Assembly: GCA_022606425.2 (NCBI GenBank)
Contig: JAHDVF020001468.1
Coordinates: 1,116,001 to 1,180,000 of the forward strand
DNA length: 64,000 nucleotides
Reading direction: 5' to 3'
From: Lepidostoma basale
Taxonomy: Eukaryota > Arthropoda > Insecta > Trichoptera > Lepidostomatidae
Both the position numbers and the translations under genes were made by a program. Within the stretch, counting starts at the first letter, position 1. Every line of letters starts with the position of its first letter. The notes below the pieces were generated by a model. That model was not told the DNA's origin. It made no database searches and saw nothing but the letters and a program-made list of their open reading frames with translations. Of the stretch, positions 1 to 64,000 are shown piece by piece.

Positions 1-47
1 TGTAAATATTTATAAAAAAATATTAAATATTGACCCATTATTTATAA

Positions 48-160
48 CCCCCCAAAGCTCACTGTTAAAAAGTCATTTTCAAAACATAAAATATTGACCC
101 ATTTAACTCTTGTTAATGGTACTCTGGTACTCTGGTACTGTGTCAAACTTTTACTATGCA
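48..160 (+). repeat. direct repeat, copy 1
   Basis: tgttaaaaagtcattttcaa, aacataaaatattgaccc, ggtactctggtactgtgtca. Second copy at 659-767. The pair flanks the hammerhead-like motif at 402-440. Confidence 0.7.
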
Positions 161-401
161 AATTAATAATTTATTATTTTCTATACAAAATATGTATTTT
201 CAAATTCTAATTCTAATTCCATTTTATCATTTTATTATTGAGTAATATTATTCTTACTGATAAAAAATAATTATCAGTACTTATAGCAATTGGCCCATAT
301 GATTTTTTAAAATTTAAATGTATTGTTCCTTTGTATTGTATCGATTTTTAAATGCGTTTTTTATATTAGTCTTTCTTTTTTAAGTTTTTATTATATATTT
401 A

Positions 402-440
402 CACCTGAAGATGGATGTATCCTCCGAAACATATCATGTT
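402..440 (+). ncRNA. hammerhead-like motif, family E, decayed
   Basis: CTGAAGA (405-411), T, helix II GGA / TCC, GAAA (426-429), then ACATAT where ACATGT is expected. The following gtggattataaacaaagtta matches the copy after 20700. Confidence 0.42.
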
Positions 441-658
441 TTATATTATTTTGTGGATTATAAACAAAGTTATTTTCAATTTCCAAAGTGTATTACATGT
501 AACATTATGTTATTATTCATATTATCTCACAAAATACGTACGAGTATATCAATTTATTGCAAATTGAAACATGTAATTTCTTGTTTATTGGGTGGGTGAA
601 GTGGTAATTTGTTTTATGTATAATTCGTTTGCTAAATTTGCTACACGTGTTATATATC

Positions 659-767
659 ACCCCCAAAAACTCGCTGTTAAGAAATCATTTTCAAAACATA
701 AAATATTGACCAATTAAACTCTTTTTAATGTTCTGACCCTGGTACTCTGTCAATTTTTACTTGCATA
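659..767 (+). repeat. direct repeat, copy 2
   Basis: tgttaagaaatcattttcaa, aacataaaatattgacc, ccctggtactctgtcaattt. The end module ccctggtactctgt also occurs alone at 13847. Confidence 0.7.
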
Positions 768-809
768 TGCGGCATACTGCTTTCTAGTATTTAAAAAATA
801 TGTTTCGTT

Positions 810-925
810 AGTTTATATCGTTTTCCCGATCATGAAGGCGTAAACATCTAAACTCAAAAATAAAACGTGTTTTAATTCGTCATTCATTGTGGAATTCCGC
901 AGTGTTAACAGAGCCTTAATTATAT
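810..925 (+). repeat. family B 3' end, decayed
   Basis: agtttatatcgttttcccga, tcatgaaggcgtaaacatct, aaactcaaaaataaaacgtg, then ttgtggaattccgcagtgtt. The GAAAC box is lost. Confidence 0.5.
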
Positions 926-1009
926 GAAAAATAACATGTACATTTTAATTTAAATTGAAGCTATCTACTAAAATATATTATTTACGTACTTACTGCAAAT
1001 GGTCGTACA

Positions 1010-1290
1010 AAAAACACTTGAATGGTCTTAGTCTTCTTGATGATAATATTCCAAGCCTCTCGATCCCGCGCCTTTTGCTCCCATCAGTCGCTTTCGCCCA
1101 GTTTAGTCAGATCAGCTAGAACTTATCCATCAAATCCTCTTAAGGTATTTGAGACGTCTGCGGCTTATCTTGACGTGTGCAGGGTCTTAATTTTCTAGTC
1201 TTCTCCACTCGGCATACGCGACCAATCCATGCTAGGCGACCGGCTCTCACGGTGCTCGTTTTAAGGGGCTGCTGGGTCATTGTGCTTATC
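1010..1290 (-). mobile_element. LINE C-terminal remnant
   Basis: The minus strand contains a segment readable as DLTKLGESDWWEQKARDREA, the usual end of one LINE type, interrupted by stops and frameshifts. Confidence 0.5.
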
Positions 1291-1295
1291 ATTAT

Positions 1296-1396
1296 GGAGA
1301 AATCTCGGGAATAAATCAGAAAACAATAGTGTGACAGTCCATCCTTTTTATCTACCCCTTCGAGAAAACGGTGTGATGGTAAGTTAGTTAGCTAAA
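1296..1396 (+). mobile_element. RTE-like LINE 3' end remnant
   Basis: Decayed match to the family's end: agtgtgacagtccatcc, ctaccccttcgagaaaacgg, tgatggtaagttagttagc. It has the terminal codons and the TTAG-type tail only. Confidence 0.7.
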
Positions 1397-1812
1397 ATTA
1401 ATATCCATTAACAGTTTAACTGGCGGAAGAGAAAAACATAAGGAATTGATAGTTATGCAGTTTTTTGATGGCGGAAATATAATAATTATAAAATATTATC
1501 AGGTTACATACTAAGTATGTATGATAATCAATATATTTAATTTCACGTTATTCTTTTGTGTTATTTTACATATGAATAAATTTGAAACACAATGTATAGT
1601 TTTAAGAATTTTTCTAAACGATGAAAGTTTTTAAATACGGGCCTAGTTCCAACCGAACTGGCAGACCTCATGTATGTATAATAAGTAAAATTAAAATAAA
1701 AAGAAATATGAAACTATCATTTTATATGTATAAATTGTAATTTATAAAATATATTAAATAAACTAAATTAAATAACTTTGTTTTAGTATCAAATTTGTAT
1801 TTTATTTTACGC

Positions 1813-1861
1813 GACAGCGGTTTCGTCAACCTCGTCGTCTGACGTCGTTTGACATCATCAG
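1813..1861 (-). ncRNA. hammerhead-like motif, family A
   Basis: On minus: CTGATGA (1855-1861), T, GTCAAAC ... GTTGAC with a longer loop, GAAA, helix III ACC / TGT-like (one mismatch), then C in GTC. Downstream gcgtaaaataaaatacaaa matches the 57.4-kb copy. Confidence 0.48.
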
Positions 1862-1865
1862 GTGT

Positions 1866-1952
1866 CAAATATATGAATATATATATGAATAATTAAACAA
1901 ATGAATATATATATGAATAATTAATCAAATATATATGTGAATAATTAAACAG
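1866..1952 (+). repeat. AT-rich tandem repeat, about 3 units
   Basis: Unit near atgaatatatatatgaataa, ttaaacaa, about 35 bp. Follows the family A motif. Confidence 0.65.
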
Positions 1953-2289
1953 TTTAAAATGTTAAGGTATCATAGTGTTTCGGCCAAAACAATGTGATTA
2001 TTTTACTGGAATTTTCGACTCAATAACAGGAAATTCGCACCAAAAATTGGTATTTTTATACAATAAAACAACAAAACATGTATGGTAGATGGTGAACTAT
2101 CTTTGAAAAAATAACCAAATTACGGAACATACATTTACGAGATATACGATCAAAACAAGAAAACAACATTGTATTTTACGAGTACATTAAATTTCTCTAA
2201 CGCACTTGAATCTGTGTACTTATTAGTATATTCATTAGTATGTAACAATTGTAACATAAATGTGTTATTGTGTGAGTATTTGTATAGCA

Positions 2290-2690
2290 CGTAAACAGGC
2301 ACCAGAGGCCTGCCTCGTATTCGGCGCAACCTCGCGCGATCACTAGGGAACAATCGCCCCGAAGTCCTCAGAGTCTCGGATTCCCCGAGGACTCCGTATT
2401 GTGTCCTTGTGGGAAAGCCCTCGAACATCGCTGTTCCCGCTCCCACCCCGAGCGCGTTCTCACACCCGATTAGTGTGCCCAGGGACGATTAGTGGGTCTG
2501 GCGGTCGGAGCTCGCGGGGTGGCGGGTCACCCCGGAGCGTGGGAGAGGTGTATCCCGACCTTCCAGCATTAATACGTCCCTTAGGTTTGAATTTTCTGAG
2601 GGTGGTGAATTAATTGTCCGACCCCGGTGGCTCGCATTCGTTCGTGAGTCTTCGTGGGAGAAAATAAACATTCCCGCATTCTGCCGATTA
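2290..2690. other. GC-rich island, unclassified
   Basis: Sharp GC rise (ggtcggagctcgcggggtgg) in AT-rich DNA. ORFs on both strands are short and overlapping, with no recognised protein. Possibly a retroelement 5' region. It ends gggagaaaataaacattccc. Confidence 0.3.
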
Positions 2691-2964
2691 TCGTAATCTT
2701 TTGATTATTTTATGTATTTAAAATTGCAATATATTATAAATATTCTAGAAAACATGTATCATACATAACATTTATATGGAGTTTTTCATCATTGTTTAAA
2801 CAGCAAAAATAATTTTAGAAATGTGATGTGTGATCATGTTTAGAAATGTGATGTGTGTGTGAATGTTCATTAAATTATAATAAATTTAATTTATCAATGT
2901 TTTATTAATTTAGCAAAACTCATTCACCCCAATTGTCTACTACTACGTAACACTTTCTATTTGT

Positions 2965-3110
2965 TTTCTTCTTCTTCTTCTTCTTCAAGTGCCCTGTCGG
3001 GTCCCCCCAACGTTGGCGATCACCTCGGCGAACCTGTCCCTGTCCTGCGCCGCTCGGAACAGCTCCTCAACACTTCGATGCGCTTTCACTATTTTGAGCC
3101 GGGAGATTTG
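2965..3110 (-). mobile_element. LINE extreme 3' end with (GAA)n tail
   Basis: The minus strand reads VEELFRAAQDRDRFAEVIAN then VGGTRQGT-stop, followed directly by (GAA)n (ttcttcttcttcttcttc on + at 2968). Confidence 0.75.
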
Positions 3111-3351
3111 TTTTAGCACTTGGAATTGATTATTGAAAAATAAAGCTTTCGAGTTTACGTCATCAAGTAATTCACTTCAATCTGAATGTGAATTTCTTGT
3201 ATATTCGCCATACTTTGTGCTGTTATGATGCTTTATTTCCCTTTTTCTTTTTTTATATACAACACTAACTTTATTAAAAAAAATTAAAATTAACAACTTT
3301 CAAAACTGATCATATTTGTAAACAATTTTATAATATTTTTAATATCTTTAT

Positions 3352-3397
3352 AATATCACTGAGGAAGGACCGGGTAGTCCGAAACATGTCTGATATT
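3352..3397 (+). ncRNA. hammerhead-ribozyme-like motif (best candidate)
   Basis: Helix I AATATCA (3352-3358) / TGATATT (3391-3397), 7 of 7 paired. Core CTGAGGA (3359-3365), one extra A, helix II GGAC (3367-3370) / GTCC (3377-3380) with loop CGGGTA, GAAA (3381-3384), helix III A-C / G-T (3384-3385, 3388-3389) with a 2-base loop, cleavage-site base C3390 in GTC. The short helix III is typical of the minimal hammerheads of Penelope-like elements. The unpaired base after CTGAGGA departs from the usual consensus and may reduce or abolish activity. Confidence 0.6.
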
Positions 3398-3689
3398 TTT
3401 TTTTAAGGGAGTGTTGTATATACATACAAAGTACCTATATAAAAAAAGAAAAAGACAAATAAATCATCTACAACATACCTCTGAAACAACTAGTATAAAA
3501 TATTTTGCTTTTAAAAATATTAAATAAAACATGTGGTATTTAACAGTGTTATATAAATTCTCCCTACAAATTAAAATATATTTATTATATTATGTTGTGT
3601 GCCGTAGAGTACAACACTTTCTTTATTTTGTATTCAAAAAGAATAATGTACAAATAAATACATAATTTTGTTAGCCAACCGATCATCTT

Positions 3690-4140
3690 TCATACGCTGT
3701 ACGTGACCAGGCCACCTCGAGCCAACGCGCACCGATAAAACGTATACCTACACATGCGCTTAAAATGTCGATTGTCGATATATGAGGAACGCAAACAACA
3801 AATAAAACAGCGTACATCGGATACAGAGTCCGCCATTCTGTATATTCCAATCCGTAAAGATTCACACCGACTCCGGTTGAAGTCGACAACGGCCGCGGCA
3901 TTGCTAGACCATTTTGGTGGCTAGCACAATGGGGGCAATAGCGATAATTCCTCCGTAGCACTTGTCGCTTAGGCCCGTGTGGAATGTAGGGTCCCAATAG
4001 CGCCGAGTTCCCACGCCCCCCCGCGCCCCCCAGCCCCGCGCATCGTGAGAACATCTTCCTCCGCACGGAACACTCCTCTGCACTAATGTTTATACACCAT
4101 AAACAAAACGTCAGACTTAACTTCAGGCTCAGGGTACACA
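3690..4140. other. unclassified GC-richer block
   Basis: Contains a 152-codon minus ORF with YCPHC and no known domain. The sequence gctagcacaatgggggcaat reads like a dispersed repeat rather than a gene. No splice or start context supports it. Confidence 0.25.
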
Positions 4141-4469
4141 ATGGAAGGAGAAAAGCTGCTCGATTTTTATACTACCGAATTATCATATGCTCACATGTAT
4201 AAACACTTGCATAAATAGTGTGTAATAAGATAAGTGTTAATCTAAACATACAGTAAAAATATTACGTTGTATGAAGTTCAAAATTCAATATAATAGATGT
4301 ATGTATTCACACAAATATATTTTAGAAATTTAAGGTATTCCGAGGCATAGTTTTCCTGGTTGTAAGCTCACTTATTTTTTGTTTCATCATGAATAAAACT
4401 TTTTTTTTATATATTCAAAACAAAGTGTTATACATGGTACATACACATATCAAATTTATTAACTTTCCT

Positions 4470-4675
4470 CTTATTATTCTTCTTAGTGTAGTCCTTGTGG
4501 CCTTTTTCTTATGAGTTTTTTTAACTCCTGCGAAGTCGACTCTCAGCTGTCGATCCATTTCTTTGGTGGTCTGCCCGGACGTCGTCTACCTTGAGTTGAC
4601 CATTCAAGACATTGGTGTCTGGATGTATCCATTCTTCTCGCCTTATTAACTTCTTCTCATCTTATTAACTCAAGT
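4470..4675 (-). mobile_element. LINE 3' fragment, GRPPK type
   Basis: The minus strand reads ARRMDTSRHQCLEW, GRRRPGRPPKKWIDS-stop and a degenerate end with a short AAG tail (attcttctt on +). Confidence 0.65.
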
Positions 4676-4714
4676 GCAAAAAAAACTTTTTAGAATATGA
4701 TCTATCGCAAATAT

Positions 4715-4890
4715 AAATTATTATGTATTTTTTGTTTCATGAACAATGATGTATAAATCCATACTACTCGTAAATCATTAACACGAATGAAAACCTCTGT
4801 TTTTTAAGAAGATTTATTATAGTTTATGGGAATGACATATTTCGCCTTTCTAAGGCAATACCTGTATTAATACATGACAATTTATTTGAA
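4715..4890. repeat. family C element, left arm
   Basis: gtttcatgaacaatgatgta, aatgaaaacctctgtttttt, gaatgacatatttcgccttt, ctaaggcaatacctg. The right arm is missing. Confidence 0.6.
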
Positions 4891-5833
4891 TTTTAATATT
4901 TATTTGAATAAAAATCACAAACATTACAGACATATAATTCCAGATCGTTTGCAATTACATTATAAGAATTTACAAGAGAAGCATAAAAAGAATAAGATTA
5001 AGAATTAGAAAGAATCATAACATTGATATTGCATCCCTGAGGCAACTCACATTATCACGAAATATGTCGACCTCCGAGGCGACCCGATTAATCAATAAGA
5101 TTAATTTTAATCATTGGCAGGCAGGTGGACAATACATCCCACGAACTATAATAAAACTTCTATTAAACAGACATTTTCATCATGTTACTGATTTTAAAAA
5201 AACTTCAAGAAAACAGACGTTTTTATTCGTATTAATTAAATTAATACGCTTTAAGAAATTAATTGCCAAATTGTGTTCTATTTATATGCAATATTTATTT
5301 ATTTTTAATCTTGTTCAGTTATTTACGCATACGAGCGTACTCTCGCATCTCGTCGGTTACTCATTCGACACCGAGTCAGGGTGTTCCGTCGAAGGCGGTT
5401 TATGTGAACTTTCACTCGCCTTAATGACGCAATGGTCATCAAATATTTTTTGCTGCAATCATACGTACATCTTCGCGAAGGAGTCGGCTTTGTAATGCAA
5501 TAACGCGATTCTGTTTCAAGCGTGGTGTACTCGTGTGCTCGCATCGCCTCCGCGGTTTCTGGCACCCGACATATTGTCTCGGCTGCTGGGAAGAAGTTTA
5601 CGGCGCGGCGCGTTACTAATATTCATTAATGGACAACTTTACAGGTCTTAGACCATCCGGATTCTACAGTGGATTAATACCGGCATTATTTCGTATCGTA
5701 AAGCTGAAATGGAATACAGTATATCGTCCGTGGTTCCAAACATACAGTAGAATAATTGTTACGGATCTTCCGAAATGAAAATGCACGATCGACTGGATCT
5801 CGATGATTTATTATACAAACATAGTATGTGTGT

Positions 5834-6384
5834 GTATGGAGGAAGATGTAGCCAGCAGACTTAACAAGGCAAGGGAGCTTCCGCTATGCTTCGCCCTGTA
5901 TGGCGCTCCGGTAACATTTCGAGAAAGCTACTGTACTGCTGCGTACTGCTGTACGGATGTGAGACTTGGAAGTCTACCGCGGACGTTATTGGTAAACTCC
6001 AGGTGTTTATAAATAGGTGCCTTCGCTCAATATTCAAAATCTATTGGCCCCAAACAGTGTCAAATGCCGTTCTCAGGACCATGGCAGGCGAAAAGCCAAT
6101 TAGAGAACAAGTCGCTAGACCCAAATGGCAGTGGATCGGTCACACTCTGAGACAGAACCCAGCCTGCATCGCTCAGGATGCACTAGATTGGTCCCCTATG
6201 GGGGGAAAGAGAAAGCAATGCAGACCTAGAGCCACCTGGAAAAGAACCCTGCAGGACGAGGTTAAGGCAGCAAACCTCACTTGGGATGATGTTAGGCATC
6301 AGGCATGCGATAGAGTCGGGTGGAGAAGATTCCTTGAGGCCCTAAGCACCACGGATGTGTGAGAGGACAAAAAAAAGAAGAAGA
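5834..6384 (+). mobile_element. 5'-truncated LINE with 11-bp target duplication
   Basis: Reads GCETWKSTADVIGKLQVFIN, RCLRSIFKIYWPQTVSNAV, PKWQWIGHTLRQ, CRPRATWKRTLQDEVKAANL and WRRFLEALSTTDV-stop, then gaggacaaaaaaaagaagaa. It is flanked by AGTATGTGTGT at 5823-5833 and 6385-6395. One frame change lies near 5900. It is a different family from the GRPPK elements but has a similar AAG tail. Confidence 0.87.
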
Positions 6385-6669
6385 AGTATGTGTGTTACAA
6401 ACTTCGTGTCCAAAATTAATGTGTGTGACAAATACAGCAAATGCCCTATTTATAAGCAGGAGTAATCAAAGTACATTAAGATAATATCTTGGACTTTACT
6501 GCATTCAAAGTGCATAAGTTTCGTTTAGCTTTCAAAGTACAATTCACAGCATGTTTAAATAATATTGTTTTTCGATAGATTAGGAGGACAGGAAGTCCAC
6601 ACCAGATAAAGATATGATTAATTTCAATTTTGTTACTGCGTTCCACAACATAATAACTCAATAAACTTC

Positions 6670-7000
6670 TTCTTTTAATAGATCTGACGATCTGTGACAC
6701 AGAAATCATGTCTTCTCGGATGATGAGGACCAGCTGTCCCTCAATCTTATATGTGTTCTTCCAGGTGGACGGTGTCCTGAGGGGATTTCGTTAGCGGTTG
6801 TATGTTATGTGCGAGTCTTTCAGTATCCATTCTGGCTACATAGTCCCTCCAGTATATTCTTCTGGATCTACTCCAGCGAACGATATCTTCTATTTCCCAA
6901 GTTTTTCTTATATCTGCATTGCGGACACGATCTCGGAGAATTTTTTTCGTAATGTATCTTAGAACCTTCATCTCAGATGTTCTTAGCAATATATTAAATT
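6670..7000 (-). mobile_element. LINE fragment, GRPPKRW family
   Basis: The minus strand has LRTSEMKVLRYITKKILRDR, VRNADIRKTWEIEDIVRWSR and RRIYWRDYVARMDTERLAHN, then an AAG-type tail at 6665. It is very close to the 44880 copy but with in-frame breaks. Confidence 0.82.
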
Positions 7001-7640
7001 AAACTCAATCATCATCAGCCTTAAGTCGTCCAGTGCTGAACATAGGCCTCCCTTTCCCGACCTCCACAACTCTCTATCTCTCGCCGCTCTTTGACTTCCT
7101 GCCACTCTCTTGATGTCATCAGACTTGTGGCTTGTGGCTTGTGGTCTGCCAGGATTTCTATGGCAGGATCTCGGTCGCCACTCCAGGGTGCGTCTTGTCC
7201 ACCGATCATCCGTTGTCTTCGCTACATGACCGGTCCAAATTCACTCCAACGATGCTATAAACTCAATAAATGTTCTCAATCATTATCTTATCTTTAGCCA
7301 TCTCTTCACTGCTAGATATAGGTCTCTTCAAATAGTCTGCATTGTTTACTATCTCGTGCGTCTCTTATCCATTCTTCCCTCGAATTTAATTATGTTGTCA
7401 GCACATCTTTTCTGGGGTCAACCGAAGCCTCTTATCATTCCGTATTTTGTCCATCAGACTTATCCCGTCTTTCCTTAGCCCGTTGTGCACAGCTTGTGTA
7501 TGTTGGCTGTGAATACCACAGTTTCCAGTCCATACAATATCACCAGGAAGATGCATGCCTCATAGACCCTTCTTTTGAGATTCGTTGGAATATTTTTGGC
7601 CTTTAGTCTCCAGCTATTAAGCAGCAGATAACGAAAATAA
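7000..7640 (-). mobile_element. LINE C-terminal relic, WTRR-LEWRP family
   Basis: The minus strand has VYEACIFLVILYGLETVVFT at 7500-7590, then decayed sequence. A nearer-3' piece (7015-7215) reads TDDRWTRRTLEWRPRSCHRN, GRPQA and ELWRSGKGGLCSALDD. The two parts may be one element or two insertions. A relative is at 42425-42945. Confidence 0.7.
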
Positions 7641-8000
7641 TAACAGCAGATAAAGACAAACAAAAATTATACCAAAATATCAACAAGAAATTATAGCAAT
7701 GCACAATATACTAACGGGAATGGCTTTGATAGATGAATTCATTCTGAAACTTGCCGAACGTTTTTACAAAGGACTCTCTTTACATCCTAACCCCACAATA
7801 AAAGACCTCTCAAATTACGACCCATACGCCTCCAGCCGCCATAAGCGCCTAAAATCGATCCTCCTTCAGAGGAACACTCCGGACCATACAAATCATGCCC
7901 CCGCATAAATTAACAACCCACCAAATCATCTTCCAACAATGTTTCCATCAGACGTAAGAGAAATAGCCACAAGAGCTGAACCTCTGTAAGCCAGAAGATC
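7640..8000 (+). mobile_element. jockey-type LINE C-terminal fragment
   Basis: Reads GMALIDEFILKLAERFYKGL then SLHPNPTIKDLSNYDPYASS and HKRLKSILLQRN, the usual C-terminal end of jockey-clade reverse transcriptases. The 5' and 3' ends are unclear. Confidence 0.6.
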
Positions 8001-8742
8001 ATAGTCCAAGTCCAAGTACTATTATACTATGTATTTGGTATAATATATCATTTCTTTATAGAATTTTTGTTTTTCTAGTATTAAATAAAGCCGTTTCCTC
8101 GAAATGGATAGTAGATACTCTTCTTTCCTGAAATATTTCTGGAACCTTTTCAATATTCATTTGGCGTGTCTGCACACATGCTTCATGCCCTGTCATAGAC
8201 GCACACATTATTCACAGTTCTTTCTACTTTCATCCCGTCCATATGTTCAAACAATATTTGTGATTTACTTTACTTTGCTCCTAACATATTCATCCACCCT
8301 GCTTTTTTTTACATATCGAGGTGTATTTACGATTTATTTTTATTTTAAAATAAAAAAGATCATGTAAGATAATAAATAATATAAGTTAATGGATTAAATA
8401 AATGTTGTTACTCTCAGAAGAATTAATAATGTATTGTATTATTTTGGTAATGCACAAACAAATGGAATAGATATATAAGATTTCGTAAGTATTGAGTTCG
8501 TATGTTTATTTAAGGTCTTACACAAATTACGTAATGTATTTCCAGCACAATCCTTTAAAAAGTTTATCCGTGTAGTGATTAATCTTCCATTTGATGTGAC
8601 GCGCTGCTAAAGCGCGTATTATGTCACGTTTGCGGAAATTCCTCCGTTTCCTTCGGCTATCACCCTCGGTCGTGGCCGGTGTCTCGGTCTTAGGCAATAT
8701 TTGCAAACGGAGGGCGGAGGTAGCCGTAATGGTCCCGAGTAA
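8000..8742. other. no gene seen
   Basis: AT-rich. The 8580-8730 part is GC-richer with a short palindrome, gacgcgctgctaaagcgcgt. No coding signal. Confidence 0.5.
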
Positions 8743-8990
8743 AGGTCCAATTACACTGGACAGTGACCGTAACGGTGCCGTAACGTCACCGACGTAGCCT
8801 TAATTCTCACCGATTCACTATCTCAAATGCTAAAATAAAATCATCGAATTGACAAGAGACGCGCAGACGTAAAACTGACTTTTATCAACTCTCCCGACGG
8901 CGATATTATTATAGCATTTGAGAATACGAGTCGGTGAGATTCAAGGCTACGTCGGTGCCGTTACGGTCACTGTCCAGTGCAAATGGACCT
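8743..8990. mobile_element. Harbinger-like MITE with TAA target duplication
   Basis: 248-bp palindromic element. Left AGGTCCAATTACACTGGACA pairs with right TGTCCAGTGCAAATGGACCT, and the arms stay complementary for about 80 bp (gtgaccgtaacggtgccg against cggcaccgttacggtcac ordering). It is flanked by TAA at 8740-8742 and 8991-8993. A 3-bp TWA duplication fits PIF/Harbinger. No transposase. Confidence 0.8.
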
Positions 8991-8993
8991 TAA

Positions 8994-10034
8994 ATTGTCT
9001 CCTAAGTTAGTTAAAGTATTTATGGTGTAAGCTGCTAAGTGCCATTAAACTTTTCTCAAAAACATTCCGGAAAATGAGACGGAGAAAATAATCCATATTA
9101 ATATATTCTTCCGGAGTGAAACTTCGTGATTTAATGCCAATTTGTCCCAACTTTTGGGTAATTTGTTACATAATATCTTTCGTCTAAGCTTTTTTATTTT
9201 TTTCTTAAAATCGCTAATGAGTTTTCAATTTCAAGTTTTTTGTAAATAAGAAAATGAAATAAATTTCTGATCTTTAACGAATTAGACACCTTGAAATTAT
9301 CAGCGAAAACAAAATTTAACATTTTTTTCTAAGGCTCGTGTCTTATTATTAACGCTTTTGTAGTAATTGTTATATAATTAAATAGAAAATATTCAAGGTC
9401 TTCCCTCGCAAATTTCAATACAATTATTTATTTCAAACAATATTCTCGTGGAAGTAAAACATAAATATGATAATACAATTCACGTGTATACATCATATTA
9501 CACCCAACACCGGTTGCGGTATTGTAACGCGTTTTAATTAATAAGAGAATACCATCGCGAACATAAATCCTAATAGAGATTTCTGTTAGCAATTTCTCCG
9601 TGATTAATGGAACAGAAAAAAATGTAAAAATTAACCGGACCATCTTCTGCTGCAGAGTGTGGGTAGGGAGGGAGGCTGGGAATTGATGTCACCAATTTAT
9701 ATCCGTGAGTCTACTTTTTTCAGTGCGAGGCATTCTGTAACAGAGAAAATGTATATCGTTACGTCGGCCATTAAATATGCATATTATTTTGTAGGGATCG
9801 CTAGACCTTAGCGTAAATATTTTATTTACGTTTTCAACGACAAGCGAAACTCTTGTTTACTACTTGTACATCTCTTCCATCTTGCTCTGATTCTCCTCCT
9901 TATTTAAATAGAAATTTTATCTTGATCTGCGGACAATCTTGACGCCCTTATCTTTATACTTATATACTGTAGTGTTTTATCATAAGAGAGACTTTCACGA
10001 TATTTCTACTTTTATAAACATACTAATATTATTT
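8994..10034. other. no gene seen
   Basis: AT-rich sequence with no coding similarity and no repeat recognised. Confidence 0.5.
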
Positions 10035-10150
10035 TCACCGACAAGCTAGAAGAAATCCAATGCAGACAGCCTAGGAAAGAGGGACGTGGAAGTAAATGGA
10101 AGAGGCCTTTCTTTGTTCAGGAGTGGATGCCAACAGGCTGAAAGTAAGAA
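10035..10150 (+). mobile_element. LINE extreme 3' end (short)
   Basis: KLEEIQCRQPRKEGRGSKWK and then caggagtggatgccaacagg, a common ending of the WTRR-type LINEs (compare 42880-42930). Confidence 0.5.
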
Positions 10151-10424
10151 AAATAAAAAATAAAACGTCTTATTTATTTACGTAAAAAAGTTTTAAAACA
10201 ATTAACGCAATTATTAGAACAATACCCCAAAGTTAAAACAGTAATGAATTCAATTCCACTAAAAATCTAATACATTTGCCTACTTGAAGCAATTAAACCC
10301 TTGTTTTATTGTTTTCATTTAGTTTAGATTTTAGATAAACTTAATACATGTCATTATGGAATTCCATAATGACATTTTTTATGAATTTATACACAATATT
10401 TTTTATTTTTGAGTTTATATTTCT

Positions 10425-10485
10425 CGACATGTTTCGAAGGCTTGACAACTTCATCATAGGGAAAACGATATAAATTTCATTTTGG
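10425..10485 (-). ncRNA. hammerhead-like motif, family B
   Basis: On minus: tttatatcgttttccctatg, then ATGATGAAG, a loop, CTTC, GAAACATGTC, GAGAAATATAAACTC. The outer TTTATAT / ATATAAA pairs. The 5' box is altered. Relatives at 810-920 and 46600-46700 (+). Confidence 0.4.
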
Positions 10486-10489
10486 GAAT

Positions 10490-11319
10490 TATCTACATAT
10501 TTTTTGAAACACGATTTAAGTAATTAATTTACCTAATACGTATATCGATATTATATTTGTATCAAGATAATATTTTTATAGTATGGATTGTTTCAGTTTT
10601 AATTTTTTGAGAAAACAGTATATTTAAACTTTTATACTCGTATATAATCAAAGCTCCTCACCAATCGATGTGTTCTCGCATTGAATTAAAAAAAAATTAC
10701 AAAAATCTCTTGTTTCTCGCTGAGTATACAAGAAACATGAATCATTCTATATTTATTCATTAGTGATATGTAATATAAATTCTGTACTATGTTATTGCTT
10801 ACTCTTATTTATATGAAAAACGCACACTATATCCATTAGCAAGATTATTATAATTGTTAACAACTATTCAGTTTTTCAGCAGTTCAGTGTTAATAAGTGA
10901 ACGTGGACTTGTACAAACACTGCCACGTTATTGTAACCAAAATGTTGATGGCCTGAGAATTTCCTTCGTAATCTCTCTTCCACTTCCCATTTATGGTAAT
11001 GTCAACGGCCTTGTCAAATTGTCAACCGATGTCGCCCAAACGACCTTAATATGACGTCATTTTGACTGAAATTACCAGAGTTTAGGGAGTTTCGCGATAA
11101 CATTTGTACGCACGTACTCACATTTATATGGGTGCCAGGGTCAGTTTGTGAAAACGCATTCCAATAATAGATTAAAAATCTCTTATTTAATTGAAGAAAA
11201 TATGCATTTTATGTAAGTGTTATAATGTTATAAGAGGAGATATGTTTCGCCATACTGTATGATGATATTTCTGCTTCTTATTCTACTATTTGTTATAGAC
11301 TTAACAATCTGTTATTATA
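10490..11319. other. no gene seen
   Basis: AT-rich. The 66-codon ORF at 10854 resembles nothing and lacks context. Confidence 0.5.
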
Positions 11320-11645
11320 GGATTCTCCTCCTGTGATGTTTAACTCCAGCTGTCTCTCTGTCGTTTTGGGGGTCTCCCTGGTGGATACCGTCCAATTAGT
11401 ATTCCATGCATAGCCAAGTATATATCTCTGAACATGTCGACGTTATCGTTTCCATTTGATCACATCTTGAACCTCAAAGGCCTCTCGGATAGTGGTGTTT
11501 CTTACACGATCACGCAGTCTTAGCGGAAATTACACTTAGTATTCGCATTTCTGTTGTCTTCAGCATTCTTTTGGTATTGACAGTGTTTCTTGCCTCAATG
11601 CCATGTGTGAGGATAGGTCACACACAGATCTTATAGGTTACAATG
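11320..11645 (-). mobile_element. LINE fragment, GRPPK type, decayed
   Basis: Minus-strand relics of RDRVRNTTIREAFEVQDVIK and of the final PGRPPKRQRDSW-like segment are visible with many substitutions. No tail. Confidence 0.6.
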
Positions 11646-11874
11646 AAAATTATACGAGAACGATAAAAATAAATTATTTTTAAAGTCTACCATTTTATAA
11701 AAGATTGTACATCACTCCAAGGACATATAAGGAACAACGCAATTTTTAACACGGTCTTAAATTTTGCGTCGTTATACCATCATATCTAATATAATATTAA
11801 CGGGGAGATTATCCTGTGCGGGCAGACCCGCAAAGCTGAAAGTGCGATGGTAGAAACCTGCTTTATTGGACCTT

Positions 11875-12008
11875 AAACGAAGCGTCCTCTGGCAAAAAAC
11901 TTTCGCAAGTGGACTTCACAACACCCCCTTCAATTTGACTGCCGCAAACTTACGCAACTCGTCCCGTTTTGACGTACAGGGAGTGTTTACACTGTAGACG
12001 CTTCGTTT
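11875..12008. repeat. short inverted-repeat element
   Basis: AAACGAAGCGTC at 11875-11886 is inverted as GACGCTTCGTTT at 11997-12008, enclosing a GC-richer 110 bp with acttacgcaactcgtcccg. Possibly a small MITE; no target duplication identified. Confidence 0.4.
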
Positions 12009-13689
12009 TGCAAAATGCATTAATAATGCTCTAGTTAAGCGAAATATGTCACTCTCTTATAAGATTATTGAACTTCTAGAAAGGGTACGTTTCCGCAATA
12101 TAATCTTTTAAATATATTTATATCATCTTTCGTACACTAATATTGATTTAAAACCTCGTTTAAATAATACGAGTACAATAAATTTTACAGTGGTGAACTA
12201 TTAGATTAAAAATGGATTTAAAAAATTTGCTTATTTATTTTATGTTTTTAATATTTGATTATCATTTATTTATTTAAAAGTAACAGACATCGATTAGCAT
12301 ACATAAATAAAAACACAAATAAAGAATACAGGAACGCTAATGATATGCGACCACGTGTTTTTCATAAATGTTTAATAGTATTATATATAAATATAGACAC
12401 ATACATATTAAACAGGTATATGCCTTAAACCTTAATTTTGTAATGTCTATTGATGAAATAAACTGATTTGATTTAATTTGAATTCGTATGTAATTTTTAT
12501 ATGAAATCAAATCAAATAAAATCAAAAACATAGATTTCATATAATATAAGTAGCAATAATAACAAAAACAATCCAAGTTTAATACAACATATAAATTACC
12601 CCTGAAGGATTCGCTAACCATTATTTTATTATATTTATTTTATTTTATTATATATTTTATTTTAAAATCCATTGCGTTCAGATGAAATACATATTATTCG
12701 TAGCTCTTGTTGTAGCTATCACATAACCGATACATCGCCACGTTTTGAGCGTAATTGGTGCGGTAAGCACTTGATTCGCGGTTAATTTGTTAGAAGTGTA
12801 CGTGAGTTACTAACTAATTAATTAATAATATAATTCAATTGATTCGTTAAATTGTAATGTAAATGTGAGATTGCTACTTTTACCACTAAACCCCTTCTAA
12901 AAACAATTCCATCGCTTGGTCCAAATTAACATTTCGTTTCATTCACGTGACCCTCGTAAAGTCAACTTTCACTTTTCCTTTTCCTGTCTGAGAGAGGACA
13001 GTATTATTGACAACCCTTGATTGCCTTCCCCTACAAACATTCCGCACTAAGTTAGGGGTGAGCGAGGGCAAAGGGCTCTGTTCTCGCCCGAATGTTAACC
13101 TTCCCTTCACATCACTCACCCCTGTCCCAGCTTCCCTTCCTTAGCTTCTAGAGTAGAGGAAAGTGATCATAAATATACACCTAGTCAGAATCCTAAAAAC
13201 GTTTTTAATTTCTTTTCTTAGTTCGTTGCTAGAATATTTAATTAAAAAGCTGTTTTCGCGTAAATGATTACGTGCTAAGTAATATGTGATGAGTTATAAC
13301 AAAAATTGTGTTTTAAAATGTGAAAGCCTTTTAAAAAGAAACTGTTCCTAAAATAAAATGTCTTTTAGCGCAGAGTTCCTCTTCCTCGTACGTAAGATAA
13401 TGTCAAGATGGACGCGTCAGATTTGGTTTCAAGTAACCAACTGGAAAAGGGCAACAGAAAATTAAGATAAGAAGATTTATGAAGGCAAAAAAGAAGACAT
13501 TCTACTATTCCATTATTTCTGTGAATGTGAATTATGGAACTCGGTAAAAATTAATATGACTAATCAATTTCAGAGCTGGAAAAATTCCTAATCCGCAATG
13601 AATAACAGATCCTTGTTAGATAATCCATTGTTTAGGACGGTTATGATGATTTGTTGATGAACACGATGATGATATGTCCCTGGTTTTTT
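12009..13689. other. no gene seen apart from the LINE tail at 12410
   Basis: AT-rich. The stretch 12960-13150 is C/T-rich (cccttcacatcactcacccc) without an ORF. 12490-12560 holds an inverted bit of the same tail (tgaaatcaaatcaaataaaa). Confidence 0.45.
12410..12490 (+). mobile_element. CR1/L2-like LINE 3' tail remnant
   Basis: tatgccttaaaccttaattt, then aataaactgatttgatttaa. This is the 3' end module also seen at 23900-23980 and, inverted, at 53940-54010. The tail is TGATT-rich. Confidence 0.55.
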
Positions 13690-13860
13690 TCTTAGCTTAG
13701 CCTTGTCCTATTTACTAGGGGACAACTCTTCTTATATGGCGTCTCCAAGAACGCCTTTCCTGGATAGCATCTGGAGGGATCCGATTTCTTTTGAGAGTCC
13801 TTTGAAAATGTCCCTACCATGTCAGCTCGGGCCTACTACCCTATGACCCTGGTACTCTGT
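13690..13860 (-). mobile_element. possible LINE C-terminal remnant
   Basis: The minus strand reads ELTW, RTLKRNRIPPDAIQERRSW and RRHIRRVVP in near-consistent frame. The likely product is a retroelement C-terminus; the family is not recognised. Confidence 0.4.
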
Positions 13861-13933
13861 ATAATTTTATCTAGCACGTTTTATGTATGTTCTCAGGTTT
13901 TTGTATTTTGTTTCAAATATATTTGATTAGTTT

Positions 13934-14430
13934 TGTTATGTACCTAACCACCCGTTCCCACGAATCACTTTCCTACGTCTATATTTTGAATCAAGATTTG
14001 TTTATATTATATTAAGTAAACATTCGAGGATTCGCGAGATGCATTAATTGATCTGTTCCCACGTCTTCGTCCCACATTGAAGGTTTGTTTATATTATTAA
14101 TATGTTTGTAAACATAAGGGCTCGAACGCAAGAATGTTTTTATTGATCTGTTCCCACAGGTACACGTGTCATCGAACAAAGAAATGCACACTATTTAAGC
14201 TGAACCACATCATGGATTACAATTGCAATTCTTTAATAGTAACACGTCTAGATACAATTGCACCTCCTTAATAGTAAAAAGTCTAGGTATAATTGCAACT
14301 CCTTACTTGTAAAACATCTTTATATCATTGTAATTTCTTACTTGTAACATTGTATTAAATAAAGTTCTCTACTTATTAAAAAAAAAATCGTTTTGGAAGT
14401 TATTCCATCCCAAAATTCCTCACCCGAAGG
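13934..14430 (+). mobile_element. possible solo or truncated LTR
   Basis: Begins tgttatgtacctaaccaccc and has a polyadenylation segment gtattaaataaagttctcta. It ends near attcctca, followed by aaattggtggcaaagtggcg, which looks like the leader just after an LTR of a Gypsy-type element. No coding sequence or second LTR in the window. Confidence 0.4.
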
Positions 14431-14504
14431 ATAAAACATAAAATTGGTGGCAAAGTGGCGAGACTATTTAAAAACATAAAAGTTTATATTGTCCTCTTTT
14501 TAAT

Positions 14505-14570
14505 TAATAAAATATTCATCATAATAGAATTCTACAATATTAACGCCTTAAGTTTATCAAAAAATTTAAT
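14505..14570 (+). repeat. family D module, 3' part
   Basis: tagaattctacaatattaac, gccttaagtttatcaaaaaa. Confidence 0.5.
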
Positions 14571-15099
14571 AAAATTTCACTTTTTATTTGTCAAGTATTA
14601 GTCAATGTTTTGCTTCGTTCTGTGAAGCGGAATTATTAGTACGTACGAATGTATTTCTGTGAAGCACTATCTAAATGGGTGATTTATTTGCGAGCGGGAT
14701 ATGCCCCGTGATAAATAAATGTTCAAATATTGCCGCACCACGACAAGTGGCCAGCGCGGGGCGATTAGTCTCCCGGCCGACTGTACACTATACTCGTACA
14801 GCATACAACTGTGCGGCAAGCACACCGCGCCCGCTCAACCAGGAGTAATCAACTTGCTCACAAATATTTTAATCAAAACTATCACAACAGCTCTGCACTG
14901 TCAAATTTGCATATAAACAATGACGCGTTGTTTCGTAGCCATATATACGGTGTTTTAATTTTTTTAATAAGGTAGAATTATGGAGAAATAAAATACAATA
15001 TTATGTGTAGTTTCTTACACTCCTAATAATTTTGTATAAAAACTAAGTCTTTTAGATGGGTTTTTTTTATTGATTGTAAGACTTGACGATGCTAACTTC
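14571..15099. other. no gene seen
   Basis: 14640-14850 is GC-richer with a short ORF and no known motif. Confidence 0.45.
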
Positions 15100-15720
15100 G
15101 GTTAGCGAAACAGCGCGCGCACAAAATATAATATTTATAACAAAGAAGAATCACAATTGGCAACAAAACATTATTATCTCTACTACCAGTGCTCAAATCA
15201 AGAAACGTAGGTACACTGGAAAACCAAAATCACCCTGTATAAGACAATCATCCGAACAGTGCTGACTTATGGGTGTGAGGCGTGGACAATGACAGCGAAA
15301 TCCGCAGAGCAACTGGATACTTTTGAGAGAAGGGTATTCTTAGACCTGTGAATTCTAGGACCTGTGAATGATGATGAAAGCTGGAGAGTGCGGCATAAAT
15401 GACGTGCTGTACCATATTTACAAAGCTCCCAGTCTCTCCACACAGGTCAGACTGAATAGAATGAGATGGACCGGTCACGTGCAGAGGATACCGTCATCGC
15501 GAACCCCAAAAAGATTGCTGGAGTAGCACCCAGGTGGTAGAAGACCAATTGGGCGACCAAGGCTGCGATAGGAAGATGAAGTTAGGAGAGATGGGGCGAA
15601 ATTGTTACGAGTGTCAGATTGGAGGGTCGAAGCGGAGGACAGGAGGAGTTAGAGGCGAAGAATACTGGAGGTTAAGGCTCGTTATTGGCTGTACGGTCAT
15701 CGAAGAAGAAGATTTATAAC
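15100..15720 (+). mobile_element. LINE C-terminal fragment, same family as 58995
   Basis: Reads LYKTIIRTVLTYGCEAWTMT, AEQLDTFERRVFLDL-stop, then the STQVRLNRMRWTGHVQRI, RRPIGRPRLR and VEAEDRRS segments with stops and frame changes, and a gaagaagaagat tail at 15701. Confidence 0.83.
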
Positions 15721-15749
15721 AAAGTTTTTTTTTATGTAAACAGTTAAGA

Positions 15750-16025
15750 AATAAAATATGAACGTGGTGCTTGTGGCGAATGCTGCGTATACCCTGGCAG
15801 CAAGAAGAACAAATCAGTCAATCAATGACCAGCTGGGTATCAGTGCAAAACTCTCGCGGATGTGCTCTCAGAGAGTGTTAAAATATTTTGGTCACATAGC
15901 CCGGAAATATCAGGACAACCTTGAAAAGCTCATCATCATGGGCAAAGTGGAGGGAAGCGACCTCAAGGAAGAACGACCGACCCGCTCTTGGTCTGCAACC
16001 GGCTTAACTCTGTATCAATGATTCC
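15750..16025 (+). mobile_element. LINE C-terminal fragment, separate family
   Basis: Reads MLRIPW then ARRTNQSINDQLGISAKLS, RVLKYFGHIARKYQDNLEKL and GKVEGSDLKEERPTRSWSA. This is the R(M)LRIPWTARRTN type of LINE C-terminus, with one frameshift at its start. Confidence 0.75.
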
Positions 16026-16029
16026 CAAA

Positions 16030-16560
16030 ACAGTATACCGCATAAACTACCCCTGCAGCGGTCCCTCGATAAAAAAACGGAGGGAATTAAATCCAATTGT
16101 CCGCTCGTTACACTTCACAAGTGTTCCCCTTCTCCCCCCGCCACGCCATGCCTTCTCCCCCGGCCCTCTCGGCTCGTCTCTCTTGTGCCGATTCACTTTA
16201 CAGTGATCCTTCAAATAATTGTTTATGACATGCCATAAATATCTCATTAAACATAATCCCGATCGTTTATCAAAACGTTCCGAACATTTCGGATATGTTG
16301 AAACTGGATTATTTTTCTAACAGTACTCACTTCGCGTATACGCGTAATTCAGGAACGTATCAATTTACATCGAAAATATTGAAAACATATCCCTCAAATG
16401 CCTAAAAGCGGCCAATAAAACACTTATTTTCATTGGTGTTCTTGTTTTAGTTTTACACTGATCTTTTTCTTTATGAATCATTACATATTATTATTACGAT
16501 ATAAATAAATGATTATGAATATTATGATAGTACGTCCTAAAACTGTACCATTATCATTTT
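16030..16560. other. no gene seen
   Basis: C-rich patch at 16125-16190 (cttctccccccgccacgcca); otherwise AT-rich. Confidence 0.45.
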
Positions 16561-16564
16561 CGCA

Positions 16565-16605
16565 CAAACATGTTTCGAACTTCACACGTCCTTCTTTAGT
16601 GTAAT
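16565..16605 (-). ncRNA. hammerhead-like motif, decayed
   Basis: On minus: helix I ACA / TGT, CTAAAGA (G5 changed), A, helix II GGAC / GTTC, GAAA, ACATGT, T. Closest in layout to the 3352 motif. Confidence 0.42.
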
Positions 16606-16820
16606 AAAAATAAAAATAATATGTAGTAAATCGTTGTTTACATACTAAATGAAATGGGGTGGAATCACTTTTGTAAACAAAAAATAAAACAGTTATAAAT
16701 TAATAAAAAATATAGTCCATTGTTTTGGCCGAAACACTATGATACTTCAACATTATTACTGGTGAAATTTAAAACACTGTTATAATATCACAATTTATTT
16801 TTATTTACTGAGAGTGTCGC

Positions 16821-16856
16821 GACAGCTGTTTCGCCAACCAATGTTGGCATCATCAG
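16821..16856 (-). ncRNA. hammerhead-like motif, family A, left arm
   Basis: On minus: CTGATGA (16850-16856), T, helix II GCCAAC / GTTGGC around ATTG, GAAA, helix III ACA / TGT, then C. Mirror image of 16888-16917. Flanked at 16718-16750 by the family module cattgttttggccgaaac. Confidence 0.52.
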
Positions 16857-16887
16857 GTGATGCAATAAATTGAGTTTATTGTAACAC

Positions 16888-16917
16888 CTGATGATGCCGG
16901 TTGGCGAAACAGCTGTC
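16888..16917 (+). ncRNA. hammerhead-like motif, family A, right arm
   Basis: Consensus core CTGATGA (16888-16894), extra T, helix II GCC / GGC, GAAA (16906-16909), helix III ACA / TGT around GC, C16917 in GTC. Helix I pairing is weak. It forms a ~115-bp-armed palindrome with 16821-16856. Confidence 0.5.
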
Positions 16918-17689
16918 GCGACACTCTAAGTAAATAAAAAGAAATTGTGATATTATAACAATGTTTTAAATTTTAACAGTATTAATAAAATATATTGAAC
17001 GGTTTTAATACAATTATGATTTATGAACAACTGATTTTGGGGATATACCGTTCTCGTCGTAGACTTATTTCCATTAACCACGGGAACCATTTTTAGCCCA
17101 AAACCAGTCATAGTCAACTTACATATTTTACCATACAAATACGTATTCCTCTTTTACCTATCTTCTCCGATAATAAATTGTTATAAATAAATATTCATAT
17201 TTCGTCAATCCATGATATGACTGAACTTACTATTTGCCGAGAAGATTATTTATTTTTATTAATAATTTTGGCATCTATGAATTAACCCGATGGATACAAT
17301 GCACCGTATAATGAGCACCCTCTATAAATGAAAAAGTGAGCGAAGGGGGTTGCCGCTTCCACCCCCTGAATGAGGTCGTAATCAGTGTTTTTTATACCCA
17401 TATGTTCGTATTTTGTGGTTCATCCGTGGAATTATCGAGGGCTTTTGTAAAACTCCGACACAGCCAGTGCGTCAGTTGTGTGATGCATAATTTACGTACT
17501 ATTTATGCAAGTGATTCATTTTTATGCAATATAAATATAACGCTTTTTACCTACAATACCAGTAATACAATTTCACGCATTAATATTCATTATTTATACA
17601 CAAACTCATAATGAATTAAAACCGTAAATATATAAAGGTTAAATAATTTCTACAGCACCGAATTTTAAACAATTAATTATGACTAGTTG

Positions 17690-17830
17690 CCACCCGTGAA
17701 ATATTCACGGAAGTAAAGATTTTTTACCCTTTAAAAACTTAATTCACTGTACAGTGAATTCGATTCCCAGCGATGACAGTGTGATTTTCACACTGTCTCT
17801 CCAAGAGAATAATTGTGGTCATTTTTAGTA
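17690..17830 (+). mobile_element. possible decayed SINE head
   Basis: ttcgattcccagcgatgaca, gtgtgattttcacactgtc resembles the B-box stretch of the SINE family. No body follows. Confidence 0.35.
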
Positions 17831-17864
17831 CCATCCCTACAAAACTTGCTTGTCATATATCTTC

Positions 17865-18265
17865 TCCTTCTTCTTCTTTTAGACCCTTGGTCTGTTCCTG
17901 TAATCAGGCTGGCCTCTTTTGGGAGGTCGACTCCCAGCTATCCCTCCATCTCTTTGGTGGTCTTCCGGGGGGACGGTAGCCGGCAGGAATCTGATGCGCC
18001 ACAGCGTGTGGGATTCTGCACATGCGCATTCCAGTATCTTCTGCGTTTTCTGCCCCGTCTCATGACCCCTTACAGATTTCACGGATAGCCATGTTCCTCA
18101 CCCTATCTCGGAGAGTCTTTCCTTCGTTCTTGCCTTCGTTCTTGTGGTATTACTCTGGTCTCAATGCTATATGTCAGTATACGCCTAACGCAGGTTTTGT
18201 ATCTGTCAATTCTCATATACTTGTTGTTCCATATGATATCCTCTTGTTCCATATGATTTGTCATT
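17865..18265 (-). mobile_element. LINE fragment, GRPPK type
   Basis: The minus strand has NKYMRIDRYKTCVR-like, RDRVRNMAIREICKGS-like and PAGYRPPGRPPKRWRDSWES segments in broken frames. The tail is (GAA)n (ttcttcttct on + at 17869). Confidence 0.72.
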
Positions 18266-18284
18266 TATAATAATAATAATTAAA

Positions 18285-18340
18285 CGTATTTGTACACCGC
18301 CGTTTCCGTGATTAGCTCACCTCAAGGGCGCTTTGTCAAT
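18285..18340 (-). mobile_element. LINE/SINE 3' module (GCGCC..CAAGGG) copy
   Basis: Shares gcgcccttgaggtgagctaa with 38565-38645 (+) and 54785-54860 (+). Those copies continue aaaacggcgctatacaaatt and end in (TTA)n. Probably the 3' end of one CR1-like family. Confidence 0.5.
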
Positions 18341-19129
18341 GTTTTTAGCCATGAGAGCTGCATCTGACACCAACAATTGACGAAGCAGTCTCACATTTTA
18401 TAAGTATTCGTTGTCATTCGAGCACTAACGTAAAACTTCTTATTGAGTTACGCGTAAATAAAAAGTTTTATTTTCATTAGCAAGGTTGGCATATTTCGTT
18501 TGCTAGAGCATTATCACAATAAAATATGTCATTTCATAAATATAAATGAAACTCTGTGAAACGAAGATCTATTTTATTTATTTATGAACCAGCCCGTGTA
18601 TGTTTGTATAATAGTTTGTAACCAGGATTATACAATTATTTGAGTACGATTATTATAGATTAATAGTATATTGGGATCCTAAATAAAGGTCGAACTGATT
18701 AATTTCCATTGAAGTAATTTAATCTAGCTCGCCACTGGGTAGGCCCTAGAGTCGTACAGTCGCGCAGTAAGCGGCAGAAGAGTGTTTTGCCCGAACAAAA
18801 GGTCGTGTATTTTATGCATAATCACGTTAGAGGAGTGATTTACGAGTGTGCCCGTACACCCCGGCGCCTCCCTCACCCCTGCCCGCGCAGGGCAGAAGGG
18901 CCCCCTTTATACACTCTATTATTGTATTCACCGATCATTCCTTCTGATTTGCCGTTTGTTTTACTATCATTCCTTACGACCTTTTAAGCGCCGCGCCGCT
19001 GAGGTAAGTTATTCAAAAATGCGGCGCTGTAAAAATCAATCATTGTCTGTCATAATGTATGTCTATGTTACAGAGAGCGAAAGAAAATATAGAAATATAT
19101 TTATGGTTTGATACCAACATATCGTCCTA
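18340..19129. other. no gene seen
   Basis: A GC-richer patch at 18730-18910 has short ORFs in two frames; not recognised. Confidence 0.4.
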
Positions 19130-19345
19130 CCTTCGTGGCAGAGTGGCAACAGTTATATTTAACTGCCATAGAAGGTCCCGGGTTCGATTCCCGGGGATGA
19201 CAGCGTGAAAAAAAATCTCTCGCTGTGGTCTGTTGTAGAATTCACATGATGATTAAATGGCGATAGATAAGCTACCTTTCATAGCTCTACTATTTACATC
19301 GATTTAGCTCGCGCTGTAATGATGCAAACAAATAATAATAAGTTA
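19130..19345 (+). mobile_element. tRNA-derived SINE
   Basis: A box TGGCAGAGTGG (19136-19146) and B box GGTTCGATTCC (19181-19191), with the pol III promoter intact. Then come the family body tggtctgttgtagaattcac, aaatggcgatagataagcta and tttacatcgatttagctcgc, and an (AAT)n tail at 19331. Best-preserved head in the window. Confidence 0.88.
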
Positions 19346-19540
19346 TTTATACTAATGAAAACATCTGTTTTCTAGAATTTTTATTATATTCAATGCCAAT
19401 GACATGTATCGCCTGTCTAAGGCATTATGAAATGGCAAAACATGCCATTCACATTAAATATAATAAAACTTCTAGACGTTTTCATTTGTATTGATAAGTT
19501 AATATGGAGTTTTCAATCATTGTTCAAGAAACAATGAATA
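19345..19540. repeat. family C inverted-repeat element
   Basis: Left tgaaaacatctgttttctag, right ataaaacttctagacgtttt and aatatggagttttcaatcat, tgttcaagaaacaatga. The centre catgtatcgcctgtctaagg gives, on minus, tgccttagacaggcgataca. Immediately follows the SINE at 19130-19345. Confidence 0.7.
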
Positions 19541-19564
19541 ATATTAAATCATTATGTCTAATTT

Positions 19565-19930
19565 TATTTTCTTATTCTTCTTCTTCTTCCTTGTTGTAGA
19601 CCTATGTGGTCTGTTCTCCAGAGTATTACTCCTTCTGTGAGCTAGACTCCCAGCTGTCCTTTCATATTTTAGGAGGTCTTCCACGAGGACGAGTCCCATG
19701 AGGCAGATTATGTAGTGCAATATATATAGTCTTGTGGTATCCATTCTTTGAACATGACCGTACCATTCTTTTTTTCGCTGTCTGCTCCATCTTATAATAT
19801 CCTCAACCTCACATATCTCTCTTATTCTGGTGTTCGTTACGCGATCTCTTGCCTGCTATCGTCCTGCATCGTAATTTTACTTTGGTTAGTTAAAGTGATT
19901 CTCTCGATGAGGAAGTTATATACCTTTCTA
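19565..19930 (-). mobile_element. LINE fragment, GRPPK type
   Basis: The minus strand has RDRVTNTRIREICEVEDIIR-like and RWRQRKKEWYGHVQRMD-like segments. The tail (ttcttcttcttcttcc on +) starts at 19575. A relative lies at 38300-38440. Confidence 0.7.
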
Positions 19931-20339
19931 GGTCTAAAAAAATAAACCCATATGTTGAATAAACAGTGTTTTAATTCATGAAAATAAAATAAAAAATATT
20001 ATTAATATTATGTTTGACCAAATCTATGCATATAAATATGATAATTTCTACTTAAACAACTTCGACAATTTCTAGGCATATAAGTATGACACGTATTTAC
20101 GTATTCATTTCATTAAAATATATTCAATATGAATGAGTATCGCGAGTGTATTATACAGCATGAAAACTTTTGAGTGTGGCTGTAGAGACCTCATTAAAAA
20201 CATGTAATCACCCGTACGGCACTTATCCAATCCTCCGCATAATGATTGGCCAGAAATAAAAAAGAATACATTTCTTTGGAAAACGGTGGTTCCTTTATTA
20301 CGCAGTGATAATTTCTTTATACACTTGTTATACAATCAT

Positions 20340-20440
20340 ACCACTTGGAATTGAAACATAACTTTGTTTATTTTCCACTTAAATATTAAATATCACGACA
20401 TATTTCGGAGGAGACAGTTGCCTGGACTAATTGCCTAAGA
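20340..20440 (-). repeat. inverted partner of the 20665 hammerhead-like repeat
   Basis: The minus strand carries ctcctccgaaatatgtcgtg, atatttaatatttaagtgga and aaataaacaaagttatg, the reverse arm of 20660-20755. The core is decayed (CTG TCTCCTCC GAAA). The two arms are about 220 bp apart. Confidence 0.6.
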
Positions 20441-20664
20441 ACTAATAATTAATTTTCGCACACATAATAATTATAAGTGATAATAAAAAAACAAACACTT
20501 GAAAAGACGTATTTTGCCTAGATATTAATAATTGATTAATTTGCGTTGAAAATATGATTGAGAATGGGAGCTTGGAAAACTAAAAGTAAAAAGGGTATTT
20601 AAGGAGAAAGGAGTAAAGTAAGTAAGTGACTTTCTTTGTTAAGTATTTTGTTATATATTTATAC

Positions 20665-20695
20665 CTGAAGATGGAGGTTTCCTCCGAAACATGTT
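20665..20695 (+). ncRNA. hammerhead-like motif, family E
   Basis: CTGAAGA (20665-20671), T, perfect helix II GGAGG / CCTCC around TTT, GAAA (20686-20689), helix III A-C / G-T around AT, T20695. Helix I pairing is poor. An inverted partner lies at 20340-20440. Confidence 0.5.
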
Positions 20696-20884
20696 ATGAT
20701 ATTTAATATTTCAGTGGAATATAAACAACTTTATATTCAATTGCAGTGGAATTCCAGTGTTCATTTAATGCCTTAACTTTCAATATTATATTATATAATA
20801 TAATATACGAGTATTATCTCGTTTTATAATATGTTTGATAGATTCGAGAAAGTGTTTTCTATAATATTTTAATCGATTGATATA

Positions 20885-21050
20885 TATATATATAATTTTA
20901 AATCCAATGGATTGGCTTGCAGCAAAGTCTATTAATGCCTTTGCTGGTTCATGTGATGCCATTTGGGCCTTTTAATTATGGTAATTTCCGTTAATTTCCA
21001 CATTTTGTTCGTTGTAATATAGCAGGTTATTTTATGGTTAGTTAATTCAT
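20885..21050 (-). mobile_element. SINE second module only
   Basis: aatggattggcttgcagcaa to gcaggttattttatgg matches 51185-51330, same orientation. Head and body absent. Confidence 0.65.
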
Positions 21051-21269
21051 AATATATATTTTAAAAATTACATATTTTTAAAATTATAAATAGACTTATT
21101 CTTAGATGTATTTCCATATCGTTTTAAAAACCGCTAATTCTTTAACTCGTTTTATTAATTGAAATATTTTATAACTAAATCAAGGGAATTTGGTAATTGA
21201 TCAAAGATATCAAAAGGAATCATCTCGATTTTTTTTATTACAATAATAATGTATTTTATTATTTGTTAA

Positions 21270-21490
21270 GAAAGTATACGTTAACGATGTAAATGGAGTA
21301 CGAAGTCGAGGTAGACCGAGGAAAACATGACATGATCAAATAAATCAAAATTTAAAGGTTGATCATGTTAGAAGTCGAAAGAATCGACGTGCGTGTATGA
21401 CTCGTTGTATGAATGTGAGAATGCTAGAGAGGTGTGTCTAGATAGAGTAGTGTGACGGTCCGTTCTCTCTGCCTACCCCTACGGTGATTT
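21270..21490 (+). mobile_element. RTE-like LINE 3' remnant, decayed
   Basis: Reads KKVYVNDVNGVRSRGRPRKT, then a stop, then degenerate RRACMTRCMN and the cctacccctacggtga end. No tail repeat survives. Confidence 0.75.
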
Positions 21491-22026
21491 TAAATGTCCT
21501 GGCTCCTAATGGCTTCAATGCAAACAGTTATTACTATATTTCACTTGTTATAAGGTTTTGTTTCATACACCTATTTGTATAGAGGCCATATTTGCTTTAG
21601 AGGACGCAATCGTAAAATATTTAAGCATGCGCATATTGCATCAGTTATAAAAATTAATCATGCATGTTCATTGGAAAGATAATAGAATGCGTTTTTGAAG
21701 CACCCCTACAAGTCCTCTCTCTCTGTGTCGAGTATAACAATACGAGTATAGTATGCAGATTACGAGAACGGGAGATTGTAGTAATAAACTGAAACGTAAT
21801 GAAATCACTTGCCTCATACACCACTCGAATAATACTCGGTAATGAAATATCACATATGAATATTATACATAATAAAAATGCATGGTTTAATGCCTAGTCA
21901 TCGTATGTCCTTTTCGTATTTGTACTTTATAAAATTAATTCATTCAAAATCAATTATTTGTCATTAAAATAATAATTAAATATAACGATGTTTTTTATAA
22001 CTACTCGTACTTCCACATTTGTCTGA

Positions 22027-22073
22027 CGACAGACTGTCGATGCCAGCGAGCCTGGCGAAACCGGTCGCTGTCG
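22027..22073 (+). ncRNA. hammerhead-like motif with long helix I
   Basis: Helix I CGACAG (22027-22032) / CTGTCG (22068-22073), extended outward by ACATTTGTCT / AGACAAAAATGT and by an outer repeat (aacgatgttttttataac / ttataaaaaaacatcgtt). Core CTGTCGA (A6 replaced by T), extra T, helix II GCCAG / CTGGC, GAAA, helix III A-C / G-T around CG, C22066 at the cleavage site. The fold is good and the core has one damaged position. Confidence 0.5.
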
Positions 22074-22375
22074 AAATAAAGACAAAAATGTAAGTAATTA
22101 TAAAAAAACATCGTTTTATTTAATTATTATTTAAAATGAACTTCCATCAAGAGATTTCAGTTTAATCATTTGATTATCTTTAAAAAAATATTTTTCAATT
22201 TGATATAATATTTATTTAATATTTTTTGTTATAAATTTCAAATGGTATTAGAATTTATGATGTAATCTTCAATATAAGTAGAAAATATTATAACTCATTA
22301 TTATGAAGAAAGAATACAATTCATCATTATTTTAAACAGAATGAATGGAAAACATTATGATGCTAAGCAAAAAAA

Positions 22376-22765
22376 AACATCATGCCGTTTCGATAGAGGT
22401 AGAAACAGTCAGGGAGAATGGACCGTCACAATACTCTACCTTGACAAACCTCTCTAGCTTCTACCACATTCATAAAGCGAGTCGTGCACGCACGTCGATT
22501 CTTCCAACTTCTAACATGGCCGACATTTGAAATTTTGTTAATTCGGTCAAGCCATGTTTTCCTCACATTGTTAAAGGTGTACTTTTTTAACCGTTATTTA
22601 TTCATACGTGCGTTTGATATGTCCAAACCAGCGTAGTGTTCTTTTCATATATACTTTTTTCATAAAATCATGCATAGTTTTATGCACATACGTCTAAAGG
22701 ATCTTATCTCTACCGCAGTTATTCCACTCTCCTTCTTCTTCTGTCAGTTCCACATTTCGGTTACA
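22376..22765 (-). mobile_element. RTE-like LINE C-terminal remnant, decayed
   Basis: The minus strand carries the family's last 120 or so codons in broken frames: the rcgRACTTRFMNVVEAREV-like segment, NEINKI, the FGHIKRTY-like segment and the final SAYP region. It ends at the TIR element that starts at 22770. Confidence 0.7.
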
Positions 22766-22769
22766 TATA

Positions 22770-22992
22770 GGGTGTTTTTTAGAGGTATACAATACATATT
22801 CAAAATGAAAAAAAAAACACATTAAAATAATGTTGATGGCCATGATATTAGCTTTATTTCTGTTCTGACGTCAGTCTATTTATGGTAAAATGGCATGACG
22901 TACTGATTACAAATCAACTGTTAACTGTCAAATTGACAGTCTGTAGAAACAACGTTGCCAATTTAAAAACCAAACCTTTAAAAAAAACACCC
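22770..22992. mobile_element. TA-flanked MITE (mariner-like ends)
   Basis: TA, then GGGTGTTTTTTAGAGGTAT ... AAACCTTTAAAAAAAACACCC, then TA at 22993. The imperfect ~20-bp terminal inverted repeats and TA duplication fit Tc1/mariner-type MITEs. The same end occurs inverted at 24755-24789. Confidence 0.7.
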
Positions 22993-23317
22993 TAGTTATG
23001 TTATATTGTATAATATTTTCCCGTTTTTCTTTCTTTCTAAAAGACAACTTCATAACTTTAAGATACCGACTGCTAAAAGTAACACCATAAAACATCAAAT
23101 TTTACCAAACGCCACCGAGACAACTAGATATTTGGAGATAGCGCCAAATTATGCAAAAAATCCATCTCTCTGGTACAATATAAACAAACTTGCATACTTC
23201 CACTAAAAGTGTCCCCATCCGAGCAATACATTATCTAAGTTTTTTAGTTTTTCTTTTTCTATAGTAACAGTGCCGTTCAGAAACGATATTATTATACATA
23301 TATAACCGTGTCCCCGT

Positions 23318-24079
23318 CAGTGGCGTAGCGTGGGCCATGGTCGCCCGGGGCGGAATCATAATTTGCCGCCCTTGTGACGTCATAAAAATAATGATGTTGG
23401 TGTTGGTGAAAAACGAAATCATATGAAAGAGTGAAAAATATTTATTTCAAAACCAAAATAGTATACTTAAGTTTAAAATTTGACTTTTCGGACCTTACGT
23501 GCAGCAAAATCATTATTAACATAATCAAAGTCAATTTTGTCCATCGCATTTTTTTATGTGTGCAAGCGGGACAGAGCTAACTTTTCGAACAATTCGTCTG
23601 ACTGACCCACAGCTTTTTCTACCTGTGGACTTACCGCACGGAACTGTTTAATAAAACTAAAAATTCTGATCTCATCAATCTGGTGCAGCATGCAGAACCA
23701 ACCTGCCTCTGGTGATGCCGGTGGGGAGAGCAATCAAACTGCTGAACATGATTGCTTCGAAGATCGATGTCTTTCATATTCGTGAAAGTACGTTCAGAAG
23801 ACAAATACTATTGACTTTGGAGAGTATCTTGTATTCCTAATGTCGAACCATCTCTCATGCGTTCCTGGTATTATATAATTTTTTTATATTTTACCTGTTC
23901 TCAATAGATGCCTTAAACTATAATTGTTGTTTGTAATATCTTTTGAGAAAATAAACTGATTAGATTTGATTGATTTGATTTGGTCGGGTATAGTATAGCA
24001 CAAGCAAATTTTGCCGCTCCCCTAATAGGGGCGCCCGGGGCGGTCCGCCCCTCCCCCCCCCCCCCTCGCTACGCCACTG
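23318..24079 (-). mobile_element. hAT element, internally decayed, 8-bp target duplication
   Basis: Terminal repeats CAGTGGCGTAGCG / CGCTACGCCACTG. Target duplication GTCCCCGT (23310-23317) against GTCTCCGT (24080-24087). The minus strand at about 23470-23690 encodes IDEIRIFSFIKQFRAVSPQV, KAVGQSDELFEKLALSRL, stop, then NAMDKIDFDYVNNDFAARKV, RKVKF-stop. This resembles the end of hAT transposases of the MYM-associated type. A LINE 3' end (23690-23995) is inserted inside. Confidence 0.78.
23690..23995 (+). mobile_element. CR1/L2-like LINE 3' end nested in a hAT element
   Basis: Matches, in opposite orientation, 53940-54300: the NLPLVMPVGRAIKLLNMIAS-like segment, the DVFHIRESTFRRQILL-like segment and a non-coding end gaaaataaactgattagatt with (TGATT)n tail. 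It sits inside 23318-24079. Confidence 0.75.
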
Positions 24080-24248
24080 GTCTCCGTACGCATCCCCATT
24101 AATGTCACCGGCTGAGACATTCGGTCCACGTTTAATCTCCAGAGACGCTGACACGAGCAATGAAGACATTTGTACGCAAAAACATTCTTCAGAAACATGC
24201 ATTTGCACATACATTTTATACCCGAACACTTTTAATATTTCATTATAT

Positions 24249-24930
24249 TCGACCTTCGTGACAGAATGGCAAAACCTATGACTGCCACTCCGAAATTCCC
24301 GAGTTCGAATCCCGACGATGACAGTGTGAAAAAAATCATGCTGACTTTGGTCTGGTAAAATTCACGTGACAATAAAAATTGCTATAGACAATCGCGAGAA
24401 TCAATAACTAAAAAAAATATACACTAATTGAGTTCAAATTACCTGTTATATAGCAAATTTATTTTGAAAATCATGGTTCGGTTCGCCGAACTTATCGTGT
24501 ACTACTTCCATTTTACGGTCGACATAATCGTCCGTCCGAACAAGTTATACCATGAATCGTTTTCGCACCACGTACACTCTAGTGAATAATACGCATCCAC
24601 AAAGACGACAATTTTCAAAAATTGGATTTCACGATTGCACTTTATTCGAACTAGCCGTGGCGCTCATATGCCCGAAATCATATTTAAACAATAATGGCAT
24701 AAAATTATCTATTAAATAAAGCCAATATTACATTAATTTAATGTGTTTTTTTTTTTGAATATGTATTGTATACCTCTAAAAAAACACCCTATATAAAATA
24801 AATGTGAAAAGCAACGGGACACTTATACATTATAAACCCAAGTGGCATCCAAAGAACCAGTGAAAATATAGCACTTTGCTGCAAACCAATTCCTAGTATT
24901 GAAATTTATAATTTTATATTTGATCTAATA
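24249..24930 (+). mobile_element. tRNA-derived SINE, long form, split by a DNA element
   Basis: Head with A-box-like tgacagaatgg and B box AGTTCGAATCC (24302-24312), body to about 24454, then the inserted element 24455-24789. The SINE's second module follows (acgggacacttatacatt, ccaagtggcatccaaagaac, ctttgctgcaaaccaattc). The module order matches 41455-41705. Confidence 0.72.
24455..24789 (-). mobile_element. DNA-element fragment nested in a SINE
   Basis: It carries one end of the 22770 family (tacctctaaaaaaacaccc before TA) and about 300 bp of unrelated interior. It splits the SINE 24249-24930. The left terminal repeat is not recognisable. Confidence 0.6.
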
Positions 24931-26644
24931 AAATTATTTTGGTTCTCACACTAAAAATAAAGTAAGCACATAAGCGAGATCATATATTATTGTACGAGTA
25001 TATCTCGGATTTTAAATGGAATATGTACAAAAAAAGCCTTTATCGTGCCGGTATTCTATGCGAAGGTACCTGGAGTAATCCTTGCTATGCCCAACATGTG
25101 TAATAAATACGTAACTATTTTACTCGCAGGACAAATTAATTTTTTGCATTCCGTCTCAGGGAACGCGGCATATTTTATACACAGAGACGCAAAATGACGA
25201 CGCAGATTCATGAACTACATCGCGAGATTCCAGTCAGAATTCTAGGCGAGATGAATATTTCCTGTGGGAAACAATGCATTCAGATTTCCAACTTCAAAAA
25301 TTCAGGGTGACTTAATTGCGCGATGTGAGATACTAAGATCCCGGCGTGAGAAACACTCCTTCGCTAGAATCCTCTCTGAGGGTTGACCTATCCCCCTTTG
25401 GAGCCATTATGGCAATAAAAAACCATTCAATCTCGTAAAAAAAAAAGGAATATTTTTCATTTCTGTGTGAGCGATTAAGGTCTCAATTTATTATAACAAC
25501 AACTCATTAATATTTTCATTATTATTAATATTTTCGCCAATAAAGCATGTTTCTATGATCGTGCTTTCAGCGTTGCGGGTCCGTTGGCGTGGAACAGCCT
25601 CCATGTTAGTATTAAGTATGAGGATAGTGACGTTAAATTTAAGAAACTTCTGAAGACTGCATGCACTGTTCGGTCAGTCATTTCCTAGTGCGCTCTTGGA
25701 GTAATTGATTTTACAAAACGGCGCACTTAAAATACAAATCATCATAATAATAAATAAATAACAATGTCTTCCCCTTCGCGTCGTGCTAATTGATACGAAA
25801 ATCTCACGGCCTCAACTTTATCGCCAATTTCAGCGAATGCAAGATAGTATGGGTTTGGTACTTATTTATTTCTTAGAAATTGATTTCGACGAATCATTTA
25901 TCATAACAAGCGCTATTTAGTTACAAAGTTGGGATACTTTTGTATTCCTTTCATTTAAAAAGAAATTAATAACAGGTACCCATAAACCTAACCACATATT
26001 ACTGATGCAATTGATACTCAAACATTACCGTGGGAGACTTTTTGGGATTTTTCACCTCACGAGCCGGTAATCACTCACGATCGTTACCCCTTATTGCCAG
26101 ATTAACTTAAACCAAACACAATAATTGTGTATTTGCCCGTAATCGGTTCGGAGTTTGGTGGTTCTCGCGGCGCCATCTTGAATTTCGAGCATTTGCCGCC
26201 AAACGAATTCCCGCGTGCGGCGCGGGGCCGCGGCTGTTTGATGTTGCTTGGTGACTCTCTAAGATGAGAAAAGATAATTAATCGACAGAATTACTACACT
26301 TCGGCCTGGTGACGTTACTTTATCGTTCCGGTTATCCTTAATTAAAATAAAATTCGTCCTTTTCTGACCTCAACTACGTGACGGAACCTGAATCTCCCGA
26401 GACATCCTTTTGGCGAAGGACGGACACATTCTTACAGAGCAGGTGTGTCCGGAGGTATCCGTGGCAATAAAGCTTCAATCACTTCATTACGATTGTAAAA
26501 TACTTCTTTGATTGACTATATTTTTATTATTAGAGTGTATTACTTATTTAAATTAAAATACTGCTTTCGAAATAATAGTTCGTTTACCTTTGTTGTGTAA
26601 CTGTTTATAGTACTAACTATTTAACTAATCATAGCCCCGTTTCC
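24931..26644. other. mostly unannotated, LINE end at 25555
   Basis: 26100-26420 is GC-richer (gcgcggggccgcggctgttt) without an ORF and could be conserved intronic regulatory DNA (inference). Confidence 0.35.
25555..25765 (+). mobile_element. LINE C-terminal fragment with (AAT)n tail
   Basis: Reads RAFSVAGPLAWNSLHVSIKY then EDSDVKFKKLLKTACTVRS, the FSVAxPxxWNSLP ending of CR1/Rex/L2-like reverse transcriptases. Then come an AAACGGCGCAC segment and an (AAT)n tail. Confidence 0.65.
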
Positions 26645-26790
26645 TGTAGGTAGAGAGGATGGACCACCACATTGCTCTATCTCTAACTCTTACGCATCTT
26701 CTACATTCATACACTGTGACACGCACGCTCGTCGATTGTACCGACTTCGAACATGGCCGCCTTTTAGTAGATTAAGTTAAGTCGTTTACA
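26645..26790 (-). mobile_element. RTE-like LINE 3' remnant
   Basis: The minus strand reads the family's CMNVEDA segment and the final AVWWSILSTYR-like segment with substitutions. 5' truncated, no tail. Confidence 0.65.
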
Positions 26791-27039
26791 TACACTGGAA
26801 ATAACATATGCATATTTACTTGTTATAAAATTGATGGACATTTTAACATGCATATTTGGTTATTCGTATATTACGATATATTTAAAAAATACGCGTACAT
26901 TATTTTTTTTTACAATTTATCGTGTATGTTTTTCGCCAACACTATAAAATAGATTAAATATGTATAGTACATATGTATTTATAATACATACTTGAACTAA
27001 TTATAGACTTCTCTTCTTTCCCTTTGCCATTTCCCATCA

Positions 27040-27270
27040 TCTGGGGTCGGCCCTCCTCGTACGGAAACGCCAAACTTGTCTATTTTTACTCATCTCCACT
27101 GTCAGGTTCTCGCGTTGGAGCTCCTTTTCCATGTTGGCCCACCATGTTGCCATTGGGCGACCTCTTCTTCTTGGTTTTGCGGGAATGCTGAGGGCTTTTT
27201 AGCCAATGTGTTCACTGTCTCTTCGCATCACATGACCGTACCACCGGAGTCGGGATTCTATATACTATTG
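27040..27270 (-). mobile_element. LINE C-terminal fragment, RRRGRPMATWW family
   Basis: The minus strand reads ESRLRWYGHVMRRDSEHIG, stop, KALSIPAKPRRRGRPMATWW, ANMEKELQRENL and VWRFRTRRADPR-stop. There is one internal stop codon. Confidence 0.78.
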
Positions 27271-28029
27271 CAATTATTTCACAAGGAACTTTCCTTCCAT
27301 TAATTCACAAGCAGAAATTATAAAATAATATGTACAATAATTTCAATAAAATATAACGATGAATGAAGGCACTTTTATTATAAAAATAACTTTACATGGA
27401 CATAAATATCTAAACAAGTGAAACAGTCTGGTGGCCGCCGGGAGTTATGGCCCGGATTTTATTTTCTGATAGGCTATTGAAATTTTAAACGAACATTCTC
27501 CCATTCCACCAGATAAAAAGCGAATATTGAATTGAAGCGAGGCAACATACCTACACCAACAGAAATCACGGTAAAATCTCCAGGCGAGATTGTATCAAAT
27601 TCCGTTTTAAAGATAAGTTCAACAACTCTGATCGCGCTGCCGCTGTCAGATACGTCCGATGTGTTAAATTCAAATTTCGAATTCCCGAACTTTTTCCCCG
27701 TTGAAAATCTATGTTTTTTTTCCCGATTAGTTGATGTGATCCATCATTGAGTTTGTGAGCCTTGCCTCCCATTCGTGACTCTTGATGGGAAAAGAGTAGG
27801 TTCCTACACTCTCGGTATATTACTTCGATAATGGTCCACGTTTGGGACCCATAAAATTAATCGTACGGAAGAAAGGAAATTCTTTAAGGAAAGAAACAAG
27901 TAATTTAACTTCATAAAGTACCTTCTACTTACCCTAATAAAATTTTGCAAGATTTAACCGGTTATTTGGTTCTATGTGGCGTAAAAATCTATCGTATTGA
28001 AAAGTCTTTTCTCGAACAATGAATCGAAT

Positions 28030-28365
28030 ATATCTTCTTCTTCTTCTTCTTCACTTTTGGTAGACTCAGAAGTCTGTTATTTCAGGCGGGTCCTCTTGAG
28101 ACGCTGAACTCCAGCTTTCTCTCTACCGTTTCGGGGGTCTTCCTGGTCGGCGTTGTCCATTTGGCGTTCCATGGTGAGCTATGTACGGTATTCTATTTGA
28201 GCTCATTCTTTCTACATGTTGATGCCAGTATCGCCGTCTTTGACGTCCCCATCTGACCACATCTTCGACCTCGCAGAATTCTCGGATTGCTGTATTCCTA
28301 ACTCGATCACGTGCCGTCATCCGGTTTTGCCAGCTATAGCGCGGAGTGTTTTCATCTCGAATATA
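28030..28365 (-). mobile_element. LINE fragment, GRPPKR family
   Basis: The minus strand reads MTARDRVRNTAIREFCEVED, VVRWGRQRRRYWHQHVERM and QRRPGRPPKR, and ends in a (GAA)n tail (cttcttcttcttcttc on + at 28035). Confidence 0.8.
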
Positions 28366-29259
28366 TGAGTATCCAAAATATGAGTTTACATATTGTTAAT
28401 CTAGACAATGTTCTACAAGTGTGAAACAATCCGCTCAGAATAAATCGTATTCACACAAAGCGCTTTTCACTGTAACGGAGTCATCTCGGCCAAAACAGTT
28501 CAGATTTACACCGCAAAAACGATTTGTTGGAGTTGTATCTAGCAAATCAAAAGTATTTTTTTCATGTGCAGTCTTCAGCATTGGGAAGAGTTGTTCTTCC
28601 GAGGGGGTCCACTGTACTCACGCAGTTCTCGTGCCCCAGGCGAGGTCGCTCGTGCTGACCGCTGACCCCACAGCACGCCAGTGGCGTGCCGACGGAATTT
28701 CTTTTACATAATACCCGTATATTCTCAAATGCTCTTTCATTAAGTTCACAACCTTCATACATTCCAGAATCTCAATTCCTTTTGATCTTTACTAAAACAC
28801 ATTTTTTAAATCCCTCATACCACTTAAAATTTTGAGAAGATTCCAATCAACTTTCTGTAATTCTACACATACATATTTTCAAAGGTAAGTCTTTGGATCA
28901 TACACTCAAACATCAAAGCATTTTAATCTAATAAATATTAAAAGAAAATGAATATCGCTTTTACGTATACTCGTCCCATTTAAAAAATATATATTTTAAA
29001 AGAGTGTATTTCATTTTTATATAATAAGATACTGAAACCAAAATAAATTTGAAATGTATAGACATTAAAGCTTCTCCATCGAGTTTTATAACTACATAAC
29101 TCGTATGCACGGCGATCAGCTATCATCTGAAATTATAAACACCCAAAATACTAAATGACTTATAAAAGCTAAAAGAAACAACAAAATATAAAAAGAAACA
29201 AAAATGATCACATTCGAAAACGTGTAAATAAATTTAATGACAGATTCGATGGCTTTACC
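28366..29259. other. no gene seen
   Basis: AT-rich. ORFs at 28421 (+) and 28562 (-) are overlapping shadows of each other. Confidence 0.45.
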
Positions 29260-29590
29260 CCGAGGTAACAGACCTTAGGAAGGACTTCTAAAAGGATGGA
29301 AGGACAGAAGTCCACTTCTCAAATAGGAATTTGACGCAGGGAATAACAAACTAAAAGGCCTAATCCAAAAAGAAAAAGGAGAAGTTTAATAAATCAAACA
29401 AAAAAAGAGAGTAAAGATATAAGAAGCAGAGGAAACAACCCACATGATGCTCTTATGACATAAGAAAAAATGCTTCGGATTAGATGCAGAAGGCACAAGA
29501 TAGGAGTATGTGGAGAAGTATGGTGGAGACCTATGTCCAGCAATAGACAACATCAGCTGTAGGTACATAAGTAAGTAGGTAAGTAATAAA
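29260..29590 (+). mobile_element. decayed LINE 3' region
   Basis: Only the end gtatggtggagacctatgtc, cagcaatagacaacatcagc and the degenerate tail taagtaagtaggtaagtaat are recognisable as a retroelement ending. Confidence 0.4.
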
Positions 29591-29599
29591 AGAGACAAG

Positions 29600-30480
29600 T
29601 GGAACACAGAGAATGTCAGTTTCAGCCGGTAACATGTTTGCAGGCCAGGAAAGGTCACCACTTAGGGGGTGTGGTGATAATTGAAAGACGGTGGAAGTTT
29701 CAACGTTTATTCTTAATCACAAGTAATTATACATTAAAAGTATTATGTACTCGTAATGGAGCGTGGATGGACGGCGGAGTAACTTCACAGGGTGTCGATA
29801 GCAGCGGGGCGGAGTCCGGGCGGCGAGCAGCTGAGGATGATGATACGCTGGGTGGTAGTGTCGGTCAGCTGAAGCGAAGACTCGCCAAAAGCTGCGTGAC
29901 GTAGCAGAGTGGCTTCGTAGATCGGCGGGAGGACTCGTATCGTTTAGAAGTCGCAATAATGACTGACGTGTAGAGTGGTTGGCTGTACGGCTTTTATATG
30001 TTTTGCTTCCTTTGCACACGATACTCTTCCGGACAACCTTTAGTAACCCTTGTGTATGAACCAGGGCCCTGATTCATCATTTTTTTACACACGGTCCCCT
30101 TCGGTCGTCGGCTTCGTTAGGCTGAGAATCTATTGTGTCAGGTGTTTTGATTGTCCGTGCAATGTATTTCACCATTGCAATATGCTGATACAGCAGTGTG
30201 AGTCCATTGCCTCCACTCGTGTGGTCTCGTGATTTTGGAGAAAGGCCTGCATGGTTTCTTAACCCCACACATGTAAAGGAGACGTACTGTTCTTGCGATA
30301 GCTAAGGGTGTAAACATAATGAGTAATAAATTGTTCTTGTTTCGTTATTTCTTAAAGGCAGAATTTACTGTTTACCCAAAAAATATCCGCAGGCTATTTT
30401 GAAAATAGCGATAAAATATGGTGTTAGTGTAACACTTGTGTCTCGTGAGTTAGTGTGCGCCTCTGGAGGCCGGGCGAGCC
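29600..30480. other. GC-richer unclassified block
   Basis: gtcgatagcagcggggcgga and nearby sequence are GC-rich and have short ORFs on both strands, none recognised. It may be an LTR or LINE 5' UTR; no terminal repeats found. Confidence 0.25.
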
Positions 30481-30964
30481 CTCTAATGACGTGGGAACCG
30501 AGAAAGCCTGTTTGTTCGGGGTGTTAACACTGATAACTGGTGTACGTTATACGCATCGGCCAGAGACATAACTCCGCATTACATTGTATCCGTGTAGCCT
30601 CGGACTCCCCCGCAACATCACCCCGCGACAGCATCCACTCAACTGTCACGTGGAAGATTATATGGGTCATTTTGTATACTCGGATTGGACAGTACGAGTC
30701 ATTTGCTACGCTTCGAGTAAACAATACGACTTAGTTTATTCACAACGACATGTCGCGACAAGTGGAATTTATCTTTTTATACTGAGCTGCCTGAATAATT
30801 TACTGAATTTTATGAGTTTATAACACTCATTTTATGTAGCATGTGATACGTATTTTTACTACTTTCAGTAATAAAAATTTTCAACCTTCAAAATATGAAT
30901 GTTGATTGAAATTTCTGGAAGTTCATTGTAAATAATTAAATTATTAATTTTAAATTAATTTTGT

Positions 30965-31165
30965 TGAATCGCTCTTTACATCATTACAACGCAAACCAAA
31001 TCGATGTAAAGGGTATAGCTAATATTTTGATTTTCGTGACATGTGATAGGTAGCTAAACTACCGCCATTTTAATGTCACATGAATTCTACACCAGACCAA
31101 TGACAGTGTGACAATCACACTGCCATTGCCGGGAATCGAACCTGGCACCTTCGGGGTGTTATTTA
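30965..31165 (-). mobile_element. tRNA-derived SINE
   Basis: On minus, B box GGTTCGATTCC (31132-31142), then the same body as 58470 (taaagagcgattc end at 30968). The head is cut near the AT-repeat at 31170. Confidence 0.83.
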
Positions 31166-31169
31166 TAAT

Positions 31170-31342
31170 AATTTTAAATATATATATATAGGGCAGCATA
31201 CATATATACATATATATATATATACATACATATATATATACATAGCTAAGAAGAAGAAGAAGATAGTGCTGTTGAAAGTTACAGCTATTATAAGCATACA
31301 TATATATATATATATATGAGAGTTATTATTGTTAGCAGCATA

Positions 31343-31386
<44 letters not shown>

Positions 31387-31400
31387 ATATTTTATTTAAA
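31170..31400. repeat. (AT)n / (CATATATA)n microsatellite
   Basis: Long TA runs broken by gcatacatatata and by a aagaagaagaagat insert at 31250. The ORFs predicted across it are low-complexity artefacts. Confidence 0.85.
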
Positions 31401-31468
31401 AAAAAAAAAATTATTCCCCTATATATAACACGCATATTTAGTTTAATTCCACATAGCATCTCCTAGCC

Positions 31469-31500
31469 CAGAAGACGGCAACGAGCTGCCGAAACCAGTC
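31469..31500 (+). ncRNA. hammerhead-like motif
   Basis: CAGAAGA (T4 changed to A), C, helix II GGCA / TGCC around ACGAGC, GAAA (31491-31494), helix III A-C / G-T around CA, C31500 in GTC. An outer helix agtttaattccac (31440) / gtggaattacact (31517) closes the structure. Confidence 0.42.
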
Positions 31501-32039
31501 GAAACCTTAAGATCAAGTGGAATTACACTAAATATAATAATATATATCTATATTACAAAAGGACTTTATTCTTATTTCCATTAAGAAAAATTGTCTTCAT
31601 GATTTGATACATGTTTAAAATATATTGAAAACACAGTTCGTCACAGAATTCATATTTATTGCTATTAATAGTAAATAATTTGTAATCAATAAACTAAAAT
31701 ATTCAATAAGAACCTGTAGCCACAGGCAATGGGTCTGCCGCAGCTCGATTGAGAAGAATCTTTTACTAGGTTCTTAATCAAGTAATTGCTAAAATTGAAG
31801 ACGTTTCACCTCCCGCTGGTTGGTGCTAGAGTATAGGTTTCACCCGGACATAAATCACACGCGATTTTGTACATTATCCGTGAGAAAATCCGGGAGATTT
31901 CTTAGGAAATGCTCTTAACGATTCGATATTATTTGTAATTCCAAGGAACGAAAGGTTGGAGCTGTTACTAAGTACCAACTCTTAATGTTTACATTACCTT
32001 AAGAAGAATTATGCGAGCAAAGGAATAAATATATTTGTA

Positions 32040-32338
32040 AGGATTAATTGTATCTCAATAGAGACGAAGATATAAATAGTTTTGTTTTTTGGAAACAGAA
32101 TATGGTGGCCGAGGCGTTTACCGGACTTATGACCTGTCATTGGTTGGGTTAAGCGATCGCTTTATGTTAACAACATTTCCCATTCCGCCCTTCTTATGAC
32201 CACCACGTCTGCCACATTTTTAGGTCAATCTACACTAGCGCCATCTATTAAGAATATACGTAAGCATTATGCAGAAAAGCTTTATTAATTAAAAAAAACA
32301 ATTTACATCTTCGTCTCTATTGAGATACAATTAATCCT
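32040..32338. mobile_element. 299-bp TIR element (MITE)
   Basis: Terminal inverted repeats of about 33 bp beginning AGGATTAATTGTATCTCAAT and continuing agagacgaagat. TA on each side. The interior has ggttgggttaagcgatcgct and is shared, in the other orientation, with 47455-47792. No ORF. Confidence 0.82.
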
Positions 32339-32340
32339 TA

Positions 32341-33560
32341 AAAATGATTAACCCGCAATGGGTAAAATCCAGTATTTGTCTACAAGTATTTGTATACATT
32401 CAAAAAACAAAAAAACATATTTGTATTTTATAACTTCTGTGGTCACAAAATATTATAGTTTTATTACACTATGATTTATATTTTCTTTTGTTTCAATCAC
32501 TAACCAATTAAGGGACGATCATTACAAATGTGCGAAGTATCCAAAAGGTTTATAATAAGTTTTTGATCCTAATTGGTGTTATACATAAAGGCCAATACAT
32601 GTGCAAAAGTGGACATTGATTGAATTGTGTAGTTCTAAATTCACTGTAAAATGACATACCTGATAATATTATTTTCTCTTTTTATTTGTTTTATGTTTAA
32701 ACTACTTAGTACATTTGTAATCACCTACCTTCAATATTTCGATACTGACTGTGTATTTAACATGCAATCACTGAAGTTATATTGTTTTTATTTCACGTAT
32801 TTCAAGGACCGCGGGAACGATTTATGAATTTGTCGGACTAATCATTTGAAATAATCACATTTCCGAGAATACGTTTACCATAAATAATTTAATAACACAT
32901 GAAAGCAGTATGATTTTTACAAGAGGAATTATTTTTTTATTAATATCCTAACATTAATTTATCTTTTCAAATATTTACAGCCATCCCTAGTCGCCATTAC
33001 GGATAAACGACGATGTAAAGTTCACATAAATAATAATCTGAGACTCATCGCCCGACGAAGGCTGGCGGTGAAGCCAGCTCGCGACTAATAGTAATCTATG
33101 CAAATCTCTGTTATTAGGATGAGTTAATGCCTTGGTAGCTACTTTCATTTACAAGCGAATTAATTCATTTTCGTTGGCTTTTGAGTCAGTTCACAATTAA
33201 ATTCCACTTTCATGTGTAAAACTGTAGGTTTTAAATCAAAACCACCTGTTTTAATCTTTCGTTTGAGTAAACGAGGAACATTTAGGATATATACCATAGG
33301 TTACCAACCTTTTTTGGCTTACTTATATTTAAAAAAATACTCGCCACCCCTTTCAGAAAAAATACACCAATTCTCGTTCTTAAAATCTATAACGTAAACC
33401 CACAGTTGAACTTTTTTGAGTTACAGACCACTTTTTCAAAAATTTATATGTTAGCCTCCTCTCCCTTCCTTAGGCTAAGTATGCCATTTTATTTTATATA
33501 TTGAAAAACAATGACTTTTTCTAAACATTACTTCATTGTTGTATTGCTCAAAGACTAATT
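32341..33560. other. no gene seen
   Basis: AT-rich. A hairpin at 33053-33095 (gaaggctggcggtgaagcca, gctcgcgac) resembles a degenerate hammerhead-like stem but lacks GAAAC. Confidence 0.45.
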
Positions 33561-36500
33561 TAACTAACTAACTAACTAACCATCACGCCGTCTCCCCGAA
33601 GGGGTAGGCAGAAAGAATGGACTGCCACACCTTTCTTTCCTGACATATTTCTCTCGCTTCCTCAACATTCATACATCGTGTCATGCACGCGCGTCGATTT
33701 CTCTGACTCCTCACATGGCCGACATTCAATATTTGATTTATTTGACCGTGCCACGTTTTCCTCGGTCTTCCTCTATTTCTGGTACCATTTACATCATTAA
33801 CATATAATTTTTTACCATTCTTTCTTCATTCATTCTTTCCATATGTCCAAACCATCTTTAATGATCCTTTCATTATTTTGTTCATAACACCATCATTCGC
33901 ACCGCATTCACTTCTTATATTTTCATTCGACACTCTATCATACACAGAGTATCCACACATTCGTCTAAGAGATCTCATTTCTACTGCATTTATTCTACTT
34001 TCATCCTTCTTTTGCCAGTTCCATGCTTCGCTTCCATACATAAGGGTCGGTAGAAGAACACCATTGTGCACTGCCATTCTAGCTTTTTTGGATAGGTTTT
34101 TGTTTGCGATGACAACTTTAAGTGCACCATTCACTTTGTTGCCTGCCCCAACCCTTCTTTCAATATCCCTCTCCACTCGCCCATCTCTTGTAAACATACT
34201 ACCTAAATACACGAACTCAACTACTTGCTCCAAATTTTCACCATTCACGCTAATGTTGCAGACTGTCATGGTTTCTTCCTTTTCAAAAATCATTACCTTG
34301 GACTTATTAACATTCATCATCAGATCATTTCGCATGCATACCTCATACATACAATTCACCAGGACTTGTAGTTCATGCTCGTTGTCAGCAAGTAGGACAG
34401 CGTCATCCGCATACAAGAGACAGCTTACTGACACTCCGCTCATTTTGGCACCTACATCCAACCCTTTCAGCTCTCTCATACAATTGTCCATATACAGATT
34501 AAATAACCACGGGGACATTACGCAACCTTGTTTGACACCTTTATTGATATCAAACCAGGCTGTAAGATCTCCATTTACTCTGACACTAGCAGTGCTTTCC
34601 GTGTATAGCGACTTAATGGCCGTGATCAGTTTTGTACTTATTCCATATTCAGACAATATTTTCCACAACTTTTCTCTATTAACGTAATCATATGCTTTTT
34701 GTAAGTCGACAAATGCACAGAAAAGTTTGCGATTTTTGGCCAGAAACTTCTCTGTCAATGTACGAAGTCCAAAAATTTGATCCATACATCCTCTGCCATT
34801 CATAAAGGCACCTTGCACATCCCAAACTTTGTCACTCGTCAATTTTCTTACTCTTTCTATTAAAATTCTGCCATAGACTTTACCAACGACACTCAAAAGA
34901 CTAATAGCTCTGTGGTTTCCACATTCCATACGCGATCCTTTTCCTTTGTACAGGGGCATAATTACTGCTCTCCTCCAGTCTAGCGGCGTATATCCCTCCT
35001 CCAAGCACTGGTTAAATAACTTACATAACCATGTAGAAACCACTTCGCCACCGCTTTTAATAAAGTCTATGGCAATACAATCAAACCCAACAGCTTTTCC
35101 ACTTTTCATTGCACTCACGGATCTTTTCATCTCATTCGTACTTATTTTTTCAATATTATCATTCATAGGTCCCGCACTCGCACTAGCTGTTATATTTTCG
35201 ATCACGCTTGTATCACCACCATACATCTCCTTAAAATATTCCATCCATCTTTCTTGTATGATCTTACTCTCCGTTAACATTCTTCCCTCGTTGTCTAAAA
35301 TTGCTTTCACACATCCACTATCAGGAGGATTTCGGGCTTTTTTAACTTCTTTCCAAAACATTTTTAAATTTGCTTGGAAGTTGTTTGTCATTTTGAGCCC
35401 TTCTTCCTCCTTCAGCTTTTCTTTCCGCGCTTTCACTACCGACTTCACTCTCTTCTTGCATACCTTATACAAATCTTTTGCTCTTTCATACTTAACTCTG
35501 TCATTCTTATTTATCGACAACATATTCAACCAAGCATCTTTCTTCTCTTTAACAGCAATCTTTACGTCATCATTCCACCATGCATCCCCTTTCTTTCTTC
35601 CTTGTACACACACACCACACGATTCTTTCGCTGATTCACACAAACTCTCCTTCAAGTATTTCCAGGTCTCGTCAATACTCAACTCACTTACATCCCGCTC
35701 ACTCAATCTATCTTTCACTTTTCTTACGAAATTATTTCTTACGTCATTGTTTTGCAGTTTTTCAACTTTGACTCTAGTCGGTGCGGCTACTGTTTTGCTT
35801 CTTCTGGTTCGCCATCCCCGGAATAAGATCACTTTTGCCACTACTAAAAAATGATCCGTTTCCAGTTCGGCTCCCCTGAAGACCCTTGAATCAACAGTAT
35901 CCGCCCGTAATCTAGAGTCTACAATGACGTAATCTATAATGGACCTTTCAAATCCTCTTTCCCAAGTATAGAGATGGATTCTCTTATGATCGAAGATGGT
36001 ATTTGATACAAAGAGACCCCATTCTATACACAACTCAAGCAGTCTCCTTCCATTATCATTTATTCGTCTATCACCAAACGTACCCAGACATTCCTCGTAC
36101 CCACTCCTACGGATTCCCACCCAACCGTTCATATCACCTGCTATTATCAATCTTTCGTTTTCACTCTTACACACCAATGTCTCTCTCACTTTGTCCCAAA
36201 ACTCATCTTTACTCGCCTCATTTTCGTTGTTACCAGGGGCGTATCCAATTAAAAGGAAAACTCTTGTTAACCCGATCTTGAAGCGAATCCACATGAGTCT
36301 TGGGCTAACACATTTATAACCTTTCATACATTCTACCATCCTTGGAGCTAGCACCGCCGCCACGCCTTGGCATGCTCTGTGGTCATTCGGCACACCCGAC
36401 CACAGAACAAGCTTATCCGCATGCTCCAAGGAACCACACTCTTTCATCATACATTCAGTCACACATAAAACATCTAAACACTTTTTATCCATTTCTGCAC

Positions 36501-36642
36501 ACATCTCATTCAACTTTCCTTCCATACCTCCCCTTATATTCCATGTACCGATGCGGCACTCCACCCTTCTCTGTTCGCCCCTGCGGGAGATGCGGTGTGA
36601 TGGGTTGCGGACCTCATCGCCACCAGTAGGCATCACCCGCAC
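33561..36642 (-). mobile_element. near-complete RTE-like non-LTR retrotransposon
   Basis: Minus-strand LINE. Its 3' end is a (TTAG)n tail, seen on + as taactaactaactaactaac at 33561-33580. The coding region ends with SAYPFGETA-stop at 33583, but one extra A in the coding strand near 33857 shifts the frame of the main ORF (33826-36642). Truncated relatives in the window (37550, 39138, 44235, 52403, 54380, 55125 and others) share this C-terminus and tail. The 5' end is not clear: no target duplication was found beyond 36642. RTE-like placement rests on the APE + RT layout, compact size and tail type; a phylogeny could move it to a related clade. Confidence 0.88.
33826..36642 (-). CDS. LINE ORF: AP-endonuclease + reverse transcriptase
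   Basis: 938 codons. The endonuclease (exonuclease-endonuclease-phosphatase fold) spans about residues 30-270: TWNIRG at 33-38, catalytic Glu63 in CVTE, GDMNGWVG at 169-176, SIIDYV with Asp237, and TDH at 262-264. It nicks target DNA to prime cDNA synthesis. The reverse transcriptase spans about 520-830: GNHRAISLLS at 575-584, catalytic Asp in FVDLQKAYD (646), GVKQGCVMSPWLFN at 702-715, and YADD at 744-747. The thumb/C-terminal region has SEAWNW and RRMCGYSVYDR. All catalytic residues are present. The frame breaks after MKGSL at residue 928; other copies continue RWFGHMERMN there through a zinc-knuckle-like and GRPRKTWHDQ region. So this copy lacks about 80 C-terminal residues unless the shift is an assembly error. 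Long + strand ORFs at 33878-34687 and 34946-35854 are antisense shadows. Confidence 0.9.
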   Translation of the reverse strand: MRVMPTGGDEVRNPSHRISRRGEQRRVECRIGTWNIRGGMEGKLNEMCAEMDKKCLDVLCVTECMMKECGSLEHADKLVLWSGVPNDHRACQGVAAVLAPRMVECMKGYKCVSPRLMWIRFKIGLTRVFLLIGYAPGNNENEASKDEFWDKVRETLVCKSENERLIIAGDMNGWVGIRRSGYEECLGTFGDRRINDNGRRLLELCIEWGLFVSNTIFDHKRIHLYTWERGFERSIIDYVIVDSRLRADTVDSRVFRGAELETDHFLVVAKVILFRGWRTRRSKTVAAPTRVKVEKLQNNDVRNNFVRKVKDRLSERDVSELSIDETWKYLKESLCESAKESCGVCVQGRKKGDAWWNDDVKIAVKEKKDAWLNMLSINKNDRVKYERAKDLYKVCKKRVKSVVKARKEKLKEEEGLKMTNNFQANLKMFWKEVKKARNPPDSGCVKAILDNEGRMLTESKIIQERWMEYFKEMYGGDTSVIENITASASAGPMNDNIEKISTNEMKRSVSAMKSGKAVGFDCIAIDFIKSGGEVVSTWLCKLFNQCLEEGYTPLDWRRAVIMPLYKGKGSRMECGNHRAISLLSVVGKVYGRILIERVRKLTSDKVWDVQGAFMNGRGCMDQIFGLRTLTEKFLAKNRKLFCAFVDLQKAYDYVNREKLWKILSEYGISTKLITAIKSLYTESTASVRVNGDLTAWFDINKGVKQGCVMSPWLFNLYMDNCMRELKGLDVGAKMSGVSVSCLLYADDAVLLADNEHELQVLVNCMYEVCMRNDLMMNVNKSKVMIFEKEETMTVCNISVNGENLEQVVEFVYLGSMFTRDGRVERDIERRVGAGNKVNGALKVVIANKNLSKKARMAVHNGVLLPTLMYGSEAWNWQKKDESRINAVEMRSLRRMCGYSVYDRVSNENIRSECGANDGVMNKIMKGSLKMVWTYGKNE

Positions 36643-37549
36643 ACACTTAAATGCTAAATCATTTACAAACTATATCTTAAATAAAATTCAATTATATAAA
36701 ATAAATAAATAAAATAAAATAAATCATAAAATAAAAATAACAAAATATAACACATAAAAAAGTTATAACACATAAGCTATTTTCTAAGATAATATCCTTT
36801 CATTAAAAGTTTGTTTCTTCCGCTACCACCGTTATATTAATAAAATTTTAGTTAGTTAGGCACTTTAAATAGTTTAATTTCCAGCAAGCACTTCAATATG
36901 AATCAAAAGAATTTTTCAAATAGACATCGGAACAAATGTACATAAACGTTCGAAAAATAAAATTATGAAAACCAATTTGGCACCTGTCAAAACACTTCAC
37001 ATAAACAATGTAATTATATTTTTCACCACCAAAACAGCACAAAGGTAAAAATTTTCACAATCAAATATTATTTTGGGATGGCAAGATGCGTATTGGCCAG
37101 GATTATTCACACATGGATCATTTATATATAAATTTTGTCCACTAGTTGACGATGTTTTAAACAAAGGTCAATATTATAATTTGCTCATCCAACAGGACAC
37201 ACCCAACACGTATACGAGGTAACGAACCACAAAGTACTGTTTTAAACATATAAACATTTTTAAAAAATCAATTATACGCCTAAAAACTCCAGTTTTATTG
37301 GAGAAGCCCGCGACTAATTTATAAATATTTATTATTGAAAAACATGTACTCGTATATCTTATAAGTGAGGTTGTTGAGCTTAATGTTATAATTTAATTTG
37401 GTGTCATATCTGTCATAAAATAATATTATACTTTCTCGAGTTTCCGAAGAATTATAAGCGCCAACTACTTTTGCTTTTACCCATTATACATCAAGACAAA
37501 TAATGGCGAAAATTCAGATTTATATGAATTTATAGATGGTGGTGAAGCA
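36643..37549. other. no gene seen
   Basis: AT-rich flank of the RTE-like element. Low-complexity aataaataaataaaataaaa at 36700. Confidence 0.5.
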
Positions 37550-37880
37550 AAACATATTTCTCTAGCTTCCTCAACATTCATACATCGTGTCATGCACATG
37601 CGTCGATTTCTCACGTGACCGACATTCAATATTTGATTTATTTGATCGTGCCACGTTTTCCTCGGTCTTCCTCTATTTCTAGTTCCATTTACATCGTTAA
37701 CATATACTTTTTTTACCAATCTTTCTTCATTCATTCTTTCCATATGTCCAAACCATCTTAATGATCCTTTCATTATTTTGTTCATAACACCATCATTCGC
37801 AGAGTAACACACATTCGTCTAAGAGATCTCATTTCTACTGCATTTATTCTACTTTCATCCTTCTTTTGCCAGTTCCATAT
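37550..37880 (-). mobile_element. RTE-like LINE internal C-terminal fragment
   Basis: Close copy of the 33.6-34.0 kb region. Here the frame is intact where the long copy is shifted (MKGSLRWFGHMERMNEERLV), which identifies the single-base insertion in that copy. About 50 bp of the GYSVYDRVSNENIRSECGA segment is deleted after ANDG. Neither the TTAG tail nor a target duplication is present. Confidence 0.88.
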
Positions 37881-38299
37881 ATATATTAAATATAATTCCA
37901 TATAACATAATATACGTATATATTAAAAAGAACATATATTTTCCGCTTCCGCTTCCGGGTAGGGACTTTGGGAAGTACTAGTACAATAACACAACGTGCC
38001 GTGTTACGAGTTACGACCAAATTGCCATTTCATTATATTTGGGATCATTTTTCAATTTCAGTGGGGTCTGCTTTCATGGATATACAAACACCCGAAACTC
38101 TTTTTTTTTTTCGTGAACTTTGTAGTACGTAAATCATAATTTTGTTGTTATGAAAACACGACCCACGTGGGTAATGGATATTTATTTTTTGTGAAATTAG
38201 TCAGGTGCTTGAACCCGAGTGCTCGTGGTTTTAATGTTTTTTAATACTTCTGGGCGCTTTATTTGAATATTTGCATTTTTATAATATTTAACGTAAACC

Positions 38300-38440
38300 T
38301 TATTCTTCTTATTTATTATTGTAGACCAATGTGATCTGTTCTCCGGAGGGTTGCTCCTCCTGTGAGGTAGACTCCTAGCTGTCCTTCCATATTTTAAGTG
38401 GTCTTCCACGAGGACGCAATGTAGCGTAAACCGCATCAAC
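38300..38440 (-). mobile_element. LINE 3' end, same type as 19565
   Basis: ORF relics and the 3' segment match the 19565-19700 stretch (gtagaccaatgtgatctgtt against gtagacctatgtggtctgtt). 5' truncated. Confidence 0.7.
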
Positions 38441-38564
38441 TAATAAATACATCATATAAGATAATTAATTGAAAAATAATATAATACATGTTAAGCTCTA
38501 CTATACTTTTTAACCGACCGCGAAAATCAGATGCAGCGTTCGCATTTAGATTTTTAGATTTAAA

Positions 38565-38645
38565 ACACATCTTAATGCGCCCTTGAGGTGATTACATCAC
38601 AAAAACGGCGCTATAAAAGTTAGCATATTATTATTATTAGTATTA
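38565..38645 (+). mobile_element. LINE/SINE 3' module with (TTA)n tail
   Basis: tgcgcccttgaggtgattac, aaaaacggcgctataaaagt, then (ATT)n. See 18285 and 54785. Confidence 0.55.
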
Positions 38646-38742
38646 AGCTATATTTTATTCCCTATTTTTATATATTCTATTTAGAGCCAAAAACGCCTCT
38701 CTAGAACAGGTTACCACAGTTGTGAAGTATTTAAACGATGTA

Positions 38743-39053
38743 CAGTAGAACGTCGTTTATCCGGACGTCAGTTAACCGGAACGTCAGTTATCCGACGTCA
38801 GTTATTATTAAAAATGATGATTTGCAAAAAAGACGAGGAAATCTTGTTAAACCAAAATCTCTGATTATTTTTCCAGTACTGTAGAATAATGTAAGGCTTT
38901 TGTGTTCATGTACTACGTACATACTTGTTTTTGTGGTATAATTTATAATTTCATAATCGATTTACACTTTATTTTGCTAAAAGAATTAGCGCCTGTTTGA
39001 TTATCCGGAACACCCCCTGGTCCCAATTACTCCGGATAAACGACGTTCTACTA
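38743..39053. mobile_element. pogo/Tigger-like MITE
   Basis: Starts CAGTAGAACGTCGTTTATCC and ends GGATAAACGACGTTCTACTA, with TA on both sides. CAGT-initiated ends and TA duplication are typical of pogo elements. The left end has extra copies of the motif gacgtcagttatccg. No transposase. Confidence 0.78.
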
Positions 39054-39137
39054 TATACTTGATAAATTATTAATAAATAAATAAAAAAATTATATTTTTA
39101 TAACACTTTTATTGTTTTGACAAACAATAATTTACAA

Positions 39138-39708
39138 TGGTTTATTTAATAATGGTGCACTTAAAGTTGTCATCGCAAACAAAAACCTATCCAAAAAAGC
39201 TAGAATGGCAGTGCACAATGGTGTTCTTCTACCGACCCTTATGTATGGAAGCGAAGCATGGAACTGGCAAAAGAAGGATGAAAGTAGAATAATGCAGTAG
39301 AAATGAGATCTCTTAGACGAATGTGTGGATACTCTGTGTATGATAGAGTGTCGAATGAAAATATAAGAAGTGAATGCGGTGCGAATGATGGTGTCATCAA
39401 CAAAATAATGAAAGGATCATTAAGATGGTTTGGGCATATGGAAAGAATGAATGAAGAAATAATGGTAACAAAATTATATGTTAATGATGTAAATGGAACC
39501 AGAAATAGAGGAAGACCGAGGAAAACGTGGCACGATCAAATAAATCAAATATTGAATGTCGGCCATGTGAGTCAGAGAAATCGACGCGCGTGCATGACAC
39601 GATGTATGAATGTTGAGGAAGCGAGAGAAATATGTCAGGAAAGAAAGGTGTGGCAGTCCATTCTTTCTGCCTACCCCTTCGGGGAGACGGCGTGATGGTT
39701 AGTTAGTT
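39138..39708 (+). mobile_element. RTE-like LINE, 5'-truncated copy with target duplication
   Basis: Covers the last ~180 codons (NGALKVVIANKNLSKKARMA to SAYPFGETA-stop) with one lost base near 39292 (ESRI then frame change) and a short TTAG tail. It is flanked by ATAATTTACAA at 39127-39137 and 39709-39719, a direct 11-bp duplication, as expected from target-primed insertion. About 13 non-family bases precede the match. Confidence 0.88.
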
Positions 39709-39719
39709 ATAATTTACAA

Positions 39720-41454
39720 AATAAACTTGCTTTTTAACCCAGACGAGCGTGGATAAAATAATGTGGATAATAAACAAATAAAAGTGTTTTAAAATTCTTT
39801 GCAATAATACCACACCACAAATTAAGTGCTTCAAACCAAAACAGCGAGTCTCGGAAGAAAAATGTTCTCAACACATGGAAAGATGTTATATTTTCCCGCT
39901 TTATGTAATTTGATGAACACTTCTATTATTTATTTATATAATGTTTTCAAGAAGACCTACAATTAAAAATCCTTGAAGAAAATTGAACGCGAATTGTAAC
40001 GATGTAAATAAAAACTAAATCTGTCCCACTCTGTAACCACACCCCCTCTTGACGAAATCGTGGAAGTTTCAAGTGACATTAAATCGGCTTTAATTCAGCT
40101 GACGAGGCTTTAATAGCGGATACCCCACCCCCACCCCTCCAGCCCCTCTCCTGGGGCCGCCGCCCTCCTGCCAATCCAACTACTACCAAACCTTTCCATA
40201 GTTTTTATTCAATCACCTTCATAAAATCCCTCACACGACAGCAGTTTGAATGCTGTGTCATCGGTTTTTGCTGGCAACTATTCGGAATTCATTCGAAACA
40301 TATATCATTTACAATTTGTTAACATTTTTTGTGTGATATGCGGAGTTTTTTGGCGTGGAACGCATTGAAGTTGTGCTTTATCGCCTTTTCTTAAATTTTT
40401 ATATTTTCAAAAACAATTACTTAAGAAATCTTTTTAAATATAAAATGTCCCCCTCCCCCGCTCTATCTTACTGTACTTTATACGAAAATATTAAATTACG
40501 TGAGGTTTTCACAATTTTATTTCATATTTATTCTTCAGTTACAAATTATTAGTTATTTGTTAAACTTTAGGTTTGACAAGCCCTTTTTAAATAAAAGTAA
40601 ATTTTGTTCGATTCTTAGTGGCATAGATAAAACTGCTTTAAATTTCATTAAAAAAGTGTTTAAATATTATTTTTTTGGGTACTTGAATATGATTTATTAA
40701 AAGGCTTGACAAGGCGTCAGTTCCGGCACCTTTCTTTTTATTTAAAAAACACTAGTTGTGCGTATTCGATTTTCATTTCAAAAGTAGTGTATAATGCCAA
40801 GTAAATTAATAGAACTTAAAATATTAATATAATAATTACACACATACAAAAAAATGCACTTAGTTTCTTTACATATTAAATACGTGTCAGAATTATTTTA
40901 ACTTCTATAAAGTGTTCGATATTAATTTAGGAAAAAATCTGATTTTCTAGCCCCATCTACCTGTCCCCCTATTTATCATTTTAATCGAACTCCCGGTGAT
41001 CCCGTTAAGTCGTCCTGAGCGAAAATTCCGATTTCAAATTTGGAAATCACGGCTTTCCTTTTTACGAGTTTTGCATTTAAATCATATTTCTGCGAGTTCA
41101 AATCACAACGTGTACCCGTCTGCATATACATCCATCTGCCAAATACCTACATACACCCTTATATACGTACGCGCATAATTCAGGAATGTTTTCAATTTGA
41201 TTCGTAATTTTTTTTTTCTCTTATAAAATTTTACTTGTCAATAGTTATTGAGACCGATTTTATTTTCGAAATCATATCGCAGAAAAGATCAATCTTCATA
41301 ACACATGCCTTAAGAAAAAAGGAAATATTATTTTTGTGTATACATTTACCGTATCATATTTCACATGACAAAATCGTTAATCATAAACATGTCAACCCAC
41401 TAAACGTTCATCATAATATTGGTAAAATGTTATTGCTATACAAATTCTCACATT
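39720..41454. other. no gene seen
   Basis: AT-rich with a C-rich patch at 40120-40185 (ccccacccccacccctccag). No coding similarity. Confidence 0.45.
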
Positions 41455-41705
41455 ATCTCTGGTCTAGTAGAATTCACGTGACAATTAAATGGCGATAGAC
41501 CAGTTACCTATCACATGTCATGAGAATCAATAGCAGAGAAATTGTATAGAGTATTGCGTTCAAATAACCTATCGTAAACAAACATGTGGAAAGTAACAGG
41601 AAACTACCACATCGAAGGCCTAAGTGGTACGCCTAACTACCACCAAAGATAGTTAGACTTTGCTGCAAACCAATCACTAGGATCGAAACTTAAACAAGGT
41701 TTAAT
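41455..41705 (+). mobile_element. SINE long form, head missing
   Basis: Body tagtagaattcacgtgacaa to the second module: ggaaagtaacaggaaactac, gactttgctgcaaaccaatc, aggatcgaaactt. Confidence 0.78.
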
Positions 41706-42424
41706 AATGTTTTTTTTAAATGATAGTGCTGGAAATACATTTTAACAAACTTGGCATTTTCTAAACACTTTAAAAACATCTATGATACATGTATACCTAT
41801 TATTGTTATATCAAATGTAACAATTCGCTGACACGGTTCAAAGAAAATAATATGTTGTTATTCTATGTCGACTGCGCGCAAAGTGGTTATACAATACGCT
41901 TCAGTAAACAATATTCCTTCCAACAAAAGTAATGTTTTTTGATTTCATATTAGATTTCATTTTGCAGAGGTCGGGATAATTTAGAGGAATAAAAAACATT
42001 AAATGCAAAAATACTGCGCAACCTCTGGGGAAGTTCGGAAACATTAAAAGCTTTAAAGGAAAGTGCGAAGTCATTAAATTCTATTTTTCGCCACCATGGT
42101 TTATTTTGATCACATTAAGTTCAGAGGCCTCGACCTGGGAGGGAGATTAAACCTTTTCCACCCTGCGGAACCGAAGACGTCCATAAGGGCGCGATTGAGG
42201 AGAACGTTCAATTTACACCGCCTCATTTAACTATATCGGTTCAAGTTAATCTACAATTTTCCCTTCGGTGTCTCCAGAAATCTTATTGGTATTATAGGCC
42301 CTATTACCATACACGTTTGACGTATTTACATAGTTACTCTTGGTATACGAAAGATACCTTTAGAATGAAATACAATATATTCTTAAAATGTGAGGGTACG
42401 ACATAGGAAATTAACTTCGGGATG
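41706..42424. other. no gene seen
   Basis: Unremarkable AT-rich DNA. Confidence 0.5.
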
Positions 42425-42945
42425 GGATTTTACAGGATTGTAGTACTCCCCTTAAAAACCGGAAAATTAAAATCAACCTGAAACGAAAAGTCTATGAAGC
42501 CTGCGTTCTGCCAGTTGGTACTTATGATCTTGAAACTGTTACATTGTCCAAACAAAGTGCCGAGAAACTACGAGTGACCCAAAGAGCCATGGAAAGAGCC
42601 ATGTTAGTAATAAGCCTAAGGAGACAGAGTCAGAAAAGATACGATGAGAGAAAAAACAAAGGTCACTGACATCATCCACCGGGTGGCGACTCTAAAATGG
42701 CAATGGGCAGGTCACGTTGCCAGAAGCTCAGATGAAAAGTGGACAAGAAGACTGCTGATTTGGAGACCGTGGACGGCGAAGAGAAGTGCAGGGCGACCGC
42801 AACTACGGTGAAAGGATGATCTGAACAGACACGTCGGAATAACCTGGATGCAGTCTGCATAGGACAGAGTGACATGGAAGCGAAAGGAGGAGGCCTGTCC
42901 AGGAGTGTGGACGGGAATAGGCTGAGGAAGAAGAAGAAGTACTCC
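42425..42945 (+). mobile_element. LINE C-terminal fragment, WTRR family
   Basis: Reads LKNRKIKINLKRKVYEACVL, TYDLETVTLSKQSAEKLRVT and QRAMERAMLVISLRRQSQ, then after frameshifts WQWAGHVARSSDEKWTRRLL, AGRPQLR and a ggaagaagaagaag tail. Confidence 0.78.
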
Positions 42946-42973
42946 CCAAGAGTCGTCCGTAGTCAAAGTTTAA

Positions 42974-43246
42974 AGTTGCAATAGCCACGAGATTTATAGA
43001 AAAAAAACCTTTAAACTCTTCACCGTTGCTTATGTATTGGAAATTTCGCAACTTAATATTATATCAATAGCTAAAAACAAGCGAATGACGTGGGATTTGA
43101 ACCAGAGACCGTGCGGGAAGCGAAATAGAGAAGGCAAGCTATCCGCCACCTAGCTATTGAAAGTAATGGCGAAATTTAAAATTCATAAGCAACGGTGAAA
43201 ATCTTAAAGGCTATTTTCTAAAAAATGGCTGGCTATTGCTCTTGCT
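42974..43246. repeat. foldback element with tRNA-like loop
   Basis: Arms of about 90 bp (actcttcaccgttgcttatg at 43016 against cataagcaacggtgaaaatc near 43186) enclose an 85-bp loop. On the minus strand the loop holds TAGCTAGGTGG (A-box-like, 43147-43157) and GGTTCAAATCC (perfect B box, 43093-43103) about 45 bp apart. The T and acceptor stems do not pair well, so it is not a functional tRNA. Confidence 0.65.
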
Positions 43247-43249
43247 TAC

Positions 43250-44234
43250 ATTTACTATGGAAAACTCTTACGGGATACTACAATTCTCCAAAATCCGATC
43301 CCGAAGTCAATATCCAATGTCGTGCCTTCCCCTTGTTAATAGGAATATAAACGATCACAGCTTATTCATTTTCTATCTGAATGATAGACAAGAATGTAAC
43401 TATATTATATTTTATTGGTATGAACGTGTCTTGTGGTATCCTATTGGAATTTCGGAGATCGTTGCAGACTCCACCTTCAGGGTAGTTATTGTGTGTGGAT
43501 AGCGTACACTTAACTCCATCATCCCAATACCATGCCGCCGACAATATCAGGGTCTCGGAAACGTTGATCGATGAGGACACCACGAAACATGGACAATGTC
43601 CATTAGACATACCCGAGATTCCAAAGAATACATGTAATTGTTTCAGCTTTAAATTTGACATGTATTGGTTTTAATACATCTAACGAATTCACTGTCGTCT
43701 GAGTAATAATATAACACACTTTTACGTCTTTTCATAGAGTTTAATTTATTTTTATATTGTAGTAGATGTGTATCGTCTTAATAATTAACTTTTCGCCTTT
43801 CAAAAATCCTATGTCGAAGAAATAATTTCAATGTTTTACAATTTTTATTTATAAAACAGTTTCAGTATTCTTCTTCTTCTTTGCATCTTTAGTACGATTG
43901 GGATGGAAACTTATGGATCTATCTACATACGAGTGTATACTGGGGCTGGTGCAGAACCTGTGTTTACTGCACTTAGTTCCATGTTTAATCTTGTAGCTCG
44001 TATGCAAATTGTAAACCATTCTGGTACATTGCATCTAGTGAGCTATGTTCTGCTTCAGTCAAAGCATACCCCAGGGGAGTCACTGTTTTCGGCAACCAAA
44101 ATACTCGTATATGCACTTTCAATTACTTATTTGTAAATTTTAAATGTTTTACAAATACAGTACTTAAACGCGAAGAAAAACAAGCCTGTGTTAACATACT
44201 ATATGCATACTACATAAATGTTTTAAACTATTAT
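43250..44234. other. no gene seen
   Basis: Short ORFs on both strands overlap and match nothing. ttcttcttctt at 43870 looks like a bare LINE tail. Confidence 0.4.
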
Positions 44235-44690
44235 AACTAACTAACCAACACGCCATTTCCCCGGAGGGGTAGGCAGAGAGGATGGATCGCCACAATGCTC
44301 TTCCCTGGCATACCTCTCGGGCTTCCTCTACATTCATACATCGTACCATGCACGCACGTCGATTATTCCGACTTCGAATGTGACGGCCTTTTAGTAATTG
44401 ATTATTTTGGTCATGCCATGTTTTCCTCGGTCGTCCTCGGCTTCTTTTTCCACTCACGCTGCTTGTGTACAACTTTTTAACCATTCTACTCTCATCCATT
44501 CGTTCCCTATGCCCAAACCATCTCAAGGATCCTTTTTTAATTTTATCCATGATGCAGTCATCTGCCTTATATTTCTTTCTTATTTCATCGTTCGGTATTC
44601 TATCATACTACGTTTTCCCGCACATTCTTCTTAGTGATATCATTTCTACGGCGTTTATCCTGCTTTCATCCTTATGTTTTTATATTTTTT
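44235..44690 (-). mobile_element. RTE-like LINE, second subfamily copy
   Basis: The minus strand reads MDKIKKGSLRWFGHRERMDE, KLYTSSVSGKRSRGRPRKTW, RRACMVRCMNVEEAREVCQ and SAYPSGEMA-stop, then the TTAG tail. The VSGKRSRG and SGEMA variants match the copy at 52403, so there are at least two subfamilies. Confidence 0.85.
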
Positions 44691-44879
44691 CAACTGATAT
44701 GAATTAATTTGTTTTCAAAACCCGTCGAGATTAATAAATTCATATGAGTGGACCAAATACGTTTAGAATAATGTTTTCTTGTGATGTTCCAGTTTTTTTA
44801 CCCCTAGTTTATTAACATACAAATAATAATAATAATTTTAATGCTTTAGTGATGAAACTTAGTGAATGCGTTATAAAAA

Positions 44880-45530
44880 AATTCTTCTTCTTCTTCTTCT
44901 TCTTCTTTTGATAGATCTGACGATCTGTGACACAGAAATCATATCTCGTCGGATGATGAGATCCAGCTGTCCCTCCATCTCTTAGGCGGTCTTCCAGGTG
45001 GGCGGTGTCCGGAAGGGATTTCATAGGCGGCTGTATATGCGAGTCTGTCACCATCCATTCGGGCTACATGGTCCCTCCAGTATCTTCTTCTGGATCTACT
45101 CCACTGAACGATATCCTCTATTTCGCAGGTTTTCCTTATGTCTGCGTTGCGGACACGATCTCGGAGGGTTTTTCCAGTAATTGATCTTAGGACCTTCATC
45201 TCCGATGTTCTAAGTAGTCCCTTGGTTCGCACAGTGTCAGCCCGCGTCTCTACAGCGTACGTCATGATGGGTCGCACGCATGTTTTGTAGATTCTGATCT
45301 TGCTGTCGATACGCATGTGCTTGTTTTTCCAGACCAGATTCTTCAGGCATCCTGACACGGCAGAGGCTTTACTGACTTGTTCACGTACTTCGGTATAAAG
45401 GTCACTTTGGCTGCAGATCTCCACTCCCAAATACCTGAAACTCATCACCTGCTCCACAGGTATATCATCAACAGTCAGTTTACATAAAAAAATTAAGGCT
45501 GTCAATAAATAGTATGCCATTTTCATGTTG
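44880..45530 (-). mobile_element. LINE C-terminal fragment, GRPPKRW family, (GAA)n tail
   Basis: Best copy of a second LINE family. The minus strand runs KLTVDDIPVEQVMSFRYLGV, YKTCVRPIMTYAVETRADT, TLRDRVRNADIRKTCEIED, RSRRRYWRDHVARM and GRPPKRWRDSW, then a (GAA)n/(AAG)n tail (ttcttc on + from 44884). It covers the RT thumb and the C-terminal domain, with about 190 uninterrupted codons. Confidence 0.85.
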
Positions 45531-46599
45531 TCACCCTTGGCATCCCTCCGTGATCAGACTCGAGTACTTACGCGTATTGTCGTGGTGATCGTAAATGTTA
45601 TGATCAATTCGCACTCACGTGTACGTTAGGATCATCACTCATCGTTAGGATCAAAATGTTATTTGAAATAGGGTGACCAAAATGTGACCCGTGTCATGTT
45701 TTCAATTTTAATCGCAAAGAATGCAATTTCATGTGCTGGACCCACCCCTATTTCAGTTCATATAGTTCATATAATGTATGTACGAGTATAAGCGTCGCTA
45801 TACATAAATTTACATATATTTCATGTCAAATAACTTGTTCCAATAGATACCGCGTTAACATATACAATCTACATGCTAAATAATGTTCAATATTCTCATA
45901 TACACTTAAAACTACACATGTATATAATGTATCAAACAATTAGATAACGTTTGATGTTTATATTACGGGACCCAACATTCTCCGTCCGTGAAACTTGCCT
46001 TGGATAACAAACTATTAAGCCATTGAATTGCCAACCCCCATTCTTATCCAATTACTACAATAAAACTTAATTCCTTCAATAAACTCGTGAGCCAATTAGA
46101 CAGTCAGACCGTCTGCTTTCACCGAGTGTTTTTTGTTGTCTAAAAAAAACTCTTAATTGAAATTGTTTCATTTTAAAGTAGAAGAGTACCCATTTTATAA
46201 TAATATAACAACTACATTTTTTTATATGTTTTTATTATATATAAATGTTACAAAATTATTGCTCTTAAGTTACATTTCAAAAAATATATAATATATTTAA
46301 ACATTTGTTTATTTATTTGCGTTTCTCTTACTCTCCTTATAAAGATAATGTCTTGTAGTCTTAGGAGAGGAGTATCTGGAATGTCACTTAAATTTAATTT
46401 ATGTCAGTGAAGAGTCACAATTCACTACAGTTTGAAGTTTTTGATTGAAAGTTTATTTTTATCGTATGGGACCCGATTTCATGCACTTTAAAAATGTTTA
46501 TATTAACTACTAAAATAACTTGTTAAAAAAAATTATGAATTAAACCACTTTTTAGCCACTTTTAAAAAAATTTACAACTTCGTTATTGTGGCTATGATG
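45531..46599. other. no gene seen
   Basis: AT-rich. Contains tandem-like cgatcgtaaatgttatgatc near 45588 only. Confidence 0.45.
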
Positions 46600-46700
46600 T
46601 AAACTGAGTTTATATCGTTTTCCCGACGAGATAGGTGTAAAAACTTCGAAACACGTCGAGAAAATAAACTACATAGTGAAAAAAACAGTGTTTTAATTTA
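46600..46700 (+). repeat. family B hammerhead-like 3' end
   Basis: gagtttatatcgttttcccg, acttcgaaacacgtcgagaa, aataaactacatagtgaaaa, aaacagtgttttaattta. Same order of modules as 810-920. The 5' catalytic box reads CCCGACGAGA and is not canonical. Confidence 0.5.
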
Positions 46701-46952
46701 TTTGTTTCTTGAACAATGATGTAAAACTCCATATTAAATAATGATTTTGAATGAAAACGTCTGTTTTCTAGAAGTTTTATTACAATTTACATGAATGACA
46801 TATTTCACCTGTCTAAGGCATTATCAAATGTTGTTATCAATTTTATAATGCCGAAATGCATTAAATTTTATAATGCAATTATATAATGGTGAAACATGTC
46901 ATTCACATAAATTATCACAAAAAATTAAACATACGTTTTCGTTCATATAAAT
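46700..46952. repeat. family C inverted-repeat element (longest copy)
   Basis: Left arm: ttgtttcttgaacaatgatg, taaaactccat, gaatgaaaacgtctgttttc, tagaagttttatta, gaatgacatatttcacctg. Right arm: gaaacatgtcattcacataa, aaacatacgttttcgttc. The middle reads cctgtctaaggcattatc, and on the opposite strand tgccttagacagg, then GAAACATGTC in other copies: a hammerhead-like hairpin with a non-canonical first box. Confidence 0.72.
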
Positions 46953-46964
46953 TTGTGTTTTAAT

Positions 46965-47025
46965 TCACCAAAAAACGCTATTATCGAATTTCAATGCTAA
47001 CGCTTTAAGTTTATCAAAAATTGAA
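46965..47025 (+). repeat. family D module
   Basis: gtgttttaattcaccaaaaa, then caatgctaacgctttaagtt, tatcaaaaattg. Directly after the family C element. Confidence 0.55.
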
Positions 47026-47454
47026 AATAATCTATTATAATACCTGATCTATGAATTTAATCACTCTTATTTTGTGTAAATAGTGACAATAACCATCTGT
47101 GCAGTTCTCATCGATTCAGTGGTCATATTTTTCAATATGTACTACAATAGCCGGTCGGCATTTACGATAGTAAATATATTTTGATGCTGAGCAAACAGGA
47201 CCTGCGGAACTGGCGGTGAAAGATGAAATCTCGGGGATCGTTCCCACGGCTCGGCCCGAATTACAATCCTGTTCTCGTATCTCCTGCGGTCCTATTCATA
47301 TTATTTTTTATGAAACTTCTTCGTTTTAAATCATAATTATCGGAGTTTATAGAAAACAGTAATTCTAAATAATTGAATTAAGACAAATTTTAAATCGTTT
47401 TTTATTAAAATCATGTTCATGGGAGGGATTTTAATTTGTTAATTTTATTTAATT

Positions 47455-47792
47455 TCATACAACATTTTGAATGTATACAAATACTTGTAGACAAATATTG
47501 GATTTTACCCATTGCGGATAAATTAATGCTTCCCAATCTTAATGAATGGCGCTAAACTAAAAAAATGTGAAGTGCAGCGCAGCATTCCAGCATATATACA
47601 ATATACATCTTCCAAAAAATTGTCAGACGTGGTGGTCGTAAGGGCGGAATGGGGAATGTTGTTAAACATAAAGCGATCGCTTAACCCAACCAATGGCAGG
47701 TCATAAGTCCTGTAAGCGCCTTGACCACCATATTATGTTCCCAGAAAACAATTTACATCTTCGTCTCTATTGAGATAGGTACAATTAATCCT
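47455..47792. mobile_element. second copy of the 32040 TIR element, inverted
   Basis: Interior agcgatcgcttaacccaacc and the right terminus with attgagataggtacaattaa match 32040-32338 reversed. The left terminus is decayed. The match also extends into flanking DNA (gtagacaaatattggatttt, cccattgcgg), which lies next to the first copy as well, so the full repeat is larger than the TIR element. Confidence 0.75.
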
Positions 47793-47821
47793 TATAAAAA
47801 AATAAAAAAATTCAATTAATG

Positions 47822-47912
47822 ATTTTACTATGTATGTTGCAATATTATTTATGTGAACAATATGTGATTTTACTATTATATATATGTTGCAATATTATTT
47901 ATGTGAACAAAA
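47822..47912 (+). repeat. two-copy tandem repeat
   Basis: gttgcaatattatttatgtg, aaca occurs at 47838 and 47888, each preceded by tgattttacta. Confidence 0.75.
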
Positions 47913-49134
47913 AATATCGGAGTAAAATATAGAGAGTTAGCGAATATTCATAAAAACTTCGATATCCATATGAACAGAACCTCAACACAATACCAATTAT
48001 AACCTCATCATGTACAATATTTTCGGATTTTTTTTTTTAAATTTAATATCGTTACATAGTTGATTTTAAAAAATATTAAGAAATTCAAATATTTTTCTTT
48101 CCTATAATATTTACCAAAATTGGATGCCTTAATCGGGTGGTGATCTATGGAACAGAACATTTGGCTTCTGATCCAGGGGACTTCAAGTCTAGACATGACC
48201 AGAGTGTGTAATAAATTCCAATACCAAAGATATAAATCCATGGTGTTATTATTTAAAAAAAACGTCAATTATGTTTTTGCTTCTAGCGCTTAGATAAGGA
48301 TTTAAGTATAATATATAAATGATCGCGAATGTATTTATTCTTCGAAGTAAATATATTAATGCTAAGAAAAGTAGTGTCTCCTTCAAACTTTGAAACAGAC
48401 TGCCAAGTATTTCAGCGGTAGCTCAAACGCCAAATAAATAGACATTGGAGGGAAACTTTGGTACTTTTGGTAACAACTCGCCGAGAATTTTTGTTGAATC
48501 GTTTCGTAATACAATCCTGGAGATGAGGAGTCGTGGGAGTGGGCACCTACCGGGAAAATCGTCGTGCGGTCCGCGTAATAATCTCACAGCTACCCCCAGA
48601 TTTACCTTTTCAATTCTCTCTATTCTCAACGGGCAGGATAACTTTTTCGTCTGTTAATTTCCTCGTGAAAGGGGTTTCCGATTGTAGGTACATATTATAT
48701 AACTTTACTTATTAACAATTTTCCCGCTACGACTGACTTCTAAATTAATAAATCGTGCGTTTAGGATATCGAGTGTGCTTTATTGATTCTTTGATATTCG
48801 AGGAAAATACTGATATAATCAATAATTGTTATAATGATTTGGTTTGTAAGATATGATCATTTTAAAAGTGACGCGTTATCCGAAATGCGTCGACGAAGAA
48901 TGTTCTCCGTAGCGATGACATAAAGAGTACCGTTAGCTTAACTGTCTAAAAGTTAAGCCTTTTATGAGACTGAACTGAAACATAAACTTATGTAATAAAT
49001 TGATTTCATAGTGAAAAAAAATCAGTAGTGACTTTTTTAATTAATTAAACTACGTTTGTTTATTTACTCGCGAGAAATACATAGTAATATAAGCTTAAAT
49101 TAACTATGTGTCGACAGAAATAAATCCCAATGTG
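47913..49134. other. no gene seen
   Basis: AT-rich. 48440-48640 is a GC-richer patch with ORFs on both strands (86 codons or fewer), not recognised. Confidence 0.45.
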
Positions 49135-49225
49135 GAAAAACAATGTTTTAATTCAATAAAAAAATAATCGCCATTACGGAAATTTCCACAGCGTCAACGC
49201 CTTAAGTTTATCAAAAATTCATAGT
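49135..49225 (+). repeat. family D module (retroelement 3' end?)
   Basis: gtggaaaaacaatgttttaa, then tttccacagcgtcaacgcct, taagtttatcaaaaatt. Shared with 46970-47025, 50020-50105 and 14505-14570. The same module follows the family B hammerhead-like ends. Confidence 0.6.
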
Positions 49226-49579
49226 CACTTTGATACTTAGCTTTGTTTCTTTCCATGTTTACAGTACTAAAACACGTCACTTGTATTTAAATATATAACC
49301 CCATCGGGTTCAAGTAATTACCATCAAAATGACAGTTTGAGAAACCAGACCCTAGCCTGTCTTTTGTTTTCGGATTGATATACCGAGTTAATTAGATTTC
49401 AGGGGTTGTTCATCCACAATGTGGACGGCGAATTCAGGTAGATGGGAACCGCGCGTAGTGTCTACATAAAACTCTGTCAAAGTTGTGGAAGAACATCGAA
49501 TAAACAGAACAAAACCGCACGTGCCCAATAGATTTACTTAAACTGCAAATGTAGTAGTTGCCGCGGAGTCTAATGATTC

Positions 49580-49985
49580 TGTATTCTTCTTCTTATTATT
49601 CTGCTTTATTTAGGACTGTGTCCTGTTATTTCTCGGAGCCTGTTCCTGGGATGCAGATGTCCAACTGTCTCGCCATATTTTAGGTGGTCTTCCTGCAGGT
49701 CGATTTCCTGATGATACTTTATTTGCGGCTATATTTATCACTCTTTCAGCCATGCTCCAGTAGCGTCTTCTCAGTCTTCCCCATCGCACGACATCTTCTA
49801 CATTGCAGATGTTTCTTTTTTCAGAATTTCTTATTCTGTCTCGGACTGTCGTTCCCGCAACGGATCGGAGAGTCTTCATTTCTGTGGTTCTTAGGAGACT
49901 TTTTGTTCTGATGGTGTCAGCTCTCGTTTCTATTCCATATGTCATTATAGGAGGTACGCATGTCTTGTAGATTCGAAATTGATTC
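49580..49985 (-). mobile_element. LINE fragment, GRPPK family
   Basis: The minus strand reads MTYGIETRADTIRTKSLLRT, VRDRIRNSEKRNICNVEDVV, RWGRLRRRYWSMAERV and AGRPPKIWRDSW. It lies just downstream (on +) of other repeat modules. Confidence 0.8.
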
Positions 49986-50019
49986 TGTATTCATTATTTT
50001 AACTAATGGTAATAAATTC

Positions 50020-50105
50020 GAAAGTGGAAAAAACAGTGTTTTAATTCATTAAAAAATCGTTATTATGGACTTCCACAGTGTTAACGCCTAAAGTTTATAT
50101 AAAAT
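50020..50105 (+). repeat. family D module
   Basis: gtggaaaaaacagtgtttta, attcattaaaaaatcgttat, acttccacagtgttaacgcc, taaagtttat. Confidence 0.6.
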
Positions 50106-51179
50106 TGTAAATCTAACTGGCATAGGGAAATAATAATTTCGCATTCTTAAATATTTCTGTATAGACTCCTTCGCTGTCTAAGATTATATCATTGAGTGCG
50201 CCTACGTGACTAGCATACACGAATTGATTAATTTTGAATTGAATAATGAGAAATATTTTTCTAGAGCTTGGGCTACTGTTGTCCACGTTTACAAATGTGT
50301 TTTATCTTTGTGATCTAGTTTGTCCAAATGGTAAATAGCTCTCGACCATCCCACGGGGCCACGGAGAGCGAACTATTTAGGTGTACAATACAATGCTCAA
50401 AAGACACTGACCGCCAAAATAATACGGCCCCGTGGAGCAAGTGACCTTTCCCACAGTCCCAAGTCCGCCGGGCAGTGGTGCTCCTCTTAAGGCGATCCGA
50501 ACACCAGAATTAATTGAAACTATTTCCGGGCGCTTCCAAATGCCATCTCGGGTATCTGTGCATCGGAGTATACGTCTTCGCATTTGGGTAACGAATTGTA
50601 GAATGTTGCGTCAATAGCCCTCCGAGAGATATAATCACTCGTGTGCCATTATAGTAAATGGGAACGTCGAGATTGTTCTATTCTTAAAAGGTTTTTCTGG
50701 TTTCTCTTCTGGCTTTTCAGATAGTTGCTACTCCAGTATACCGTATTTATTATCTTCTCCGAGCATCTTCATCCGAAGCGCTCACTTAGAATTAACACTT
50801 TAAAATATCTGACATTTTAAAGAAAATTACTTATCTAAGAAAGAGTTGTTACGCAGTTTAAGATAAATACGGCCTTTCCCAGCGAATTTCTAGGATACAT
50901 AATTTAACTTAAAAGGACTTTAAAATTTAGTTCATGCAAAATTTACAACTTTTAAAGTTAAATATAAATAGTATTACGCGACCTCTTATAAAACCACGCG
51001 GCGAAAATTTTGTATCCAAATTTGCGAATAGCATTATTAATCAATAAAATCTATTCTACTACCTTTTTAACCTCTCTGCAGAACAATATTTTCCCCATTT
51101 ATGTCATTTCTCAGAACTACTTTTATATATAAAGTTATATCCGTTTTAAAATACTCTTCAGAAATCATTGTAATAACTG
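50106..51179. other. no gene seen
   Basis: GC-richer patch 50350-50600 with mirror ORFs; no known domain. Confidence 0.4.
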
Positions 51180-51540
51180 CTTTTTAAGTTTCAATCCTAC
51201 GGATTGGCTTGCAGCAAAGTCATTTAACATCTTTGGGGGTTCTTAGGACGCCACTTGAGCCTTTTTAATGTGGTCGTTTCCAGTCGCTTTCCACAATATT
51301 GTATACAACAGATTATTTTAGCCCAATTACTGTATGCAATTTTTAGTTATAGATTCTAGTGACATGTGATACGTAGCTAGTCAATGGGCATTTTTTTATT
51401 GTCACGTCAATTCTACCAGACCAAAGACAGCGTGTGAATTTTTTTCTTCACATTATCATCGGCGGGAATCGAGCCCAGGACCTTCAGTTTGGTAGTCATA
51501 GCTGATCCCACTCTGCGACAAAGCCCACATAATAAATTAT
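51180..51540 (-). mobile_element. tRNA-derived SINE, long form
   Basis: On minus, A-box-like tcgcagagtgg (51508-51518), B-box-like GGCTCGATTCCC (51464-51475), the body, and the second module ending ttgctgcaagccaatccgta near 51190. This is the only uninterrupted long form with both ends. Confidence 0.8.
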
Positions 51541-52084
51541 TTATTAAAATTTAGATGGCTTTTTTAACAATTAAGGTTTATGAATAACTAATACGGATAA
51601 CTTGTATTAACCAACGATAGAGGATGTAAGGAATACCTGATAATCCACCGAGAGGAGGCTAAATGTGCGAAATGCTTTATATCCACGAGCTTAAATATTT
51701 GAATACATACCAGGAAGTCAATTTGGAGGGCTTTTAGAATGAATCGGACCCGATTGGCTGATGCCTGATAGTGTGGGTGGCTAATTATGGATGGTATTTT
51801 TGGTGGATCGGACTGCTTGAATCTGTTGTTTCAGAACTTTTTCAGAACTTTTTTATTAGCTATATGCACAATATACACAAACATAAACATTCAACATAAT
51901 GAAACTAAAATAATAATACATTTATCATATTTCTGTAGCATTGTATAATATTTTTTTGCTAAAAAATCATATTTAATGATTGTTTCGCCTTGCTAGGATA
52001 TTATTGATAACGCATATTTGCAAAGCGGCACGCGTCACTACCATAAAATATAATAAACTCCAAAAAAAAAACAGCGTTTCCTTC

Positions 52085-52260
52085 AATGTTAGTTAATTTT
52101 AATGGCGTTTTACATCAATGTTCAAGAAACAATAAATAAAAGTGACAGTGTCAATACCCAACAATAGAATCATTGTAATGAAGTTAGTATGAGACATGTA
52201 AATTAAACAAATGATACATATTTATTGTTTCCTGGAAGTCTATGTAAAACTCCATTTGAA
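52085..52260. repeat. family C arms, rearranged
   Basis: aatggcgttttacatcaatg, ttcaagaaacaataaata, then later ttattgtttcctggaagtct, atgtaaaactccattt. Two arm ends face each other around 100 bp of other sequence. A GTTTCGCC-type core relic lies at 51980. Confidence 0.5.
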
Positions 52261-52344
52261 ATATAGAACTTGACAACAAAAAGCAATTGTTTTCGCCATA
52301 AATTCGTGTATTGTGTGCTTTATTATTATACTCGTATGATTTGG

Positions 52345-53070
52345 AGTAGTGTCTCCTTCAGACAGAAAGTCCTTCGTCGATTTTATTCAGTTTTATTTTA
52401 TTTTAATCGACGTGCGTGCATGGTGCGATGTATGAATGTGGAGGAAGCCCGAGAGGTGTGCCAGGACAGGCCAGTGTGGCGATCCATCCTCTCTGCCTAC
52501 CCCTCCGGGGAAATGGCGTGATGGTTAGTTAGTTAGTTTAGTTAGTTTATTTTATTCCAGAGAGACTATTCCCTAGTGTCTCCTTGAGGCAGAATGTTCG
52601 CCTTCGATAATAATGAGTTTTATTTTGTTCCAGCGTGACTATACCCTAATGTCTCCTTGAGGCAGAAAGTTCGCCTTCGATAATAATGAGTTTTATTTCG
52701 TTTCAGAGTGACAATTCCCTAGTGTTTCCTTGAGGCATGTTCGCCTTCGATAACAATAAGTTTTATTTCGTTTCAGAGCGACTATTTCCTAGTGTTTCCT
52801 TGAGGCAGAAAGTTCGCCTTCGATAGTAATGAGTTTTATTTCGTTTCAGAGCGACTATTCCCTAGTGTCTCCTTGAGGCAGAAAGTTCGCCTTCGATAAT
52901 AATGTTGTTCCAGGGTGACTATTCCCTAGTGACTCTTTGAGACAGAAAGTTCGCCTTCAATATAATGAATTTTATTTTGTTCCAGAGTGACTATTCCCTA
53001 GTGTCTCTTTGAGGCAGAAAGTTCGCCTTCGATAATAATGAGTTTTATTTTGTTTCAGAGTGACTATTCC
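52345..53070 (+). repeat. 73-bp tandem array duplicating the bib splice-acceptor junction
   Basis: Unit consensus runs: agtgactattccctag, tgtctccttgaggcag, aaagttcgccttcgataa, taatgagttttatttt, gtttcag. The AGs of the cag|agtgac junctions end at 52560, 52633, 52706, 52776, 52849, 52913, 52985 and, for the real exon, 53058, so the spacing is 73,73,70,73,64,72,73. The last unit passes into the bib exon after AGTGACTATTCC. The first unit is split by a LINE fragment (52403-52545), and its 5' part at about 52350-52402 is diverged. Each unit contains its own pyrimidine tract, AG and exon-like start. Confidence 0.92.
52403..52545 (+). mobile_element. RTE-like LINE 3' fragment inserted in the tandem array
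   Basis: This is the last ~35 codons of the RTE-like LINE family (RRACMVRCMNVEEAREVCQ then SAYPSGEMA-stop) and its TTAG-repeat tail. It is flanked by an 11-bp target duplication, TTTATTTTATT, at 52392-52402 and 52546-52556. It lies in the pyrimidine tract of one array unit, so the insertion is younger than the array. Confidence 0.85.
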
Positions 53071-53263
53071 TGGCTACCAGGGCAACCTGCAGTCCGGGCT
53101 GGTGACGATCCCTGGCGCCTGGGAACGCTTCGGGCTGGAGTTCATCCTGACCTTCATCGTGGTGCTCACCCACTGCGTGTCCTCGGAGCGGCCCACCACC
53201 GGACCCCGCGCAAGCTCTGCCCTCCCCGTCGGCGCCGCCTACGCCGCCTGCAGCCTGGTTTCG
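53059..53263 (+). CDS. bib: big brain (aquaporin-like) internal exon, MIP helices 4-5 region
   Basis: Internal coding exon of the neurogenic MIP-family protein big brain, a plasma-membrane protein that promotes Notch-dependent lateral inhibition. It opens with one base of a split codon (acceptor tttcag at 53053-53058), then reads VTIPGYQGNLQ. The helix WERFGLEFILTFIVVLTHCV follows, with the Glu that MIP proteins keep in this helix, then ALPVGAAYAACSLVS. It ends in phase 0 at the donor TCG|GTTAGT, which joins exactly to the exon at 59350. The exon is GC-rich against an AT-rich background, as are the next two. The GTG at 53060 is not a start, because the protein needs upstream exons that are not in this window. 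Its acceptor is the last unit of a 73-bp tandem array (52345-53070). The family call is firm; naming it bib rather than another MIP rests on the matching C-terminal exons. Confidence 0.88.
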
Positions 53264-53364
53264 GTTAGTTTCACTTCACACATTTATACAATTATAAAGA
53301 GTGAACATTTTTTCATAAGGCTTTCCAATTACTATATATAATTTGTTATTTAGTTATTACATTG

Positions 53365-53545
53365 TTTCTCATGACATATGTAAGAGGTAGTTGATCTATC
53401 GCCATTTTATTGTTACGCGAATTCTACACCAGACCAAAGACAATGTGACAATCACACTGCCGTCGCCGGTAATCGAACCCGGAATCTTTAATGTGGCAGT
53501 CATAGCTCTTGCCACTCTGCCACTAAGATCGACAATATCATACGA
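53365..53545 (-). mobile_element. tRNA-derived SINE in bib intron
   Basis: On minus, A box tggcagagtggc (53511-53522), B-box-like GGTTCGATTACC, and the body through aaaatggcgatagatcaact. It begins about 100 bp after the donor at 53263. Confidence 0.83.
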
Positions 53546-53934
53546 CGAGTCGTGTGTACTGGTTGTTATTAACTAATTTAGAATTAATATGTTGCTCCAT
53601 TCAGTATATTCGTCATCTTTGATATTATTTTTACAAAGTTATAATGGGAATGTGAAATAAAAATGTGTATCGTAATGAATAAAGAAAGATCAAATTATAT
53701 GAACACGGAATACTCAAAATACGATTTATTTTTCCTATCTATTCATGCAGATATGCATATTACCAAAATCATTTTGATCTTCCTTCCTCTTGACAATGGT
53801 AGTAGTAGACATCTTGCCAAGTTATCTCTGGATTAGCCAACACGTATTGGTTCAGGGTTTCCCAAGTCCTTCAAGACAACTCTTGTCCCGGTGGTAATGC
53901 CTCTGCCCTTAGCTTCTCTTCCATTCATCTGGGC

Positions 53935-54365
53935 TTTCAAATCAAATCAAATCAAATCAGTTTATTTACTCAAAAGACATTACAAACAGCATAAATGTTT
54001 AAGGCATCTATTGAGTACAGGTAAGTTATTATACACATGCAACATAATACCAGGAACGCATTAGTGATGGTTCGACATTAGGAAGATAAGATACTTTTCA
54101 AAGTCAAGAGTATTTGTCCCCTGAACGTACTTTCACTAACACGAAAGACGTCGATCTCCAAGGAGATCGCTTTCAGCAGACTAATTGCTCTTCCCACCGG
54201 TGTCACCAGAGGCAGATTGGTTCTGGCGGCCGGTAGGTAAAACAATCTGTGCTGTCGCTGTCGGAGATATCTATCGGGGACAAAAATTCGAGTGCAGTGG
54301 TGAAGTGGAATTTAGGAAACCATTCCTTAATTTTAATCAATCTTGAGGCTGGAAATTCGTGGTTG
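53935..54365 (-). mobile_element. CR1/L2-like LINE 3' end in bib intron
   Basis: The minus strand carries LPAARTNLPLVTPVGRAISL-like coding relics, then the 3' end module and a pentamer tail (aaatcaaatcaaatcaaatc on + at 53940). The same family is at 23690 and 55975. Confidence 0.75.
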
Positions 54366-54379
54366 AAAAAAAATAATTC

Positions 54380-54680
54380 TAACTAAAGCTAACTAACTAT
54401 CACGCCGTTTTCACGAAGGGATAGGCAGAAAGAATGGACCGCCACACTGTTCTGTCCTGACATACATCATTCACCTCCTCTACACTCATACATCGTGTCA
54501 TGCACACACTTCGAATTCTTAGACTCCTCACGTGACTGACATTTAATATTTGATTGATTTGATCGTGCCAAGTTTTCCTCGGCCTTCCTGTATTTCTAGC
54601 TCCGTTTACGTCATTTACATATACCTTCTGCACCATTCTGTCTCATTTTTTTCCATATGTCTAAACCATCTAAAAATAAT
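54380..54680 (-). mobile_element. RTE-like LINE 3' fragment
   Basis: The minus strand encodes MVQKVYVNDVNGARNTGRPR, QILNVSHVRS and SAYPFVKTA-stop, followed by the tail (ctaactaaagctaactaac on +). 5' truncated in the FGHMER segment. Confidence 0.85.
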
Positions 54681-54784
54681 CATTTTGATATTAGATATTT
54701 TTTCTAAATATTTATCACGCATACAAATAAGTTAGTATGTTGATCCATAAAATATTATGTACCAGTCTACATAAAATATTTTTA

Positions 54785-54860
54785 TATCACGAACATTGAG
54801 GTGAGCTATTCACGAAAACGGCGCTATACAAATTAGCCTAATTATTATTATTATTATAAC
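54785..54860 (+). mobile_element. LINE/SINE 3' module with (TTA)n tail
   Basis: ttgaggtgagctattcacga, aaacggcgctatacaaatta, then (ATT)n at 54841. Confidence 0.55.
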
Positions 54861-55124
54861 ATCACTTCGGATTTAACACGTCACAAAACATAATGTTTGG
54901 TACGTTAAAAAGAAATCTTTTGGCATCGTTTCAAAAAACATTCCATTTGAACCTTCTACGGATTAACAGGGAAGATTTTGAGGTTTAAACCTACACTTTT
55001 AAATGTTTCTCTTTTAAATTTTATTTATTTATCTAATAATTCATTTTAAAAGTGCACCGTTTTATAAAAATTGATTACTCTTTAGGCGCAGTAAGAAAAT
55101 ACTATCGGAAAATAAAATATTCAG

Positions 55125-55590
55125 TAAAATGTATGGAAGCAAAGCATAGAACTGGCAAAAGAAGTATGAAAGTAGAATAAATGCAGTAGAAATTAGATCT
55201 CTTAGACGAATGTGTGGATACTCTGTGTATGATAGAGTGTCGAATGAAAATATAAGAAGTGAATGCGGTGCGAATGATGGTGTTATGAACAAAATAATGA
55301 AAGGATCATTAAGATGGTTTGGACATATGGAAAGAATGAATGAAGAAAGAATGGTAAAAAAGTTATATTTTAACGATGTAAATGGAACCAGAAATAGAGG
55401 AAGACCGAGGAAGACGTGGCACGAACAAATAAATCAAATATTGAATGTCGGCCATGTGAGGAGTCAAAGAAATGTATGAATGTTGAGGAAACGATAGAAA
55501 TACGTCAAGAAAGAAAAGTGTGGCAGTCCATTCTTTCTGCCTACCCCTTCGAGGAGACGGTGTGATGGTTAGTTACATAGTTAGTTAGCT
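55125..55590 (+). mobile_element. RTE-like LINE 3' fragment
   Basis: Starts at the MYGSKAxNWQK codons and contains RRMCGYSVYDRVSNENIRSE intact. It loses frame at SQRN (55470), then ends with the family tail gatggttagttacatagtta. The relation to the 33.6-kb element is close. Confidence 0.87.
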
Positions 55591-55974
55591 TAAAATTTAT
55601 CTGAACAGTATGGTACATCGCAATACACATATAAAGACTAGAAAACTGTTTAAGCTTTAAACATTTAACTAGAAGACACAAGTATGTTCTTCATTTTGAA
55701 GAATTTAATAGATACGTGCGTTCTACATTCTTCTACTTCTCTCTGTCTCTTGTTTCATTTTGTTTCATTAATTTAATTTAATATATCCTAATCATTACAG
55801 AATTATTTTCCAATACAAGATATAATACACAATAATAAGTAATACATAATAAAAAGAGCGAGAAATGTAAGATGCATGACAAATGAATAAAATGAATATT
55901 AATATAATTATAATAAAGATAGTACTTCCCTAGGTGAGCCAAACTACAATATAAAAAAAACGTCAAACTCCGAG

Positions 55975-56215
55975 ATGATACGATTTAGAAAAGATACTGC
56001 TCTACCTACCGACATAATCATTGGCAGGTTAGTTCTGCATAGTGGGAGATAAAACAATCTATGGCCAGGTATCGTGTCAGCTTCCCCTCCCCCCCTGACG
56101 ACTATTATTCGAAAGTAATTGATGACCTTGGGAATGATATCCAGAGTTTCCACTTGCCTTCTCTGAAGGATTGCCTTCCCTTATCCGGTTAAATTCTATT
56201 TTATGGCGCTGGAAA
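55975..56215 (-). mobile_element. CR1/L2-like LINE coding remnant
   Basis: The minus strand reads METLDIIPKVINYFRIIVVR then CRTNLPMIMSVGRAVSFLNR, parallel to the 54165-54330 part of the copy above. No tail. Confidence 0.65.
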
Positions 56216-56264
56216 TTCTCCATTCGTGTACTTTCTATTTGCTATGACATTTGATGGTAATGTG

Positions 56265-56490
56265 GGACTGGGAGGATTAATCCCATCCCTACTATCTAAC
56301 CTATGCTGGCAGGAGCATAGCGCCCCCTGGAGACAAGGACCCCGTCTTTGCTCCAGGCTTACTATCGCGTCCTTCGGTCGAGCAACACGCGTCCGCTCGA
56401 ACGCTCTCGCCCTATCTATTGTTATACACTTGTCTGTGCCGAAATAAATAACTGTGTACCAACCAACCTGTGACTTTTCACTTACACACC
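56265..56490 (+). mobile_element. possible solo LTR
   Basis: The TGT-initiated segment tgtgggactgggaggattaa runs to cttgtctgtgccgaaataaa (AATAAA in an R-like region) and ends ttttcacttacaca. No internal region follows. Classification is a guess from layout. Confidence 0.28.
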
Positions 56491-57147
56491 GAACCGCCTC
56501 ACAACTACAGTAATGCCAGTGATCACATTACCTGTGGTTCGCGGGATTTAAGATACTCGAGAAGAGCTCGTAGGTATAACCTTGAGTTGGGCTTGGCAGT
56601 AGTGTTGCTGGTGCCATTGCAACACGGTGCTTTTTACAGAAGCATACCCTATCGTAGCCCTTACTAACCGTCAGAACCTCAGGTATCATTTATTTATAAA
56701 TAATATTCTAATTAGAATCTGAAATAAGTATTATTTGTACAAAAGTACCTACCTGTTATTGGGCGCCGCGAGATAATTGGTGTAAGCAAGACACGTAACG
56801 GATGGTATGATGCGTGGTGTGGCTGCGAGAGAGACAAATGGAAGTGGTCCCTACCCGGAAGCGATAAGGAGCAGCTGCCTGAATATTTAAATCATCGAAT
56901 CTTGTGCAACCTCCAGCACACAGGCCGCCGCAGAGCGCACCTGGCCCTCCGGGACCCGGGTACAAATAAACAACAATAATGAGAGGTGCTCTGCTCAGTT
57001 GCGGAACCGCCCTCCGACGATTATGAGGAAAACTTTTGATTAAACAATTTATTTCTTGAATTACAAAAAAAAAAAAACTATTTACCAACAAAAAAAATCA
57101 TCGTTTACACATTTTACAAACACTCCGGAGAAAATTAATAATTGACT
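56491..57147. other. no gene seen (bib intron)
   Basis: GC-richer patch 56760-57010 with a 111-codon minus ORF that matches nothing. Confidence 0.4.
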
Positions 57148-57215
57148 AACTAACTAACCATCACGCCATCTTTCCGAAGGGGTAGGCAGAAAGAATAGAG
57201 AGCGTCACTTATTAT
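57148..57215 (-). mobile_element. RTE-like LINE extreme 3' end
   Basis: Only the tail ctaactaactaaccatcacg and the last ~15 codons remain, then unrelated sequence. Confidence 0.7.
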
Positions 57216-57345
57216 ATTTTGTGGGAATAACATGTTTCGTTTTGCTAAGACCTTATCAATTGTCAACATGTTATATTGTAACATTTCATAATGCCTTCAT
57301 AAGGCGAAACATGTTTGGTGTTACAATAATATATCAAAATTAATT
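57215..57345. repeat. family C-like pair of hammerhead-like hairpins
   Basis: Right: ataatgccttcataaggcga, aacatgttt (helix II GCCTT / AAGGC, GAAAC, ATGTT). Left, on minus: gataaggtcttagcaaaacg, aaacatgttattccc. Both sit just upstream of the family A motif at 57378. Confidence 0.55.
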
Positions 57346-57377
57346 TAATTAATTTTGGTATATTATTATTATAACAC

Positions 57378-57413
57378 ATGATGATGTCAACATAGGTTGA
57401 CGAAACAGCTGTC
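57378..57413 (+). ncRNA. hammerhead-like motif, family A
   Basis: ATGATGA (C3 changed to A), T, helix II GTCAAC / GTTGAC around ATAG, GAAA, helix III ACA / TGT, C57413. Helix II differs from the 16.8-kb copy by a compensated C-G to T-A change. The module gatatcatagtgtttcgacc follows at 57481. Confidence 0.5.
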
Positions 57414-57513
57414 GCGTAAAATAAAATACAATTGTGATACATGAAACAAAGTTATTCAATTTAACACTTTATAATGTTATGATATCATAGTGTTTCGACC
57501 AAAACGATGGACA

Positions 57514-58469
57514 TATTTTTTTTAACCCATTCATCGCCACATGTTTGTAGAAACACTGCGCCGATACGCCACGTATTTTCTCCCAAACTATCGAAAAATA
57601 TCGATCCTTTTTGGTTTGTTAATATTTTTAAATATTCATAGATGTCGTTGTGAGAAAATCGGAATTAATTTTGAAATACATCTTTCGAATATTGCGAAGC
57701 GCGCACAGCTGAGCTTATGGCGATCGTCTACGTAGAGCGCACATGTGTGCTCACGGCGATCGTCGGGTTAATTAAATACCACTACCGGAGCGTTTAAGTC
57801 TATCAATTTTAGAAAAATTAATTAACTGTTTTTTTCATATACGAGTATACTTGAATGAATATTTGAAATGATACGTATTAATATAAAATAAAATATTATC
57901 CATTTCCTACCGGCCAGTGTAACGGCTCTGGTCCGTAACCCCTGGCATGGCGTCTCATCCGATCCGACACTCAAATTATTTATTATCCGAGATGCGCGTT
58001 GTGCAGTCTTTGGCCGGCAAGATCCTTTATTCTCCCCCTCCCCCTCCCCTTCCCCCACTCCCCGGGCCACTGATTGAGCCGCATACCCCAACGGCAGGTG
58101 CCAAAGTGTAAATGCAACCATGCCCAACTACCAAATTCCTCATATTAAAAAAATCGGGTGTTCCAATCAAAAACTTTTTAAATATTTGATTCGCCGTTAA
58201 TGAGGTTCCTATTTCATTGTTTTTTGTGCTGAAATGATGTGTACGCATTGCGATAAATTATTTGATTACGAGTTCGTGTATCTCTCGGGGCATAGTGACA
58301 ATTTTTTTGGATTATTCTGTAACTGGGAGCCATAAAGTCTTAAGTGATTTTTGATAGAAATGTGTCATGATGGTAATATCAGATTTTCATAATGCTTTGA
58401 GTGTATCCAAGGCAATGGTCAGCCACTTCTTACTATACTATATGCTATATGCTACGTACCGGAAATACT
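57514..58469. other. no gene seen (bib intron)
   Basis: C-rich run at 58030-58065 (ctccccctccccctcccctt). No coding signal. Confidence 0.45.
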
Positions 58470-58700
58470 ATACTATAGTGGTAGTGATTGACTGCCACCC
58501 CGAAGATCCCGGGTTCGATTCCCGACAATGCCAGTGTGGTTGTCACAATGTCTTTGGTCTGATGCAGAATTCGCGTTACAATAAAATGGCAATAGATTTG
58601 CTACCTATTACATGTCACGAGAATCAATATACCCTTTACATCGATTTGGCTTGCGCTGTAATGATATAAAGAGCGATTCAACAAAGTAATAATAATAATA
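58470..58700 (+). mobile_element. tRNA-derived SINE in bib intron
   Basis: B box GGTTCGATTCC at 58512-58522. The body has tctttggtctgatgcagaat, aatggcaatagatttgctac and ctttacatcgatttggcttg, and the tail is (AAT)n. The A-box part is degraded. Confidence 0.83.
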
Positions 58701-58994
58701 TAATTGTCTAGTTGTTTAGGAAAGTTGAATCATAAGATTATTAACCTTATTTTTTATTACTGTTTCTTCATACGTCCACACGACAACTACGTTCAATATA
58801 TTGACGTATCGATTGAAGTTCGGTCAATCGCACTTTATATCGATAACACAATATGTATAATACATAACTCATTACAGATGAAAATTCACTGAAAAGTTTA
58901 TGGTTCACAGGTATAGATATAATCATCGGTGTTTTTTGGTACGTCATTCATCAAAGATAATTTTTTACGTGGAGAATACGGTGTTTTAAATCAT

Positions 58995-59303
58995 CATCTT
59001 CTTCTTCTTCGATGGCCCTACAGCCCATATCGAGGCTTGGCCTCCAGTATCTTCGCCTCCAACTCCTCGTGTCCTCCGCTTCGACCCTCCAATCTGACAC
59101 TCGTAACAATTTCGCCCCATCTCTCCCAACTTCATCCTCCCATCGCAGCCTTGGTCGTCCAATTGGTCTTCTACCACCTGGGCGCCACTCCAGCAATCTT
59201 TTTGGAGTTCGCGATGACGGCATCCTCTGCACGTGACCGGCCCATCTCAGTCTATTCAGTCTGACCTGTGTGGAGAGACTGGGAGCTTTGTAAATATGGT
59301 ATA
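58995..59303 (-). mobile_element. LINE 3' fragment next to bib exon acceptor
   Basis: The minus strand encodes LSTQVRLNRLRWAGHVQRMP, RRPIGRPRLRWEDEVGRDGA and WRRRYWRPSLDMGCRAIEEE, ending in a GAA-type tail. Target duplication GTTTTAAATCAT lies at 58983-58994 and 59304-59315. The insertion ends 34 bp before the bib exon at 59350. The same family is at 15100-15720. Confidence 0.9.
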
Positions 59304-59349
59304 GTTTTAAATCATACAAAAATAAAAATATTGTGATTGTGTCTTCCAG

Positions 59350-59656
59350 ATACCATACCTGAACCCGGCGCGCGCGCTGGGCCCCGCCTTCGTGCTGAAC
59401 CGTTGGGAGGGCCACTGGGTGGCGTGGGCGGGCGGACTATCGGGCGGGGCGGGCGCGGCGCTGCTGCACGCGCTCGTGCTGGCGCGCCGCCCGCGGGACA
59501 AGGACTCGCCCGACGGTGACTCGAGCAGCGTGCACTCGGACGAGGATGCCTACGACGACCTGGACAAGCACCCCCAGCAGACCAGGAAGTTCCCCGCCTA
59601 TGCCACCTATCGCCCCGCGCAGCCGCCACAACCGGCTCACCTCTCGAACCCTGCGG
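59350..59656 (+). CDS. bib: big brain exon with second NPA box, last membrane helix and acidic tail
   Basis: This exon follows acceptor cttccag (59343-59349) in phase 0. It begins IPYLNPARALGPAFVLNRW: the NPA box that dips into the pore, followed by the Arg that MIP channels use in the selectivity filter. The last membrane helix is GHWVAWAGGLSGGAGAALL. Then come the basic stop-transfer residues ARRPRDK and the cytoplasmic DSSSVHSDEDAYDDLDK, a Ser/Asp cluster characteristic of insect bib and a likely phosphorylation region. The exon is about 70% GC. It ends after one base of a Gly codon at donor GCGG|GTCAGT, which fits the acceptor at 61092. A LINE fragment with a 12-bp target duplication ends only 34 bp before the acceptor, and a pogo-like MITE begins 26 bp after the exon. 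Long antisense ORFs here are GC-driven shadows. Confidence 0.93.
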
Positions 59657-59682
59657 GTCAGTATTTGTCGACACTAGATATA

Positions 59683-60322
59683 CAGTAGACGCTCTCTTAA
59701 CCGGCCTTGACGGGACCGACACAGGGCCGGATAACGAAAAAGCCGGTTAAAGAGAAGGTAGTGAAAAACACATTTAAAAAAAAACACTTTCGCAAGGAAA
59801 AAAAACACAATTTTTTTCAAAACACTAAGAAAACAGAACTTTTATTCTGTATTAGAAACTCACACATTAAAAATTAACATTTCACAAAACTGTAAAAAAT
59901 ATGAACAGGAAAAAGCCACACATCACTCCATAATTTTTTTTAAAAGTAGGCCTACAATTTATTTAAAAAATCTGTTATTTTCTGCTGCTTCTTGTGTTGA
60001 ATCGACTTTTTAAAAGCGTAGTCACGCCATTTCTTTATGTACATCTACTGCAGTAGAATCCTTCTGCTGCTGAATGTATATCGTCGCCACCTGTAGAGCC
60101 TCTTTTCCTTCGTCGTGGCTAACCGTGTTGTCTTCTTCGTACTGCTCACAGTCACCACTGCAAAATTTGCGATGCTAATCACAGAGCAGACGCAAAGAGA
60201 CTGACTCACAGTCGCGGCGCCGCCAGACGTTCAAGTTGCTACTTGTCTCCTAGACTTCCTAGAAGAGGCCGGTTAAAGCGGTGGGGCGGTTAAAGAGGCG
60301 CCGGTTAAGAGAGCTTCTACTA
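59683..60322. mobile_element. pogo/Tigger-like MITE in bib intron
   Basis: Left CAGTAGACGCTCTCTTAACC against right GGTTAAGAGAGCTTCTACTA, TA at 59681-59682 and 60323-60324. Extra internal copies of accggttaaag/ccggttaaag lie near both ends. It begins 26 bp after the donor of the second visible exon. No transposase ORF. Confidence 0.82.
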
Positions 60323-60324
60323 TA

Positions 60325-61081
60325 CCATGAAATACTCTATTCTTAAACCCTATAGCGCGACTGGTTATATTTGCAGTAAAAAAAATGGTTTCGAACTGCG
60401 GCTGACTGCATTTGCAGCTCAGACAGATAGTCCCAGTTCATCATTATATTACGTACATTTTATTAGTTCCTCGTAAGGAACTAAAAAAGTTTATAAGATA
60501 CATTCACATATGAGCTCCAAATGTTGTCTGCCGTAGTTGTAAACTTTTTTTTTACTACAAATGTAGCCAGAGCCGCACTATAGAGGTTAATTCAACCCAA
60601 TAATCAAAATTACTATAAAAAAAAACATTGTATATTTTTATGAAACTTCCGTTTTATATAATTATTATGTTTTTTTTTTTGTATTATATATATTCATATA
60701 CACATTAACAAATTGTAGAATATATGTGTAAATAAATATACATTCATTAGATTTCCACGGCTTATTCTCACATAGCAAAGGAACCATCAGCCCGTTTCTC
60801 CCGGGGAAGTAGCAATGACGAAAAACAACTACACTGCTCCATCTGACACACCTCTTGTAATTGTGACACAGTGACACAGAAGCCAGTCAGTTTTTTCAAC
60901 TTCGAACATTGTTACCATTATATTAGGAATATTCTCACTATTTTTCGCATGTAGTAACATACTATGAAAACCATGTACTCGTATATTTTTAAATAATCTC
61001 AATCATGAACAACTCATTCAGTACATTCATAATACTCATATAAAAATGGTTTTCATGTAAAAAGATTTTAATCTTATTATT
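60325..61081. other. bib intron, no other feature
   Basis: AT-rich up to the acceptor at 61091. Confidence 0.55.
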
Positions 61082-61091
61082 TTGGTTTCAG

Positions 61092-61666
61092 GAATTGGAG
61101 GATATTGCCCCACTCTGACAAGCAGTTTGTATCCGGGAGGTGGAGCAGCCAAGTTAGAGCGAGTGGAGTCCCTCTATGGGGGCACGCGCTCCCTCTACTG
61201 CAAGAGTCCCACCCTATCCCGTGCTAACCTGCACCGCTCCCAATCGGTATACAGCAAGCCTCCACGGGCGCCAGCTGGCCCCCTGCTGCCCGCACGTGAC
61301 CTGTATCCTGCGCACCAGGCCATCGCTCACAACCAGAACACCCACAACCAGATGCAGGCGCGCGAGGCCGCCTACTCCTCCCGCCCTGGCAATTGCACCA
61401 GGGAGCCATCGCCCGCTGCCTATGTCACTCGCCAAAACCCAACTGGCGCTCCGCAATCTAATGGTGAAGAAACCAAGTCTCGCCGGCCAGAGAGCATGTA
61501 TGGAATGGTGGTATCCCAACCCCGCCGCAATCAATCAAATCAGTCAGACGACTCTTCCTATGGATCCTACCGGGGCACTGGAACTCAGGTGGGCACTCCT
61601 GGACAGACCAATCCCAATGGCACCTACCTGCACCACTTACCTCCGCCGGTGCAACACCAATACTGA
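61092..61666 (+). CDS. bib: big brain last exon, cytoplasmic C-terminal tail
   Basis: Terminal coding exon. Acceptor ggtttcag ends at 61091. The first two bases complete a Gly codon, giving NPA-G-IGGYCPTLTSSLYPGGG across the junction. About 190 codons follow to the TGA at 61664-61666. There are no membrane segments. The tail is rich in Ser, Tyr, Pro, Gln and Asn and repeats a short Glu/Arg-Ser-x-Tyr theme (VESLYGG, TRSLYCK, QSVYSKPP, PESMYGMV), which may be tyrosine or SH3/PDZ-type docking sites (inference). The long disordered tail is a hallmark of insect bib compared with water-transporting aquaporins. The chain ends PPPVQHQY. The overlapping ORFs 61176-61712 (+) and 61214-61534 (-) are shadows. 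Confidence 0.93.
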
Positions 61667-62479
61667 AGTACCCCTTCCAAATCGCCGGAAAGGATCATTT
61701 AACGTGAAATAGTTTGTGATTCGAAAATCAACCGGCGATTGGAGACATTATTTTAACTCCCAATAACAAACTAGGGTTTCTTATGACTATAAGTATCAAA
61801 AAATTATTGTGAAGGATTTTTATTCAGAGTGATTAAAAAAATAAATGGTTGTTAATATGTGAAATGGACATAATGCTGCAAAGTTAAAATGAGATTGAAA
61901 TACAATACTCAGCATGCAGTTTATTGCATTTAATAAATGTTAAGTGTATATTATATAAAAAATACGCATACCAGCTATGTGTAAAGTTTTGTAAAAATAG
62001 TAAAATAAGCACCTACATGTGTTGGTATATCTGCGTGTACTTACAATTAATGTAGCGTGATAATATAATGTTAATAATTATTACAACTAATTGTGATAGA
62101 ACAATTTCCTTTTACACTTTAGCAGCAGAACATGTGTATTTACTTTATACTACATAAATAAATAAATCAATTATTATGTACGTGTAAAAGGTTGAAAATG
62201 CGGATTTAAATTTATATTTAATAAGTAAACTTGTACATAACATTTATTGTGTTTTCAATAGTTCTATAAAGTAGTAGGATGTATGTGGTAGAATTAAACA
62301 TTGTAAATATATTTACAAATTACAATCAAAGTGTAAGCAATAGTGACAAATATTATTTTTATGTTTATTGCTCACAACACAATGGTTTTAAATCTCCATA
62401 ATTATAAATAAATTCTAATGGATACCCGCATTTATCGTTATTTTGCCCTATCTGGTGAATCAGTAAAATATAATTGTAA
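61667..62479 (+). other. bib 3' untranslated region (probable extent)
   Basis: AT-rich non-coding DNA directly after the bib stop. There is no ORF and no repeat until the inverted-repeat element at 62480. Several AATAAA hexamers lie here (61840, 61932, 62157, 62161), so the mRNA probably ends in this stretch. The true end cannot be fixed from sequence. Confidence 0.55.
61840..61845 (+). promoter_or_regulatory. candidate poly(A) signal of bib (AATAAA)
   Basis: First AATAAA after the bib stop, 174 bp downstream of it and followed by T/G-rich sequence (ggttgttaatatg). Alternative signals lie at 61932-61937 and 62157-62166. Which is used is not known. Confidence 0.4.
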
Positions 62480-62654
62480 TAATTAATGCAAATGAAAATG
62501 TCTGTATTCTAGAGGTTTTATTATTTTATTAAACATTCGATAATGCCTCACAGGCGAAACATGTCACATAAAATATAACAAAACTTCTAGAAAAAATTTT
62601 CATTCATATTAATTATTTAACATGGAGTTTTACATCATTGTTCAAGAACCAATA
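62480..62654. repeat. family C inverted-repeat element downstream of bib
   Basis: Left gcaaatgaaaatgtctgtat, tctagaggttttatta. Centre cgataatgcctcacaggcga, aacatgtcac: helix II GCCT / AGGC around CAC, GAAAC, ATGTC. Right caaaacttctag, ttaacatggagttttacatc, attgttcaagaaccaat. Confidence 0.68.
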
Positions 62655-64000
62655 TATAATTGTAATAAATTTTGTTACTACCATCTTAATTATAAAAATG
62701 TTCCATTATTTGTTAGAACTTTAGTATCTCTGATAATTCCGATATATTGCCAGTTCATTCACCACCCTTTAAATACCCTATAAAAAAATAAAGAGTACTA
62801 TATTTAAAAAAAATCATATCACATGAATACATCTCTTCCTCTGTCTGTGTGAGGTAAAAATATTATCATGATGGAAGCCTTAATTCTGAAATAATTTAAA
62901 ATTAAATGTTGGTTGTATTTAATGCAAAATATAATTTTTTAAACTCATTAACCTTTAATTAATAAAAATTGCATTACGTATTCAAGGATTTGCAAATATG
63001 ATCTAAAGAAAGATTTTGAAGGACAGTTTTCCTAAAAAAATTATGCATTTCTACCAACTACCTCTAATCTCTTGTAAATATTTATGTCATTTTTAGATAG
63101 TAAGCATTATTATAAAAAAAAATTTAGAACTTTATTCGTAAGTTTATATCTCTGTTAAATAACAAATATAAAAATACTCAAATATTATACAAATTGTAAT
63201 TTTTATATTAAAAAAATCAATTGAATCTTACTTGATAAACAGTTTCTCAATAACTTTTTTTCAATAACAAGTTTTATACATAGTACTTAGCAACATTATT
63301 TGTGATCAAATTGCAATGATTTTCATGAACAAAAATGTCAGTTCATATGTCCTTACCCAATGTGATGTTTGTTTTGGAGGGAATAAATTGTGATATGCAT
63401 GTAACAGGAGCAGCACGCGGCACTTTTATTTTAACTTTGAACCGTATCTGGGTGTAACAAAATTTTATAAATGTCAATAAATGAAACACTGTTAAATAAA
63501 ACACATTTTAAAGGCAACACACGTATTTTTATTTATAAAGCATAATGATTGGCTAATTAATGTCTCTTAATAACATAACATAACGATTGCCCTTTATAAT
63601 TGTGAATATTATGCAAAATTGTGGCACAATATCATTTTTTTAAAGTTATTGTATTTTGTACAAAATTGCTAAAAATTTCAAAGCTTAGAATTAATAATTG
63701 ATTAGTTATCCCTTGTGTCCACTCGCAATGTACAAACACCTTTGTAATTTCGGATCAGTTTCTCAGGAATACCTGGTTTGTAAAAATTGTTTGTTAAAAA
63801 AAAATCTTCAATCAATATGCGGGTTGTAAAATGAGTATAAAATGTTTACCAATTATCAATCTTCTTTGAAAAGTGGTACATATTTTGTTAGAAATAAAGA
63901 TATATTGCGCCCCAAAAATACGACACATACCTACGTGTAAAAGGCATTACATGGGCCGAAAAAACATTGACTAACAGTTAAAAATTTGCGATTCTTATGG
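62655..64000. other. AT-rich DNA downstream of bib
   Basis: No ORF above 60 codons, no recognised repeat. More AATAAA hexamers (for example near 63476). Confidence 0.5.

Follow-up and report, generated by a model that had tools for sequence, protein, structure and literature searches.

The third exon of the aquaporin-family gene big brain (bib) of Lepidostoma basale is preceded by a tandem array in which the end of intron 2 and the first bases of exon 3 are copied together. Judging from the sequence, this array is quite probably a minisatellite that grew from the intron 2/exon 3 junction and is tolerated by the gene, the real acceptor being chosen among the copies by exon definition. An initial annotation of the window, that is, of the whole 64-kb (64,000-nucleotide) stretch of DNA analyzed here, had described the splice-acceptor junction of bib as copied seven times in tandem. 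This description was borne out both by TRF, which placed one array at 52546-53070, and by the tblastn match of the bib exon.

The array at the exon 3 acceptor

Based on tblastn searches, the three bib exons listed in Table 1 match insect Big brain proteins, and exons 3 and 4 taken together match the Pfam MIP family (E 2.3e-20). Exons 1 and 2 were located by tblastn upstream of the window, in 200 kb of upstream sequence from the same genome, and the five exons lie in order on a single 3.29-Mb contig. Exon 2 ends TATGG/GTGAGT and the intron leading into the array measures 144,704 bp; since the end of exon 2 is known, the reading phase of exon 3 is fixed. Among the eight bib exon boundaries the exon 3 acceptor is the only one touched by any tandem array, and arrays with a period of at least 30 and at least three copies cover 882 of 264,000 bases. 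Within exon 3 the peptide VTIPG occurs twice (53060-53116), as GTGACTATTCCTGGC at 53060 and as GTGACGATCCCTGGC at 53102, and the second place reads differently in the 40 Bib relatives compared.

The array has a period of 73, 7.4 copies, 85% matches and a TRF score of 749. When positions 52340-53300 were shuffled by dinucleotides, twice 200 times, no array of period 30 or more appeared, and the same settings recovered the array with its full score from the unshuffled stretch. The 73-bp unit is made up of 45 intron bases, 13 bases of T-rich tract, the CAG and 12 bases from the exon start. As the initial annotation had it, the pyrimidine tract, the AG and the first exon bases are repeated: the exon bases AGTGACTATTCC recur in the seven decoys with 0-2 changes each (1, 2, 1, 2, 1, 1 and 0 in order), and all eight AG coordinates it gave were exact. 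Its spacing of about 73 bp and its seven copies had to be amended. The period is indeed 73, but the whole units 1 to 7 (U1-U7) measure 73, 73, 70, 73, 64, 72 and 73 bp, and an eighth unit, named unit 0, lies upstream and is split by a LINE fragment. Farther upstream there is a short inverted repeat in 52101-52256, with 82% identity over 38 bases (52138-52101 against 52219-52256).

Pairwise identity among units 1-7 ranges from 81 to 95%; unit 0, once rejoined, is the most diverged, with 73-79% to U1-U7. Adjacent units were no more alike than in random orderings (1032 of 5040, not significant), which does not support stepwise local growth. With gaps left out, substitutions from the consensus affect 27 of 498 sites in units 1-7, or about 5%, with the exon copies contributing 7 in 84 sites, the tract 6 in 84, the CAG none in 21 and the part farther upstream 14 in 309. 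The CAG is invariant in all eight units, as it would not have to be in decoys that serve no purpose, yet this is a weak sign at such low divergence, where 2 of 71 three-column windows are invariant. Unit 7, the one with the real acceptor, carries a single substitution from the consensus, against a mean of 3.9 per unit and two to seven in units 1-6, a difference noticed post hoc and on small numbers that could fit constraint on the sole module in use or be due to chance.

The number of copies in a tandem array is easily misjudged during assembly, and a false duplication or a wrong copy number could be suspected here. Yet every unit is distinct at the identities given above, a LINE lies inside unit 0 and the bib exons are ordered on one contig, and we regard an assembly artefact as very unlikely.

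Table 1. Features of the bib array and neighbouring exons (positions in the window)
Feature	Position	Strand	Remarks
Unit 0, left part	52347-52403	+	79% to array units, E 3e-8; apparently the oldest, most diverged; interrupted by LINE
Non-LTR retrotransposon 3' end, inserted in unit 0	52403-52545	+	5'-truncated, GTTA-type tail; 91% over 140 nt to minus-strand copy 44365-44226
Unit 0, right part	52546-52572	+	decoy AG ending 52560
Unit 1	52573-52645	+	decoy AG ending 52633
Unit 2	52646-52718	+	decoy AG ending 52706
Unit 3	52719-52788	+	decoy AG ending 52776
Unit 4	52789-52861	+	decoy AG ending 52849
Unit 5	52862-52925	+	decoy AG ending 52913; 9-bp deletion in and before tract
Unit 6	52926-52997	+	decoy AG ending 52985
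Unit 7	52998-53070	+	real acceptor AG ending 53058 and first 12 exon bases
bib exon 3	53059-53263	+	205 nt, VTIPGYQGNL...CSLVS, donor TCG/GTTAGT; tblastn; Pfam MIP with exon 4
bib exon 4	59350-59656	+	IPYLNPAR...; limits from acceptor CTTCCAG and donor GTCAGT
bib exon 5	61092-61666	+	C-terminal tail to stop codon

Decoy acceptors and the choice of the exon 3 start

When the 20 intronic and 3 exonic bases around each AG were compared, five of the seven decoys differed from the real site at one to three positions. The other two differ at 8 of the 23, namely the decoy ending at 52560, with the LINE just upstream, and that ending at 52913, with the 9-bp deletion. The proposal of eight nearly equal acceptors is thus plausible by sequence for six of the eight sites and fails for these two. 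With acceptor frequencies that were not trained, all eight AGs outscored 97.7% of the AGs evaluated across the window (n=2817).

Splicing exons 1 and 2 in silico to the decoys gave a stop after residue 155 in seven of seven cases; splicing to the real site gave GVTIPGYQGNL and a frame open through exon 3. Exons beginning at the decoys would be 278 to 703 nt long, against 205 nt from the real site. The decoy exon copies end in ATTCC followed by the (C)TAG of the intron part, the stop being TAG in six copies and TAA in one, and each of the seven decoys has its stop because the breakpoint 12 bp into the exon joins ATTCC to (C)TAG. Aquaporins require both halves of their fold, so that use of a decoy would presumably mean loss of function: it would add four codons and a stop, yielding a 155-residue protein without the second channel half, or would lead to nonsense-mediated decay.

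No YTNAY branch site was found 15-50 nt before the AG in any of the eight units; ATAAT occurs at that distance in four of them and is, as a guess, a candidate branch site. At the start of unit 2, CCCTAATG (52644-52651) includes CTAAT, which resembles a branch site, at a place where CTAGT stands in the remaining whole units. Recursive splice sites were looked for as well, and AG/GT was absent at all eight sites; known RNA families gave no match at gathering score in 51500-54000.

That five decoys resemble the real site so closely would suit an array used as a many-acceptor exon, with several AGs spliced constitutively. However, a stop after 155 residues from all upstream AGs would entail a large loss of Bib output, and the amphioxus arrays known as mirages are reported not to disturb regular splicing (PMC3087553); such constitutive use seems very unlikely. 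The common stop can also be read as regulation, with the decoys kept as a ladder of poison acceptors whose use, tuned by splicing factors, would lower Bib because the mRNA is truncated or decays, with the dose set by array length. The same 155-residue stop from all seven decoys, the CAG unchanged in eight of eight units and the high rank of the eight AGs under the untrained frequencies are in line with such a ladder. Yet shared stops and AGs are what descent from one unit predicts at about 5% divergence from the consensus, the decoys at 52560 and 52913 are damaged or displaced, and units 1-6 have accumulated more changes than unit 7. We consider a regulated ladder very unlikely, and equally so the length-variable form in which each module, by adding one AG that leads to the 155-residue stop, would set the Bib dose; if it were true, the number of repeats would adjust a neurogenic channel gene via splicing and decay.

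A minisatellite grown from the junction would be tolerated because its last module still runs into the whole exon. Over the last 20 intron bases five decoys hardly differ from the real site, so acceptor choice should depend mainly on downstream sequence. The body of exon 3 and its 5' splice site, with the donor at 53263, would then decide, which amounts to exon definition, as expected with an intron of 144.7 kb, and the last AG would be preferred. The array may be regarded as a natural experiment on acceptor choice, with eight modules in one intron and only the last one joined to a real exon. The rules 'first AG wins', 'first transcribed wins' and 'exon definition wins' could be told apart within one transcript by how often the individual AGs are used, and the read-out would be clean since all decoys share their stop.

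Origin of the array and the LINE fragment in unit 0

Two origins had been proposed for the array, growth from the junction and recruitment of the exon start from a repeat. Against the 768.8-Mb assembly at E<=1e-3, in a DNA search that skips very common words and scores the best candidates only, the array sequence matched only itself and the adjoining unit 0. The copies elsewhere in the genome that mark a dispersed satellite or mobile repeat were not found for the array in that search, and a dispersed repeat as its source was rejected on this ground. In 264 kb, the best matches of one unit outside the array had E values of 0.04 or higher and little length. Looking for the unit away from bib, a check that could have refuted the initial annotation and that covered the insect's own genome, gave a negative result. 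Viral contigs held no match to the unit pattern; a search in them for relatives of the bib exon gave 57 pattern matches, of which none was confirmed.

The exon start was compared in 137 proteins, taken from the best 120 of 249 and the best 120 of 254 Bib matches. No Lepidoptera were among the names listed for these matches; Chorion_1 had no match in the insect's genome, but as 14 control genomes lacked one too, this carries no information on the insect order. The motif LYG stands before the exon-start site in 88 of these proteins and is absent in 49. After LYG (n=88), VTVP is found in 42 and VTIP in three, the longer forms VTVPGYQGNL and VTIPGYQGNL being present in 31 and two, respectively. 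Some of the proteins compared, among them eight with VTTPSNTQTL at the exon-start site, look like other aquaporins. VT(V/I)PGYQGNL is common at that place in insect Bib, which makes growth from the junction the most likely origin of the array. The exon start most likely predates the repeat, and the repeat would have taken the exon start, not the reverse.

The 3' end of the LINE that splits unit 0 has many copies in the genome. The fragment is flanked by TTTATTTTATT at 52392-52402 and 52546-52556. Among 24 other LINE copies with the same tail motif (264 kb, counted by eye) the flanks are mixed and TTTATTTTATT follows the tail in one, and the top-ranking matches to the LINE end in the genome frequently continue into TTTATTTTA. 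Since only one of the 24 carries TTTATTTTATT after its tail, we keep the flanks as a probable 11-bp target-site duplication rather than the element's own end, with the caveat that in such T-rich sequence they may partly be due to chance. Units 1-7 cover the insertion site without a LINE. Because unit 0 is split and the others are not, the LINE most likely went in after the first duplication, and the array as a whole would be older than the LINE too. Elsewhere in the window, several 3' fragments resemble the one in unit 0, and a LINE whose open frame spans 947 codons lies at 33826-36669 on the minus strand; a protein search with that LINE gave 34 matches, mostly unnamed, one of them from Cydia pomonella with 43% over half of the query.

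A genome search with the array and the LINE end together gave 43 matches, consisting of the locus itself and 42 matches to the LINE end. One of the 42 (L031), the longest and selected by score, extends to 52574 at 85%. At its positions 270-343 the LINE tail is followed by bases loosely like the right part of unit 0 (22 of 29 by hand count), and this likeness is taken as chance in a T-rich stretch. Had a satellite or mobile repeat that already existed supplied the exon start, such a copy would be among its traces, together with the full acceptor module held by the unit and the LINE that sits in the array. However, L031 was picked by score from 42 and the 24 other same-tail copies have mixed flanks, the LINE appears to have been inserted later, the array is without copies elsewhere in the assembly, and the exon-start peptide is common at the same place in the Bib of other insects. 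Recruitment is disfavoured and appears highly improbable, and of the two proposed origins it is growth from the junction that is supported by the genome search and the insect proteins.

Growth from the junction would have begun with a tandem duplication that linked the first bases of exon 3, up to and including ATTCC, with the intron about 60 bp before the acceptor. The tract, the AG and the 12 exon bases would have been copied as a single module, and the eight modules may have arisen through repeated slippage or unequal exchange. The LINE would later have split the most upstream module.

Comparison with known systems

In NAGNAG and other short tandem acceptors, several acceptors 3 nt apart compete at one exon, whereas the bib acceptors lie 64-73 nt apart and each has its own tract. 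Some alternatively spliced human introns reportedly derive from tandem arrays, which carry internal splice sites. Intron gain by tandem duplication of AGGT proto-splice sites likewise copies a splice signal (PMC3443670, PMC2891723). Unlike that process, the bib array copies an existing acceptor, with AG/GT at none of the eight sites and no new intron position. Phase and peptide are continuous at the real site, and no duplicated AG/GT making a new intron was present.

A limited search of the open-licence literature found no junction array in an insect, which is not proof of absence. The same architecture has been described from amphioxus globin genes, where such arrays are named mirages after Adh3 (PMC3087553), and further amphioxus mirages concern troponin C and PGBD5 (PMC3902484); the amphioxus mirage genes compared here are Adh3, globin BflGb6/BflGb9, troponin C and PGBD5. 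In BflGb6 the repeated stretch comprises the 3' intron end and the 5' part of the exon, many units carry AG/GT signals, two haplotypes have 6 and 3 units, and RT-PCR suggests regular splicing (PMC3087553). A mirage is a minisatellite-like tandem repeat whose unit crosses an exon-intron boundary and copies the splice signal. The bib locus shows the repeat (TRF, 73 bp x 7.4, score 749) and the boundary-crossing unit, with eight CAG modules of which the last is joined to bib exon 3. In mirages an edge unit may also escape homogenisation; at bib the edge unit, unit 0, is the most diverged at 73-79%, but likeness between adjacent units is not significant. Unit identity is 81-100% in BflGb6 against 81-95% for units 1-7 of the bib array, and the bib unit of 73 bp compares with 150-160 bp in BflGb6 and 10-72 bp in Adh3. 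Based on these likenesses, the bib array is read as belonging to the known mirage kind, here in an insect, and it suggests that boundary-spanning minisatellites, described from amphioxus, are tolerable in an insect gene. Unlike the amphioxus mirages, it lies in a very long intron, its edge unit is split by a LINE and all of its decoys lead to a stop.
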